Origin: Actinomycetes bacterium
GTDB lineage: Bacteria; Actinomycetota; Actinomycetes; S36-B12; CAIYMF01
Length of the DNA: 64,000 nt
Assembly: GCA_029781935.1 (NCBI GenBank)
Contig: JAKOVT010000077.1
Location: 1 to 64,000, forward strand
Reading direction: 5' to 3'
Positions 1 through 64,000 of the stretch are shown here, in pieces. Both the position numbers and the translations under genes were made by a program. Each line of letters opens with the position of its first letter. Positions within the stretch are counted from its first letter, which is position 1. The notes under the pieces are model-generated. The model saw only the letters and a program-made list of their open reading frames with translations, did not search any database and was not told the origin of the DNA.

Positions 1-1
1 C

Positions 2-172
2 CGGCTCAGCACCACCGAGCGCCAGGACCTCGCCCGACTCGAGGAGTCGCTGCGCGCCGACATCCGCCACCTCGACGACGCGCTCCACAGCTCGTCGGGC
101 GGGCTCGACGAGCGCCTCACCAGGCTCGAGGAGAAGGTCGCCGAGATCGAACGGGTGCTCGCCAATGGCTGA
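2..172 (+). CDS. C-terminal fragment of a charged, coiled-coil-like protein (5' end outside window)
   Basis: Open frame from base 2 to TGA at 170-172 (RLSTTERQDLARLEESLRADIRHLDD...LEEKVAEIERVLANG*); overlaps the next ATG. Confidence 0.6.
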   Translation, partial: RLSTTERQDLARLEESLRADIRHLDDALHSSSGGLDERLTRLEEKVAEIERVLANG

Positions 173-1223
173 TCACGCCCCACCACGCGGGGAGACCATC
201 ACGATGACCGCGTCCGCCCCGGCCATCGCCAGCCCGATCTCCACGCCGATCTCGCTGACGACCGCCGCCGCGGTCGACCGCGCCACGCCGACCATCGTCG
301 CGACGGGCCTGTCCGTCGCGTTCGGCGACCTCGTCGCCGTGGACCGGCTCGATCTCGAGGTCGCCCCGGGAACCGTCTACGGATTCCTCGGCCCGAACGG
401 GGCGGGGAAGTCGACGACGATCCGCCTGCTCCTCGGTCTGCTCGCACCGACCGCCGGATCGGCCTCGATCGCGGGACACGACGTCGGGACCGACGGCGAC
501 GCGGCGCGCGGCGCCTGCGGCGTCCTCCTCGACGACGACGGTCTCTACGACCGGCTCAGTGCCGCGCAGAACCTCGAGCTGTACGGACGCATCGCCGGCC
601 TGACGCGCGATGAGCGCCGGGCGCGGACCGACGCGCTGCTCGAGCACATCGGGCTCGCCGACCGCGCCGACGACCGGGTGGCGGGCTGGAGCCTCGGCAT
701 GCGCAAGAAGCTCGCCGTGGCCCGGGCCATGCTGGCCGAGCCCCCGGTGGTGTTCCTCGACGAGCCCACCAACGGTCTCGACCCGATCGCGCGTCGTGCG
801 CTGCGCGACGACATCGTCGGCCTCGCCCGCAAACAGGGCACGACGGTCTTCGTGACCACCCACGACCTCGACGACGCGCAGCGCATGTGCGACGAGGTCG
901 GGGTGATGGTGGAGGGACGGCTCATCGCGAGCGCCGCGCCGGACGAGCTCCGGCAACGGACCGGCTCGTCGATGCTGTCCGTCCGTGGCGCCGGACTCGA
1001 CCGTGCGGCCGCGGCGCTGCGGGATCGTCCCGATGTCGCCGCGGTGACCGGCACCGAGGAGCGCATCGAGATCCGGCTCGCCGCGCCCGGCATCCACGGC
1101 GCGCCCGTCGTGCGGGCGGCGATCGAGGCCGGGGCCGAGATCGAGGAGATCATCCGCGCCGACGACAGCCTGGAGGACGCCTTCGTCGAGCTCATCGGCG
1201 GGTCGAGGAGTGAGGGGACATGA
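165..1223 (+). CDS. ABC transporter ATP-binding protein
   Basis: Walker A GPNGAGKST, signature WSLGMRKKLAVARAML, Walker B VVFLDEPTNGLDP; true start may be downstream of 165. Confidence 0.93.
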   Translation: MADHAPPRGETITMTASAPAIASPISTPISLTTAAAVDRATPTIVATGLSVAFGDLVAVDRLDLEVAPGTVYGFLGPNGAGKSTTIRLLLGLLAPTAGSASIAGHDVGTDGDAARGACGVLLDDDGLYDRLSAAQNLELYGRIAGLTRDERRARTDALLEHIGLADRADDRVAGWSLGMRKKLAVARAMLAEPPVVFLDEPTNGLDPIARRALRDDIVGLARKQGTTVFVTTHDLDDAQRMCDEVGVMVEGRLIASAAPDELRQRTGSSMLSVRGAGLDRAAAALRDRPDVAAVTGTEERIEIRLAAPGIHGAPVVRAAIEAGAEIEEIIRADDSLEDAFVELIGGSRSEGT

Positions 1224-1984
1224 GGGACGACGTCACCACCGTCGCGTGGAAGGAGCTCAGCGAGGTGCGGGCGGGTCGCGGTCAGGGCCAGCGCAGCATC
1301 GCGGGCATCGCCGTCGCGACGATCCTGGTGGCGATCGTGATCCCGTTCTCCGCCGGGGCGGAGAAGTTCGGCGGCATGGGCGCGATGACGATCGGGGCGC
1401 TCATCGCGGCGATGTGGGTGCTCACCTCGGTCCCGGACTCGTTCGCGGGCGAACGCGACCATCGGACGCTCGAGTCGCTGCTCGCGACGAGGCTGCCCGC
1501 GGACGCCATCCTCGCGGGGAAGCTGCTCGCCTCCGTGGCCGTCGCGGTGGTGCTCGGCACCGTTGCGATCGTGCTCTCGGTGATCGCCGCGAACCTCGGC
1601 AGCCTCGTGCACGGAGGGGCCGGTGACGCCGCCTCGATCCTATGGCTCGACATGGGCCTCGGGGTGATGCTGCTGACGCTCGTCGCCTTCGCGCTGACCA
1701 ACGTCGGGATCCTCGTCGCCCTCCGCGCCTCGTCGGCGATGGTCGCCATGCGCGAGCTCGGTCTCGGGATCGCGGGCATCGTGCTCGCCTGCAGCTTCGG
1801 CGTACGCGCCCTGCCGAAGGGAGCGTCGACCGGCCTGGCCGACGCGGCGGCTGACATCGGATCGCTGAGCCCGGTGACGCTCGCGGTGCTCATCGGGGCG
1901 GCGTTCATCGCCGTGAACGCGGTGCTGTTCGGGGTGACCCGGGCCCGCTTCACCCGACCGAAGCTGGTCCATCCGCACGGGTGA
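1220..1984 (+). CDS. ABC transporter permease (ABC-2 type)
   Basis: Overlaps the ATPase stop by 4 bp; multiple hydrophobic segments. Confidence 0.85.
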   Translation: MRDDVTTVAWKELSEVRAGRGQGQRSIAGIAVATILVAIVIPFSAGAEKFGGMGAMTIGALIAAMWVLTSVPDSFAGERDHRTLESLLATRLPADAILAGKLLASVAVAVVLGTVAIVLSVIAANLGSLVHGGAGDAASILWLDMGLGVMLLTLVAFALTNVGILVALRASSAMVAMRELGLGIAGIVLACSFGVRALPKGASTGLADAAADIGSLSPVTLAVLIGAAFIAVNAVLFGVTRARFTRPKLVHPHG

Positions 1985-2070
1985 GCCGGTCACACGCGGC
2001 ACGGCGGTCAAGGTCGTCGGCGCGGGTGCCGATCCACTGCGCACCATCGTCCCGGAGGGGAATCCCGACC

Positions 2071-2277
2071 ATGCAGTCGTTCAGTCAGCAGATGTCCGGC
2101 CTGGCGCCGTGGCGCCGGACGGCGTCAATCGGCCTGATGGTCGTGGCGGTCGTGCTCCTCGTGCTCATCGTGGCCGGCGTCCTCGAGACCGTCGGTGCGA
2201 TCGCGGCGTTCGCGGTCGTCGCCGCGTCCTACCTGATCGGGCCGCGGAGCCCCTTCTTCCACGCCGACCCCGCCTGA
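2071..2277 (+). CDS. Small membrane protein
   Basis: ATG 2071 with upstream GGAGGGG; two hydrophobic stretches (MQSFSQQMSGLAPWRRTASIGLMVVAVVLLVLIVAGV...). Confidence 0.6.
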   Translation: MQSFSQQMSGLAPWRRTASIGLMVVAVVLLVLIVAGVLETVGAIAAFAVVAASYLIGPRSPFFHADPA

Positions 2278-2311
2278 CCCGGCGCGCCGCCCACCGGTGC
2301 GCTCAACGACA

Positions 2312-2356
2312 CGACGCCCGCGACCTGCCCTGCGCGAGGGTCGGCCGCGGGCGTCG
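2312..2356. terminator. Candidate bidirectional terminator hairpin between convergent genes
   Basis: Perfect 11-bp arms CGACGCCCGCG (2312-2322) / CGCGGGCGTCG (2346-2356); no U-tract. Confidence 0.5.
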
Positions 2357-2379
2357 GAAACGCCTGACGAGCAGGTGAG

Positions 2380-3603
2380 CTACGGGATGCGGATGCCCGA
2401 GATCGCACGGGCGATCACGAGGCGCTGGATCTCCGAGGTGCCCTCGAAGATCGTGTAGATCTTCGAGTCGCGGTGCCACTTCTCGACCGGGTACTCCCGG
2501 ACGTAGCCGTAGCCGCCGAGGATCTGGATCGCCTGCTCGGTGACCCACACCGCGACCTCTCCGGCCTTGAGCTTGGACATCGAGCCCTCGCCCGCGCGGA
2601 ACTCCTTGCCGTTGCGGCCCATCCAGCAGGCACGGTGCACGAGCAGCCGCGCGGCGTCGATCTCCATCTTCATGTCGGCGAGCTTGAACGCGATGCCCTG
2701 GTTCTCGATGATCGCCCGGCCGAACGCCTTGCGCTCCTTCGCGTACTCGAGCGAGTACTCGTACGCGGCCCGCGCGATGCCGAGCGCCTGCGCGCCGACG
2801 AGCGGGCGGCTGGCCTCGAAGGTGCTCATCGCGGCCTGCACGCGCGACGACTGACCCTCGCGGGCGCGCGCCATGCGGGCGTCGAGCTTCTCCTTGCCGC
2901 CCAGCAGGCAGTGCCCCGGGACGCGCACGTCGTCGAGGACGACCTCCGCCGTGTGGCTCGCCTTGATGCCCATCTTCTTGAACTTCTGGCCCATCGACAG
3001 GCCCGGCGTGCCCGGCGGGACAACGAAGCTCGCCTGCCCGCGGCCCTTGAGCTCGGGGTCGACCGATGCGACGACGACGTGCACGGTCGGCACCTTGTCG
3101 ATGCCACCGTTGGTGATCCACGTCTTGGTGCCGTTGATCACCCACTCGTCCTTCGCCTCGTCGTAGACCGCACGGGTGCGCAGGTTCGAGACGTCGGAAC
3201 CCGCGTCGGGCTCGGAGACCGCGAACGCGGAGAGGTGGATGTCGTCCGCGGTGCCGAAGCACTGCGGGACCCACTCGGCGATCTGCTCCGGCGTGCCGTT
3301 GCCGACGATGCCCGAGACACCGAGCGTCGTGCCCATGAGCGACAGCGCGATGCCGGCGCACCCCCAGGACAGCTCCTCGCTCACGAGTGCGAACGTGAGG
3401 CCGGTCGGATCCGCGAACCAGTTCGAGACCGCCTCCCAGGAGTAGAGACCGATGTTGGCCGCCTCCTGGATGACGTCCCAGGGGGTCTCCTCCTTCTCGT
3501 CGTACTCGGCCGCGACGGGCCGGATGACGTTGGCCGCGAAGTCGTGGACCCACTGCTGCATCTGCAGCTGGTCCTCGTTGAGGTCGAGGGTGAAATCGCC
3601 CAT
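2380..3603 (-). CDS. Acyl-CoA dehydrogenase
   Basis: MGDFTLDLNEDQLQMQQWVHDFA...; AFAVSEPDAGSDVSNLRT, QILGGYGYVREYPVEKWHRDSKIYTIFEGTSEIQRLVIAR. Confidence 0.95.
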   Translation of the reverse strand: MGDFTLDLNEDQLQMQQWVHDFAANVIRPVAAEYDEKEETPWDVIQEAANIGLYSWEAVSNWFADPTGLTFALVSEELSWGCAGIALSLMGTTLGVSGIVGNGTPEQIAEWVPQCFGTADDIHLSAFAVSEPDAGSDVSNLRTRAVYDEAKDEWVINGTKTWITNGGIDKVPTVHVVVASVDPELKGRGQASFVVPPGTPGLSMGQKFKKMGIKASHTAEVVLDDVRVPGHCLLGGKEKLDARMARAREGQSSRVQAAMSTFEASRPLVGAQALGIARAAYEYSLEYAKERKAFGRAIIENQGIAFKLADMKMEIDAARLLVHRACWMGRNGKEFRAGEGSMSKLKAGEVAVWVTEQAIQILGGYGYVREYPVEKWHRDSKIYTIFEGTSEIQRLVIARAISGIRIP

Positions 3604-3648
3604 GGCGTGGTGCTCCTCACTCCGCCCGCGCCACTGGCGGGCCCGGAA

Positions 3649-3664
3649 GTTACCGATCGGTAAC
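3649..3664. promoter_or_regulatory. Perfect 16-bp palindrome, TetR-type operator candidate
   Basis: GTTACCGATCGGTAAC located about 45 bp upstream of the acyl-CoA dehydrogenase ATG. Confidence 0.6.
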
Positions 3665-3716
3665 CGGAATCGTACCCGCCCTGCGGGACATCGGCGCCAG
3701 CCGGGCGGGTCGGCGT

Positions 3717-4388
3717 TCAGCCGAGCAGGGCACGGACGGCGGCGTGGTCCACCGGCCCGTCGAACACCGTGGCGCCGTTGCGCAGACCGATGCAGCGGTC
3801 GGCGTGGTCGAGCAGCTCGAGCTGGTGGGTGGCGACCAGGACGCACGCGCCCGACCCGGCGATCTCGACCAGCAGCTCGGTCAGCGTGCGTTGCCCCGAC
3901 GGGTCGAGGCCGACGAACGGCTCGTCGACCACGAGCACCGAGAACGGCCGGACCAGTCCGAGCACCAGCGCCGTCTTCTGGCGGAGGCCGCGACTGAACC
4001 GCACCGGCAGGTCGTCGGCCCGCTCCGCCAGCTCGAGCCGCTCCAGCAGCTCGTCGGCCCGCTCCGGCCAGTCCTCCACCCCGTGGAGGCGGCCGATGTA
4101 CTCGATGTGCTCGTTGACGCTGAGGTCCTCGTAGAGCACGGGCTCGTCGGGGATGAACGAGAGCTCGGCCCGCGCGTCGGGCGTGCCCGCCTGGGCGCCG
4201 TGCACGGTGATCGATCCGTCGGTCGGGTCGAGCAACCCGGCCGCGAGCCGGAGCAGCGTCGACTTCCCCGAGCCGTTGTGACCGACGAGCGCGACGAGCT
4301 CACCCTCGGAACACTCCGCCTCGAAGTCGACGAGCGCGTCGACGTCGTCGTACCGCTTGCCGAGCCCGAAGGCGACGAGGGCGCTCAT
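3717..4388 (-). CDS. ABC transporter ATP-binding protein
   Basis: GHNGSGKST, FSRGLRQKTALVLGLV, VLVVDEPFVGLDP; ATG at 4388. Confidence 0.92.
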   Translation of the reverse strand: MSALVAFGLGKRYDDVDALVDFEAECSEGELVALVGHNGSGKSTLLRLAAGLLDPTDGSITVHGAQAGTPDARAELSFIPDEPVLYEDLSVNEHIEYIGRLHGVEDWPERADELLERLELAERADDLPVRFSRGLRQKTALVLGLVRPFSVLVVDEPFVGLDPSGQRTLTELLVEIAGSGACVLVATHQLELLDHADRCIGLRNGATVFDGPVDHAAVRALLG

Positions 4389-5977
4389 GCCGTGTCGCTC
4401 CGACGCGATCCGAGGAAGCTCCGCATCGCCAGCGCGACGGCGACCGCCGCCCCGGTGACGAGGATCGCGATCCCGGTCGGGTCGCCCCGCCGGCCCTCGG
4501 CCGACGCGATGAGCAGCGGCACGAACGCGATCGCGAGGACGACGACCGGCCCGAACTGCTGCGCGGCGACGACCCCGGGGTGCACGATCAGCATGGTGAG
4601 GTCGCGCTCCGGCCGACCGAGGTGGACCGAGAGCGCCGCGGCCGTCGGACCGAGCAGGGTGACCGAGACCACGGCGGCCATCGCCACGCTCGCCGGCACG
4701 CTCGGCGCGTGCCCGGCGGGGATCAGGGCCGCGGTCAGCATCCCGGCGGCGAACGCGAGCAGTCCCGCCGCGGCCATGAGCACGTACGGGACCGCGAGGT
4801 GCGCGAGGTACCGCCGACCCGTCGCCACGGGACCGTCGCTGCTGCGGTCCGGATGGTCGACGTCCTGGGCGAGTCCCTCCACGACGTCGAGCGAGACCAC
4901 GTAGGCGGCGATCGGCCCCACGAGGAGGAGCGGGGTCGTGCCGCGGACGGCACCCGCGCACGCGACCCCGGTGACGAGCGCGAGCACGGCGACACGACCC
5001 ACGCGCGCGCCGGGCCACCGCAGCACGCCGTGCCAGTCCCGTCGCCACATCGCCCGCCCCGTCGGTGCCGACGGCGGCAGGCGGAACCACGGGCGGGTGC
5101 GGGCCCGCTCGCTGGAGAGCTGCCGGCGGAGGGTGATCACGGCCCGCAGGTCCTGGACGGTGGCCGCGAACCGCAGCGCCCGGACGAGCTGCGCGCGGTG
5201 CAGCATCGGCTCGAGCGACGCTCGGCCGAGATTGACGAACCCGAACCCCACGAGCAGCAGCACGGCCGCCGCCCCGACGCCGGCCAGCGTCGACGACGCG
5301 ACCGGCACCAATGCGAGCGAGCCGAGCATCGTGAGTGGTGAGGTGGCGGATTCGGCGACGAGATCGCCGATCGACCACAGGACGAGCACCGACCCGACGA
5401 CCAGCGCGACACCCTGGGTCAGTCGCATCGACGACGCGACGAGCGCGCTCCCCCACGCGGCGGTCGCCGCGAGCACGCCGAACGCACCGCAGGCGAGGAC
5501 CCAGGAGACGATGTCGCCGCCGTGGGCGGAGAACCGCGGGCCTGCGAGAGCGCCGACCATCGCACCCGCCACCGCGCCGATCGCGAGCACCCCCCGGGCC
5601 TGGCGCAGGGCCGCCGACCGCAGCACCGTCCCGCGGTCGACGGGCGCGAGGAGCACGTGCTGCACGTCGGGCGGCTCCAACGCGAGCGGGCCGCCGTGCG
5701 CACCGGACCGGAGCCCGAACGCCACGAGCAGCGCGGTCACGACGCCGACCACGCCGGGACCCCGGGCGGCGACGTCAGCGACGGTCCCGGACGCCAGCCG
5801 GTGGTCGCCGACCACGAACGCGAGGAGGATCAGGACCCCGAACAGGCCGAGCCCGACCACGTAGGCGCGGTACAGCGTGTCGATCCAGTCGAGGTGGTGC
5901 AGGCGCTGCACCCGCCGACGACGGTGGAGATCCGCCAGCGCGTGCCGCATCTCGGAGGGTTCGGCGGCGGCGGTCAC
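4385..5977 (-). CDS. Large multi-pass membrane protein, probable ABC permease partner
   Basis: 530 aa with many TM-like segments; 4-bp overlap with the downstream ATPase. Confidence 0.75.
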   Translation of the reverse strand: MTAAAEPSEMRHALADLHRRRRVQRLHHLDWIDTLYRAYVVGLGLFGVLILLAFVVGDHRLASGTVADVAARGPGVVGVVTALLVAFGLRSGAHGGPLALEPPDVQHVLLAPVDRGTVLRSAALRQARGVLAIGAVAGAMVGALAGPRFSAHGGDIVSWVLACGAFGVLAATAAWGSALVASSMRLTQGVALVVGSVLVLWSIGDLVAESATSPLTMLGSLALVPVASSTLAGVGAAAVLLLVGFGFVNLGRASLEPMLHRAQLVRALRFAATVQDLRAVITLRRQLSSERARTRPWFRLPPSAPTGRAMWRRDWHGVLRWPGARVGRVAVLALVTGVACAGAVRGTTPLLLVGPIAAYVVSLDVVEGLAQDVDHPDRSSDGPVATGRRYLAHLAVPYVLMAAAGLLAFAAGMLTAALIPAGHAPSVPASVAMAAVVSVTLLGPTAAALSVHLGRPERDLTMLIVHPGVVAAQQFGPVVVLAIAFVPLLIASAEGRRGDPTGIAILVTGAAVAVALAMRSFLGSRRSDTA

Positions 5978-6050
5978 TGCCGGGCGACGCTACCGGTACG
6001 GGACCCGCAAACGCGGTCCCGACGGCGCCGGCGCGTGTCACCATGGCCGG

Positions 6051-7637
<1,587 letters not shown>

Positions 7638-7638
7638 C

Positions 7639-7938
7639 TCAGCGCTTCGGCGCGGTGGTGGTCGTGGTCGGTGGCAGCGTCGTGGTCGACGTCGTCGTCG
7701 TGCTGGTCGTGGTCGTGGTCGACGTGGTCGTCGTCGGTGCGGTCGAGGTCGTCGACTGCGGCACCGTGGTGCTGGTCGACGACGAGGTCGACGACGAGCT
7801 CGTCGACGAGGACGACGACGTGGTCGTCGCGCTGCTCGAGCTCGACGAGTCGTCCACGACCTTGGCCACCGCGACGCCGCCACCCGCGCCTGCGAGGAGC
7901 AGGACCAACGCGATGATCCAGACGGTCGCCGGCCTCAC
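7639..7938 (-). CDS. Membrane-anchored Ser/Thr-rich low-complexity protein
   Basis: GTG start; N-terminal TM MRPATVWIIALVLLLAGAGGGVAVA then poly-S/T; GTGA overlap with the upstream LLM gene. Confidence 0.6.
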   Translation of the reverse strand: MRPATVWIIALVLLLAGAGGGVAVAKVVDDSSSSSSATTTSSSSSTSSSSTSSSTSTTVPQSTTSTAPTTTTSTTTTTSTTTTSTTTLPPTTTTTAPKR

Positions 7939-8903
7939 GCGTCCGCCCCTTCGGCCATCGCCATGAACGCCCGCAGCTCCCGCTCGACGTCGTCACCGCC
8001 GGGCTGGAACAGGATCTCGCTCGTCCCGGCCGCAGCCGCCGAGGCGAGGCGCGCCTGGAGCTCCGGCGCCTCGCCCGTCCAGGTGAAGCTCCGCAGTCCG
8101 TCGGCGGAGAGCAACGGGCGATCCCGCTCGGTCACACGCACCAGATGATCCTCGTGGATGGCGAGGTGCCGGAGGTGGACCGGCTCCCGCTCGAGCTCGG
8201 CGCGCCACTCGGCGCCCCCCGGCAGGAGGTCGACCTGGGCGGGATCGGCTTCGTACATCCCGTGGTAGACGACCGTCAGCGCGGGACCCGCCGCCGCGTA
8301 CGCGCGGGGCGAGTCGGCCGCCTCGCCCGGGTCGAGCACGGTGCCGAACGCAAGCAGCGCGCACCACTCGAACTCGGGGAAGCCTCCGAAGATGCACATG
8401 ACGCCGTCGCCCAGCTCGCGCGCGACCTCGAGCCCCTTCGGTCCGTTGGCGGCGACGAGGATCGGCGGTCGCGGCGGCAGCTCGCCGAACCCGGGCATCA
8501 GCTTCACGACCCGGCCGTCGACCACCATCGACTCGCCGTCCAGGAGGCCCTTGACCTGCGCGATGTACGTGCGGGTCTCGGCCCACGTGAGCGGTCGCTG
8601 ACCCATCGCCATCCGCGCGGTGAAGCCGGTGCCGATCGCGACGGCGAGCCGGCCCGGCGCGAGCTCCGCGACGGTGGCGATCGCAGCCGCCTGGGTCACC
8701 GGGTGACGCAGGTTCGGCACGAGCACCGCCGGTCCGATCCCGATCCGGCTCGTGGCCGTCGCGACCCGCGCGAGGTGGACCCACACGTCGCCGTAGAGCA
8801 CCGGCGAGTCGTACAGCCACACCCGCTCGTAGCCGAGCGACTCGGCGAGCTGCGCGTGCGCGACGACATCGGGTCCGGGCGGGAATGCACACGAGATCTG
8901 CAT
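7935..8903 (-). CDS. LLM-class (F420-dependent-type) oxidoreductase
   Basis: MQISCAFPPGPDVVAHAQLAESLGYERVWLYDSP...RIGIGPAVLVPNLRHPV... typical of luciferase-like family. Confidence 0.88.
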   Translation of the reverse strand: MQISCAFPPGPDVVAHAQLAESLGYERVWLYDSPVLYGDVWVHLARVATATSRIGIGPAVLVPNLRHPVTQAAAIATVAELAPGRLAVAIGTGFTARMAMGQRPLTWAETRTYIAQVKGLLDGESMVVDGRVVKLMPGFGELPPRPPILVAANGPKGLEVARELGDGVMCIFGGFPEFEWCALLAFGTVLDPGEAADSPRAYAAAGPALTVVYHGMYEADPAQVDLLPGGAEWRAELEREPVHLRHLAIHEDHLVRVTERDRPLLSADGLRSFTWTGEAPELQARLASAAAAGTSEILFQPGGDDVERELRAFMAMAEGADA

Positions 8904-9703
8904 CAGAAGAGCTCCGGTCGCCGATGGTCGCCGCTCGGCAGCTTGGCGCGGATCGACGCCTGCGCGTCGAGATCGAGATCGGCCGTGATCACGCAGTCAC
9001 GGTCGGGCGCCTGTGCCAGCACGACGCCCCACGGATCCACGATCATCGAGCGCCCGTGCCAGTGGAGCTTCTCGTTGCTGCTCCCCCGCTGGTTCGGCGC
9101 GATGACGTAGACCTGGTTCTCGATCGCACGCGCCCGCAGCAACGGCTCCCAGTGGTCCCTGCCCGTGGCCGCGGTGAACGCCGACGGCAGCACCACCGCG
9201 TGGGCGTCACGATCGAGCAGGGCGCGGAACAGCTCGGGAAAGCGCAGGTCGTAGCACGTGGCCTGCCCGACCATGACTCCACCGACCTCGGTGACGACGA
9301 CGTCGCGCCCGGCCGTGATCGTGGCCGACTCCCGGTGCACCGCGCCCGGAACGTCGACGTCGAAGAGGTGGATCTTGCGGTACACCGCGAGCGTCCCGCC
9401 GTCGGCACCGATGAGCACGGACGCGTTGTGCAGCGCACCTCCGTCACCCTGCTCGACGATGCTGCCCGCGAGCAGCGCGATCCCGAGCATGCGCGCGAGG
9501 TCGCGGAACCGGGTGAGGGTCGGACCGTCGAGCGGCTCGGCACCGTCGCGCAGCTCCGCGGCGCTCCCCCACCGGTTGAAGAGCTCGGGCAGCGCCACGA
9601 AGGTCGCACCGCGGTGCGCGGCCTCCTCGACCAGCACCACCGCGGTCGCGACGTTGCGCGCGGCGTCGGGAGTCGAGCACATCTGGACCGCTGCCACCCG
9701 CAC
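8903..9703 (-). CDS. Carbon-nitrogen hydrolase (nitrilase superfamily)
   Basis: ALPELFN (E), YRKIHLFDVD (K), ATCYDLRFPELFR (C); GTG start 9703. Confidence 0.92.
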   Translation of the reverse strand: MRVAAVQMCSTPDAARNVATAVVLVEEAAHRGATFVALPELFNRWGSAAELRDGAEPLDGPTLTRFRDLARMLGIALLAGSIVEQGDGGALHNASVLIGADGGTLAVYRKIHLFDVDVPGAVHRESATITAGRDVVVTEVGGVMVGQATCYDLRFPELFRALLDRDAHAVVLPSAFTAATGRDHWEPLLRARAIENQVYVIAPNQRGSSNEKLHWHGRSMIVDPWGVVLAQAPDRDCVITADLDLDAQASIRAKLPSGDHRRPELF

Positions 9704-9750
9704 GGCGTGCGACCTTAGGCGAGCCCTTCCGGCGAACCTCGTCGATCGGG

Positions 9751-12102
9751 CTACGGCACCAGCGGCGCCAGGCACGGCGCGCCGCCGCAGGTGTCGGTCA
9801 CGGTCCCGCCCGTCTGCAGGAACGTCGACTTCATCGCACGGGCGGCAGGTGCCCGCCGTGGCGACTCGTGGGGATCGGTGCCGTACGCCGGTTCGTGCGG
9901 CGCGAGGTTGCCCGTGGGTGGCGCCGGGGTGCCGCTGTCCCAGTAGACGATCGCCGAGCCGTTCCACGGCAGGAACGAGATCGGGGTGATGCCCCAGAAC
10001 GGCTTCACATCGGTGCTGCGGCCCGGCGCCAGACCGGGCAGCAGGACACGGGCGCCGATCGTGCGGGCCTCGACGTCGGCGGTGACGTTGGCGACCTGGT
10101 GGTCACCGAACGCCACGTGCATCAGGACCTGGTGGCGCGGCGTGTTCGGGTACGGGTCGTCGGTCATGTGCTCGGCATAGCCGTTCGCCTCGCTGCGGTC
10201 CCACAGCATCTGCACCACCGAGTACCACACCATGCGGTCGAGCTCGTCGGGGTACGAGGGCTTGAGGATCGCCGAGTAGGTGTCGAAGTCGCTGCTGCGC
10301 TGGAGCAGGGTCGAATAGTTCATCCCCGTCACCCCGAGGACCGAATGGGTCCAGTCGGTCGCGAGCGCGGTGAGCGCGCCGCCGAGGACGCCACCCTGGC
10401 TGTTGCCGTCGTAGTTGACGGTGCCGTCGAGCACCGGCGTCGCCGCGCTCCCCATCCGGAAGGCGGGGTTCGATGCGAAGCCCTGCGGGCTCTTCACCAG
10501 CCGCGCGAGGAACAGCTGGTTGAGGAAGCCCTGCTGCGTGCGGTCGGCGACCTTGGGGAAGTTCGAGACGTCGACCAGCGCGCTCGCGGCGACGCCGAGG
10601 TCCTCGTCGGCGAAGCCGCTCCACTTCGTGGCGCAGTACACCATCCGGTACTGGTTCGAGAAGTCACGCTGGGCGTCCGAGTTCACCTCGTCCGGGTTGC
10701 CGAGGAGACCGTGACCGTAGATGGCGCCGCGCGCCGGACTCACGGGATCACCGCCGGTCGCACTCACCGAACGCGGGATGTTGCAGATGAAGCCGGCGGT
10801 GAAGTCGCCGTTGCGCACCGGCAGCGCGTCGACCGCCGGGTTGCCGCCGTAGTTGAACCGGTTGCCGGGCGAGCCGTCGCCGGTCAGGTAGTTCGGCACG
10901 GTGAACGTGCCGGTGACGCGACGGAAGATCTGGTCGTCGACGTTGTCCTGCACGTTCGTGACCGTGAACGCCGGGGCACCGCCGTGGAGCGTCGCGAACG
11001 CGTCGTCCCGGATGTGGAGCATCCGCCCGGCGAGGTTCTGCTCGCTCGCGACGGTGAAGTCCCACGCGAGGTTCAGGCTGTTCCGGGCGACACCGAGCTG
11101 ACCGAGCCGGTCGAAGATCTGCTCGAAGTGGCCCCGGCGGTTCTCGATCGCGGGCGTGAACGTCGGGATCGTGTCGCGGTAGAGCTGGAAGCCCCGCTCG
11201 ACCGGGATCGGCTTCCCGCTCCCGTCGCGCAGGTTCCGCATGGCGACGATGAAGCGGTGACCCTCGGGCAGGTTCTTCGCCACCCGCACGATGAGCGTCT
11301 TCTGGTCGACCGGGTCCGCCTGGCTGTCGAGCTCGGACCAGATCGGCCACTGCTCACCCGTCTGCGCGTCGAAGAGCAGGATCGGCTGATCCGGCCGCAG
11401 CGATCGCCCGATGTCGGTGACCGGCGCGGCGCCGGTCGTGCCGAGGTCGAGGCCGGGGACGTAGGTCACGATCATCGCCCCGGGGCTGAAACCGTCGTTG
11501 CGGTTCCACTCCGTGGGGTCGATCGGCGCGCCCTTCGAGTTGACCGGCATCGCCTTCGGATCGAAGTGCACGCGGCGGCCGGTGCCGCTCGTCGGGTCGG
11601 CGACGGTGAAGAAGTCGTTCGGGAACGGCATGAGGCACTTGCGCGCCGCGATCGGGTCGCAGCGCTTGGCGCTCGCGGTGTCGACCTTGGGCTCCCACGA
11701 GAAGCTCGCGTAGCCGAGCTCCGCATCCGAGCCGTCCGGCTTCGAGGCGCTCGCCTTGACCGTCAGCAGGCCGGGCTTCAGGTCCGCCGCGTGCAGCTGC
11801 GCGGTCGCACCGTGCGCGTCGCGCGTCAGGCGGCCGGTGATCTCGGTGCTCCCCGTCTCGTCGGGCCAGCCCCTGACGATCCAGACCCGCAACGACGACA
11901 CCTGCAGGTCCGCGTCGAGCCGGACGTCGAGACCGACCTCGCCGCTCGCCGGCGCCTGCGACTTGTTGGCCGGCGCGACGACGTGCACACCCGAGGGCGC
12001 CGCCGTCCCGTGGCCCGGGAACCACTCCCCCGGCACCTTGCAGCCGGTCGCGACGATCGCGACCACGACCGCCACCATGCCGATCCGACGTGCACCCACC
12101 AT
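9751..12102 (-). CDS. Secreted lipoprotein, alpha/beta-hydrolase-like
   Basis: Lipobox-like AIVATGC; nucleophile-elbow-like GNSQGG; 784 aa from ATG 12102. Confidence 0.7.
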   Translation of the reverse strand: MVGARRIGMVAVVVAIVATGCKVPGEWFPGHGTAAPSGVHVVAPANKSQAPASGEVGLDVRLDADLQVSSLRVWIVRGWPDETGSTEITGRLTRDAHGATAQLHAADLKPGLLTVKASASKPDGSDAELGYASFSWEPKVDTASAKRCDPIAARKCLMPFPNDFFTVADPTSGTGRRVHFDPKAMPVNSKGAPIDPTEWNRNDGFSPGAMIVTYVPGLDLGTTGAAPVTDIGRSLRPDQPILLFDAQTGEQWPIWSELDSQADPVDQKTLIVRVAKNLPEGHRFIVAMRNLRDGSGKPIPVERGFQLYRDTIPTFTPAIENRRGHFEQIFDRLGQLGVARNSLNLAWDFTVASEQNLAGRMLHIRDDAFATLHGGAPAFTVTNVQDNVDDQIFRRVTGTFTVPNYLTGDGSPGNRFNYGGNPAVDALPVRNGDFTAGFICNIPRSVSATGGDPVSPARGAIYGHGLLGNPDEVNSDAQRDFSNQYRMVYCATKWSGFADEDLGVAASALVDVSNFPKVADRTQQGFLNQLFLARLVKSPQGFASNPAFRMGSAATPVLDGTVNYDGNSQGGVLGGALTALATDWTHSVLGVTGMNYSTLLQRSSDFDTYSAILKPSYPDELDRMVWYSVVQMLWDRSEANGYAEHMTDDPYPNTPRHQVLMHVAFGDHQVANVTADVEARTIGARVLLPGLAPGRSTDVKPFWGITPISFLPWNGSAIVYWDSGTPAPPTGNLAPHEPAYGTDPHESPRRAPAARAMKSTFLQTGGTVTDTCGGAPCLAPLVP

Positions 12103-12214
12103 GAGCCGACCTCCCCCCGAAGGGGCCGAATGGTACCCACTCCGAGCCGACCCGATATGCGGCACGATCGACGCGAATCCGGCGGCGCGCGTCGGGCCCG
12201 GGCGCTCGACGCGA

Positions 12215-12991
12215 TCAGCGGCCGCGCCACTCGGGCGGCCGCCGCTCGGCCGCCGCCGCCCGGCCCTCCACGGCGTCGGCCGTCTGGCCGACCACCCGGC
12301 GCATCGCCTCACCCATCCGGACCGCGTCCTCCCACGGGAGGTGCGGACCGCGTGCCGCCATCTCCTTGATGGCCCGCTGCGCCAGGGGGGCACCGGCGAC
12401 GAGACGCGCGGCGAGCCCGCGGGCCTCGTCCATCAGGTCCTGCCTCGGCACGACCCTCCAGACGAGACCCATCTCCTTCGCGGCCGCCGCGTCCACCCGG
12501 TCGCCGATGAGCATCAGCTCCATCGCGTTCGACCATCCGATCCGTCCGGGGAGGCGCATCGCTCCCACGATCGTGGGGACGCCCAGGTTGACCTCGGGGA
12601 AGCCGAACTCCGCGTCGTCCGCCGCGATGACGAAGTCGCAGCGCAGGACCGCGGTCAGGCCGTAGCCGAGGCAGTACCCGGGCACCGCGGCGATCGTCGG
12701 CTTCCAGATCTCGAGGCCGCTCTCGAACGAGTTGACCGTGGGGATCTCCCAGAACGTGCCCGGCCACTCGCCCACTGATCCGCGACCGTCCTTGAGGTCG
12801 GCGCCCACGCAGAACGCCCGCCCGGCGCCGGTGACGATGCCGACCCACGCCTCCTCGTCCTCCCGGAACCGCTCCCACGCCGCGTTCAGGTCCCGGCGCA
12901 GGTCACCGTTGATCGCGTTGAGCGCGTCCGGACGGTTGTAGGTGATCGTCGCGACGTGACCGTCGCGTTCGTAGAGCACGGTGTCGGCCAT
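12215..12991 (-). CDS. Enoyl-CoA hydratase/isomerase family protein
   Basis: ATITYNRPDALNAINGDLRRDL...GAGRAFCVGADLKDG. Confidence 0.93.
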   Translation of the reverse strand: MADTVLYERDGHVATITYNRPDALNAINGDLRRDLNAAWERFREDEEAWVGIVTGAGRAFCVGADLKDGRGSVGEWPGTFWEIPTVNSFESGLEIWKPTIAAVPGYCLGYGLTAVLRCDFVIAADDAEFGFPEVNLGVPTIVGAMRLPGRIGWSNAMELMLIGDRVDAAAAKEMGLVWRVVPRQDLMDEARGLAARLVAGAPLAQRAIKEMAARGPHLPWEDAVRMGEAMRRVVGQTADAVEGRAAAAERRPPEWRGR

Positions 12992-13030
12992 GCCCCGAGC
13001 ATCGCGCCTCGGGCGCCGACGGTGCCGCGG

Positions 13031-13843
13031 TCAGGCGATCGCGGGCGCGACCACGTCGCGACGGCTCGTCCCGACCAGTACCGCCGACTCCCGCCGCGCC
13101 CGGAGCACGCGCGTGACCGCGTGATCGAACGGGGGGCGGAGCGCATCGGCGAGGCACCGGTGGCCGTGCACGTTGGGATGGAACCGGTCGGCGGTGAAGA
13201 ACGCCTCGCCGCGCGCCCGGAAGGCCTGGTTGACCCGACGGCCGACACCGACGTGCGCCACCCGCGTCGCCGCATGCGTCGCCCGCACCTTGCGCCGCTC
13301 GTAGGCGAGCGCACGTCGGGTGAGCATCGTCCGGAGTCCGACCGGTACCCGCGGGATCGTGCCCAGGTCGATCAGCCCGCAGAGCAGCGTCTCGCAGCCG
13401 GCCCCGTCGAGCGCGCCGACGATCTCACGCATCTCGCTCGCGAACTGCGCGAGCGGTGTCCCGTGCACGGCATCGTTCGCGCCGACGGAGACCACGGTGA
13501 GGTCCGGGCGCGCGTCCAGTACCGCCGGCAACTGGTGCGCGAGCACGTCGGCCGCACGCGAGCCGCCGACGGCGTACCGGGTCAGGTGGAGCCGCACGGC
13601 CGAGCGCGACGCGACCTGCGCGACGAACACGTCACGCGCGTGGTCGAGGCCGGGCCCGGTGAGCGTGCTGTCGCCGACGACCGCGACCTCCAGCGGTCGG
13701 GCCCCGGATGACTCGCTGCCGTAGTGGCCGGTGAGGTCGAGGTCACCGAATTCGGGGAGCGACGCCCGCGCCGCACGGTGCGCCTGGAACCACAGGCCCC
13801 CGGCCATCGCCGGGAGCGCGAGTGCGACTCCCCGTGCCCTCAT
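13031..13843 (-). CDS. SGNH/GDSL-type hydrolase
   Basis: VAVVGDSTLTGPG, VSVGANDAVHGT, DRFHPNVHGHR. Confidence 0.85.
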   Translation of the reverse strand: MRARGVALALPAMAGGLWFQAHRAARASLPEFGDLDLTGHYGSESSGARPLEVAVVGDSTLTGPGLDHARDVFVAQVASRSAVRLHLTRYAVGGSRAADVLAHQLPAVLDARPDLTVVSVGANDAVHGTPLAQFASEMREIVGALDGAGCETLLCGLIDLGTIPRVPVGLRTMLTRRALAYERRKVRATHAATRVAHVGVGRRVNQAFRARGEAFFTADRFHPNVHGHRCLADALRPPFDHAVTRVLRARRESAVLVGTSRRDVVAPAIA

Positions 13844-13944
13844 AGAGACCTGCGATGGTGCGCCCGCGGGGGCGACGGTTCAATAGGTCGGGATCCTCAA
13901 CCAGGTCCGGGACGTGGGCTCCCGCCGGTCGCTCACGGAAGGAA

Positions 13945-14877
13945 CTACTGGGGCCAGTTGTATTCGGTCCAGCCGGCGCCGGCGACGCCGTCGGACCTCG
14001 TGTAGGTGCACATCGAACGCGAGAAGCGGGCGACCTTGCCCTCCGGGGACACGAGCAGGACCGGCGCGTGCGCAACGGGCTCGGTCGTGAAATCGACGCC
14101 CCCGATGTGCTGCCGGGCGGTCGTCGGGTTCTGCTCGTCGTCGATGTCGACGTCGGTCTCGACCCGCCCCGCGGGAGTGAGCGCGCCGTCGGGGTCGACG
14201 GTGTAGCCGACGGCGAAGAGCTCGACGCCGGGAACGAGCGACCGGGAGCCGTGCACGTACGAGCCGTCGGCGAAGCGCCCCGACGTCCAGTTGTGCGGGA
14301 TCAACCACCAGTCGCGCACACCCCACGAGTGGTCGCGCTGGCCCTCGCAGTCGACCGTCGTGGTGACCCCGTCGACCGTCACGGTGCCGCGCACCCACGC
14401 CGAGATCTCGTAGCGGGTGGTGATCGGGTACGGGAACACCTCGGCGCGCGACTCCCAGACGAGGTCGAGCTCGACCGTGACTCGATCGCCGCGCAGGCCG
14501 TGGTACGCCTCGGCGGGGTCGGGCAGCACCACGGCCGGGGCGCGTCCGGTGACCCGGAAGCGCCGGTAGGGCTCGAGCGTCGTCAGCTCGTAGTCGACGT
14601 CGTCCGTGTGCACCGACAGCGCGTCCATGCCGTCGGGACACGGCATCGCGTGCTCGACGGTGAGGAGCGTCGGCCGGTCGCGGCCGACCAGTGCGATCCA
14701 CCACCAGGCGACGCCCTGGTTGGGGTACAGCCCGAGGCGCACGTACCCGCCCGCCCCGCCGTCGGCGTCGGCCCAGTCGAGGTACCAGGACTCGCCCCAG
14801 AAGGGGCCCTCGTCCGTCCGGACCGGATGCCGGTCCTCGTCGGCGTCGGTCGGCGTGAACAGGGGTGCGTCGGTCAC
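13945..14877 (-). CDS. Conserved protein, DUF7064-like
   Basis: FWGESWYLDWAD..., CEGQRDHSWGVRDWW; family assigned from memory. Confidence 0.6.
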   Translation of the reverse strand: MTDAPLFTPTDADEDRHPVRTDEGPFWGESWYLDWADADGGAGGYVRLGLYPNQGVAWWWIALVGRDRPTLLTVEHAMPCPDGMDALSVHTDDVDYELTTLEPYRRFRVTGRAPAVVLPDPAEAYHGLRGDRVTVELDLVWESRAEVFPYPITTRYEISAWVRGTVTVDGVTTTVDCEGQRDHSWGVRDWWLIPHNWTSGRFADGSYVHGSRSLVPGVELFAVGYTVDPDGALTPAGRVETDVDIDDEQNPTTARQHIGGVDFTTEPVAHAPVLLVSPEGKVARFSRSMCTYTRSDGVAGAGWTEYNWPQ

Positions 14878-14887
14878 GGCGCTCCGA

Positions 14888-15394
14888 TCAGTCCGGCGCC
14901 GGGAGCGAGCTGCGCCCGCCCGTCGACCAGTACGACGCGGTGAGCTGCAGTCCCGTGCGCGGCCCGCGCGGCGACAGCTCCTCCATCACCCGCTTGTACG
15001 TGGTCTCGAGGATCTTCCACTCGCCGTCGCGCTTCACGTAGGTGTCCTCGTAGAACGCGGCGCCGCGGATGTCGAGCTCCCACTGCAGGTCGACGACCCA
15101 GTCCTCGAGCGCCCAGATCCCGGTCGCGGTGTCGGGACCGGTGAGCGTGATCTCGGGGTGGTGGGCCTTGTGCGACGAGAGGAACGTCTCGCGCCCCATC
15201 GACTTCCGGAAGAACTCGACGATCGCGTCGCGCCCCTCGTACGAGTACGCGCCCGCGCTGTAGGCGCACGTGGCCTCGGGGACGAAGAGTGTGGCGATGT
15301 CGTCCCACCGCTTCAGGTCGAGGAACCGGAAGTACCGGTACTTCACCTGCTTGATGGCCTCGATCTCGACGAGGTCCTCGGGGGTCAGGGTCAC
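14888..15394 (-). CDS. SnoaL/NTF2-like nuclear transport factor 2 family protein
   Basis: EIEAIKQVKYRYFRFLDLKRWDDIATLFVPEATCAYSAGAY...; GTG start 15394 with GGAGGTG upstream. Confidence 0.85.
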   Translation of the reverse strand: MTLTPEDLVEIEAIKQVKYRYFRFLDLKRWDDIATLFVPEATCAYSAGAYSYEGRDAIVEFFRKSMGRETFLSSHKAHHPEITLTGPDTATGIWALEDWVVDLQWELDIRGAAFYEDTYVKRDGEWKILETTYKRVMEELSPRGPRTGLQLTASYWSTGGRSSLPAPD

Positions 15395-16638
15395 GAGTAA
15401 CGCACCTCCTTGCCGCGGGACTCGCCGTGGTGCCCGACGGCATCGGTGAGGTCCGCGACCAACTGGTCGACGACGGTGGCATGGGCGGGCGACAGCATCA
15501 TGTGCAGGCCCGGTGGATCGACGTTGCGGTTGACGTGCCAGCCGCGGTCGTCGAGCACGTCGCCGACGGCGTACAGGTCGAGGGTGTCCGAGCGGGTGGC
15601 GAGCACGGGGCCGATCGGGTCGCCGACCAGCTCGATGCCGTCGAGCGATGCGATCGCGTCCCGCACAATCGCGGTCGTCGCGAGCAACCCGCGCACGATC
15701 TCGTCGTAGCCCTCGCGGCCGAGCCACTGCATCACGGCCCAGGCGGTCGCGATCGGCGCGGCGGGCTTGGCCCCCGCGACGCCCGGCGAGCCGTACAGGC
15801 CGGCGGGCCAGTCCGAGTAGACGAAGTACTGGTGGCCGAACCAGTCGGCATCGCGGTGCAGGACCGTCGAGGCGCCCTTCGGCGCGTAGCCGTACTTGTG
15901 CACGTCGGCGCTGATCTCGGTGACGCCCTCCACCCGGAAGTCCCACGGCGGGACGTCGTGGCCGAGATCCTCCATGAACGGCAGGACGAACCCGCCGACG
16001 CACGCGTCCACATGGCACCCGGCGCCGTTCGCCGCCGCGATGGCGGCGATCTCGGCGACCGGGTCCATGATCCCGAAGGGGTAGCTGAACGCGGAGGCGA
16101 CCACCACCGCGGTGCGCTCCCCCACCAGCTCCCGCACCGCGTCGACGTCGGCGCGGAAGTGAGCGTCGAGCGGCACGCGCACCACCTCCATGTCGAAGTA
16201 GTGCGCGGCCTTCGCGTACGCCGGATGGGCCGACACCGGAACGACGATCTGCGGGCGCTCGATCCCGCGCGCCCGCGCCCGGCCTCGGTTCACGAGCATC
16301 GACATCAGGATCGACTCGGTGCCGCCCGACGTCATGGACCCGCCGCCGCCGGCCGGGACGTGGAGCAGGCCGCCGGTCATGGCGATGACCTCGCCCTCGA
16401 ACCGCGCGATCTCGGGGAACTTGAACGGGTTCAGCGCGTTGCCGAACAGGTAGCGGCGGTTGACCTCGGTGATCAGGTCCTCGAGCTCGTGGTCGCCGGT
16501 CGGGTACACCAGACCGAACAGCCGCGCGCCGTGCACGTCGGGCTCGCGGCCACGTCGGGTGTCGATCTCGGCGAGCAGGTCGGCGGTGGGCGTGCCCTGG
16601 GTGGGGATCCGCGTCGCGGTCGCGTCGGGGATGTCCAT
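15391..16638 (-). CDS. PLP-dependent decarboxylase/lyase (sphingosine-1-phosphate lyase-like)
   Basis: GGGGSMTSGGTESILMSM, HVDACVGGF, SADVHKYGYAPKGASTVLHRD (PLP Lys). Confidence 0.88.
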   Translation of the reverse strand: MDIPDATATRIPTQGTPTADLLAEIDTRRGREPDVHGARLFGLVYPTGDHELEDLITEVNRRYLFGNALNPFKFPEIARFEGEVIAMTGGLLHVPAGGGGSMTSGGTESILMSMLVNRGRARARGIERPQIVVPVSAHPAYAKAAHYFDMEVVRVPLDAHFRADVDAVRELVGERTAVVVASAFSYPFGIMDPVAEIAAIAAANGAGCHVDACVGGFVLPFMEDLGHDVPPWDFRVEGVTEISADVHKYGYAPKGASTVLHRDADWFGHQYFVYSDWPAGLYGSPGVAGAKPAAPIATAWAVMQWLGREGYDEIVRGLLATTAIVRDAIASLDGIELVGDPIGPVLATRSDTLDLYAVGDVLDDRGWHVNRNVDPPGLHMMLSPAHATVVDQLVADLTDAVGHHGESRGKEVRYS

Positions 16639-16689
16639 CGCCGGCACCCTACGAGGTGGCCGCGCGGACCGTCGACCGTCGGAGATCGC

Positions 16690-17175
16690 TCAGGCGGCGA
16701 GGCGCGCGGAGATGTCGTTGCACTCCTCGCACACCGACTCCGGGATGACGCCGAGCCGCATGAGCAGCGCGAACGCCTTGCAGCCGAGGCAGTAGCCCGC
16801 GAACGACTCCAGGCCCGCGGCGACGAGCAGGAGCGCCAGCACGACGAGCGCGGCGCCGATCGCACCGGCGAGCACCAGGACCGTCGCGGTGATCGAGAAC
16901 ACCGCTCCGATGCCCTGGGCGAAGCGCTTGGGCGGACCGGCGACCGGCCTCGGCGTGCTCGACAGGCGGGGGCGCACGACGCGGGTGACGAGGAGACCCA
17001 GCGGGCTCCAGCGCGGTCCACTCGCCACGCGGGCCACGAAGCCGAACACCAGCGGCACGAGGACCCACCACTGCTGCGTGACGAGCAGCGCGACCGCCAT
17101 GACGACGACCCCGGCCGCGACCAGACGCGCCGAGACCTCGTCGACCGGGTTCGGGAACGAGAAGAAGCGGCGCAC
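16690..17175 (-). CDS. DUF4395-like membrane protein with CxxC motifs
   Basis: RRFFSFPNPVDEVSARLVAAGVV..., YCLGCKAF, VCEECN; GTG start 17175. Confidence 0.7.
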   Translation of the reverse strand: MRRFFSFPNPVDEVSARLVAAGVVVMAVALLVTQQWWVLVPLVFGFVARVASGPRWSPLGLLVTRVVRPRLSSTPRPVAGPPKRFAQGIGAVFSITATVLVLAGAIGAALVVLALLLVAAGLESFAGYCLGCKAFALLMRLGVIPESVCEECNDISARLAA

Positions 17176-17194
17176 GGTCCGAGGGTCGCACCCT

Positions 17195-17219
17195 AAATAC
17201 GACCTGTCAAGTCGTATTT
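17195..17219. promoter_or_regulatory. Inverted repeat overlapping a minus-strand TTGACA; operator/promoter candidate
   Basis: AAATACGAC-CTGTCAA-GTCGTATTT, perfect 9-bp arms, 7-nt spacer; TTGACA reads on the minus strand across the spacer. Confidence 0.55.
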
Positions 17220-17489
17220 CGTCGGTTGTCCACAGTCTCCTGGGGACGGCCACCCGACGCCGACCCCGTTCCGCCGGGTTCGCTGGCGATTGTCCGGTTT
17301 TCCCTGCCACAATGCCGCCGTTCCCGACACCGGGAGTGGCGGAGTTTTCCCCAGGGGGTGGAGCGGCGTGCGCGCGTTCGGCCGCGGTCGGCACGGCGAG
17401 AACGCTCGGTCGCGGCCGATCCGCGCCGGCGGGCCCCGTGCGTCCGGGGACCGGCCGACCGTCACGCGGGCCCGGTACGGGAGCAGTCC

Positions 17490-19634
17490 GTGGGGCGCCT
17501 GAGGCTCCGCACCGGCCTCGCGGTGCTCACGCTCGCCGCGGTCCTCGCGGTACTCGCGGTCGGGGCGCCGGCGGCCCGGGACCGCTGGAACCGGTGGCGT
17601 GACCGGGCGGAGCCGGTACCGGTCGCGTCGGCCGTCGAACGCGTCGACGCGGCGCGGCGCGCCGAGGCACAGGCGTCGATCCGGTACCTCGTCGGCGGCG
17701 GGGAGCCCGCGCACGCCGCGCTCCCGGGCGCGCGGTCGCGGACCGATCGGGCCGGGCGCCGGCTCCGCACCCTTGCGGCCGGTACGCCGCAATCGGTCCG
17801 TGCGGCCGTCCACGCGCTCGTCGCCGACTCGGCGCGCACCCGGACCGAGCGCGCGGCGATCGACCGGCGCACGATCTCCGACGACCGCGCCCTCGCCTGG
17901 CTGCGGGCGTGGGTCGCACGGGCCGTCGCCGTGGCCGACGCATCGGCCGCCGCCCGCGGGACCGGCGCCGAGCGGCGCACGATCGCCGCGCTCGCCCGCG
18001 CCCGGGCGGCGCTCGCGGCGCAGGACCGCGCCCTGACCGTCGTGCTCACCCGGGCCCGGCTCACGCCGTCGAGCCTCACGGTGGTGCGGTCGGTACCGCG
18101 CACGCTCGCGGCCACGCTGGACCCGGCACGCGACCGGCTCCGGGCGGCCGGCATCGACCTCACGCCCTTCGACCGCGCCCACGCGCGGACCGAGGCACTC
18201 GCCCGCATCGCGCGTGGGGGCGCAGTGCCGTTCTGGACCGCAGCCGACTGGCAGCGGCGGGCCGCGGTCGAACAGGCCGAGCTCGACGCGATCGCCGCAC
18301 GACTGACGCGGCAGGCCACCCGCGCCGAGCGCGCCGCGCGCCGCCACGCACGGGACGCGCTGCGCGACGTCGGTGTCCTGATCCTCGGCGCCGTCGTGCT
18401 CGTCGCCGGCGTCGGGTTCGTGCTGCACCGCCGGGTGCGGCGGCCGGTCCGGGCCCTGACGCGCGCGGTCGCGGACACTGCCGACTCCCGGGCCGCCGAC
18501 CGCGCCGCCCCGCCGGCCGCCGTGGTCGTCCCCCCGGTGGCGCGACGCGCGGCCGGCGACGTGGGCGCCCTCGTGGCCGCGATCGGGCGGCTCGACCGCG
18601 CCACCCTCGACCGCACGGTCACCGCGCCGACGCCCGACACCGAGCAGCTCGTGCTCGACCTGGTCCGCCGGCACGGGCCGATGCTCGACCGGCAGCTCGA
18701 GCTGCTCGCCGAGGTCGGGACGGCCGAGGTCGAGTCCCTGGAGGGCGAGACCGCCCGACTCGCTGCGCGGATGCGACGCAACGGCGACCGGCTGCTCGTG
18801 GTCGCCGGGCTCGACCCCGCACGCCGGCGCGGCCCGGCGATGACCCTCACCGAGGTCGTGCGCGTCGCGGTCTCGCAGGTCGAGCACTTCTCGCGCGTCG
18901 ACGTCACCAACCTGCCGGACGATGTGATGGTCGACGAGGCGGTGGCCGGCGACCTCACCCACGTCGTCGCCGAGCTGCTCGAGAACGGGGTGACGTTCTC
19001 CGCACCGGACCGGCGGGTCTTCGTCCGGGGTCGCCCGTGTCCCGACGGTGTCGAGCTCACCGTCGCCGACGACGGGTCGGGCATGCCGGTCAGCCGCCTC
19101 GACGCGTGCAACGAGCTCCTGACCCATCCGCCGATGCCCGGCCTCGACCTGTCGCCGACGCTCGGGCTCATCGTGGTCGCCCGCCTCGCCGAGCGGATCG
19201 GCGCCACGGTCCGGCTGCGCAGCGCGCCCGGCGCCGGGACGAGCGCGATCGTCGTGGTGCCGGACCGCGTCCTGGTGCCGATCGACCGCGACGCGCAGGA
19301 TCCGACCGGCACGCCCGGGGCGGACGCAGCCCGCGACGCGCACGCTGACAGCGCCGGGCCGGTGACGCCCCCCGAGGCCGTGGTGCTCCCGGCCCCCACT
19401 CCCTCCGGGACGCCACCGGGCAACCTCCCGACCGCGCCGGCCGCCCGCGGCGACGGCGTGCACTTCACCGCGGTGCCGCTCGCGCGACGTGCGGACCGGG
19501 ACGCCGGGGCCGGCTTCCGCCCGCCCCGCCACCGCCGACCGCCGACCGGCACCCTCCACCCGGCACCCGCGTGGCCGCGCGCCGGTGCCTCGACGGCCGA
19601 GGTCGACGGAGCGGAGCCGCGAACGCCCGGGTGA
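17490..19634 (+). CDS. Membrane sensor histidine kinase-like protein, conservon (CvnA)-like
   Basis: N-terminal TM and second TM (VLILGAVVLVAGVGFVLH), ARMRRNGDRLLVVAG, N-box ELLENGVTFSAP, DDGSGM, GLIVVARLAERIGATVRLRSAPGAGTSA. Confidence 0.8.
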   Translation: MGRLRLRTGLAVLTLAAVLAVLAVGAPAARDRWNRWRDRAEPVPVASAVERVDAARRAEAQASIRYLVGGGEPAHAALPGARSRTDRAGRRLRTLAAGTPQSVRAAVHALVADSARTRTERAAIDRRTISDDRALAWLRAWVARAVAVADASAAARGTGAERRTIAALARARAALAAQDRALTVVLTRARLTPSSLTVVRSVPRTLAATLDPARDRLRAAGIDLTPFDRAHARTEALARIARGGAVPFWTAADWQRRAAVEQAELDAIAARLTRQATRAERAARRHARDALRDVGVLILGAVVLVAGVGFVLHRRVRRPVRALTRAVADTADSRAADRAAPPAAVVVPPVARRAAGDVGALVAAIGRLDRATLDRTVTAPTPDTEQLVLDLVRRHGPMLDRQLELLAEVGTAEVESLEGETARLAARMRRNGDRLLVVAGLDPARRRGPAMTLTEVVRVAVSQVEHFSRVDVTNLPDDVMVDEAVAGDLTHVVAELLENGVTFSAPDRRVFVRGRPCPDGVELTVADDGSGMPVSRLDACNELLTHPPMPGLDLSPTLGLIVVARLAERIGATVRLRSAPGAGTSAIVVVPDRVLVPIDRDAQDPTGTPGADAARDAHADSAGPVTPPEAVVLPAPTPSGTPPGNLPTAPAARGDGVHFTAVPLARRADRDAGAGFRPPRHRRPPTGTLHPAPAWPRAGASTAEVDGAEPRTPG

Positions 19635-19706
19635 CCGCCGAGCGTGGTCGACGCGCGCGAGCCGACGAGGTTTCTTGCGCTGACCGCGCGGAGCGGGCAT
19701 TGTCTG

Positions 19707-19731
19707 GCAACCTGACGGGCCGTCAGGTTGC
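19707..19731. promoter_or_regulatory. 25-bp inverted repeat upstream of the liv-type operon; operator candidate
   Basis: GCAACCTGACG-GGC-CGTCAGGTTGC, 11-bp perfect arms, 36 bp before the GTG at 19767. Confidence 0.6.
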
Positions 19732-19766
19732 AACGACGTCGCGCTCGCGACGAACAGGGGGGACAC

Positions 19767-21176
19767 GTGAAGCGATTCCGGTGGTTGGTGGTCGTCTGCG
19801 TCATGGCAGTACTGGCCACGGCGTGTGGTCGCAGCGGATCGTCCGCCACGGCGACCACGACACCCCCCAGCACGGGCACCAGCTCGGAGTCGACGTCCTC
19901 CGGGTCCACCGCGGCCGGGAAGTTCGGGACGATGGACACCGCGGTCTGCGAGAAGGGCAACCCGTCGGGGTCGCCCGCGCGGGGCGTGACCTCCGACGCG
20001 ATCCAGGTCGGCACGATCGCGGATCCCGGCTTCGCGGGGCGCCCCGGCCTCGACCAGGAGCTGTTCGACACCGCCAAGGTGTTCGCCGCCTGGTGCAACG
20101 CCGCCGGCGGCATCAACGGCCGCAAGATCGAGAACGACCTTCTCGACGCGGCGCTCACGAACGACAAGGCCAAGGTCGACGAGGCCTGCATCAAAGACTT
20201 CTTCCTGGTCGGCGGCGGTGCCGTGTTCGACCAGGACGGGGTGAAGGACCGCCTCGCGTGCCTGCTCCCCGAGGTGGCCGGCTACGCGGTGAGCCCCGAG
20301 CAGCGCGGATCGGACCTCCTGATCCAGCCGATCCCGAACACCACGAACCAGCAGCCGACGGGCGACTACAAGTACCTCGCGAAGAAGTACCCGCAGGCGA
20401 CCAAGGCCTACGGAGTCCTCACCGGCGACCTGTCCACCACCAAGCTCGTCGCCAAGCAGACCGACGAGATCGCCAGCTCGCTCGGCTGGAAGAAGGTCTA
20501 CGACGACCAGTACCCGGCCGCCGGTGCCGCCGACTGGACCCCGATCGCACAGAAGATCAAGGACGCCGGGGTCAAGGGGCTCCTGTGGACCGGTGAGCCG
20601 GAGAACCTGGCCAAGCTCATGCAGGCGCTGAGCGACATCGGCTACCAGCTCGACTTCGTCCGCACCGACGCCAACCACTACGACCAGAAGCTCATCCAGA
20701 CCGGTCAGTCCGCGATCAAGAACGTCTACGTCCGCAGCGCGTTCTCCCCCTTCGAGATCGCCGGGAAGAACCAGGCCACCCAGGAGTACCTCGACGCGTT
20801 CGACAAGTACCTGCCCGGCGGCAAGAAGCAGGCGCTGCTCGGCCTGCAGGCCTGGTCGGCCTGGCTCCTGTGGGCCAAGGCCGCGAGCGAGTGCGGCAAC
20901 GACCTGACCCGCAAGTGCGTGTACGACAAGGCGCTGAAGGAGACGGACTGGACCGGCGGCGGGCTCCACGTCCCGATCGACGTGGCCAAGCAGACTCCGC
21001 CCGACTGCGTGGCGATGCTCCTGGCCTCGCCCAACGGCTTCAAGCTGATGACCGACACGAAGCCGAACGACGGCATCTACCACTGCGACCCGAAGGACGT
21101 CTACGCGCTGAAGGGCGACTACGGGAAGGGCGTGACTCTCCAGGACGTCGGCAAGACCCAGGCCGACTTCAAGTAG
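19767..21176 (+). CDS. Branched-chain amino acid-type ABC transporter substrate-binding lipoprotein
   Basis: VKRFRWLVVVCVMAVLATACG lipobox; AWCNAAGGINGRKIE typical of Peripla_BP_6. Confidence 0.9.
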   Translation: MKRFRWLVVVCVMAVLATACGRSGSSATATTTPPSTGTSSESTSSGSTAAGKFGTMDTAVCEKGNPSGSPARGVTSDAIQVGTIADPGFAGRPGLDQELFDTAKVFAAWCNAAGGINGRKIENDLLDAALTNDKAKVDEACIKDFFLVGGGAVFDQDGVKDRLACLLPEVAGYAVSPEQRGSDLLIQPIPNTTNQQPTGDYKYLAKKYPQATKAYGVLTGDLSTTKLVAKQTDEIASSLGWKKVYDDQYPAAGAADWTPIAQKIKDAGVKGLLWTGEPENLAKLMQALSDIGYQLDFVRTDANHYDQKLIQTGQSAIKNVYVRSAFSPFEIAGKNQATQEYLDAFDKYLPGGKKQALLGLQAWSAWLLWAKAASECGNDLTRKCVYDKALKETDWTGGGLHVPIDVAKQTPPDCVAMLLASPNGFKLMTDTKPNDGIYHCDPKDVYALKGDYGKGVTLQDVGKTQADFK

Positions 21177-21234
21177 CAGGACCTTCGTCGGGGAGGGTCG
21201 TCACGGCCCTCCCCGTACGCTTCCCGGGAGCTCC

Positions 21235-23406
21235 GTGGACAAGTTCCTCACCTTCACCATCGTCGGGCTGAGCCTCGCGGCGATCTACGCGATCATCGCC
21301 AGTGGGCTCGTCCTCACGTACACGACGACGGGGATCTTCAACTTCGCGCAGGGCGCCGCGGGCATGCTCGGCGCGTTCATGTACTGGGAGCTCCGGTTCA
21401 ACCAGGGCTGGCCCACCCTCGCGGCCCTGGCCGTGATCCTGGGCGTGATGGCACCGCTGTTCGGCGCGTTGCTCGACTTCGTCGTGATGCGCGGACTGCG
21501 TGACACCACGGAGACGGTGAAACTCGTCGTCTCCATCTCCCTGCTGCTGTTCATGATCGGTCTCGCTCAGCTCATCTGGGCACCGGACGTCAGCCGCCCG
21601 ATGGAGAAGTTCTTCCAGTCGAGCCGGCCGATCGACCTCGGGCCGACCACGATCACCTGGCACCAGGCCATCACGATCATCGTGGCGATCGTGGTCGCGA
21701 TCGTCCTCCGGCTCGTGCTCACCCGCATGCGCATCGGCATCGCGATGCGGGCGTCGGTCGACGATCCCGCGCTGGCTTCCCTCAACGGCGCCCGCACCGT
21801 GTGGGTGTCGATGATCGCCTGGAGCCTCGGTACCGCGCTCGCGGCGCTCGGGGGGATCCTCATCGCCCCCAACGTGGTCCTCGACGCGCCCAGTCTCTCG
21901 CTCCTGATCGTGAGCGCGTACGCCGCGGCGATCTTCGGTCGGCTCCGCAGCCTGCCGCTCACGTTCCTCGGCGCGATCGTGCTGGGTCTCCTCGAGGGCT
22001 ACCTCACCGGCTACCTGCCGCAGAGCCCGTACCTCACCGGGATGCGCATCGCCGCGCCGGCCCTGTTGCTCTTCGCCGTGCTGCTCATCCTGCCGAACCC
22101 GCGCCTGCGGGGCCGGATGACGCGCAGTCGCGAGTTCTTCCCGCTCCCGACGGTGCGCGGCGCGTTGATCTTTGCCGGGGTCGTCGTCTTCGGCGGGATC
22201 GTGATGATGTCGACGATGTCGACGTCCGACCTCGTCACCTACGGGAAGCTGTTCCCGCTCGGGATCATTGCCCTGTCGCTCGTCCCGCTCGTCGGCTTCG
22301 GCGGCCAGATCTCGCTGTGCCAGCTGAGCTTCGCCGGGATCGGCGGCCTGGTCATGGCGCATCTCGGGCGCGGCGGCGACCCGCTCGCGCTCGTCTGGGC
22401 GGTGCTGATCGCCGCGGCCGTCGGAGCACTGATCTCGCTGCCCGCGCTCCGACTCTCGGGCATCTACCTCGCGCTCGGCACGGCCGCCTTCGCGGTGATC
22501 CTCGACCGCTGGATCTTCACGATGCCGAAGCTCACCGTGTTCCACCTCTTCGACGTGGACCTGTTCACGCAGGGGACGATCAGCGTCGATCCGCTCAAGC
22601 TGTTCGGCATCACCTACGGCGATCCGGGATCCCAGGTCGTCATCGGCGCGATCGCCTTCGCGCTCATCTCACTCGTGGTCGTGGCCATCCGGCGCAGCCG
22701 CCTCGGCCGCCAGCTCATCGCGATGAAGGACAGCGAGGCGGCCTGCGCGACGCTCGGGATGAACCTCGTGCGCACCAAGCTGGTCGTGTTCGCGATCTCC
22801 GCGGGCATGGCCGGGCTGGGCGGCGCGCTCTTCGCCATCCAGAAGACCAACATCGGCTCGGGCGACTTCGAGCTGGTGCAGAGCCTGCAGGTCTTCGCGT
22901 TGACGGTGGTCGGCGGCATCGGCGCGGTGGGCGGCGCCCTCTTCGCGGGCATCTCGCTCTACGCCGTGCTGCCGCTGCTCATCACGCTGTGGCCGAGCGC
23001 GTCCCAGTGGTTCCTGCTGCTCCCCGGCGGCGCCGGGATCGGCCTCGGGCGCGATCCCAATGGCGCGGTGAGCCAGATGCGCGCCGGATTCGCACCCCTC
23101 ACGAGCTCACCGTCCGCGGTGCTCGTCACGGTGCTCGGCATCGCCGCCGCGTTCGGGCTGCGACTCGTCGACGCGATCGGGAACTGGACGATGGTCATCG
23201 CCTTCGTCGCGATCCCGCTCGCCGCGGGCATCTTCGCCACCCTGCGCGCCGCCGCCGAGCAGCGCACGCAGGCCCGGCTGCAGATCGATCACGTCGCGAC
23301 CCCGCTCGAATGGGTCGGCATCGACCGCGACTGGAACGACGACGACGTCCGTGGCCTCGACCAGATGCTCGGCACGCACGAATGGGAACCCAGTGGCGCT
23401 GCTTGA
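21235..23406 (+). CDS. LivH-LivM-type fused ABC permease
   Basis: 723 aa with two permease halves: N-half TTTGIFNFAQGAAGMLGAF (LivH-like) and C-half LVGFGGQISLCQLSFAGIGG / ISAGMAGLGGALFAIQ (LivM-like). Confidence 0.9.
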   Translation: MDKFLTFTIVGLSLAAIYAIIASGLVLTYTTTGIFNFAQGAAGMLGAFMYWELRFNQGWPTLAALAVILGVMAPLFGALLDFVVMRGLRDTTETVKLVVSISLLLFMIGLAQLIWAPDVSRPMEKFFQSSRPIDLGPTTITWHQAITIIVAIVVAIVLRLVLTRMRIGIAMRASVDDPALASLNGARTVWVSMIAWSLGTALAALGGILIAPNVVLDAPSLSLLIVSAYAAAIFGRLRSLPLTFLGAIVLGLLEGYLTGYLPQSPYLTGMRIAAPALLLFAVLLILPNPRLRGRMTRSREFFPLPTVRGALIFAGVVVFGGIVMMSTMSTSDLVTYGKLFPLGIIALSLVPLVGFGGQISLCQLSFAGIGGLVMAHLGRGGDPLALVWAVLIAAAVGALISLPALRLSGIYLALGTAAFAVILDRWIFTMPKLTVFHLFDVDLFTQGTISVDPLKLFGITYGDPGSQVVIGAIAFALISLVVVAIRRSRLGRQLIAMKDSEAACATLGMNLVRTKLVVFAISAGMAGLGGALFAIQKTNIGSGDFELVQSLQVFALTVVGGIGAVGGALFAGISLYAVLPLLITLWPSASQWFLLLPGGAGIGLGRDPNGAVSQMRAGFAPLTSSPSAVLVTVLGIAAAFGLRLVDAIGNWTMVIAFVAIPLAAGIFATLRAAAEQRTQARLQIDHVATPLEWVGIDRDWNDDDVRGLDQMLGTHEWEPSGAA

Positions 23407-24118
23407 GGTCTCCGGGGTCACCGTCCGGTTCGGGGGCAACGTCGCGCTCGACGACGTCGAGCTGAGTGCCGAGCCGGGAATCATCACCGGGCTGATCGGC
23501 CCGAACGGCGCGGGAAAGACCACGCTGTTCAACGTCGTGACGGGGCTGCTGCCGCCGAACTCGGGCCGGGTACGGATCGCGGGTCGTGACGTCACCCGCC
23601 TCTCCCCCACCAAGCGGGCGCGGCGCGGTCTCGCCCGGACGTTCCAACGGCTCGAGCTCTTCAGCGTGCTCAGCGTGCGCGAGAACATCCGCGTCGCGGC
23701 CGACCTCCGCCGGGGCTGGGCGCGCGACAGGACCGACCCCGCCACCGTGGTCGACGAGATCATCGAGCGGATCGGCCTGCAGTCCGTCGCCGATGCCCGC
23801 GTCGACTCGCTCCCCACCGGGCAGTGCCGGCTCGTCGAGCTCGGCCGCTGTCTCGCGACCCGGCCGCAGGTCCTGCTGCTCGACGAGCCCGCGTCCGGTC
23901 AGGACGAGCACGAGACGGTGGCGTTCGCGGCGCTGCTCCGGGAGCTGGCCGCGTCGGGGATGGCGGTGGTGCTCGTCGAGCACGACGTGCACCTCGTCAT
24001 GGAGGTCTGCAGCGCGGTCCACGTGCTCGACTTCGGACGCATCATCGCGACCGGCACCCCATCGGAGATCCAGGCGAACGAAGCGGTGCTCGCCGCCTAC
24101 CTGGGCGGCGGCGCGTGA
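23393..24118 (+). CDS. LivG-type ABC ATPase
   Basis: GPNGAGKTTLFNVVTGLLPPNSGRV, RRGLARTFQRLELF, LLLDEPASGQDEHE. Confidence 0.92.
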   Translation: MALLEVSGVTVRFGGNVALDDVELSAEPGIITGLIGPNGAGKTTLFNVVTGLLPPNSGRVRIAGRDVTRLSPTKRARRGLARTFQRLELFSVLSVRENIRVAADLRRGWARDRTDPATVVDEIIERIGLQSVADARVDSLPTGQCRLVELGRCLATRPQVLLLDEPASGQDEHETVAFAALLRELAASGMAVVLVEHDVHLVMEVCSAVHVLDFGRIIATGTPSEIQANEAVLAAYLGGGA

Positions 24119-24819
24119 ACCTGCTGGAGCTCCGGGGCGTACGCGCCGCGTACGAGCGCATCGACGTGCTCTTCGGCATCGACCTCGCCGTGCCCCAGGG
24201 CAGCGTGGTCGCGCTGCTGGGTCCCAACGGTGCGGGCAAGACGACGACGCTGCGGGTCGCGGCCGGGCTGCACCAGCCCTCCGCCGGCGACGTGCTGATC
24301 GCAGGGCGACGGGTCAACGGCACGGCGCCCGAGGAGCTCGCCCGCCGCGGCCTGTGCCTCATCCCCGAGGGCCGGGGGGTGTTCCCGAACCTCACCGTCC
24401 GCGAGAACCTGCGGATGATGACCTACAGCGGGAAGTCGCTCAGCGCGATCGAGGACGAGGCGTATCGGCGCTTCCCGCGCCTGAAGGAGCGGCGGAAGCA
24501 GCTCGCGGGGACGATGTCCGGCGGCGAGCAGCAGATGCTCGCCATGGCGCGGGGCCTGGCCACGAAGCCCGCGCTGCTGCTCCTCGACGAGCTGTCGATG
24601 GGACTCGCTCCGATCGTCGTCGAGGAGCTGTACGAGATCGTGGCGCAGATCGCCCGGGAGGGCGTCTCGATCCTCGTGGTCGAGCAGTTCGCGAGCACGG
24701 TCCTCGGCGTCGCCGATCTCGCGGCCGTGCTCGTCCACGGCCGCGTCGCACGCGTGGGGACGCCCCGCGAGCTGCAGGATGATCTATCGAAGGCGTATCT
24801 CGGTGGTGAGCCGGGATGA
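24115..24819 (+). CDS. LivF-type ABC ATPase
   Basis: GPNGAGKTTTLRVAAGLHQPSAG, LCLIPEGRGVFPNLTVREN, MSGGEQQMLAMARGL; GTG overlaps the previous stop. Confidence 0.93.
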   Translation: MNLLELRGVRAAYERIDVLFGIDLAVPQGSVVALLGPNGAGKTTTLRVAAGLHQPSAGDVLIAGRRVNGTAPEELARRGLCLIPEGRGVFPNLTVRENLRMMTYSGKSLSAIEDEAYRRFPRLKERRKQLAGTMSGGEQQMLAMARGLATKPALLLLDELSMGLAPIVVEELYEIVAQIAREGVSILVVEQFASTVLGVADLAAVLVHGRVARVGTPRELQDDLSKAYLGGEPG

Positions 24820-24836
24820 ACCCAGGGGGAGCAACC

Positions 24837-25178
24837 GTGAACGAGTCGCCCGAGCGCGTCGAGCAGTTCAAGAAGGACATCGCCGAGATGCAGGTCCGGG
24901 ACCCCGCGGCCGGGCGCGACCGGCTCGCGTCGCGCGGCGGCTTCGCCCTGATGGTCATCGGGATCATCGTGACGATCGCGGCCTATCTGCAGTCGCACAA
25001 CACCACCCTCGACCTCACGCAGCGCGACGCGCAGATCGTGGCGCTCATCGGGGTCGCGGTGACCGTCATGGGCGCGGCGCTGTACCTGCGCGGGTCGCTC
25101 GGAGGCTTCTTCCGCTTCTGGCTGGCCCGACTCATCTACGAGCAGAAGGCCCAGACCGACCGCATCGTCAACCGCTGA
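24837..25178 (+). CDS. Small two-TM protein at the end of the liv-type operon
   Basis: GTG 24837 after AGGGGGAGC (or ATG 24816); NESPERVEQFKKDIAEMQ...GFALMVIGIIVTIAAYL...IVALIGVAVTVMGAALYL. Confidence 0.65.
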   Translation: MNESPERVEQFKKDIAEMQVRDPAAGRDRLASRGGFALMVIGIIVTIAAYLQSHNTTLDLTQRDAQIVALIGVAVTVMGAALYLRGSLGGFFRFWLARLIYEQKAQTDRIVNR

Positions 25179-25190
25179 TCCGTCGTCGGT

Positions 25191-26351
25191 TCACGCGAGC
25201 GTCGCGAGGCGGCCGACCGCTTCCTCCAGCACCTCCCGGCGCTTGCAGAACGTGAACCGCACCAGCGTCCGGCCCGCGTCCGCGTCGTCGTAGAAGACCA
25301 CATTCGGGACCGCCACGACCCCGCAGCGCGTGGGCAGCTCCCGGCAGAACGCGAGGCCGTCGGTCGCGCCCAGCGGCGCGGCGTCGACGGTCACGAAGTA
25401 CGTACCGCGAGGCGGGAACACGGTGAAGCCTGCGGCCCGCAGCCCCTCAGCGAGCAGGTCCCGGCGCGCCGAGAGATCAGCGGCGAAGTCGCGGAAGTAG
25501 TCGTCGGGCAGGCCGAGCGCAGTCACGATCGCGTGCTGGAACGGCGCGCCGTTCACGTAGGTGAGGAACTGCTTGGCCGTGCGGACCGCGGCGGTCAGCT
25601 CCGGTGACGCGCACACCCAGCCGATCTTCCAGCCGGTGAACGAGAACGTCTTGCCCGCGCTCGAGATCGTGACGGTCCGGTCCCGCATCCCGGGCAACGT
25701 GGCGAGCGGGACGTGCTCGACACCGTCGTAGGTCAGGTGCTCGTAGACCTCGTCGGTGATCGCGATCAGGTCGTGCTCGACGCACAGCCGGGCCACGACC
25801 TCGAGCTGCGCGCGCGACAGCACGGCGCCGGTCGGGTTGTGCGGTGAGTTGAGCAGGATCGCCCGCGTCCGGGGCGTGATCGCGGCGCGCAGGTCGTCGG
25901 GATCGAAGGCGTAGTCGGGTGGCCGCAGGGTGACGACCTTCCGGGTCGCGCCCGCCATCGCGACGCACGCCGCGTACGAGTCGTAGTACGGCTCGAGCAT
26001 CACCACCTCGTCGCCGGGTTCGCAGAGCGCGAGCAGCGCGGCCGCGATCGCCTCGGTCGCGCCGGCGGTCACCAGCACCTCGGTGTCGGGATCGAACTCC
26101 AGCCCGTACCAGTGGCGCTGGTGCTGCGCGATCGCGGCCCGCAGCGCGGGGATGCCGGGCCCCGGCGGGTACTGGTTGTGCCCCGCGCGGATCGCCGCGA
26201 TCGCGGCCTCGGCGACGACCGCCGGACCGTCGACGTCGGGGAACCCCTGACCGAGGTTGATCGAGTCCGTGGCGAGGGCGAGCGCCGACATCTCGGCGAA
26301 GATCGTGGTGCCGAAGCCCCGGAGGCGCGCCGCGAGGTACCGCTCGGTCAT
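25191..26351 (-). CDS. PLP-dependent class I/II aminotransferase
   Basis: INLGQGFPDVDGP, LLNSPHNPTGAVLS, ISSAGKTFSFTGWKIGW. Confidence 0.94.
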   Translation of the reverse strand: MTERYLAARLRGFGTTIFAEMSALALATDSINLGQGFPDVDGPAVVAEAAIAAIRAGHNQYPPGPGIPALRAAIAQHQRHWYGLEFDPDTEVLVTAGATEAIAAALLALCEPGDEVVMLEPYYDSYAACVAMAGATRKVVTLRPPDYAFDPDDLRAAITPRTRAILLNSPHNPTGAVLSRAQLEVVARLCVEHDLIAITDEVYEHLTYDGVEHVPLATLPGMRDRTVTISSAGKTFSFTGWKIGWVCASPELTAAVRTAKQFLTYVNGAPFQHAIVTALGLPDDYFRDFAADLSARRDLLAEGLRAAGFTVFPPRGTYFVTVDAAPLGATDGLAFCRELPTRCGVVAVPNVVFYDDADAGRTLVRFTFCKRREVLEEAVGRLATLA

Positions 26352-26782
26352 GCAGTGGGCTTCGCCGCACGCCGGCCGCGCGCCTGCACGATCCCGATCC
26401 GGGCGAGTCGCCACCCGAACGTGAGCAAGCTCAGGACGAACAGCGCGACGATCGTGAACACCGAGTACACCGGCCGGCCGGTGAGGTAGCGCAGCGGTCC
26501 GCCGACGAGCACCGCGATCGCCACCGTGCCGAACAGGCGGGGTGGCCAGTCGCGGTCGTCGGTCCAGATGCGCGTGATGAGTCCCCCGATCAGCATGCCG
26601 ACGGCGAGCGGCCACCAGACGCTGAGGAACCACACGACGTTCTTGTGGTAGCCGTGGCTCTCCTTGCCGAGCGCGACGAAGACCGCGATGCACGCCCAGT
26701 CCGCGAGAAGCGGTCCGACGGCGTGCTTGTCGAAGCGGGGCGGCCGGACCTCGGCGGGCGCGTCCCCCGGACCGGCGCTCAC
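26348..26782 (-). CDS. Hypothetical multi-TM protein
   Basis: 144 aa, hydrophobic; 4-bp overlaps with both neighbours. Confidence 0.65.
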   Translation of the reverse strand: MSAGPGDAPAEVRPPRFDKHAVGPLLADWACIAVFVALGKESHGYHKNVVWFLSVWWPLAVGMLIGGLITRIWTDDRDWPPRLFGTVAIAVLVGGPLRYLTGRPVYSVFTIVALFVLSLLTFGWRLARIGIVQARGRRAAKPTA

Positions 26783-28305
26783 CCGACGCCGCCGACGACC
26801 TGCTTCGCCGGGTACTGGGCGAAGCTGGTGAAGTGCGTCGTGAGCCCGGCGGTGAAGGCGTCGAGGTAGGGCAGCTTCCGGATCATGTAGGAGTGCTGCT
26901 CCTTCGGGTCCAGGTAGAGGTTGTACAGACGGGAGTACGTGTACTTCTGCGTGACCCCCGAGAAGCCACCCGAGTTCTGGATGTCACGGTCGTCGTCGGT
27001 GGTGGAGGCGAGCATCATCTTGTACTCACCGCAGCGCACCGCCGAGAACGTCGTGCCGAGCCAGTAGTAGAGGTACTTGCGGTTCGACTCGGCGCCCTCA
27101 CCGAGGAAGAACGACGTCTGGTCGACGCCGTCGATGTAGCGGTCGTCCGGGATCGACCCGGTCGCACCGGCGAGGCGCAGCAGCGTCGGGAAGAAGTCCA
27201 TGAGCGAGAAGATGCCGTCGGTCGCCTGACCGGGCTCGATCATCCCCCGCCACGACAGGACGCCCGGCACGCGCTGGCCGCCCTCCCAGGTGCTGCCCTT
27301 CGAGGAGCGGAACGGCGAGTACGCGCTGTCCGGCCACGTCTCCATCTCCGGGCCGTTGTCGGAGGTGACGAAGATGATCGTGTCGTCGAGCTGGCCCGTC
27401 TCCTCGAGCGTCTGCACGAGGCGCCCGACGATGTCGTCGAGCTCCATCAGCGCGTCCTTGTACGGGTGCTTCGCCGGCGACTTCCCGAGCCAGTCCGGGT
27501 GCGGGTAGTTGTCGAAGTGCGTCCCACGCGTGTTGTGGTACAGGAACCACGGCCGCTCGTCGGGCGTACCTCGAAGCGATGCCATCCGCCGGATGAAGTC
27601 CTGCGAGTAGGTGCACCACTTGTCGTCGAGCAGCGACAGGACCGGGATCGTGACCTCCTCGACCTCCTCGATCTCGCCGCCCTTCTCGGCGTGCACGAAG
27701 CACTTGCTGAACGGCTGGTTCTCGATCCACTTCGTGCGTTCCTCGGAGTAGACGATCTCCGGGAAGAAGTACGGGTCGCGCCACTCCGTGTACATGTCCG
27801 AGACGGAGAGGAAGCCGTAGAAGTCGTCGAAGCCGACATGCTGCGGCTGCGACTCGCGGTTCTCCCCCATGTGCCACTTGCCGACGCACTGCGTCACGTA
27901 CCCGGCGTCGGACAGCAGCTGTGCGATGGTGATCTCACCCTGGAGTCCGCCCTGCTCGCCGTACATCGGCGGCCGCATCAGCCCGTGGCGCATCGGCAGC
28001 CGGCCGGTCATGATCGACGCCCGGCTCGGGGTGCAGCTCGGCTCCGAGTAGCAGCTCGTGAGCAGCTTGCCGTCCCGCGCCAGCTTGTCGATGTTCGGTG
28101 TCGGCGCGCCCACCGCGACACCGCCGCCGTAGCACCCGAAGTCGCCCCAGCCGACGTCGTCGAAGAGCACGAACAGCACGTTGGGCTTCCGGCCGTACGC
28201 GGCCAGCTTGGCGTCGGCCGCGGCCTCCGCCTCCTCGAAGACGAACCGCGGCTCGAGGTGCTTCGCGGCGCGGACGGTCGGAGCGACGACAGGATCGTGG
28301 GCCAT
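26779..28305 (-). CDS. Arylsulfatase-type sulfatase
   Basis: NVLFVLFDDVGWGDFGCYGGG, sulfatase motif CTPSRASIMTGR (CxPxR), VTSDNGPEMETW. Confidence 0.94.
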   Translation of the reverse strand: MAHDPVVAPTVRAAKHLEPRFVFEEAEAAADAKLAAYGRKPNVLFVLFDDVGWGDFGCYGGGVAVGAPTPNIDKLARDGKLLTSCYSEPSCTPSRASIMTGRLPMRHGLMRPPMYGEQGGLQGEITIAQLLSDAGYVTQCVGKWHMGENRESQPQHVGFDDFYGFLSVSDMYTEWRDPYFFPEIVYSEERTKWIENQPFSKCFVHAEKGGEIEEVEEVTIPVLSLLDDKWCTYSQDFIRRMASLRGTPDERPWFLYHNTRGTHFDNYPHPDWLGKSPAKHPYKDALMELDDIVGRLVQTLEETGQLDDTIIFVTSDNGPEMETWPDSAYSPFRSSKGSTWEGGQRVPGVLSWRGMIEPGQATDGIFSLMDFFPTLLRLAGATGSIPDDRYIDGVDQTSFFLGEGAESNRKYLYYWLGTTFSAVRCGEYKMMLASTTDDDRDIQNSGGFSGVTQKYTYSRLYNLYLDPKEQHSYMIRKLPYLDAFTAGLTTHFTSFAQYPAKQVVGGVG

Positions 28306-28421
28306 GCCGCATGGTCGCACGCGGTTCCGATGGCATGCACCCCGGGCCGCCGCGGCCCTCCACGCCGAGGTGTGTGCGTCCGAACCCGGAGTGCGGGGTC
28401 GGACGGCCAGACCTCGACCGG

Positions 28422-28871
28422 CTACCCGGCGGGAGCGCGGCCGATCCTCACGGTGCGGACGTCGAGGGGCTCGCCGGTGGCCTCGTCGACCACGAGCGGG
28501 CGGACGACCCGGCCGGTGTCGCGGTCCTTCAGCACGATCGACGGGCTTTCGTCACCCCACTGGTGGTCGGAGGCCCAGCGCCACATGGCGGCGAGGACAC
28601 CCCAGAAGTCGCGGCCCTTGTCGGTGAGGCGGTACTCGAACCGGGGCGGATGCTCCTCGTAGGCGACCTTGGTGACCATGCCCTCCTCGACCAGCCGGTC
28701 GAGGCGCTGCGTGAGCACCGAGCGCGGGATGCCCAGCTCACGCTGGATCTCGTCGAAGCGACGGAGCCCGAAGAACAGGTCGCGCAGGACGAGCGGGGTC
28801 CACCAGTCGCCGATCAGGTCCGTCGCCCGCGCGATCGGGCACGGCCAGTCGTCGAAGCGAGTCCTCCTCAC
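28422..28871 (-). CDS. HxlR-type winged-helix transcriptional regulator
   Basis: CPIARATDLIGDWWTPLVLRDLFFGLRRFDEIQRELGIPRSVLTQRLDRLVEEGMV. Confidence 0.93.
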   Translation of the reverse strand: MRRTRFDDWPCPIARATDLIGDWWTPLVLRDLFFGLRRFDEIQRELGIPRSVLTQRLDRLVEEGMVTKVAYEEHPPRFEYRLTDKGRDFWGVLAAMWRWASDHQWGDESPSIVLKDRDTGRVVRPLVVDEATGEPLDVRTVRIGRAPAG

Positions 28872-28889
28872 GACGCGCTCACGACCCGC

Positions 28890-31172
28890 TCACGACTCCG
28901 CACCGACCAGCGCGCTGATACGCGCCCGGACGTGCTTGTGGTGGGGCGTCCCGGCGAGCCAGTCGACGTCGGCCTCGTCGGTCAGCTCGTTCGGCGCGAC
29001 GCCGTGGACCTCGTCCCCGCCGTCGCCGCCCGGGTAGGAGAGGCCGCGCCCGTTGGGCAGGGAGACGTGGCCCTCCTGCATCGCGTCGGTCGTCTCGACC
29101 GTCGCGACCGCGCTCGCGCGCTTCGTCTCGACCGTCACCGGATCGCCGTCGCCCACGCCGAGGCGGGCCGCGTCGGCCGGGTTCATGCGCAGCGCGCCGG
29201 CCCGGTCGTTCTTCATCCAGCCCGGATCGCGCATGATCGTGTTGGCGGTCGAGGCACGCCGCTCCCCTGCCGAGAGCACGAACGGGAACGCGTCGTCGAC
29301 CGGCGGACCGCCGGCCGGCAGCGAGCCGAGCTCCTCGAGGAGGTCCGGCTGCACGAGGTGCACGCGGCCGTCGTCCCACGCGATGCGGTTCCACGTCTCG
29401 TCGTAGTCGTCGACGGTGAACGTGACCCCGCGACCGGTGAGCAGCGCATCGAACAGATCGTCCGGGGACGCGAACCCCGCGCGCTGCACCGACGCCGTGT
29501 AGCTCAGGAAGCAGATGTTCGCGAGCCCCCACACGGCGGCCGCGCCCTGGTTGCCCTCGCCGAGCACCGGGCCGAGCGTCTCGTACAGCGCGAGCCCGGG
29601 GTTGCGGCCGATCGCCGGGTTCTCGGCCATCGCGGCGAAGAACGCGGCGGCGTACGCGGACCGCCCCTCGGCCGCGGCCGCGTGCAACGGCGCGAGGTCC
29701 GCGTCGGTGTAGCCGTCGAGCGCGCGTACCAGCCGCGCGTGGATCTCCGGCTCGGGCAGCGTGCCGGCCAGCGGCTCGAACAGCGGCCGGCGCAGGTGGA
29801 AGTAGTTCTCCGGGAACTCCAGCGTGAAGAACGTGCACTCCCATTTCTCGAACTGGCTCGCCGCCGGGAGGACGTAGTCGGCGCAGCGTGCGGTCTCGGT
29901 CATCGCAACGTCGATGACGACGACGAAGTCGAGCGCGGCGAGCGCCTCGCGCATGCGCTGGCTGTCGGGCAGCGAGTGCACCGGGTTGCCCGACTCGACG
30001 ATCATCGCCCGGAACCGGTCGGGGTGGTCGGTGAGGATCTCGCCCGGGATCGCGGCGGCCGGGATCATCCCCGAGATGATGCGGTGCCCACCGACGGGCG
30101 AGCACCGCTCGTTCCCGCCCTCGGCCGCGCCACCCCCGCCGAACAGCGCGACGAACGCGGTGTGCAGGTTCATCCCGCCCTGCACGCCGAAGTTGCCGGT
30201 GACCAGGAACAGCAGCTTCTCCAGGTACGAGTTCAAGGTGCTGTGCGGGGCCTGCTGGATGCCGAGGTCCTCGAAGATCGAGACGCTCGCGGCGTTCCCG
30301 ATCCGACGGGCGACGGTCCGCACGAGCTCCGGATCGAGCCCGGCGATCGCGCTCCACGCGTCGACGTCGATGTGGGCAACCGCGGCTGCGATCCCGTCGA
30401 AGCCGACGGTGTGCTCGGCGAGGAACGCGTGGTCGACGAGGTCCTCCTCGACGATCACCTTCAGCAGCGCGCCGAGGCACCACGCGTCGGTGCCCGGCTT
30501 CACCTGCAGGTGGTAGTCGGCCATCGCCGCGGTCTCGGTGCGGCGCGGGTCGATGACGACGAGCGCGCGGTCGGGATCCTTCGCGATCTCCTTGAGGATC
30601 ACCCGCGCCCGCGGGAAGCCGTGCGACTGCCACGGGTTCTTGCCGAGGAACACCGCGACCTCGGCGTGCTCGTAGTCGCCGGTCGTGTGGCACCGGTTCG
30701 CACCGAACAGCTGGCCGTCGACCCAGAACTCGCCGGTCTTCTCCTGCGCGAGCGCGTTCGACGAGTAGACGTTGCCGACCGCAGTGCGCAGCGACCGGCC
30801 GTAGCCGCCGCCCAGGTGGTTCCCCTGCCCACCGCCGCCGTAATAGAAGATCGAGGCGCCCCCGTGCTCGTCGCGCACCGCGCCGAGACGGTCGGCGACC
30901 TCGGCGATCGCGGTGTCCCAGCCGACCTCTTCGTATGTGCCGTCGGGGCGTCGACGCATCGGGCTCGTGATGCGGTCACGCGCGTCCTGGTACCACCCGA
31001 CGCGCAGCCCCTTCTCGCACGTGTAGCCCTGCGATCCCGGATGCGACTTGTCGCCGCGCACCCGCACGATCGACCGGTCCTCGGTCCGGACCTCCAGACC
31101 GCAGTTGATCGAGCAGAGGATGCAGGCCGTCGGCCGCCAGTCCATCGCCGTCGCGCTCGTCGATTCGCCCAT
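28890..31172 (-). CDS. Molybdopterin-dependent oxidoreductase (CISM/DMSOR superfamily)
   Basis: N-terminal Fe-S motif CILCSINCGLEVR...CEKG; GGGGQGNHLGGGYG, GANRCHTTGDYEHAEVAVFLGKNPWQSHG. Confidence 0.92.
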   Translation of the reverse strand: MGESTSATAMDWRPTACILCSINCGLEVRTEDRSIVRVRGDKSHPGSQGYTCEKGLRVGWYQDARDRITSPMRRRPDGTYEEVGWDTAIAEVADRLGAVRDEHGGASIFYYGGGGQGNHLGGGYGRSLRTAVGNVYSSNALAQEKTGEFWVDGQLFGANRCHTTGDYEHAEVAVFLGKNPWQSHGFPRARVILKEIAKDPDRALVVIDPRRTETAAMADYHLQVKPGTDAWCLGALLKVIVEEDLVDHAFLAEHTVGFDGIAAAVAHIDVDAWSAIAGLDPELVRTVARRIGNAASVSIFEDLGIQQAPHSTLNSYLEKLLFLVTGNFGVQGGMNLHTAFVALFGGGGAAEGGNERCSPVGGHRIISGMIPAAAIPGEILTDHPDRFRAMIVESGNPVHSLPDSQRMREALAALDFVVVIDVAMTETARCADYVLPAASQFEKWECTFFTLEFPENYFHLRRPLFEPLAGTLPEPEIHARLVRALDGYTDADLAPLHAAAAEGRSAYAAAFFAAMAENPAIGRNPGLALYETLGPVLGEGNQGAAAVWGLANICFLSYTASVQRAGFASPDDLFDALLTGRGVTFTVDDYDETWNRIAWDDGRVHLVQPDLLEELGSLPAGGPPVDDAFPFVLSAGERRASTANTIMRDPGWMKNDRAGALRMNPADAARLGVGDGDPVTVETKRASAVATVETTDAMQEGHVSLPNGRGLSYPGGDGGDEVHGVAPNELTDEADVDWLAGTPHHKHVRARISALVGAES

Positions 31173-31231
31173 GACACCGCCCCGGGGAAGTGAGTTCGTT
31201 CGTTGGACCCTATCCGTCGCGCCGCCCGCCG

Positions 31232-31690
31232 TCAGGGTGGCGGCACCACGAAGCGCTGCACCGGACCCTCCTCGACCTCGTCCTCGGTGAAGCCGGCCGG
31301 GACGGTCCGTCGCCAGAACGCCGTCGCGGCGGTGTTGGCCCACTGCTGGCGGACCTGCCAGGCGCCCGGGAACCGGGCGAACACCAGCCGCGCCGCATCG
31401 GTCCCCACTCCCCCGCGCCGGTACTTCCGGAGCACGAAGAACTCCGCCATGTCGTGTGGGTCGCCGGCGTGCACCAGCGCGAAGCCCGCGAGGCGACCGT
31501 CGACGCGCACGAAGAACGGGTGCCGGTCGTGCTCGCGCCACCACCGATCGAGGTCGCGCCAGCCGAACGTGCCGTCGTCGGCGACGTCGGCGCCGGTGCG
31601 CTCGGAGAAATCGTGTGCGTACAGCTCGAGCAGTCGCGCGAGCACGTCGCGCTCGCTCGGGTCGACCGGGTCGACGCGGAGGTCGGTCAC
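31232..31690 (-). CDS. GNAT family N-acetyltransferase
   Basis: AGDPHDMAEFFVLRKYRRGGVGTDAARLVFARFPGAWQVRQ; GTG start 31690. Confidence 0.85.
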   Translation of the reverse strand: MTDLRVDPVDPSERDVLARLLELYAHDFSERTGADVADDGTFGWRDLDRWWREHDRHPFFVRVDGRLAGFALVHAGDPHDMAEFFVLRKYRRGGVGTDAARLVFARFPGAWQVRQQWANTAATAFWRRTVPAGFTEDEVEEGPVQRFVVPPP

Positions 31691-32178
31691 GCGTCGAGCA
31701 ACGTGCGTTGGGGGCGTTCGAGGTCGAGGAGGCGCTGCTTCCATTCGAGGCCGCCGCCGAAGCCGGTGAGCGAGCCGTCGGCACCGATCACCCGGTGACA
31801 CGGCACGACGATCGCGACCGGGTTCTGCCCGTTGGCCGAACCGACGGCGCGCGCCGCCTCCGGCCGGTCGACGCGGCGGGCGAGCTCGCCGTAGCTGATC
31901 GTCTCGCCGTACGGGATCAGGCGGAGCTGTTCCCACACCTGCACCTGGAACGGCGTGCCGTCGAGCCGCACCGCGAGGTCGAAGTCGGTGCGGGCGCCGG
32001 CGAAGTACTCGTCGAGCTGGCGGGCGACGTCGGCGAGGGCAGCGTCGTCGCGCACCCAGTCGTCACCGATCGCGTCCCCGGTGTGCGCGAAATGGAGTCG
32101 CACCAGCGCGCCTTCGGCGTCGACCGCGAGCAGCAACGGACCTTCGGGGCCGTCGTACAGGGAGTAGCGGATCGTCAT
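31687..32178 (-). CDS. ogt: Methylated-DNA--protein-cysteine methyltransferase
   Basis: GETISYGELARRVDRPEAARAVGSANGQNPVAIVVPCHRVIGADGSLTGFGGGLEWKQRLLDLE (PCHRV active site). Confidence 0.95.
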   Translation of the reverse strand: MTIRYSLYDGPEGPLLLAVDAEGALVRLHFAHTGDAIGDDWVRDDAALADVARQLDEYFAGARTDFDLAVRLDGTPFQVQVWEQLRLIPYGETISYGELARRVDRPEAARAVGSANGQNPVAIVVPCHRVIGADGSLTGFGGGLEWKQRLLDLERPQRTLLDA

Positions 32179-32189
32179 GTCGGGACTCC

Positions 32190-33620
32190 TCATTCCGTCC
32201 AGAGGTACGTGTTCGCGTACGCGCGCCAGGGCCGCCACGCCTCGGCGTGCGCTTCTGCCGCACGGGGGCTGCCGTCGAGTCCGCGTGCCTCGAGCGCGCG
32301 CCGCACGCCGAGGTCGCCCGCGAGGAACGCGTCGGGATCGCCGATCGAGCGCAGCATCACGTATTCGACGGTCCACGGCCCGATGCCGGGGAGCGCCAGC
32401 ATGCGGGCCCGCAGCTCCGCCCGGTCGACGCCCGGGTCGATCACGAGATCACCGTCGGCGACCGCACGCGCCGCGCCGATCAGACCCCGGGCCCGGGCGC
32501 CCGGCATCGGCAGATCGCCCGGCTCGGCTGCGGCCAGCACCGCGGCCTCGGGGAACCGCGCGGTGAGCGACCCGTCGGGCGCGTCGAGCGGCTTGCCGAA
32601 CCGCTCGACGAGGCGGCCGAGAACGGTGCGCGCACCGGCCACCGACACCTGCTGGCCGACCACCGCCCGTACCAGCTGCTCGAAGCCGTCGGGCTGCCCC
32701 GGCACGCGCAGGCCCGGCCGACGGGCGACCAGCGGCGCGAGGACCGGATCCCGGCCGAGGGCTTCCGTCACCGCGACGGGGTCGGCATCGAGATCGAACA
32801 GTCGACGCACGCGGGCGACCGCGGCGGTGAGGTCACGCAGGTCGGCGAGCCGGAAGGTCCCGATGACGCCGTCGGGGCCGGGCGCGAGCGCGATCACCGC
32901 GGGACCGTGCGGCAAGGTGAGCGAGCGCCGGTACGTGCCGACGCCGACCTCCTCGATCCCGGCGACCGCGCGGGCGGCGAGGAACTCGATCACCTCGTCG
33001 CCGCGGAACGGGGTGCGGGCCGCGAGCCGCACGGTGACCGACCCGGGCTCGGTGCGCTTCGTCCCACGTGCACGCATCTCACGCGGCGTCGCCGCGAAGA
33101 CCTCGCGGACGGTGTCGTTGAACTGGCGGATGCTCGCGAACCCGGCGGCGAACGCGACGTCGGCGAAGCGGAGGTCGGTCGTCTCGATCAGGACCCGCGC
33201 CGTCTGCGCGCGTTGTGCGCGCGCGAGCGCGAGCGGCCCGGCTCCGAGCTCGGCGACGAGCAGGCGGTGCAGCTGCCGCTCGCTGTAGTTGAGGCGCCGG
33301 GCCAGCCCGCTCACCCCCTCGCGGTCGACGACACCGTCGGCCACGAGACGCATCGCCCGCGCGACGACGTCACCACGCGGATCCCATTCCGGCGAGCCGG
33401 GCGACGCGTCCGGCCGGCACCGCTTGCAGGCCCGGTAGCCCGCGCGTTGGGCGGCGGCCGCAGTCGGGAAGAACTCGACGTTGCGGCGGAACGGAGTGCG
33501 GGCCGGACAGCTGGGGCGGCAGTAGATCCCGGTGGAGCGCACCGCGGTGTAGAACCACCCGTCGAAACGGGCGTCCCGGCTCTCCACGGCGCGGTAGCAC
33601 TGGTCGAAGTCGGGGATCAC
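32190..33620 (-). CDS. alkA: Ada N-terminal/AraC HTH fused to AlkA-type DNA-3-methyladenine glycosylase
   Basis: FDGWFYTAVRSTGIYCRPSCPARTPFRRNVEFF...ACKRCRPD; AraC-like HTH; GIGPWTVEYVMLR glycosylase HhH. Confidence 0.93.
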   Translation of the reverse strand: MIPDFDQCYRAVESRDARFDGWFYTAVRSTGIYCRPSCPARTPFRRNVEFFPTAAAAQRAGYRACKRCRPDASPGSPEWDPRGDVVARAMRLVADGVVDREGVSGLARRLNYSERQLHRLLVAELGAGPLALARAQRAQTARVLIETTDLRFADVAFAAGFASIRQFNDTVREVFAATPREMRARGTKRTEPGSVTVRLAARTPFRGDEVIEFLAARAVAGIEEVGVGTYRRSLTLPHGPAVIALAPGPDGVIGTFRLADLRDLTAAVARVRRLFDLDADPVAVTEALGRDPVLAPLVARRPGLRVPGQPDGFEQLVRAVVGQQVSVAGARTVLGRLVERFGKPLDAPDGSLTARFPEAAVLAAAEPGDLPMPGARARGLIGAARAVADGDLVIDPGVDRAELRARMLALPGIGPWTVEYVMLRSIGDPDAFLAGDLGVRRALEARGLDGSPRAAEAHAEAWRPWRAYANTYLWTE

Positions 33621-33668
33621 CCCTGCACCATGCCACGGGTCCGTGACGAGTTCTAGCGGCTTTCAGCC

Positions 33669-35204
33669 ATGGCCGTCCTCACGGCTCGTCCGCTCGATCG
33701 ACGCGAGCGCGCGGCGCGTCGGGACGCTCCCGAGCTGCTCGCCTCGTGCGAACATGCGCCGGTGACGTTGATCGAGATGCTCCGCGCGGCGGTGGAACGC
33801 GCGCCCGACGGAGCCGCCGTCATCACCGAGACGGAGACGGTGACGTTCACCGAGCTGCTCGCCCGGGTCGAGCGCCGCGCCGCGCAGATCGCGGCGCACA
33901 CCGGGCCCGGCGCCCGGGTCGCCGTGCTCGCCGAGAACTGCGTGGAGTACGTCGAGCTCTACTACGCGGCGCCGCTGGCGGGTCGCGTGCTGCTGCCGCT
34001 CAACCACCGCCTCCACCCCGACGAGTGGGCGCAGATCCTCGGCCGCGCCGGCGCGTCGCTGCTCTACGTCGACGCGACCTTCGCCGCCAGCGTCACGACC
34101 GGTGTCCCCACGCTGAGTCTCACCGAGCCGGTGCCGGACGCGCCGTCCACTCCTCCGCCGCGCGACAAGCACGACGTCGCGTGGCTCATCGGGACGAGCG
34201 GCACCACCGGCGTCCCGAAGCTCGCGATGCTCACCGACGCGTCGCTGCTCGCAGCCGTGGAGTCGACGTTGCCCGCGCGGCCCGTCGGACCGGACGACGT
34301 GCTGCTCACCCCGTTCCCGCTCTGCCACGTGGCCGGATACAACGTGTTCGTCCTCCACCGCCGCGCCCGGCCGATCGCGCTCCAGCGCAGGTTCGACGCG
34401 CCCGGCCTCGCCGCGCTGATCCGCGAGCACGGCGTGACGCTGCTGTCGCTCGCGCCGACGATGATCGCCATGCTGCTCGACCACCCGGACGTGCGCGACG
34501 AGGACCTGGCCACCGTCCGGGCCCTCGGGTACGGCGCCTCGCCGATCCCCGGGCCGGTGCTGCGCCGGGTGGTGGAACGATGGGACTGGGACTGCTCGCA
34601 GGGCTTCGGGATGACCGAGCTGTCGGGCAACGCGCTGTTCCTCGGGCCCGACGAGCACCGGGCCGCCGCCCGCGGCGACGACCGGCTGCTGCGTGCCGCG
34701 GGCCGTCCGAGCCCGGGCGTGGAGATCCGGCTCGGCGACCGGGACGAACTGCTCGTGCGGGCGCCCCAGGTGATGGCCGGCTACTGGGAGGACCCCGACG
34801 CCACTTCGACCGCGATCGACGCCGACGGGTGGCTGCACACCGGCGACGTCGCGCGCATCGACCCGGACGGCGTCGTGACCATCGTCGACCGCACGAAGGA
34901 CATCATCGTGAGCGGCGGCGAGAACGTCGCGTCACGCGAGGTGGAGGAGGTCCTGCATGCGCACCCGGCGGTCCGCGACGTCGCAGTGGTCGGCCGCCCC
35001 GACCCGAAGTGGGGTGAGCAGGTCTGCGCGTTCGTCGTCCTGCGCGAGCAGGTCGGTCCCGACGCGCTCATCGCGCACTGCCGCGCGCACCTCGCCGGGT
35101 TCAAGACCCCCCGGTACGTCGAGCTGATCGACGAGCTCCCGCGCAACGCGTCGGGGAAGGTGCTGAAGCCGCAGCTGCGCGCACGTCTCGCGGCCCACTC
35201 GTAG
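33669..35204 (+). CDS. AMP-binding acyl-CoA synthetase/ligase
   Basis: IGTSGTTGVPKLAMLT, GFGMTELSG, DGWLHTGDVARIDPDGVVTIVDRTKDIIVSGGENV; GTG 33762 is an alternative start. Confidence 0.94.
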   Translation: MAVLTARPLDRRERAARRDAPELLASCEHAPVTLIEMLRAAVERAPDGAAVITETETVTFTELLARVERRAAQIAAHTGPGARVAVLAENCVEYVELYYAAPLAGRVLLPLNHRLHPDEWAQILGRAGASLLYVDATFAASVTTGVPTLSLTEPVPDAPSTPPPRDKHDVAWLIGTSGTTGVPKLAMLTDASLLAAVESTLPARPVGPDDVLLTPFPLCHVAGYNVFVLHRRARPIALQRRFDAPGLAALIREHGVTLLSLAPTMIAMLLDHPDVRDEDLATVRALGYGASPIPGPVLRRVVERWDWDCSQGFGMTELSGNALFLGPDEHRAAARGDDRLLRAAGRPSPGVEIRLGDRDELLVRAPQVMAGYWEDPDATSTAIDADGWLHTGDVARIDPDGVVTIVDRTKDIIVSGGENVASREVEEVLHAHPAVRDVAVVGRPDPKWGEQVCAFVVLREQVGPDALIAHCRAHLAGFKTPRYVELIDELPRNASGKVLKPQLRARLAAHS

Positions 35205-35215
35205 AGTCCCGCAGC

Positions 35216-36049
35216 ATGCCGGAGATCCGTCACGTCACCGACGCCGAACGCGCCGCCTTCGCCACCGACGGTGTCGTCTGCCTACGCGGCGCGCTCGATC
35301 CCGCCACGGTCGCGGGGATGGCGGAACCGGTCGAGGTCGCGCTCAGGTCCCGGGCCATGGCCGACCTCTCGGCACTCGGCGGCGACGCGACCGCCGGAGG
35401 GCGGTTCGCGGGCGGCGTCGACCACTGGAAGGAGCTGCCGGAGTTCGCGACGTTCGCGTGCGAGGGTGATCTGCCCCGCCTCGTCGCCGAGCTGCTCGAC
35501 TCGCCCGACCTCTGGCTCTACGAGGACAGCGTGCTGGTGAAGGAGCCGAACACCCCCGCCCGTACGGTGTGGCACCAGGACCTCGGCTACTTCCACGTCG
35601 CCGGCGAGCACCTGGCCACCACCTGGTGCCCGCTCGACCCGGCGACCCCCGAGTCCGGCGCGGTCCGCTACGCGCGCGGCTCGCACCGGTGGGATGCCAC
35701 CTACCGGCCCAACCTCTTCGTCACCGAGGACCCGATCCCCGACACGGTGGGCGAGGTCGTCCCCGACGTCGATGCGCTCGTCGCAGCCGGTGAGGCCGAG
35801 ATCGTCACGTTCAGCACCGCGCCCGGCGACGTCGTGGTCCACCACGCGCGGACCCTGCACGCCGCCGGTGGCAACACGTCGGCCACCGCGCGTCGACGCG
35901 TCGTCTCGGTGCGGTACGTGGGCGCCGACGCCCGGACGCTGATCCGGCCCGGCGCGCCGAGGAAGCCGCACCAGCAGACCTGGCCCGACGGCGCGCCGTT
36001 CACCGACCTCGACCCGGCCGACCACCCTCGGGTGTGGCCGGCCGGGTGA
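35216..36049 (+). CDS. Phytanoyl-CoA dioxygenase family protein
   Basis: VWHQDLGYF (HxD), HHARTLHAAGGNTS, RRRVVSVRYVG. Confidence 0.88.
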   Translation: MPEIRHVTDAERAAFATDGVVCLRGALDPATVAGMAEPVEVALRSRAMADLSALGGDATAGGRFAGGVDHWKELPEFATFACEGDLPRLVAELLDSPDLWLYEDSVLVKEPNTPARTVWHQDLGYFHVAGEHLATTWCPLDPATPESGAVRYARGSHRWDATYRPNLFVTEDPIPDTVGEVVPDVDALVAAGEAEIVTFSTAPGDVVVHHARTLHAAGGNTSATARRRVVSVRYVGADARTLIRPGAPRKPHQQTWPDGAPFTDLDPADHPRVWPAG

Positions 36050-36061
36050 GGCCGCGGTCCG

Positions 36062-36676
36062 CTACGGCAGGTCGACGGGGATCAGGACCCGGGTGATGCC
36101 GTGGATCACACCGTTCCCCGTCTTCTGGTTCAGCTCGAAGAGGTTGAGCCGCGGGTTGCGGAGGTCGGGGTCCTTGTCGACGAGCTTGAAGAGCCGGACG
36201 CCGATCGTCTCGCCCAGCAGCGACGTCAGCGTGTGGCTCGTCACCACGTCGTACGGGCTCAGCCGTCCCGCGACGACGTGGTACAGCAGGACGTTCCTGA
36301 GGACCGGGATCGGGTCGCCGTGGTTGAGGTTCCCGAGCGCGGTGGCGAGGAAGTTCCACGCGCCCTTCTCACTCGACCCGGTGTAGCCGAGGTCGCGCGC
36401 GGTGCGGATGAACGCCGCGTCGTCCGGCGCGAACACCGTGAGCGACGCCGACGGGTCGGCCAGCGCGCCGTCGAGGCCCGTGGCGAGGACCGCCTTGAGC
36501 AGCAGGTCGTAGTCGTAGGGGTTCCGGTCAGGACCATTGGTGCCGCTCTTCGCGATGACCGCAGCGGCGATGCTCGGCGGTCGGGACGACGACGTTCCGG
36601 ACGCGGCGGCCGGCGCCGCGACGGCGACCGTCATCACACCGGCGACGAGCGTCGCGATCAGGGACTTGCGCTTCAT
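36062..36676 (-). CDS. Secreted fasciclin (FAS1)-domain protein
   Basis: Signal peptide MKRKSLIATLVAGVMTVAVAAPAAA; ASLTVFAPDDAAFIR..., NVLLYHVVAGRL, GVIHGITRVLIP. Confidence 0.92.
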   Translation of the reverse strand: MKRKSLIATLVAGVMTVAVAAPAAASGTSSSRPPSIAAAVIAKSGTNGPDRNPYDYDLLLKAVLATGLDGALADPSASLTVFAPDDAAFIRTARDLGYTGSSEKGAWNFLATALGNLNHGDPIPVLRNVLLYHVVAGRLSPYDVVTSHTLTSLLGETIGVRLFKLVDKDPDLRNPRLNLFELNQKTGNGVIHGITRVLIPVDLP

Positions 36677-36796
36677 GGGAGCCTCCAGCGGAGTCGGATC
36701 CGGACGTGCGTCCGGCTCGGTGTTTCCGACGGCTTCGCCCGTCCGCCCGCTCGTGGATGCACTCGATACGGAAGATCCTCCCCGGCCGGCGGCACG

Positions 36797-36808
36797 AGAA
36801 CCGGTTCT
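36797..36808. promoter_or_regulatory. 12-bp palindrome, KstR-like operator candidate
   Basis: AGAACCGGTTCT, about 20 bp upstream of the amidohydrolase ATG 36820; 13-nt AGAACCGGTTCTA context. Confidence 0.45.
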
Positions 36809-36819
36809 AATATCGGCCC

Positions 36820-38004
36820 ATGACCGAGTACGCGGGCCCCGTCTTCGACGCCGACAACCACTACTACGAGGCGCTCGACGCCTTCACCCGGCACCTCGAC
36901 CCGCGCCTCGGCCCGCGCTGCGTGCAGTGGTGCGACATCGACGGCCGCAAGTACCAGGTCGTCGGCGGCCGGGTGAGCCGGGTGGTCACGAACCCCACGT
37001 TCGACCCGATCGCGAAGGCCGGCGCGATGCACGAGTACTTCCGCGGGAACCCGGACGGCCGCAACCCGCTCGAGTTCCTCCGCGAGCGCGAGCCCATCCG
37101 ACCCGAGTACCGCGACCGCGACGCACGTGTCCGGGTGATCAAGGAGCAGGGCCTCGAGGGATCGTGGATGTTCCCCACCCTCGGCATGCTCTACGAGGAG
37201 CTGCTGCTGCCCGACGTCGAGGCGTTCACGCTCACCTTCACCGCGTTCAACCGGTGGGTCGAGGAGGACTGGGGCTTCGACTACCAGGACACGATCTACG
37301 CCGCGCCGTACTTCTCGCTCGCGGATCCACGATGGGCCGTCTCGGAGCTCGAGTGGGCGATCGACAAGGGTGCGCGTCTGATCGTCATGCGCCCGGCGGC
37401 GCAGTTCACCGCCAACGGCCCGCGGACGCCCGGCAGCCCCGAGTTCGACCCGTTCTGGGCCCGGGTACAGGAGGCCGGCCTGACCGTCGTCGTGCACGCC
37501 GGTGACAGCGGGTACTCCGGTAACGGCTACTTCGACGACAAGTTCACCGCGAACTTCTCGGGCCAGAACATGGGTCCCACGATCAAGATGCTGCAGTTCG
37601 AGCGCGCAGTCTTCGACTTCCTCGCGTCACTCGTGTTCGACCGGTTCTTCACGCGCTTCCCGGGCATCCGCCTCGCGAGCGTCGAGAACGGCAGCGAGTT
37701 CCTCCCGGACCTGTTCCGCAAGCTGCGGTCGCAGCACCGCCGCATTCCCGGCTTCTTCCCCGAGGACCCCACCGAGACGTTCAAGCGCAACGTGTGGATC
37801 AACCCGTTCTGGGAGGACGATCCGTACGAGATCGCGGACCTCATGGGCACCGACCGCGTGATCTTCGGATCCGACTGGCCCCACATCGAGGGGATGCCAC
37901 ACCCGCGTGACTACGAGGTGGAGCTCAAGGAGTTCGACCAGGACGCGCAGCGCCTGATCCTCCACGACAACGCCGTCGAGCTCACCGAGCTCGCCCCTCG
38001 CTGA
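36820..38004 (+). CDS. Amidohydrolase family protein
   Basis: VFDADNHYYE, ENGSEFLPDLFRKLR, RVIFGSDWPHIEGMPHPRDYEVELKEF. Confidence 0.92.
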   Translation: MTEYAGPVFDADNHYYEALDAFTRHLDPRLGPRCVQWCDIDGRKYQVVGGRVSRVVTNPTFDPIAKAGAMHEYFRGNPDGRNPLEFLREREPIRPEYRDRDARVRVIKEQGLEGSWMFPTLGMLYEELLLPDVEAFTLTFTAFNRWVEEDWGFDYQDTIYAAPYFSLADPRWAVSELEWAIDKGARLIVMRPAAQFTANGPRTPGSPEFDPFWARVQEAGLTVVVHAGDSGYSGNGYFDDKFTANFSGQNMGPTIKMLQFERAVFDFLASLVFDRFFTRFPGIRLASVENGSEFLPDLFRKLRSQHRRIPGFFPEDPTETFKRNVWINPFWEDDPYEIADLMGTDRVIFGSDWPHIEGMPHPRDYEVELKEFDQDAQRLILHDNAVELTELAPR

Positions 38005-38072
38005 CCCGTCCGGCGCGTCGCGTCGTCGCACGGGGTCGTCCGGTCGACTGCACATCCACCGCGTCGCGCGGC

Positions 38073-38747
38073 TCAGCCGGGCGTCACCGAGACCGAGTCG
38101 AGCAGCTCGTCGACCTGACGCCGGACCTCGGGCGGAGCGTCGGCCCGGATGACGACCGAGACGATGAGGTCGCGACCTCCCTCCGTGAAGGTCGTTCCGC
38201 GCGTCTCCATCCCTTCGAGCGCGCACAGCGGTCGCCACGCCGCGTCGGCGACGGACCGCGGCCGCTCGGGCGGTGGATCGAAGGTCGCCCCACCGCTGAG
38301 GTCGCCGATCCAGACGAACGCGCCACCCGTGCGCGCCGCGTCGACCCCGGCCTCCGGGATCTCGCTGGGGCAGGCAGCGTGGTTCGCCCCGTCGTGAGGG
38401 ACGTCGGCAATCGGTGCGTCGGCGAGGGCCAGCACCTCGCGGGGGCTGTGCAACCAGGGTGCGGTCGGGACCCGCGACCGGTACCAACCGTCGGGGAGCA
38501 CCACCGACACACCGTCGCGTCCGGTCCGGACCTCCGCCGCCGCCGTCGAGGTCGGCGATGGAGTCGCCCGACCGGAGCGACGCGTCGCGAACGCGACCGC
38601 TCCCGCGACCACGAGGACGGCGATCAGACCCGCGGCGACCGCGACGAGCGGCATCCGTACCCGCGCCGCCGGCGGCGGCGTGACGCGTGGGTCCCGACCC
38701 GGACGCATCGCGGCGCGCTCCAGCAGGGTCGAGAGCTCGTCGGTCAC
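38073..38747 (-). CDS. Single-TM protein, possible anti-sigma partner of the adjacent ECF sigma factor
   Basis: GTG 38747 overlaps the sigma gene stop; cytoplasmic N-terminus plus TM MPLVAVAAGLIAVLVVAGAVAFA. Confidence 0.65.
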   Translation of the reverse strand: MTDELSTLLERAAMRPGRDPRVTPPPAARVRMPLVAVAAGLIAVLVVAGAVAFATRRSGRATPSPTSTAAAEVRTGRDGVSVVLPDGWYRSRVPTAPWLHSPREVLALADAPIADVPHDGANHAACPSEIPEAGVDAARTGGAFVWIGDLSGGATFDPPPERPRSVADAAWRPLCALEGMETRGTTFTEGGRDLIVSVVIRADAPPEVRRQVDELLDSVSVTPG

Positions 38748-39244
38748 GAGTCCTCCCCGATGATCCCGGTGGCGCGGAGCCGCGCGAGGGCCCGGCGCGT
38801 CCGGGTCTTCACGGTCGCCTCCGGGCAGCCCAGCGCGTCCGCGGTCTCCGCCACGGAGAGCCCGAGGTAGTACCGGCACACGACCACGGACCGTTCGTGC
38901 GGCGGCAGCTCGGCGACGGCCGCCCGGACGGCGAGCACGTCGGCGGGATCCGGTGTGGGCGCCTCGGCACGGACGAGTCGGTGCGCGCGACGTGCGGCTC
39001 GCAGCCGCCGGTGGTGCGAGTTCGCGAGGTTGAAGGCGACGCGGTGCACCCAGCCGGCGGGGCTGTCGAGGGTGCGCACGGTCTCCCAGTGCCGGCACGT
39101 CCGGGCGACGGCCTCCTGCGCCAACTCCTCGGCGAGCTCGCGCCCGCCGACCTGCAGACTGAGCGCGCCGACCAGACGGGGCCAGACGGCACGGCAGAAC
39201 GCATCGAGGTCATCCGGAACCTCCCCGGCTCGGGTGGATCTCAC
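38744..39244 (-). CDS. ECF-type RNA polymerase sigma factor (SigE-like)
   Basis: AVWPRLVGALSLQVGGRELAEELAQEAVARTCRHWETV; VAELPPHERSVVVCRYYLGLSVAETADALGCPEATVKTRTRRALARLR. Confidence 0.93.
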   Translation of the reverse strand: MRSTRAGEVPDDLDAFCRAVWPRLVGALSLQVGGRELAEELAQEAVARTCRHWETVRTLDSPAGWVHRVAFNLANSHHRRLRAARRAHRLVRAEAPTPDPADVLAVRAAVAELPPHERSVVVCRYYLGLSVAETADALGCPEATVKTRTRRALARLRATGIIGEDS

Positions 39245-39276
39245 GGAGTGAAGACGCCCGAGACCGTCGGGAGGTT

Positions 39277-39735
39277 TCACACCGCCGGGAGCTCGACGAG
39301 TCGCTCCACGAGGCGCTCGGGGTAGAAGGTCTCGTCGCTCGACGCGATCTCGGCGGGGGTCCACCAACGGTGTCCGTGCACGGCCCGGCGCTCGACCTCG
39401 GTCCAGCCGTCGGTCACGACGTCGAACCGGTCGACCCGAACCGAGAAGAAGAACTCGGTCTGGTGGTAGTGCTCGCCCTCGAAGTCGAACTCCGCGACGC
39501 GTTCGAAGACGACCGGGCCGAGATCATCGACGACGAGTCCGGTCTCCTCGCGCAGCTCCCGGCGCGCCGCGTCCTCGGCCGACTCCCCGGCGTCCAGTCC
39601 CCCGCCCGGCGTGAACCACCACGAGCCCGCCTCGGGCCGGTGCGGATCACCACCGCGGAGCAGCAGCACCGCGCCGTCGTGGTCGACGACCAGGACGCGC
39701 GCCGCGACGCGGTCGCGCACCGGACCGGCGCTCAC
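39277..39735 (-). CDS. NUDIX hydrolase
   Basis: TPGGGLDAGESAEDAARRELREETGL Nudix box; GTG 39735 overlaps the upstream stop. Confidence 0.93.
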   Translation of the reverse strand: MSAGPVRDRVAARVLVVDHDGAVLLLRGGDPHRPEAGSWWFTPGGGLDAGESAEDAARRELREETGLVVDDLGPVVFERVAEFDFEGEHYHQTEFFFSVRVDRFDVVTDGWTEVERRAVHGHRWWTPAEIASSDETFYPERLVERLVELPAV

Positions 39736-40583
39736 TCGGGGCGGACCAGCAACGGCGCGATCGGCGCGAACAGGCCGCGGGCGAGATCGAGGTCGCCCGA
39801 ACAGGTCACGGCGCGGTCGAGGTCCGGCGCGTCGAGACCCCGCCCGACGAGGCGATTGACCGCGCCGTCCGCCACGCTGATCGTGCCGTCGGCGTCGGTC
39901 CCGCCCGCGTCGACCGCCCATCCGTCGGCCTCACGGGTGAGTACCCAGCGACCGGCGGCGCCGGCCGCGAACGCGACGGTCGCGCCCGCGGGTGGTGCGA
40001 ACTCGCGCGCCCACGCGGCGAGGAGGTGCGCGTGGACCTCGGCCGCCACCGCGAGCAGCTCGCCGTCCACCTCCGGCCGACCGAGCGCGCGCCGGATCTG
40101 CGCCTGATGGATGAACCGCTCCGAGTACTCACGCGCGATCACCTGCCAATAGGGCGAGAGGTCGAGCGTGGCGAAGAACTGCACCGGCTCGCCGCTGATG
40201 GTGTCGAGCCCGACCCCCTCGTAGAAGTCCGCGCTCCACTGCCCGACGAGATCGAGCAGCTCGATCAGGAGCGGCGCGCTGAGGAAGCGAGCGCCCGAGA
40301 CCCAGTGCTCGTTGAAGCCGTCGAGCAGCTCCCGGAACGTGAGGCCGGGGTGGTCCTCGGCGAAGAGCGTGAGCGAGTCGGTCGAGTGGTCGCGCTGGCG
40401 GGTGAGCAGTGAGAGGTCGTCCCCGAGGATGTGCAACGCGAGACCCTTCACCGACCACGCCGGGCACTCCGTCGGCGTCGCCCACTCCTCGTCGGTCAGA
40501 TCGCGCAGCAGTTCGAGCAACGCAGCGCGTTCGGGGCGGAGGAAGGGAGTCAGGTCGAGCGGCATCCCGGCATGTTGTCGCAT
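39732..40583 (-). CDS. Maleylpyruvate isomerase/DinB-like family protein
   Basis: LLELLRDLTDEEWATPTECPAWSVKGLALHILGDDLSLL...; ATG 40583 or 40565. Confidence 0.82.
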   Translation of the reverse strand: MRQHAGMPLDLTPFLRPERAALLELLRDLTDEEWATPTECPAWSVKGLALHILGDDLSLLTRQRDHSTDSLTLFAEDHPGLTFRELLDGFNEHWVSGARFLSAPLLIELLDLVGQWSADFYEGVGLDTISGEPVQFFATLDLSPYWQVIAREYSERFIHQAQIRRALGRPEVDGELLAVAAEVHAHLLAAWAREFAPPAGATVAFAAGAAGRWVLTREADGWAVDAGGTDADGTISVADGAVNRLVGRGLDAPDLDRAVTCSGDLDLARGLFAPIAPLLVRPE

Positions 40584-40627
40584 CAGCGGATCACGGGGCA
40601 GAGAATCCGACTGCCGGCAGACTGCGG

Positions 40628-41470
40628 CTACTCGGTCGTCTGGGCGCGGCCGCGCTCCATGATCCCGGCGCGGCGCTTCTCGATCTCGGCCGGATCGAAG
40701 CCCGATCCCTCCCAAGTGCGCGACACCTCGTCCTCGATCCGCCACGCCTCGGCGTCGGTGACGAGCGAGTTGCGGTCGTACGTGGAGAGCATGCGCCGGA
40801 CCGCGACCTGGTCGATCGTGCGACAGTCGGCCGCGAGCTGCCGGGTGTACGGCAGCAGGTCCTCGTGCGGGACGACGTGGTTGACGAGTCCCCACTCGTA
40901 CGCGAGCTGCGCGTCGACGAAGTTGCCGGTGACGCTCATCTCGCGCGCCCGCGCCACGCCGATGCGCTGCGGCAACAGGACCGTGAGCCCCCAACCCGGC
41001 ATCACCCCCACGCGCGCGTGCGTGTCGGCGAAGCGGGCGTGCTCGGATGCGATCAGGAAGTCGCAGGCGAGCGCGAGCTCGAGGCCACCGGTCACCGCGA
41101 CGCCGTTCACCGCGCCGATGAGGAGCTTCGTCCGCGGCGGGAGCGCGCCCCGCCACGGCAGCCGACCCTCCCCGCTCCGCCCGCCCATGTCCATGCTCTC
41201 GAGGCCCGACCCCTCCGGGGGCCCGGACCGCAGGTCGTCGCCGGTCGCGGCGCCGGCGCCGATCTCCTTCAGGTCGACCCCGGCCGAGAACGCGGGATCG
41301 GCGCCGGTGAGGATCATCACGTCGACGTCGGCGCGGCCTTCGCACTCCTGCACCAGCTTCGGCAGCGTCCGTCGCACGTGCGCGTTCAGCGCGTTGCGCG
41401 CCTGCGGCCGGTTGAGGGTGATGGTGGCGACGCCGTCGGTGACGGCGAGGAGGATCTCATCGTCGCTCAT
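40628..41470 (-). CDS. Enoyl-CoA hydratase/isomerase family protein
   Basis: ATITLNRPQARNALNAHVRRTL...GADPAFSAGVDLKEIG. Confidence 0.93.
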   Translation of the reverse strand: MSDDEILLAVTDGVATITLNRPQARNALNAHVRRTLPKLVQECEGRADVDVMILTGADPAFSAGVDLKEIGAGAATGDDLRSGPPEGSGLESMDMGGRSGEGRLPWRGALPPRTKLLIGAVNGVAVTGGLELALACDFLIASEHARFADTHARVGVMPGWGLTVLLPQRIGVARAREMSVTGNFVDAQLAYEWGLVNHVVPHEDLLPYTRQLAADCRTIDQVAVRRMLSTYDRNSLVTDAEAWRIEDEVSRTWEGSGFDPAEIEKRRAGIMERGRAQTTE

Positions 41471-41513
41471 GACACAGCTCCTGGGGAGGCGGGGAAGCCG
41501 TACTCTGCCACGC

Positions 41514-42317
41514 ATGATCCAGGACCGTTTCGACCTCACCGACCGCGTCGCGATCGTCACCGGCGCAGGGAAGGGCATCGGCGCCGGCTGCGCGCTCGCG
41601 CTCGCCGAGGCGGGGGCCGACGTGGCGCTCGCGGCCCGCACCGAGGCCGATCTCCAGACCGTCGCCGCGCAGGTGCGCGAGCGGGGCCGGCGCGCGATCG
41701 TCGTCCCCACCGACGTCACCGACGCCGATGCGCTCGGCCGACTCGTCGATCGCACCGTCGGCGAGCTCGGCCGGATCGACGTGCTCGTGAACAACGCGGG
41801 CGGGTGGGATCCCCGCCCCGTGACGTCCACCAGCCCGCGCAACCTCGAAGCGGCGTTCAAGTTCAACGTGGTCGCGGCGTACACGCTCACGCAGCTCGCG
41901 CTCCCCCACCTCGTCGACCACGGCAACGGGAGCGTCGTCAACATCTCGTCGCGAGCGGCGAGCATGGTGCAGCCCTGCTTCGTCGCCTACGCCACCGCCA
42001 AGGCCGCACTCTGCATGATGACGAGAGCGATGGCGCCGGAGCTGGCACCCGCGGTGCGGGTCAACGCCATCGAGGTCGGCGGGGTCGAGACGGCGGCCCT
42101 GGCGCACGTGCTCACCGACGACTCGATCCGGCGGCAGCTGGAGTCGAACACGCCGATGCAGCGAGTCGGCCGGCCGGAGGACATCGCGGCGGCCGTGCTC
42201 TACCTCGCCTCCGACGCGTCGAGCTGGGTCACCGGCAAGATCTTCGAGATCGACGGCGGGGTCGAGTCCCCCGCGTTCACCATTCCCTTCGAACCACTCC
42301 GGGGTTCCACCACCTGA
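41514..42317 (+). CDS. Short-chain dehydrogenase/reductase
   Basis: VAIVTGAGKGIGAGCALALAEAG, NNAGGWD, VNISSRAASMVQPCFVAYATAKAAL (YxxxK). Confidence 0.95.
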   Translation: MIQDRFDLTDRVAIVTGAGKGIGAGCALALAEAGADVALAARTEADLQTVAAQVRERGRRAIVVPTDVTDADALGRLVDRTVGELGRIDVLVNNAGGWDPRPVTSTSPRNLEAAFKFNVVAAYTLTQLALPHLVDHGNGSVVNISSRAASMVQPCFVAYATAKAALCMMTRAMAPELAPAVRVNAIEVGGVETAALAHVLTDDSIRRQLESNTPMQRVGRPEDIAAAVLYLASDASSWVTGKIFEIDGGVESPAFTIPFEPLRGSTT

Positions 42318-42335
42318 GCACCACGGCACCGTACG

Positions 42336-43097
42336 GTGGTCACCACTTCACCGACGGTGCGAGGGGGCAAGGTGGCCAGGAGATCACGGCGTCGCGAGCG
42401 GGCGCGGGCGCTCGACCTCGCCGTGCAGAGCGCCGAGACGGCCCGGCTCCAGGTCGAGTCGCTCCGCACCGAGCTCCAGTCCCTGCACCACGAGTTCGCG
42501 CGCCGTGACGTCGAGATGCTCAGTGCGCTGAGCCGCCTCACCCACGCCACCTCGGCGCTGCAGCGGGCGACCGAGCGCGACCTCGAGGACCGGACCCGCC
42601 TCGCCCGGGCGGTCGAGCTGCTGGCGATGTTCGTCGCCGCGCCGCCGGTGGCCGCGGCGACCGCCCCACCGCCGGCGCCGGCGCCCCCGACCGGCGACGC
42701 GGGCCCGACCGTCACGGTCATCGGCGGCAGCGTCGACCCGAGCCGGCCCAACCCGCCACCCGTCCGTCCGCCCAACCGTCCCCAGCCCGACGGGTGGCCG
42801 GACGGGACGCTCCCACCCGCGGCCCACGCGGGCACGATCGACCTGACCGATCTCGCGCCCGACCTACCCCTCGCGCCGGCCACCCGCGCCGAGGCGCCGC
42901 TCGAGTGCTCGGTGCACCTGAAGTTCGGCGACCGTTGGATCGAGGGCTTCCAGATCGAGGAGACACTCAACGGTCCGTTCGGCGTGCAGTTCCGCCTGCG
43001 GCGCCGGGTGGACGGCTGGATCCTCCCGGAGCTCTTCGACGAGTCCGAGGTCCGGGTCTTCACCCAGCCCGTCGTGGACCCCGTCACCCGCGGCTGA
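42336..43097 (+). CDS. Hypothetical coiled-coil protein with Pro-rich linker and conserved-looking C-terminal domain
   Basis: Heptad-rich LDLAVQSAETARLQVESLRTELQSLHHEF..., then P-rich, then LECSVHLKFGDRWIEGFQIEETLNGPFGVQFRLRRRVDGWILPELF; start uncertain. Confidence 0.6.
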   Translation: MVTTSPTVRGGKVARRSRRRERARALDLAVQSAETARLQVESLRTELQSLHHEFARRDVEMLSALSRLTHATSALQRATERDLEDRTRLARAVELLAMFVAAPPVAAATAPPPAPAPPTGDAGPTVTVIGGSVDPSRPNPPPVRPPNRPQPDGWPDGTLPPAAHAGTIDLTDLAPDLPLAPATRAEAPLECSVHLKFGDRWIEGFQIEETLNGPFGVQFRLRRRVDGWILPELFDESEVRVFTQPVVDPVTRG

Positions 43098-43273
43098 GCG
43101 GCGGACCTTCCCGAACCTTTACCGGGGGATGCCCGTCCGTCGGCGCGCACCTTGGTAGGCAGTCGGACATCGCCACGACTCTCGACGCGCCTCGTCCGAG
43201 TGCGGACGGGGAGCGTCCGCCGCCCACGACGCGGCGCGACCGGCGCACCTCGCGTCGCCGCCACCGGCGCATC

Positions 43274-44398
43274 GTGCGCCGCACGGCCGGCGTGCTCCTC
43301 GTCGGTGTGCTCCTCGTCGTCGGCTGGTCACTCGGACGTGCGTTGACCCGCGACACCAACGACCCGGTCGGGACGAAGTTCGTCGAGTGGGTCCGCGACC
43401 ACGGCGGCGGCGGCGTGGTCAACCACGTCGAGTCGTGGTGGTACTCCCATCATCAGCCGCGGACCGGCGGCCGCCCGCGCGGCGGGATCCCGGCGGTCGC
43501 GGCGCCGACCGGACGGGCGACCCGCTCCGCCGCGGCGCACCCGGCCGTGACGACCACCACCGATCCCCGGGACCGGCCCCCGCCCCCCGTGCCCACCGCG
43601 GCCGCGACCCCGATCGACGGCGAGGGCGCGTGGCGGCCGACCGGCAAGCTCGTCCACGGTCTCCCGGCCGTGTACCAGACCTTCGTGCGGCCCGACGCGG
43701 TGCACACGAGCCTGCTGGCCGGGCTCATCCGCCTCGACCAGCACCTGCTCACCGCGCGCCTCTACAACGGGATCGACGTCCCCGGGGGAACCGGGTGGCG
43801 GTACGGGAACCACGTCGACCCCGCCGACGACGCGGCGCTCGTCGCGGCGTTCAACGGGGCGTTCCGGCTCGACGCCTCCCGCGGCGGCTACGTGACCGAA
43901 GGGCGCACCGTGCGGCCACTCGTTCCCGGCCGCGCCAGCCTCGCGATCCTGTCCGACGGCACCGCGACCGTCGGAGTCTGGGGCCGCGACGTCGGTCCGG
44001 CGTCCGGTGCGGTGTCGGTCCGCCAGAACCTCGACCTGATCGTCGACGGCGGCCGGCCGGTTCCCGGCCTCGACCGCAACGACACCTCACGCTGGGGCGC
44101 GACCCTCGGCGGTCAGGTGTTCGTGTGGCGCTCCGGCGTCGGGGTCGATGCCACCGGGAACCTGATCTACGTCGCGGGCCAGCTCGACATCGCGAGTCTC
44201 GCCGACGTGCTGGCCCGCGCCGGCGCCGTGCGCGGCATGGAGCTCGACATCAACAGCGAATGGGTGAGCGCCTACGTGTACGCCGGGACCGGCGCGGCGG
44301 ACACGACGGGACAGAAGCTCCTCGGATCCATCCAACGACCGGCCGACCGCTACCTGGTGCCCGGGTCGCGCGACTTCGTCGCGTTCTTCGCGCGCTGA
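43274..44398 (+). CDS. Secreted/anchored phosphodiester glycosidase (NAGPA/DUF2233-like) protein
   Basis: N-terminal TM VLLVGVLLVVGWSLG; AFNGAFRLDASRGGYVTEGRTVRPLV...LAILSDGTATVGVW...GMELDINSEWVSAYVY; start is a best guess (the frame is open from 42794). Confidence 0.75.
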   Translation: MRRTAGVLLVGVLLVVGWSLGRALTRDTNDPVGTKFVEWVRDHGGGGVVNHVESWWYSHHQPRTGGRPRGGIPAVAAPTGRATRSAAAHPAVTTTTDPRDRPPPPVPTAAATPIDGEGAWRPTGKLVHGLPAVYQTFVRPDAVHTSLLAGLIRLDQHLLTARLYNGIDVPGGTGWRYGNHVDPADDAALVAAFNGAFRLDASRGGYVTEGRTVRPLVPGRASLAILSDGTATVGVWGRDVGPASGAVSVRQNLDLIVDGGRPVPGLDRNDTSRWGATLGGQVFVWRSGVGVDATGNLIYVAGQLDIASLADVLARAGAVRGMELDINSEWVSAYVYAGTGAADTTGQKLLGSIQRPADRYLVPGSRDFVAFFAR

Positions 44399-44402
44399 CG
44401 CG

Positions 44403-45455
44403 CTAACACGCCGCGCGTCCCGCGATGAGCGGGAGGTCCAGGTAGGTCCTGATGCCGGGCTCGGCCTCGCACACGTACGGCACCGCGTTGACGCAGTGCA
44501 TCGCGGGCGCGGTGAGGCCGATCTCGGGGTTCTCGCCCACCACGGGCGGGTGCAGCCCGTGCACCACGACCGACACCGGCGGCTCCGCGGTGAGCTCGGC
44601 CTCGAAGCGCTGACCCCCCGGCCCGAAGGTCCACGGCGGGTCGAGGTCCTCCTCGCCCATCAGCCAGTTCACGCGCACGGTGACCACCGGCTCGCCGTCG
44701 ACGAGCCCCTCCCACGTGAACCGCTGCGCGGCGACGGTCCCCGCGTCGAGGACACCGACGGGCGTGTCCAGGTCCTTGGTCGTGACCGCCATCTCGTGGG
44801 TGGTGCGCTTCTCCGAGTCGAGCGTCCAGCCCAGCTCCGCTGCGATCATGTCGATCGACTCGATGAAGCCCATCCCGAGGATCGTCGGCATCGGCGACGT
44901 CTCCGCGGCCTCGGGCGGCGTCCCGAACATCATCACGTCGCGCACGACCGACGGCGTCGGATAGTTGCAGATGTCCGAGAACTCCTCCGCGCGCACGTGG
45001 CGGACGTTCCGGCACCACGACGAGAGCAGCAGCGGCAGCCGCTCGGTGATCCCGCCGGGATTGATGCCGGTGCCGTGCAGCGTCGCGTTGCCGCGGCGGC
45101 ATGCGTCCTCGATGGCCGCGATCTTCGGGGACTCCCCGGGGTAGATCCACCCGACCGGCGTCACCACGTTCTTGCCCGACTCGAGCAGTCTGATGACGGT
45201 CGTGGTGCTCGCCATCACCGGCGAGTAGACGACGCAGTCGGCGTCGAGCGCGACCAGTGCGTCGACGTCGTCCGTGGCGATCACCCCGACGGGATCGATC
45301 CCGCAGATCTCACCGACGTCCTTGCCGGCCTTCTCCGGGCTGTGCACCCACGTCCCGACCAGCTCGAGCTCCGGGTGGGCGAGGATCCCGAGGATCGCCT
45401 CCTGCCCCACCATTCCCGTCGCCCACTGCACAACCCGCCATTTCGGTCTCTCCAC
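44403..45455 (-). CDS. NAD(P)-binding dihydrodipicolinate reductase-like protein
   Basis: WRVVQWATGMVGQEAILGILAHPELELVGTWVHSPEKAGKDVGEICG. Confidence 0.85.
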   Translation of the reverse strand: MERPKWRVVQWATGMVGQEAILGILAHPELELVGTWVHSPEKAGKDVGEICGIDPVGVIATDDVDALVALDADCVVYSPVMASTTTVIRLLESGKNVVTPVGWIYPGESPKIAAIEDACRRGNATLHGTGINPGGITERLPLLLSSWCRNVRHVRAEEFSDICNYPTPSVVRDVMMFGTPPEAAETSPMPTILGMGFIESIDMIAAELGWTLDSEKRTTHEMAVTTKDLDTPVGVLDAGTVAAQRFTWEGLVDGEPVVTVRVNWLMGEEDLDPPWTFGPGGQRFEAELTAEPPVSVVVHGLHPPVVGENPEIGLTAPAMHCVNAVPYVCEAEPGIRTYLDLPLIAGRAAC

Positions 45456-45526
45456 TCGGCCGACGCTATCCGGCTCCAGCCGGGCCTCCGGGAAGTCGAC
45501 AGAGTCGGTGTGGAAGGCTCGCCCCC

Positions 45527-47278
45527 ATGAACAGCTTGGTCATTCGGAACGGGAAGGTGGTCGACGGGACGGGGGCGCCCGCGTTCGTGGCGGACGTCGC
45601 GGTCACCGACGGCGTCATCACCGAGGTGGGCGACGTCGCCGGGCGTGGTCACCGCGAGATCGACGCCGACGGCCTGCTCGTCACCCCGGGCTTCGTCGAC
45701 ATCCACACCCACTTCGACGGGCAGGCCACCTGGGACCCCGTCCTCGCGCCGTCGTCGCTCCACGGCGTCACCACCATCGCGATGGGCAACTGCGGCGTGG
45801 GCTTCGCGCCCGCGCACGTCGACCGGCACGACTGGCTCATCGGTCTGCTCGAGGGCGTCGAGGACATCCCCGGTACCGCGCTGTCCGAGGGGCTCACCTG
45901 GGAGTGGGAGTCGTTCCCCGAGTACCTCGACGCCCTCGACGGGAAGGCGCACACGGTCGACCTCGGTGTGCACGTCCCGCACGCGGCGCTCCGCACCTAC
46001 GTGATGGGCGACCGCGGTGCCGAGCACCTCGAGGCGCCGAGCGACGACGAGCTCGGGCGCATGACCGACCACTTCCGCACCGCGCTCGACGCGGGCGCGC
46101 TGGGCTTCGCGACGAGCCGCACCGACGTACACCGCACGAAGGACGGCACCAACATCGGCACGCTCACCGCGAGCGAGCGGGAGCTGCTCGCGTTCGCCGA
46201 CGTGATGCGCGACGCGAACACGGGCGTCATGCAGCTGATCTCCGACGCGTACCAGACCCCCGACGACGAGTTCGCCGACCGCGAGCTCGATCTCATCGAG
46301 ACGTTCGCGCGCGCGTCGGGCCGGCCACTGAGCTTCACCGTGCAACAGGCGATCCACTCCCCCGACCGGTGGCGGCACCTGTTCGCACGCGTCGCCCGCC
46401 TGCGCGCCGCCGGCGTGGACGTGAAGCCGCAGGTCGCGTCGCGACCCATCGGCGTCCTCGTCGGGCTCCCGGCGACCGCGAACCCGTTCCTCTTCACCGA
46501 GTCGTTCCAGCAGATCGCCGCCCTCGACCTCGGCGCCCGCGTCGACGCCCTGCGCGACCCCGAGCGCCGCGCGCGGATCCTCGCCGAGCACGCGCAGCTC
46601 GTCGCCGGGCTCCCCGACGGCCTGTTCCGCCAGATCGTCTCCGGGTGGGACGTGTACTTCGCACTCGACGACCCGGTCGACTACGCCCTCCACGCGGAGG
46701 ACTCGATCGGCGCGCGGGCCCGCGCCGCGGGCGCGGACCCCGCTGCAGTGGTCTACGACATGCTGCTCGAGCGGGACGGCAACCAGCTGCTCTACCTGCC
46801 CCTGTTCAACTTCGCGCACGGCGACTTCCGCGACCTCCACGAGATGATCACCACCGACTTCGCGCTGTTCGGCCTCTCCGACGCCGGCGCCCACTGCGGC
46901 GCGATCTGCGACGCGTCGATGCCGACGAGCGCGATCACCCTGTGGAGCCGGGACCGGACCGACGAGTCCCGGGTCCCGCTCGAGGCCATCGTCCACCACC
47001 AGACGCAGCGCACCGCCGCCCACGTCGGCTGGCACGACCGCGGGGTCGTCGCCCCGGGCTTCGTGGGCGATCTGAACGTGATCGACCTCGACGGCCTCGC
47101 CTGTCGCATACCGCACCTCGTGCACGACCTCCCGGCGGGCGGCCGCCGTCTGATGCAGGAGGCCCGGGGCTACGAGTACACGGTGAAGCACGGCACGGTG
47201 ACGTTCGAGGGCGGCCGGCACACGGGCGCGCTGCCCGGCGGCCTGCTCCGGGGCGCGCGTCCCGGGCCCTCCACCTGA
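45527..47278 (+). CDS. N-acyl-D-amino-acid deacylase-type amidohydrolase
   Basis: LVIRNGKVVDGTGAPAFVADVAVTDGVI, LVTPGFVDIHTHFDGQATWDP, GLSDAGAHCGAICDAS. Confidence 0.92.
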   Translation: MNSLVIRNGKVVDGTGAPAFVADVAVTDGVITEVGDVAGRGHREIDADGLLVTPGFVDIHTHFDGQATWDPVLAPSSLHGVTTIAMGNCGVGFAPAHVDRHDWLIGLLEGVEDIPGTALSEGLTWEWESFPEYLDALDGKAHTVDLGVHVPHAALRTYVMGDRGAEHLEAPSDDELGRMTDHFRTALDAGALGFATSRTDVHRTKDGTNIGTLTASERELLAFADVMRDANTGVMQLISDAYQTPDDEFADRELDLIETFARASGRPLSFTVQQAIHSPDRWRHLFARVARLRAAGVDVKPQVASRPIGVLVGLPATANPFLFTESFQQIAALDLGARVDALRDPERRARILAEHAQLVAGLPDGLFRQIVSGWDVYFALDDPVDYALHAEDSIGARARAAGADPAAVVYDMLLERDGNQLLYLPLFNFAHGDFRDLHEMITTDFALFGLSDAGAHCGAICDASMPTSAITLWSRDRTDESRVPLEAIVHHQTQRTAAHVGWHDRGVVAPGFVGDLNVIDLDGLACRIPHLVHDLPAGGRRLMQEARGYEYTVKHGTVTFEGGRHTGALPGGLLRGARPGPST

Positions 47279-47353
47279 CCCGATCCGCGCTCAAGCCTCC
47301 CGAGTCCCGGCCCGATACCTGGGTCGGAAGCACTACTGGGAGGTAGCACACCG

Positions 47354-47803
47354 ATGCGTCGTCTCACTGCCGCGTTCCTCGTCGGCACCGTCGCCCTCAC
47401 CGCCGCTGCGTGCAGCGGCAGCGAATCCAAGCCCCTCTCCGCGAAGCGCGCGGCCTCGACGTCGAAGTCGACGTCGTCGACCACGCTCCCCTTCGCGTCC
47501 GACTCGCAGCACACGCCCGGGACCCTCACCGGCTTCGTCGGCGCCAAGGGCGACGCCCACGACGTGAAGTGCGCGAAGCACGGCGCGTCCTGGACCGCCG
47601 ACGGCAAGTTGACCAACTCGTCGACGCACGCAGCGAAGTACCGCGTGTACGTGTCGTTCATGAGCGGCGCCACGACCGTCGGACTCACCGAGTTCGACTC
47701 GGAGAAGGTCCCGGCCAAGGCGACCGAGCCGTTCCGCGCCGGTGTGAAGGTCGCCGGTGACGATCTGCAGTGCGTGCTGCGCGTCGAACGCGCCGACGCC
47801 TGA
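47354..47803 (+). CDS. Small secreted lipoprotein
   Basis: MRRLTAAFLVGTVALTAAACSGSES lipobox; good upstream GGGAGGT. Confidence 0.8.
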   Translation: MRRLTAAFLVGTVALTAAACSGSESKPLSAKRAASTSKSTSSTTLPFASDSQHTPGTLTGFVGAKGDAHDVKCAKHGASWTADGKLTNSSTHAAKYRVYVSFMSGATTVGLTEFDSEKVPAKATEPFRAGVKVAGDDLQCVLRVERADA

Positions 47804-47842
47804 ACCAGACGTCCGCGGCGCGGACCACCCCCTCTTCCTGAG

Positions 47843-47872
47843 CGAGCCGCCGGCCTCCGGGCCGGCGGCTCG
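47843..47872 (+). terminator. Strong hairpin terminator candidate
   Basis: CGAGCCGCCGGCC-TCCG-GGCCGGCGGCTCG, perfect 13-bp stem with 4-nt loop, about 40 nt after the lipoprotein stop. Confidence 0.7.
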
Positions 47873-47942
47873 TCGCGTCCCGATTCGGCGCGTTTCCCCT
47901 GGTCAATCCAGGACTGAATCGAGGTAAACCCGCGGGGTCCAG

Positions 47943-50900
47943 GTGCCGAAGGCACTCCTCGTGAACGGACAGACCCGACCCTTCGCGCGCGGCCGTCGCG
48001 GCCGCGCGATCCTCCAGGTCATCGCGCTGACGATGCTCGCCGTGCCGGCGAGCACCATTCCCGTCGACGGCCCCGCGCGCATCGCCGGGGCCGACCCGGC
48101 GCCGGCACCGACCAACGTCACGAAGACGACGGCGGGGGCGCTCACGGCCGGCACGGTCCCCGACGGCGTGTGCAAGGCGACCGTCACCGCGGTCGGCGGT
48201 GGCGGCGCGAGCTCGTCGGCCGCCACCGGCGCCTCCGGTCTCGGCGGCTCGGGGGCGAGCATCACCGCGACGTTCCGCGTCGTCCCCGGTCAGAGCTACG
48301 GGGGCACCGTCGGCGCGGGGGCCGCGGCCCCGACCGCCGGCGCATCCGGAACCGCTCCCGGCGGCGCCGGTGACGGCTCCGGTGGCGCGGGCGGGACCAT
48401 CGTCAGCGACCACCGCGGCGGTGGTGGCGGTGGCGGAACGTCGGTGAGCTTCGCCGGCACCAAGGTCCTCGTCGCCGGTGGTGGCGGTGGTGGCGGCGCG
48501 GCCCACCAGACCACGCCGGTCGGAGTCGGCGCCGCCGGCGGCGGCGGGTTCACCGGCATCGGCGCGGGTCTGGTCGCGATCGGCGGCACCGGGAACAGCG
48601 GGAGCGACGGCACGAACACCGTCACCGGCGGCACCGGTGGCCAGGCGGCCGCGGGTGGCGCGGGCGGTACGAACTCCGGCAGCGCGTCGTACAACGGCGT
48701 GGCGGGAACGGCCGGCGGGAACGGCGGCAACGGCGGGCCCGACCAGAACTACGACAGCGGTGGTGGCGGCGGTGGCGGCTTCACCGGCGGCGGGGGCGGC
48801 GCGTCCACGGTCGGCCAGTCACTCACGGGTGGTGGCGGTGGGGGCGGGGCCAGCTGGGTCCGGGGCACCTCGGTCGACGCCGCGGCGACGGTGCCGACGG
48901 GCATCACCGGGGCGAGCGGACCGGCGACGCCGACCGGGACCGCGGCCGGCAACACCGGCTCGATCGCGATCACCTGGCTCCCCTGCCAGTACGACCTCGC
49001 ACTGACCAAGACCGTCTCCCCGGCGTCGGTCAACGCGGGCGGCAAGGCCACGTGGACCGTGACGGTCAAGAACAACGGCCCCGACGTCATGACGCGGGGC
49101 GACACGGTGACCCTCACCGACACGCTCCCCGCCGGCCCGAACGGCGCACCGACCCCGGCGTACAAGGTCACCGGCTTCACCGTCACCGCGGGCACGAGCT
49201 CGGGGGGCCTCGCATCGGGCACCCTCACGTGCTCGGGCGTCACGGTGGGCTCGGCCATGCCGTCGAGCACCACCTGCTCGCGCGCCTACAGCGCGCCCGG
49301 CGCCGGCGGTGCGCCGAGCGGCAGCACCCGCGGCCTCGACGTCGGCGAGCAGATCACGATCACGTACGAGCAGGTGATCTCGAGCCAGGCCGGCTGCAGC
49401 ACGATCACGAACACCGCGACGGTCAAGGACCGCCCGGGCTCCACGTTCACCCCCACCACCGACACGGTGAACACGCCGCTGACGATCAACTGCTACGACC
49501 TCGCGGTCACCAAGAGCGCGGCGGTCTCCACCGTCGAGGCCGGTCAGTCGGTCACGTGGACCGTCACGGTGACCAACAACGGTCCCGGGCCGATGAGCGG
49601 ACCGGACGACACGATCACGAATCCGCTGATCGTCACCGAGACGTTCCCGGGCTCGGGCGTCGGGACGTCCACCCTCACCGGCTCGACCGGTGGCGCCGGC
49701 ACCTGCACCCTCGTGACGAGCACGGTCACGTGCACCGCGGGCCTCGCCGCGGGCGCGAGCCAGACCCTCACGTTCTCCACGCCCGTGAACGCGGGCACTG
49801 CGAACAACACCGTCCTCACGAACACCGCGACCGTCACCGACTTCAAGAGCGGTGACAGCAACGACAGCGCGTCGGCCAGCGTGACGGTGAAGGCCAAGCC
49901 GACCCTCAACCTGGCGAAGAGCGTCGTGTCCCGCGCCAACGCGGCCGACCAGTTCACCGTGGCGATCAAGAACGGGGCCACGACCACCGCGTCGGCCACG
50001 ACCAGCGGCGCCGGCACCAGTGCCTCGACCGGCGCGACGACCCTTTCGTCGGGCACCACCTACACGCTCACCGACGCGATGGCCGCGGGCTCGACCTCGG
50101 TCATCGGGCAGTACACGAAGTCGATCAGCTGCTCGAACAGCACTGCGGGCTCCGCCACGGTGCTCCCGAGCGGCGCCGGTACGAGCTTCACCGTGACCCC
50201 GCAGGCCGGTGACGCGATCACCTGCACCTACTCGAACTCCCCGACGCCGCCGACCCTCACCCTCGCCAAGTCGGTGAGCAGTCGTTGGAACGCGGCCGAC
50301 CAGTTCACCGTGGCGATCAAGAACGGTGCGACGACCACGGCGTCCGCGACGACCAGCGGGACCGGCACGAGCGCCACGACCGCGGCGACCGCCGTCACCG
50401 CCGGCACGACCTACACGCTCACCGAGGCCATGGCCGCGGGCTCGAGCTCCACGCTCGCCGACTACACGGGCTCGATCGCCTGCACGAACGCGACCACCGG
50501 GACCGGCACGACGCTGCCGAGCGGCACCGGGACCAGCTTCTCGATCACGCCCGCCGCCGGCGACGCGATCACCTGCACCATCACCAACGCGCCGGGCCCG
50601 CACCTCACGCTGCTGAAGAGCGTGGGATCGCGCGTGGTCGCGGCCGACCAGTTCACGGTCGCGGTCAAGAACGGCGCGACCACCGTGAGCTCGGGCACCA
50701 CGACCGGCACGGGCACGAGCGCGTCGACCGGCTCGACCGCGCTGGCGGCCGGCACCACCTACACGCTGACCGACGCGATGGCCGCCGGTTCCACGTCGAC
50801 CACCTCCGACTACCTGAGCTCGATCAGCTGCTCGAACACCGCGTCGGGGTCACCGACCACCCTGCCGAGCGGCAGCGGCACCAGCTTCTCGGTCACCCCC

Positions 50901-53900
50901 ACGACCGGTGACGTCATCACGTGCACGATCACCAACACCGCCAAGCCGCACATCACGTTCGTGAAGTCGATCGCCTCGCGCTTCGCGGCGGCCGACCAGT
51001 TCACGGTGTCGATCACCCACGGGGCCACGACGGACGCGAGCGCGACCACCAGCGGCACCGGCGCGACGGCGACGACCGGCTCGACCGCGCTGACCGCCGG
51101 AACGACCTACTCCCTGTCCGAGGCGATGGCGGGCGGTTCCAGCTCCGCGCTGTCCGACTACCTCGGCTCGGTCAGCTGCACCAACACCGCCTCCGGATCC
51201 TCCACGGTCCTGCCGAACGGCACCGGGACGAGCTTCTCGGTGATCCCGGCCAACGGCGACAACATCACTTGCACCCTGACCAACACCTCCCGGCCGCACC
51301 TGACCCTGAACAAGTCCATCACCGCGCGCGCCAACTCGGCCGACCAGTTCGTCATCCAGGTCAAGAACGGCGCGTCACTGATCAACGCCGCGACGACGAC
51401 CGGCACCGGGACGACCACCTCGACCGGCGCGACCAACCTGGCCACCGGCACCTCCTACACCCTCACCGAGGCGATGGCATCCGGTTCCGTGTCGGTCCTC
51501 GGCCAGTACGCCCCGTCGATCGCGTGCAGCAACACCGCGAGCGGCTCCTCGACCGTCCTGCCGAGCGGGAGCGGCACGTCGTGGACGGTGACGCCGCTCA
51601 GCGCCACCGACAACATCACCTGCACGATCACGAACACGCCGGGCACGGCGTCCCTGGGTCTGACCAAGAGCGCGTCACCCTCGAGCGGCGTGAACGTCGG
51701 CGCGACCGTGACGTACACCTACGGCGTCACCAACACCGGCACGCTCCCGCTGACCAACGTGACGGTCACCGACCCGCACACGGGCCTGTCGGCGATCACG
51801 TGCTCCCCGGCGCAGGGCTCGACCCTCGCGGCCGGCGCCACGATGTCCTGCACCGCGACGTACACGGTCACCCAGACCGACGTCGACGCCGGCTCGATCG
51901 TCAACATCGGCACGGTGACGGGCAAGGATCCGTCGAACAACACGGTGACGAAGATCGCGGGCGCGACGGTGACCGCCGCGCAGAGCGCCTCGTTCGCGCT
52001 GTCGAAGTCGGCGAGCCCGAGCACCGGCGTGGTCGCCGGTGACACCGTGACCTACACGATCTCCGGGAGCAACAACGGAACGGTCACGCTCCACAGCGTC
52101 AGCGTGAGCGACCCGCTCGTCAGCGGCCTCAGCTGCACGCCGACCACTCCCGCGACGCTCGCCCCTGCGGCCACCATCAGCTGCACCGGCACCCACGTGG
52201 TCACCCAGGCCGAGGTCGACGCGGGCAGCTTCGTCAACACCGCGACCATCAGCGGCCTGTCGCCGAGCAACACGCCGGTCGCCAAGACCGCGACCGCGAC
52301 GGTGACCGCGAGCGCCGCCTCGTCGTTGTCCCTGACCAAGTCGGCGACCCCCACGTCGGGTGTCGTCGCCGGCGACAGCGTCGGCTACACGATCTCCGGT
52401 CGCAACACCGGCGCCGTGACCCTGCACAACGTGACCGTGAGCGACCCGCTCGTCAGCGGCCTCACCTGCACGCCCGCCGCCCCCGCGACGCTCGCCCCCA
52501 ACGCCACCATCAGCTGCACCGGAACCCACGTGGTGACCCAGGCCGAAGTCGACGCGGGCAGCTTCGTCAACACCGCCACCATCAGCGGGCTCACACCGAC
52601 CAACGGGCCGGTGAGCAAGACCGCGAACGCCACGGTCACCGCCGCCACCACCGCCTCGCTCTCGCTCACCAAGTCGGCAAGCCCGAACAGCGGCGTGGTC
52701 GCGGGCAGCACCGTGACCTACACGATCTCCGGCCGGAACACGGGAGTGGTCACGCTCCACAACGTGGCCGTGAGCGACCCGCTCGTCAGCGGGCTGTCCT
52801 GCACCCCGACGACGCCCGCGACGCTGGCTCCCAACGCCACCATCAGCTGCACCGGCACCCACGTGGTGACCCAGGCCGAGGTGAACGCGGGCAGCTTCGT
52901 CAACACCGCCACCGTCAACGGCCTCACCCCCACCAACGCGCCGGTCAGCAAGACGGCCAGCGCCACTGTCACGGCCACGCAGACCGCGTCACTCGGTCTG
53001 ACCAAGGTCGCGACGCCGAACACCAACGTGGTGGTGGGTGACGTCGTCACCTACACCTACACCGGCTCGAACACGGGCACGGTCACGCTCCACAACGTGA
53101 CGGTCACCGACCCGCACGCCGGCCTCTCGACGATCGGCTGCACTCCCGCCGCGCCGGCGACGCTCGCGCCGAACGCGACGATCAGCTGCACCGCGACCTA
53201 CACCGTCACCCAGGCCGACGTCGATGCCGGCAGCATCGTGAACACCGGCACGATCAGCGGGCTCGACCCGGCCAACGCCGCGGTCAGCAAGACCGCGGGC
53301 GCGACGGTGACGCCGCGGCAGAACGCGTCGCTCAGCCTCACCAAGACCGCGTCGCCGAACGCCAACGTCGTGGCCGGCACCGTGGTCACCTACTCGTTCG
53401 CCGGGCGCAACACCGGTGACGTCACGCTCCACCACGTGGGCGTGACCGACCCGATGAGCGGCCTCTCCGGCGTGAGCTGCAGCCCGGCCGCGCCGGCGAC
53501 GCTCGCGCCGAACGCGACCATCGCCTGCACCGCGACCTACACGGTCACCCAGGCCGACGTCGACGCCGGCTCCATCCACAACACCGCGACGATCTCCGGC
53601 CAGACCCCCGCCAACGTGCTGGTGAGCGCCTCCGGCGCGGCCACCGTCGGCGCCGACCAGACCGCGAGCCTCGGGCTCACCAAGACCGCCACCCCCGCCA
53701 CCGGCGTGGTGGCCGGCGACACGGTCACCTACACGATCACCGGGACCAACACCGGCACGGTGACGCTGCACAACGTCACCGTCAGTGACCCGTTCGCCGG
53801 CGCGCTCAGCTGCGCGCCGGTCCCGCCGGTGTCGCTCGCGCCGACCGCGACGATCACGTGCACCGCCACGCACGTCGTGACCCAGGCCGAGGTCGACGCC

Positions 53901-56900
53901 GGCAGCTTCGTCAACACCGCCACGATCAGCGGTCTCTCGCCGACCAACGGCCCCGTGACCAAGAACGCCTCGAAGACGGTCACGGCGAACCAGACCGCGA
54001 CGCTCGGCCTCACCAAGTCGGCGACGCCGAGCAGCAACGTGGTCGCCGGTGACGTCGTCACCTACGCGTTCCACGCCACCAACACCGGCACCGTCACGCT
54101 CCACAACGTGGCCGTCACCGACCCGATGAGCGGCCTCTCCGCGGTGAGCTGCACCCCGGCTGCGCCCGCCACCCTCGCCCCCGGCGCCGCGATCGACTGC
54201 ACGGCCACCTACACCGTGACCCAGGCCGACGTCGACGCCGGCAGCATCCACAACACCGCCACGGCGAGTGGGCTGTCGCCCGCGAACGCACCCGTCACGA
54301 CCAACGCCTCGAAGACCGTGACCGCGAAGCAGGTCGCGAGCGTCGGCTTCGTGAAGTCGGGCACGCCCGACGGCGTCGTGGCCGGCCAGGTCGTCACCTA
54401 CACGCTGACCGGCACCAACACCGGCACCGTGACCCTTTACCACGTGACCGTGACCGACCCGATGAGCGGCCTCTCCGCGGTCGCCTGCGTCCCGGCGGCA
54501 CCGGCGACCCTCGCCCCGGGCGGGACGATCACCTGCACCGCGACGTACACCGTCACCCAGGCCGACGTCGACGCCGGCAGCATCGTGAACACCGCGACGA
54601 TCCACGGGCTCGACCCGGGCGACACGCCGGTCACGAAGTCCGCGGGCACGACCATCCACGCCGACCAGGTGGCGAGCCTCGCGTTCACCAAGACCGCGTC
54701 ACCGAACAACAACGTGGTCGCCGGTGACGTCGTCACCTACACGTTCCACGGCACCAACACCGGCACGGTCACCGTCCACCACGTGACCGTCACCGACCCG
54801 ATGAGCGGCCTCTCGGCGATCACCTGCCTCCCGGCCGCGCCCGCCACCCTCGCGCCGAACGCGACCATCACCTGCACCGCCACCCGCACGGTCACGCAGG
54901 CCGACGTCGACGCCGGCAGCATCGTGAACACCGCGACCGTCGGCGGGCTCGACCCGAACGGCACCCCGGTCACCCAGACCGCGTCGACGACGGTCACCGC
55001 CGACCAGTCGGCCGGCCTCGCGCTCACCAAGACCGCGTCGCCGACCAGCGGGGTCGTCGCCGGGGACGTCGTCACGTACTCGTTCCACGGCGCCAACACC
55101 GGCCACGTGACGCTGCACGGCGTGACGGTGACCGACCCGATGGGCGGCCTCTCGGCGATCACCTGCACGCCGGGCGCGCCCGCCACCCTGGCGCCGAACG
55201 CGACGATCGACTGCACCGCGACCTACACGGTCACCCAGGCCGACGTCGACGCCGGCTCGATCGCGAACACCGCGACCGTCAGCGGGCGGACGCCGGGCAA
55301 CCTGCCGGTAAGCCAGGACGCGGCGGCGACCGTGACCGCCGACCAGGCCGCGTCGCTCTCGCTCACGAAGACCGCGTCGCCCGACACCGGCGTCGGCGCC
55401 GGTGACGTCGTGACGTTCTCGATCCACGGCGCCAACACCGGCAGCGTCACCCTGCACGGCGTGCACGTGACCGACACGCTCCCGGGCGTTTCGGCGCTCG
55501 CGTGCAGCCCGACCCTGCCCACGAGCCTCGCCCCCGGCGCCACCGTGGACTGCACCGCCACGTACACGATCGCCCAGGCCGACGTCGACGCCGGTGGCCT
55601 CACCAACCACGCCGACGTCACCGGCCTCGACCCGTCGGGCGCGACCGTCACCCAGGGCGCCGACGCGACCGTCTCGGCCCTGCAGGTCGAGTCGCTGGGG
55701 CTCACGAAGACCGCGTCGCCGACCGGCGGCGTGGTCGCCGGCGACGTCGTCACCTACACCTTCACCGCCACGAACACCGGCACGGTCACGGCCCACTCGG
55801 TCACCGTCAGCGACCCGATGCCGGGCCTGTCCCCGCTCACCTGCTCACCCGCGGCGGGCGCCGCGCTGGCGCCCCTCGGGACGATGGCCTGCACCGCGAC
55901 CTACACGGTCACCCAGGCCGACGTCGACGCCGGCAGCATCGTGAACACCGCGGGCGTCCTCGGCACCGCGCCGAACGGCGACCCGATCGGTGACACCGCA
56001 GGCGCGACGGTCACCACCGCCTCGAGCTCCGACCTCACGTTCTCGAAGTCGGCGACGCCGGTGACGGGAGTCGTGGCGGGCGACGTGGTCACGTACTCGT
56101 TCCACGGCACGAACACCGGTGCGGTGACGCTCCACGGCGTGACCGTGACCGACGCGATGCCCGGCCTCTCGGCGATCGGCTGCACCCCGGCCGCGCCGGC
56201 GCACTTGGCCCCGGGCGCGTCGATCGACTGCACGGCGACCCACACGGTCACCCAGGCCGACGTCGACGCCGGCACGATCCAGAACACCGCGACGCTGAGC
56301 GGGCTCACGCCCACCAACGTCCCGGTGACCCGGAACGCGTCGTTCACCGTGACGCCGTCGCACGCGGCCGGCCTCTCGCTCACCAAGAGCGCGTCGCCGA
56401 GCAGCGGCGTGGTCGCCGGCGACGTCGTCACGTACACGATGACCGCGACCAACACGGGGGCGACGACCCTCGACCCGGTCACCGTCAGCGACGGGCTCGT
56501 CGGCATGTCGCCGCTCTCGTGCACGCCGGCCAACGGCTCGGGCCTCGCCCCCGGCGCCTCGATCACCTGCACCGGCGACGACACGGTCACCCAGGCGGAC
56601 GTCGACGCCGGCAGCATCCACAACACCGCAGACGTCACCGGTCTCGACCCGTCGTCGAACCCGGTGCACGCCACGGCCACCGCGACGGTCACCGCGCAGA
56701 CCACCAACAGCCTCGGGTTCACCAAGACCGCGTCCCCGAGCTCGGGCGTCGTGGCGGGTGACGTCGTGACCTACACCTTCACGACGCACAACACCGGCAC
56801 CACCACCTTGCACGCGGTGGCGGTCACCGACCCGAAGCCGGGCCTCTCGGCGATCACCTGCACGCCGGGCGCGCCGGCGATGCTCGCTCCCGGCGCCACC

Positions 56901-58883
56901 CAGACCTGCACCGCCACCTACACCGTGACCCAGGCCGACGTCGACGCCGGCTCGATCACCAACACGGCGACGGCGCACGCGACCCCGCCGGTCGGTGGCC
57001 CGTTCACCCAGCCCTCGACCGCCACCGTCACCACCGACACGAGCGCCGGACTCGGCTTCACCAAGACCGCGTCACCCACCTCGGGCGTGAAGGTCGGCGA
57101 CGTCGTCACCTACACGTTCACCGGCACCAACACCGGCTCGGTGTCGGTCCACGGCGTCACGGTCACCGACCCGATGAGCGGCCTGTCCGCGATCTCGTGC
57201 ACGCCGGCGACCCCGGCGACGCTCGCGCCGAACGCGACGATCACCTGCCACGCCACCCACACGGTCACGCAGGCGGACGTCGACGCCGGCTCGATCGTGA
57301 ACACCGCGACGATCGGCGGGCTCGACCCGTCGGGCGCGCCGGTGACGAACACGGCCGGTGCGACCGTCACCACCGACAACTCGGCGAGCATCGCGTTGAG
57401 CAAGGCGGCGACGCCGACCAGCAACGTCGGACTCGGCGACGTCGTCACCTACACCATGACGGCCACGAACACCGGCTCGGTCTCGCTGCACGGCGTGACC
57501 GTGACCGACCCGATGCCGGGCCTCTCGGCGCTCACCTGCACGCCGGCGGCAGGCGGGACGCTGGCCGCCGGTGCCACCATGACCTGCACCGCCACGCACA
57601 CGGTCACGCAGGCCGACGTCGACGCCGGCACCATCGTCAACACGGCGACGGTCGACGCGCTCGATCCGCAGAACGTCCCGGTGAACGACAGCGCGAGCCG
57701 CACGGTCCTCGTCGGCCAGCGCTCGAGCCTCTCGCTCGTGAAGACGGCCGCCCCGGCGGTCGACGTCGGCGCGGGCGACACCGTCACCTACTCGTTCCTG
57801 GTCACCAACACCGGCAGCGTCTCGGCGCACGACGTGGTCGTCACCGATCCGATGCCCGGCCTCTCGGCGCTCACCTGCACCCCGGCGGCGCCTGCGGTGC
57901 TGAGCCCCGGCGCCACGATGACCTGCACCGCGACCTACGTCGTCACCCAGGCCGACGTGAACGCCGGCTCGATCGTGAACACCGCGACCGCGAGCGGGCT
58001 CGACCCCGCGAACAACCCGGTGGCCGACTCGGCGAGCGCCACGGTCACCGCGAACCAGGTCACCGCGCTCTCGTTCACCAAGACCGCCGCGCCCGCGACC
58101 GGGGTCAAGCCCGGTCAGGTCGTCACCTACACCATGACCACGCGCAACACCGGCACGGTGACGGTCGACAACGTGACGATCGCCGACCCGATGCCCGGCC
58201 TCTCGCCGCTCGACTGCACGCCGGCCCAGGGCGCGAGCCTCGCCCCTGGCGCCTCGATGACCTGCACGGCCACCTACACGGTGACCGCGGCGGACGTCGA
58301 CGCCGGTCGCATCGACAACACCGCGACGGTGTCGGGCGACAGCATCAACGGCCACCCGGCGTCCAACGCCTCGACTGCGATCGTCCCGACCGCCACGAGT
58401 GCCGACGTCGACCTGAGCAAGAAGCTGGCGAGCAGCGCCGACGGCGTGGCGACCTGGGTCCTCACCGTGACCAACACCGGCACCGGGCCGTACCCGGGTC
58501 CGTTCACGGTCACCGACCCGCTGCCGGACGGCCTGCTCTTCCAGTCCGCCGCCGGCGACGGGTGGGCGTGCACCGGCACCACGACGATCAGCTGCACGCA
58601 CACCGACGCCCTCCCCGTGGGCGGCGCCGCGAGCGTCACGATCGTCACGCAGGTCACCGGCTCCGGCTCGATCACCAACACCGCGTCGATGGACGTGGGC
58701 GGCAAGGCGGTCGAGTCGGCGGCGAAGGTCCCGGCGCCGACCGGTGGGTTCGCGTTCACCGGCGCCGAGGCCGAGCGCTACGCCCTCGTCGGCCTCTTCC
58801 TGATCCTCGCCGGCTGGTTCGTCGTGTTCACCTCCCGAAAGAAGCGTCACACCCTGAGCCGCCCGGACACCGACAGATTCTGA
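47943..58883 (+). CDS. Giant (3646 aa) repetitive surface protein: Gly-rich domain, DUF11-like domains, 5x ~117-aa repeats, ~20x ~111-aa DUF11/DUF7507-like repeats, C-terminal FAFTG-TM-RKKR anchor
   Basis: Single uninterrupted frame of 10.9 kb; signal-like N-terminus; repeated xLTKTASPxxGVVAGDVVTYTFxxxNTGTVTLHxVTVTDPMxGLSAITCTPAAPATLAPxATxxCTATYTVTQADVDAGSIVNTAT; C-terminus FAFTGAEAERYALVGLFLILAGWFVVFTSRKKR. Confidence 0.93.
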   Translation: MPKALLVNGQTRPFARGRRGRAILQVIALTMLAVPASTIPVDGPARIAGADPAPAPTNVTKTTAGALTAGTVPDGVCKATVTAVGGGGASSSAATGASGLGGSGASITATFRVVPGQSYGGTVGAGAAAPTAGASGTAPGGAGDGSGGAGGTIVSDHRGGGGGGGTSVSFAGTKVLVAGGGGGGGAAHQTTPVGVGAAGGGGFTGIGAGLVAIGGTGNSGSDGTNTVTGGTGGQAAAGGAGGTNSGSASYNGVAGTAGGNGGNGGPDQNYDSGGGGGGGFTGGGGGASTVGQSLTGGGGGGGASWVRGTSVDAAATVPTGITGASGPATPTGTAAGNTGSIAITWLPCQYDLALTKTVSPASVNAGGKATWTVTVKNNGPDVMTRGDTVTLTDTLPAGPNGAPTPAYKVTGFTVTAGTSSGGLASGTLTCSGVTVGSAMPSSTTCSRAYSAPGAGGAPSGSTRGLDVGEQITITYEQVISSQAGCSTITNTATVKDRPGSTFTPTTDTVNTPLTINCYDLAVTKSAAVSTVEAGQSVTWTVTVTNNGPGPMSGPDDTITNPLIVTETFPGSGVGTSTLTGSTGGAGTCTLVTSTVTCTAGLAAGASQTLTFSTPVNAGTANNTVLTNTATVTDFKSGDSNDSASASVTVKAKPTLNLAKSVVSRANAADQFTVAIKNGATTTASATTSGAGTSASTGATTLSSGTTYTLTDAMAAGSTSVIGQYTKSISCSNSTAGSATVLPSGAGTSFTVTPQAGDAITCTYSNSPTPPTLTLAKSVSSRWNAADQFTVAIKNGATTTASATTSGTGTSATTAATAVTAGTTYTLTEAMAAGSSSTLADYTGSIACTNATTGTGTTLPSGTGTSFSITPAAGDAITCTITNAPGPHLTLLKSVGSRVVAADQFTVAVKNGATTVSSGTTTGTGTSASTGSTALAAGTTYTLTDAMAAGSTSTTSDYLSSISCSNTASGSPTTLPSGSGTSFSVTPTTGDVITCTITNTAKPHITFVKSIASRFAAADQFTVSITHGATTDASATTSGTGATATTGSTALTAGTTYSLSEAMAGGSSSALSDYLGSVSCTNTASGSSTVLPNGTGTSFSVIPANGDNITCTLTNTSRPHLTLNKSITARANSADQFVIQVKNGASLINAATTTGTGTTTSTGATNLATGTSYTLTEAMASGSVSVLGQYAPSIACSNTASGSSTVLPSGSGTSWTVTPLSATDNITCTITNTPGTASLGLTKSASPSSGVNVGATVTYTYGVTNTGTLPLTNVTVTDPHTGLSAITCSPAQGSTLAAGATMSCTATYTVTQTDVDAGSIVNIGTVTGKDPSNNTVTKIAGATVTAAQSASFALSKSASPSTGVVAGDTVTYTISGSNNGTVTLHSVSVSDPLVSGLSCTPTTPATLAPAATISCTGTHVVTQAEVDAGSFVNTATISGLSPSNTPVAKTATATVTASAASSLSLTKSATPTSGVVAGDSVGYTISGRNTGAVTLHNVTVSDPLVSGLTCTPAAPATLAPNATISCTGTHVVTQAEVDAGSFVNTATISGLTPTNGPVSKTANATVTAATTASLSLTKSASPNSGVVAGSTVTYTISGRNTGVVTLHNVAVSDPLVSGLSCTPTTPATLAPNATISCTGTHVVTQAEVNAGSFVNTATVNGLTPTNAPVSKTASATVTATQTASLGLTKVATPNTNVVVGDVVTYTYTGSNTGTVTLHNVTVTDPHAGLSTIGCTPAAPATLAPNATISCTATYTVTQADVDAGSIVNTGTISGLDPANAAVSKTAGATVTPRQNASLSLTKTASPNANVVAGTVVTYSFAGRNTGDVTLHHVGVTDPMSGLSGVSCSPAAPATLAPNATIACTATYTVTQADVDAGSIHNTATISGQTPANVLVSASGAATVGADQTASLGLTKTATPATGVVAGDTVTYTITGTNTGTVTLHNVTVSDPFAGALSCAPVPPVSLAPTATITCTATHVVTQAEVDAGSFVNTATISGLSPTNGPVTKNASKTVTANQTATLGLTKSATPSSNVVAGDVVTYAFHATNTGTVTLHNVAVTDPMSGLSAVSCTPAAPATLAPGAAIDCTATYTVTQADVDAGSIHNTATASGLSPANAPVTTNASKTVTAKQVASVGFVKSGTPDGVVAGQVVTYTLTGTNTGTVTLYHVTVTDPMSGLSAVACVPAAPATLAPGGTITCTATYTVTQADVDAGSIVNTATIHGLDPGDTPVTKSAGTTIHADQVASLAFTKTASPNNNVVAGDVVTYTFHGTNTGTVTVHHVTVTDPMSGLSAITCLPAAPATLAPNATITCTATRTVTQADVDAGSIVNTATVGGLDPNGTPVTQTASTTVTADQSAGLALTKTASPTSGVVAGDVVTYSFHGANTGHVTLHGVTVTDPMGGLSAITCTPGAPATLAPNATIDCTATYTVTQADVDAGSIANTATVSGRTPGNLPVSQDAAATVTADQAASLSLTKTASPDTGVGAGDVVTFSIHGANTGSVTLHGVHVTDTLPGVSALACSPTLPTSLAPGATVDCTATYTIAQADVDAGGLTNHADVTGLDPSGATVTQGADATVSALQVESLGLTKTASPTGGVVAGDVVTYTFTATNTGTVTAHSVTVSDPMPGLSPLTCSPAAGAALAPLGTMACTATYTVTQADVDAGSIVNTAGVLGTAPNGDPIGDTAGATVTTASSSDLTFSKSATPVTGVVAGDVVTYSFHGTNTGAVTLHGVTVTDAMPGLSAIGCTPAAPAHLAPGASIDCTATHTVTQADVDAGTIQNTATLSGLTPTNVPVTRNASFTVTPSHAAGLSLTKSASPSSGVVAGDVVTYTMTATNTGATTLDPVTVSDGLVGMSPLSCTPANGSGLAPGASITCTGDDTVTQADVDAGSIHNTADVTGLDPSSNPVHATATATVTAQTTNSLGFTKTASPSSGVVAGDVVTYTFTTHNTGTTTLHAVAVTDPKPGLSAITCTPGAPAMLAPGATQTCTATYTVTQADVDAGSITNTATAHATPPVGGPFTQPSTATVTTDTSAGLGFTKTASPTSGVKVGDVVTYTFTGTNTGSVSVHGVTVTDPMSGLSAISCTPATPATLAPNATITCHATHTVTQADVDAGSIVNTATIGGLDPSGAPVTNTAGATVTTDNSASIALSKAATPTSNVGLGDVVTYTMTATNTGSVSLHGVTVTDPMPGLSALTCTPAAGGTLAAGATMTCTATHTVTQADVDAGTIVNTATVDALDPQNVPVNDSASRTVLVGQRSSLSLVKTAAPAVDVGAGDTVTYSFLVTNTGSVSAHDVVVTDPMPGLSALTCTPAAPAVLSPGATMTCTATYVVTQADVNAGSIVNTATASGLDPANNPVADSASATVTANQVTALSFTKTAAPATGVKPGQVVTYTMTTRNTGTVTVDNVTIADPMPGLSPLDCTPAQGASLAPGASMTCTATYTVTAADVDAGRIDNTATVSGDSINGHPASNASTAIVPTATSADVDLSKKLASSADGVATWVLTVTNTGTGPYPGPFTVTDPLPDGLLFQSAAGDGWACTGTTTISCTHTDALPVGGAASVTIVTQVTGSGSITNTASMDVGGKAVESAAKVPAPTGGFAFTGAEAERYALVGLFLILAGWFVVFTSRKKRHTLSRPDTDRF
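49900..51645 (+). repeat. 5 tandem coding repeats of ~117 aa (SpaA/prealbumin-like by appearance)
   Basis: Copies begin PTLNLAKSVVSR, PTLTLAKSVSSR, PHLTLLKSVGSR, PHITFVKSIASR, PHLTLNKSITAR, each followed by xADQFxxxxxxGA. Confidence 0.85.
51646..58390 (+). repeat. About 20 tandem coding repeats of ~111 aa (~334 bp) of DUF11/DUF7507-like type
   Basis: Counted by the recurring L(T/S)K(T/S)A(S/T)P...NTG...DP...TVTQADVDAGSIVNTAT pattern. Confidence 0.88.
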
Positions 58884-58906
58884 GCCGCCCGGACACCGAC
58901 AAATTC
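58855..58906 (+). repeat. 26-bp tandem duplication spanning the stop codon of the giant gene
   Basis: TGAGCCGCCCGGACACCGACAGATTC (58855-58880) and TGAGCCGCCCGGACACCGACAAATTC (58881-58906), one mismatch. Confidence 0.95.
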
Positions 58907-58986
58907 TGAGCCGCCCGGACGTCCCGGCACCGGACTGATAGCCCGGTACCGGGACTCCCGGCGACGAGCGCTCTTGGAGCGGCTCA
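58907..58986. repeat. ~80-bp palindromic element, copy A
   Basis: Ends TGAGCCGC/GCGGCTCA; inner stem 58921-58933 / 58943-58955 around loop ACTGATAGC. Confidence 0.9.
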
Positions 58987-58998
58987 GCCATCAAACCC

Positions 58999-59076
58999 TG
59001 AGCCGCCCGGACGTCCTGGCGCCGGACTGATAGCCCGGTGCCGGGACTCCTGGCAGTCGACGCCTGGAGCGGCTCA
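58999..59076. repeat. ~78-bp palindromic element, copy B
   Basis: Same ends and loop as copy A; inner stem 59013-59025 / 59035-59047. Confidence 0.9.
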
Positions 59077-59083
59077 GCCATCG

Positions 59084-59121
59084 CGCGTTCCGGTGACCCG
59101 CTGGAGGGGTCCCGGAACGCG
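59084..59121. promoter_or_regulatory. Bulged hairpin upstream of the sulfatase gene
   Basis: CGCGTTCCGG(T)GACCC - 7-nt loop - GGGTCCCGGAACGCG; 15 bp with one bulged T. Confidence 0.55.
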
Positions 59122-59151
59122 GGATGCGCAGTGGCCGTAACCTCCGCGCTC

Positions 59152-61443
59152 ATGACTGAGTTCGGCGGCGTGATCGGTGACAGCTGGCGGGAGTCGACGG
59201 CGTGGTGGCCGCCGGATCCGGAACCGCCCGCGGGCGCGCCCAACGTCGTGCTGATCGTGCTCGACGACGTCGGCTACGCCCAGCTCGGCTGCTACGGCTC
59301 CGACATCGCGACGCCGGTGATCGACGGACTGGCCGACGGTGGTGTCCGCCTCACCCGGTTCCACACCACCGCGCTCTGCTCCCCCACCCGTGCGTGCCTG
59401 CTCACCGGGCGCAACCACCACTCCAACGGCATGGCACGCGTCGCCGACCTCGCCGTCGGCTTCCCCGGGTACAACGGCATCATCCCGCGGGAGAACGGCT
59501 TCCTCTCCGAGATCCTCGCGACGCACGGCTACGTGCCCCTCGCGGTCGGCAAGTGGCACCTCACCCCGCAGGACGAGATCCACTTCGCCGCGCCACGCGA
59601 TTCGTGGCCGTGCGGACGCGGGTTCCGCCACTGGTACGGGTTCCACGGCGGTGAGACCCACCAGTTCGTGCCGAGTCTCTTCCGCGACCACACCGCGATC
59701 CGGCCCCTGGCGACGCCGGCCGAGGGGTACCACCTCACCGAGGACCTCGCCGACCAGGCGATCGGGATGCTCCACGCGCTGCGGTCGGCCGAGCCCGACG
59801 CGCCGTTCTACCTCCACTTCGCGACGGGTGCCTGCCACTCGCCGCACCACGCGCCCGAGGAGTACCGCGAGCGGTACCGCGGTCGGTTCGACGACGGATG
59901 GGACGTCTGGCGCGAGCGCACGTTCGCGCGTCAGCAGACCATGGGACTGCTGCCGGAGGAGACCACGCTGTCGCCCCGGCCCCACTGGGTGCCGGCGTGG
60001 GACGACCTCGAGCCGGAGGACCGCGCGGTCGCCGCCCGGTTCATGGAGTGCTTCGCCGCGTTCCTCAGCCACACCGACGAGCAGATCGGCCGGGTGCTCG
60101 ACGCGATCGAGGCGCTCGGGGAGATGGAGAACACCATCGTCGTGCTCGTCTCCGACAACGGCGCGTCGTCCGAGGGCGGCGTGCTCGGATCGATCAACGA
60201 CGCGCGCATATGGAACGGCGTGCCCGCGGGCCCGAACGAGCTCCGCCGCCGCATCGACGAGATCGGCACCGAGACCGCCCACAACAACTACCCCTGGGGC
60301 TGGACCATGGCGGGCAACACGCCGTTCCGGCGCTGGAAGCGGGAGGTGCACGAGGGTGGGATCGCCGATCCGTGCATCCTGCACTGGCCGCGCGGGATCG
60401 CGGCACGCGGCGAGCGACGATCGCAGTTCGCGCACGCCATCGACGTCCTGCCGACGCTGCTCGAGCTGATCGGCGTCGACCCGCCGGCCGAGCTCGCCGG
60501 CGTTCGCCAGTCGCCGATCGAGGGCACGAGCTTCGCCTACCTCCTCGACGCGCCCGACGCGCCCGAGCGCCACACCACCCAGTACTTCGAGATGCTCGGC
60601 TCGCGCGGCATCTACCACGAGGGATGGAAGGCGGTGACGTTCAAGCCGCTCGGCGCGATGTACGACGACGGCCTCGATCCCGACGCGCCGTTCGCCGACG
60701 ACGAGTGGGAGCTCTACGACGTGCGCGTCGACCCGACCGAGACGCGCGACCTCGCCGCGGAGGAACCCGAGCGGCTCGCCACCATGATCGACCTCTGGTG
60801 GACCGAGGCCCGGCGGTACCAGGTCCTCCCGCTCGACAACCGGCCCGTCGCCGCGCTCCTCTCGCCCCGACGACCGTTCCAGGACCGGACGTCGGCGATC
60901 TACCGCCCGTCGGACCAGTGGGTGCCGGAGGAGAACGCGATCAACGTGCGGGCCCGCACGCACGAGCTGCGCGCGCACCTCACCGTCGAACTCGAGGGCG
61001 GCCCCCCCGAGGGCGTCCTGCTCGCGATGGGGACGGTGCTCGGCGGCTGGTCGTTCCACCTGCTGGACGGCCGTCCGCGCTACGTCTCCAACTACGTCGG
61101 CCGCGACACCTACGTCGTGACCGCGGAGGAGGCCGTGGGGCCCGGCGCGCACGTGGTCACGATGCGCTTCGACGCACGACCCGACCTCTCGGGCACCGTC
61201 CACCTGCTCATCGACGGGCGCGAGGTGGGCACCGGCGAGGTTGCCCGCACCACGCCCGTCCGCCACTCGATCGCGGGCGGTGGGATCACCTGCGGCTGGG
61301 AACAAGGGCCGCCGGTCGGTCCCGGCTACGCCGCGCCGTTCGAGTGCACCGCGCGCCTCGACCGCGTGGAGGTCGAGGTCCTCACCGCCGCCCCGCCCGT
61401 CGACCCCGAGGCGCACCTCGCCGCGGTCATGGCCGAGCAGTAG
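59152..61443 (+). CDS. Arylsulfatase-type sulfatase
   Basis: NVVLIVLDDVGYAQLGCYGSDIATP, LCSPTRACLLTGRNHHSNGM (CxPxR), VVLVSDNGASSEGG. Confidence 0.95.
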   Translation: MTEFGGVIGDSWRESTAWWPPDPEPPAGAPNVVLIVLDDVGYAQLGCYGSDIATPVIDGLADGGVRLTRFHTTALCSPTRACLLTGRNHHSNGMARVADLAVGFPGYNGIIPRENGFLSEILATHGYVPLAVGKWHLTPQDEIHFAAPRDSWPCGRGFRHWYGFHGGETHQFVPSLFRDHTAIRPLATPAEGYHLTEDLADQAIGMLHALRSAEPDAPFYLHFATGACHSPHHAPEEYRERYRGRFDDGWDVWRERTFARQQTMGLLPEETTLSPRPHWVPAWDDLEPEDRAVAARFMECFAAFLSHTDEQIGRVLDAIEALGEMENTIVVLVSDNGASSEGGVLGSINDARIWNGVPAGPNELRRRIDEIGTETAHNNYPWGWTMAGNTPFRRWKREVHEGGIADPCILHWPRGIAARGERRSQFAHAIDVLPTLLELIGVDPPAELAGVRQSPIEGTSFAYLLDAPDAPERHTTQYFEMLGSRGIYHEGWKAVTFKPLGAMYDDGLDPDAPFADDEWELYDVRVDPTETRDLAAEEPERLATMIDLWWTEARRYQVLPLDNRPVAALLSPRRPFQDRTSAIYRPSDQWVPEENAINVRARTHELRAHLTVELEGGPPEGVLLAMGTVLGGWSFHLLDGRPRYVSNYVGRDTYVVTAEEAVGPGAHVVTMRFDARPDLSGTVHLLIDGREVGTGEVARTTPVRHSIAGGGITCGWEQGPPVGPGYAAPFECTARLDRVEVEVLTAAPPVDPEAHLAAVMAEQ

Positions 61444-61486
61444 CGCCGCCCCTCCCCATCCGACGCGCGAACCGCGCCCAAAGAGA

Positions 61487-61510
61487 ACCGCTTTGCGCGC
61501 GCAAAGCGGT
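61487..61510. terminator. 24-bp perfect palindrome between convergent genes, bidirectional terminator candidate
   Basis: ACCGCTTTGCGCGCGCAAAGCGGT; lies between + sulfatase stop 61443 and - LLM stop 61556. Confidence 0.6.
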
Positions 61511-61555
61511 CCGGAAAGGTCGCGATTCGCGCGTGGGTTCGGCCGCCGAGGCGAC

Positions 61556-62605
61556 TCAGGCGTCGCGCAGGGCGGCGGCGAGCACGCCGAAGCGGTCGAA
61601 CGTGGCGCGGTCGGAGCGGTACGTGAGCCCGGCGTGGTACAGGACGGGCTGGACGTCGAGGCCGGCGGCGCGCAAGGGCTGCATCCGCTGCGCGATCCGG
61701 TCGGGCATCTCCGCCCACGCGCCCTCGACCATGAAGTGCCCGAGGATCTCGTCGTCGATCACCGCGCCCATGCCGGCCATGTCACCGGCCTTCTGTGCGG
61801 CGCGCAGCGCCTCGGTCGTGCCCGGCCGGCCGATCTGCTCGAAGACGAACGAGTAGTTCGGCGTCGAGCCGTAGAAGCCGACCATCGTGCGCGTGGTCTC
61901 GCGCCACTGCGCCCGCTCCTCCGCGGTGTCGCCGGCCGCGGTGAACACCGGCACGAACGCGGTGAAGCCGTCGAGCGATCCGGATCCGTGGCCGCGGACC
62001 CGCCCCTCACGCAGGTTCGGCAGGAGCGTCGTCTCGTGATAGGTCGGCGAGTTGAGCGGGTGCACGTGGACGCCGTCGGCGACCTCACCGCTCATGCGCA
62101 GCATCCACGGGTTGACCGCGGCGAGGTCGACGGTCGGGTCCGCGACGTCGATCGGTCCCGGGGACCACATCGCCGGCAGCAGCGAGAGGTCGTAGAAGTC
62201 GCCGTGGTGGTCGAGCTTCCCGCCGCGGAAGCCGGCGAAGCACGCCTTCACCGCGAGCACGTAGTCGCGCAGCCGTGGTCCCGGGTGCTCGAACTCGGAG
62301 CCGTAGCGGCGCTCGATGTGCGCACGCACCTGGGTTCCCAGCCCGAGCCGGAACCGGCCGCCGGTGGTCTCCGCGAGCTCCCACGCCGTCGCCGCCGTCA
62401 CCATCGGACTCCGCGGGAACGCCACCGCGACGCCGGTCGCGTAGTCGAGGTCGAGCCCCGCCGCCGCCGCGGCACCGACCGAGAGGTACGGCGTCCGGCC
62501 GGACTCGGTCACCACCAGGCCGGCGAAGCCCGCCGCCGCGGCGGCGCGGGCCTGATCGACGAAGCGGTCGAGCCGCTGCCCGCCGGTCATCACGTGGACC
62601 TTCAT
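61556..62605 (-). CDS. LLM-class F420-dependent-type oxidoreductase
   Basis: MKVHVMTGGQRLDRFVDQARAAAAAGFAGLVVTESGRTPYLS..., ETTGGRFRLGLGTQVRAHIERRYG. Confidence 0.9.
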   Translation of the reverse strand: MKVHVMTGGQRLDRFVDQARAAAAAGFAGLVVTESGRTPYLSVGAAAAAGLDLDYATGVAVAFPRSPMVTAATAWELAETTGGRFRLGLGTQVRAHIERRYGSEFEHPGPRLRDYVLAVKACFAGFRGGKLDHHGDFYDLSLLPAMWSPGPIDVADPTVDLAAVNPWMLRMSGEVADGVHVHPLNSPTYHETTLLPNLREGRVRGHGSGSLDGFTAFVPVFTAAGDTAEERAQWRETTRTMVGFYGSTPNYSFVFEQIGRPGTTEALRAAQKAGDMAGMGAVIDDEILGHFMVEGAWAEMPDRIAQRMQPLRAAGLDVQPVLYHAGLTYRSDRATFDRFGVLAAALRDA

Positions 62606-62767
62606 CCGTCTGCTCCTCGTCGTGGGCGCGCCCGGCGGCGCGGCGCCGCCACGTTGGCGTGCACCACGTCGAATGCGCAATCCCGCCGGAGGTCGACGCC
62701 CGCGGTCATTCAAGAAGAACCCCGCATACAGTCGATATCCGTACAAGAACCTCAGGAGGTCCGGTTC

Positions 62768-63334
62768 ATGCAGCAAGGGATCGGCGCGTTCCTCCGCGCC
62801 AAGGTCGCCGTCGCCGTCGTGGCGTTCGTCTCGCTCACCGGGGTCGCCGCGGCTGCGGCCGTGGTCGACACGCCCGGCTCGCCGCCGCCCGGCGACGGGG
62901 TGACGACCACCAGCACGACCTCCGCAGTGCCGGGTGACGACACCACGACCACCACTACCAGCCTGCCGGTGGACGAGTCGACCACCACCACGACGACTCA
63001 TCCCGCCGGCGCGGACCCGGCGGCGCCGACCCCGGCGTGCGAGACGCACGGCGCGCGGGTGTCGAAGGTCGCGCACGACACGCCGCCCGGGCCCGGCCAC
63101 GGCGCGGCCGTGTCCGCCGCCGCCCACGACCACGAGGGCGAGTGCGAGCCGGACGGTACCGAGGCGACCACCCCGCCGCCGCCGTCGTCGTCGGCACCGA
63201 TGGCCGGAGACGACGGGCCGGAGCCGGAGTCGGAGCACCCCGGCGGGCCGACCGCATCGCCCACCGGTGGCGCGCCGACGCCGGCGGTCGAGCGCGGCGG
63301 TCACGGCGACCGCGGAGGTCACGGAGGCGACTGA
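62768..63334 (+). CDS. Small secreted Thr-rich, His-rich protein
   Basis: AGGAGGT 8 nt before ATG 62768; signal/TM VAVAVVAFVSLTGVAAAAA; twin HGxxVSxxAHD segments; C-terminal GGHGDRGGHGGD. Confidence 0.75.
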   Translation: MQQGIGAFLRAKVAVAVVAFVSLTGVAAAAAVVDTPGSPPPGDGVTTTSTTSAVPGDDTTTTTTSLPVDESTTTTTTHPAGADPAAPTPACETHGARVSKVAHDTPPGPGHGAAVSAAAHDHEGECEPDGTEATTPPPPSSSAPMAGDDGPEPESEHPGGPTASPTGGAPTPAVERGGHGDRGGHGGD

Positions 63335-63361
63335 CGCCGAGCGGGCCTAGAGTCGCCGGCC

Positions 63362-64000
63362 ATGCCGGTGACCGAGATCCCGCTCGTCCCCGTCCCCGCG
63401 GCTCCGGCCGGTCACGTGTACCGGCGCATCACCGTCGATCCGTGGTCGGGCGCGTGCGGGGCGGTGATCTCCGGCGTCGATCTCGCCGCGGGACCCGACG
63501 ACGAGACCGTGGCCGAGATCCGCCGGGCGCTGCTCGACCACCTGGTGATCTTCTTCCGGGACCAGGCGCTCGACGCCGACGCCCAGGCCGCCTGCTCGCG
63601 CCGCTTCGGCCCGTACAGCCCGGTGCCGTTCATCGAGCCGATCGCGGGCCATCCCGAGGTCATCGCGGTGGTACGCGAGGCCAGCGAGACCCAGGGCTTC
63701 GCGTTCGGCGGGATCTGGCACTCGGACTTCTCGATCCTGCCCGAACCACCGATGGGGTCGATCCTCCATGCGCTCGAGGTCCCGCCGTTCGGCGGCGACA
63801 CGCTCTGGGCCAATCAGTACCTCGCGTACGAGACACTGTCGCACGGCCTGCAGCGGACCCTGCGCGGACTCTCCGGCGTCCACAGCGCACGCGACGCCTA
63901 CTCGCCGAAGATGCAGTCGGTCCACGACCTCTTCCGGGGCATGACCGTTCGGACCGACGAGTCGGCCAACCGCACGCAGCACCACCCCGTCGTGCGCCGC
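63362..64000 (+). CDS. TauD/TfdA-family Fe(II)/2OG dioxygenase, 3' end outside window
   Basis: Open frame from ATG 63362 to window end (no stop, so absent from the ORF track); LLDHLVIFFRDQALDADAQ, GGIWHSDFSILPEPPMGSILHALEVPPFGGDTLWANQ (HxD). Confidence 0.9.
   Translation, partial: MPVTEIPLVPVPAAPAGHVYRRITVDPWSGACGAVISGVDLAAGPDDETVAEIRRALLDHLVIFFRDQALDADAQAACSRRFGPYSPVPFIEPIAGHPEVIAVVREASETQGFAFGGIWHSDFSILPEPPMGSILHALEVPPFGGDTLWANQYLAYETLSHGLQRTLRGLSGVHSARDAYSPKMQSVHDLFRGMTVRTDESANRTQHHPVVRR

Follow-up and report, generated by a model that had tools for sequence, protein, structure and literature searches.

Two palindromic elements of about 80 bp, A and B, lie downstream of a giant surface-protein gene of an Actinomycetes bacterium. 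It is questioned here whether they represent a dispersed mobile element, a structured element under selection, or an ordinary feature of a gene end. The window analyzed is a stretch of 64,000 nucleotides (contig JAKOVT010000077.1, GenBank assembly GCA_029781935.1), to which the coordinates refer unless another contig is named. All features of the A/B locus are described on the plus strand.

Structure of the locus and folding of the elements

The giant gene (47943..58883) encodes a protein of 3646 aa, based on the ORF list, Pfam and a codon-based gene call. According to Pfam, the protein contains DUF7507, DUF11 and SpaA-type repeats, and its C-terminus consists of a membrane helix and a basic tail. 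About 20 DUF7507, 17 DUF11 and 5 SpaA_3 stretches were counted. The same genome carries a paralogue with an open frame of 2924 aa (contig C333, L087), and G011 and G002 also have related giant genes. A perfect 13-bp hairpin without a T run (47843-47872; CGAGCCGCCGGCC-TCCG-GGCCGGCGGCTCG) lies in the gap that separates the giant gene from the gene before it.

Element A (58907..58986), element B (58999..59076) and a third strong hairpin, C (59079..59128; CGCGTTCCGG...CCGGAACGCG), are all located between the stop codon of the giant gene (58883) and the start of a downstream sulfatase gene (59152..61443; Pfam PF00884). A begins about 23 bp past the stop codon. B is a tandem copy of A with a start-to-start distance of 92 bp. 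Hairpin C is absent from the first-pass annotation, and its sequence is unrelated to that of A and B.

The alignment of A and B has 80 columns, 67 of which are identical. The ends TGAGCCGC/GCGGCTCA are identical, and the loop ACTGATAGC is common to both copies. The point differences are four transitions (columns 19, 23, 42 and 53), and there is a divergent 13-nt patch (columns 57-69), including a 2-nt gap. The differences are thus concentrated in the patch (9/13 columns vs 4/67 elsewhere). The coordinates of both copies, their common ends and loop and the differences in their arms are as the first-pass annotation had described them, and the repeat search likewise found no third full copy in the window.

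Both elements fold stably. As plus-strand RNA, A reaches -47.6 kcal/mol (z -4.5 against dinucleotide shuffles) and B, folded from 59000, reaches -51.9 kcal/mol (z -5.3). As minus-strand RNA, the values are -62.2 kcal/mol (z -7.7) for A and -50.0 kcal/mol (z -4.8) for B. These energies are equalled by no dinucleotide shuffle on either strand. The fold of hairpin C has -42.2 kcal/mol (z -6.6). The column-by-column check also reproduced the strand-specific pairing reported earlier. The plus-strand RNA of A contains a single C-A mismatch (columns 22/42), and that of B pairs fully with two G-U pairs (columns 19/45 and 23/41). At the same positions, the minus-strand RNA has a G-U pair in A, which pairs fully, and two A-C mismatches in B, which does not.

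This retained foldability had been interpreted as selection on structure, an interpretation that the comparison of the two copies does not support. The stem changes between A and B are three, all of them transitions and all one-sided; compensatory changes, in which both sides of a pair are replaced, are zero. In the tally of pairs, which is based on two copies only, there are no both-sided changes, two one-sided changes and one pair broken in one copy. When a G-C or A-T pair undergoes a transition, one strand is left with G-U and the opposite strand with A-C, and thus selection is not needed for strand-specific folding. That each copy pairs on one strand can be a chance outcome of the drift of a duplicated perfect palindrome.

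Local duplication and search for further copies

The first 14 bases of the elements, TGAGCCGCCCGGAC, are present in four direct copies at 58855, 58881, 58907 and 58999 (spacing 26, 26 and 92). These four are the only exact copies in the whole genome. The region 58855-58906, missed by the first-pass annotation, consists of two 26-bp tandem units whose left ends match those of A and B. Partial unit 1 (58855..58880; TGAGCCGCCCGGACACCGACAGATTC) is in the reading frame and lengthens the C-terminus of the giant protein (...KKRHTLSRPDTDRF), encoding most of the protein tail (LSRPDTDRF). The giant gene ends at the stop codon TGA that forms the first three bases of partial unit 2 (58881..58906). The locus therefore illustrates a repeat unit that spills into coding sequence and supplies the stop codon. 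The proteins of related giant genes end in ...GSRRRASEED (the paralogue, L087) and ...RVARTRR (a relative, L084), which suggests that the original giant gene may have ended near KKRH.

One GC-rich hairpin has been duplicated locally and in tandem to give A and B. The divergent patch could reflect relaxed constraint on the side arm. It is also explicable by one event. A carries CGCTC-TTG-GAGCG, a small quasi-palindrome of a kind made by template switching, and the sequence resembles a copy that may have arisen in this way from its own 3' arm.

The host genome is a draft of 517 contigs and 4.17 Mb, with 95.65% completeness. No second locus was found in it with BLAST, pattern searches or a covariance model. 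The confident covariance-model matches were A and B alone, and the weaker ones were the reverse strands of A and B. With one mismatch allowed, the loop core has no match in the host genome beyond the A/B locus. The left-arm 14-mer with up to two mismatches has 172 matches vs 144 for the reversed control. A zero result obtained in the host genome with the pattern GGCGGCTC, a mistyped form of AGCGGCTC, was disregarded.

Searches of 166 genomes from the order and 395 from the class found no recognisable copies. Relatives (L010-L028, L037-L043, L081 and L082) gave weak matches with BLAST and the covariance model. The inspected ones are short, unrelated and mostly coding, and were rejected as none of them has the anatomy of the element. 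In 85,000 species genomes, the 17-mer core has 26 matches, vs about 30 expected by our estimate. They are from unrelated organisms, and their flanking sequences are unrelated to the element. Plasmids and phages contain no match to the element. The first pattern scan of viral contigs yielded no matches, and five matches obtained with later patterns were rejected because they are unrelated sequences without a covariance-model match. In Rfam 15, every family is under its gathering threshold; the best match, a plant-type microRNA model that scored 26.6 bits where 124 are required, was taken as chance.

The search for other copies in this genome and its relatives, which had been proposed as a check, thus leads to a single locus. 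By the reasoning of the first-pass annotation itself, a pair with neither further copies nor covariation is reduced to a local duplication. Neither was found, and A and B are one local duplication within the limits of the draft assembly, in whose gaps further copies may have been lost.

Hairpins and promoters around genes of the host genome

Hairpin statistics were obtained from 161.7 kb, comprising the entire contig that contains the window and six further contigs, with our own codon-based gene calls. Hairpins with a stem of at least 10 bp were considered strong. Intergenic regions, which constitute 9.6% of this DNA, contain 13 of the 22 strong hairpins (binomial P about 1e-8). Eleven of these 13 are located 3' of a gene, and none of the 13 is followed by a T run. 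The intergenic enrichment, mostly 3' of genes and without T runs, indicates that U-less hairpins are usual at gene ends in this genome, a class that A, B and C resemble. Another hairpin, a perfect one of 20 bp at 18689-18732 of L075, is flanked by two convergent genes and is likely to be a bidirectional terminator without a T run.

Over the window plus 98 kb from other contigs, 16 of the 27 TANNNT boxes within 45 nt are positioned 6-8 nt before start codons (P about 6e-12). This clustering indicates frequent leaderless transcripts in the genome, and the pattern matches the leaderless-gene signal described for Actinobacteria (PMC3160421). The sulfatase gene has the sequence TAACCT (59138..59143) 8 nt ahead of its ATG, a putative -10 box of a leaderless-type promoter. 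Its transcript is therefore likely to start 3' of the hairpins. Together with the clustering of TANNNT boxes, this position makes it most likely that the hairpins belong to the giant gene, as part of its 3' UTR, rather than to a leader of the sulfatase gene.

The most likely explanation, with a probability of about 0.68, is that the locally duplicated A and B constitute, together with C, a U-less terminator or mRNA-3'-end hairpin cluster in the giant gene's 3' UTR. The cluster would terminate transcription of the 11-kb mRNA upstream of the sulfatase gene or protect the end of this mRNA, and the sulfatase gene would be transcribed separately from its own -10 box 3' of the hairpins. A terminator or processing signal had been among the options of the first-pass annotation. 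The 3' position, the common occurrence of hairpins 3' of genes and the apparent sulfatase promoter speak for it. On the other side, a T run follows neither A (next bases GCCATCAAACCC), nor B (GCCATCGCGCG), nor C, and a simple terminator scan detected no canonical (L-shaped) terminator. As further counterpoints, the GC-rich DNA of the host genome folds well at many places, and the ends of related giant genes (L087 and L084) have no hairpin cluster. Neither a hairpin array behind related giant genes nor conserved synteny with the sulfatase gene was found.

U-less "I-shaped" terminators are reported to be predominant in mycobacteria, with Rho-dependent termination dominant overall (PMC12288462). 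The same paper cites work for and against the need for a U tract, including Czyz et al., and termination by U-less hairpins alone is disputed. Hairpin clusters soon after the stop codon are reported to be common termination units, and poly A/U trails are not necessary according to a section heading of the paper (PMC8355165). In Streptomyces avermitilis, Term-seq revealed weaker 3' ends where U is lacking (PMC8780764). The general picture is unchanged by the present locus, and A and B look ordinary for a GC-rich bacterium. If confirmed by RNA ends, they would add one more case, in which duplicated U-less hairpins end an unusually long mRNA of such a bacterium.

Alternative readings and known systems

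The second hairpin, and even the first, could be a functionless by-product of neutral replication slippage at a palindrome, between the short direct repeats CTGAGCCGCCCGGAC. The tandem periods of 26 bp and 92 bp, which have their left end in common, are consistent with such an origin, as are the zero compensatory changes between A and B and the lack of conservation of the element in relatives. However, strong hairpins are enriched intergenically and mostly 3' of genes, so that a use for at least one of the copies is likely, and this reading is considered rather unlikely. It is very unlikely that A and B are a cis-regulatory RNA for the sulfatase gene, a tandem riboswitch or leader in which the conserved loop and the variable side arm form a ligand-binding fold. 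The ends, the stem and the loop are kept while the 13-nt patch diverges, and the sulfatase gene is directly downstream, as expected for such an RNA. Against this, the -10-like box implies that the sulfatase mRNA is probably leaderless and starts past the hairpins, and no Rfam family reaches its gathering score. Sulfatase homologues in the genus are only 41-51% identical, nothing element-like was found in the genus, and the divergent patch can be one event, the putative template-switch copy in A.

A shade less probable again is that A and B are two tandem copies of a dispersed non-autonomous mobile element or REP/MITE-like palindromic element, as the first-pass annotation had considered. The palindromic ends, the length of about 80 bp and the tandem order resemble REP doublets, and repeats are often lost from draft assemblies such as this one. 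Nevertheless, the element occupies one locus in the host genome and was not found in the order and class genomes, and its core motif is at about chance level in the species genomes. The Y1 transposase (PF01797) was undetected in the host genome at its given completeness, whereas control genomes were positive, and a target-site duplication was not recognised by eye. The single locus and the undetected transposase weigh against this option. The least probable of the readings is a lineage-specific structured RNA or DNA element with unsequenced relatives, characterized by the conserved ends, the common loop and a free side arm. Examples would be a tandem regulatory RNA or an array of protein-binding palindromes. 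A hairpin of a diversity-generating retroelement was considered and set aside, because the giant gene ends in a membrane anchor and not in a variable repeat.

Three known systems can be compared with the hairpin cluster. Like REP/BIME sequences with RAYT transposases, A and B are short palindromic intergenic units, doubled here. Unlike them, they are present at only one locus of the 517-contig draft, without dispersed copies, and no cognate Y1 (IS200-like/RAYT) transposase was matched in the genome. With integron attC sites, they share an imperfect palindrome, single-strand folding and a short array, but the R boxes RYYYAAC / GTTRRRY of attC sites are absent from 58840-59160. The U-less "I-shaped" or clustered terminators of high-GC bacteria (PMC8355165, PMC12288462) are similar in sequence and fold, being strong GC-rich hairpins, tens of bases past the stop codon, several in a row and T-less. 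In contrast to these terminators, A and B are tandem copies of each other, and they carry an outer stem and a side arm and are longer (78-80 nt).
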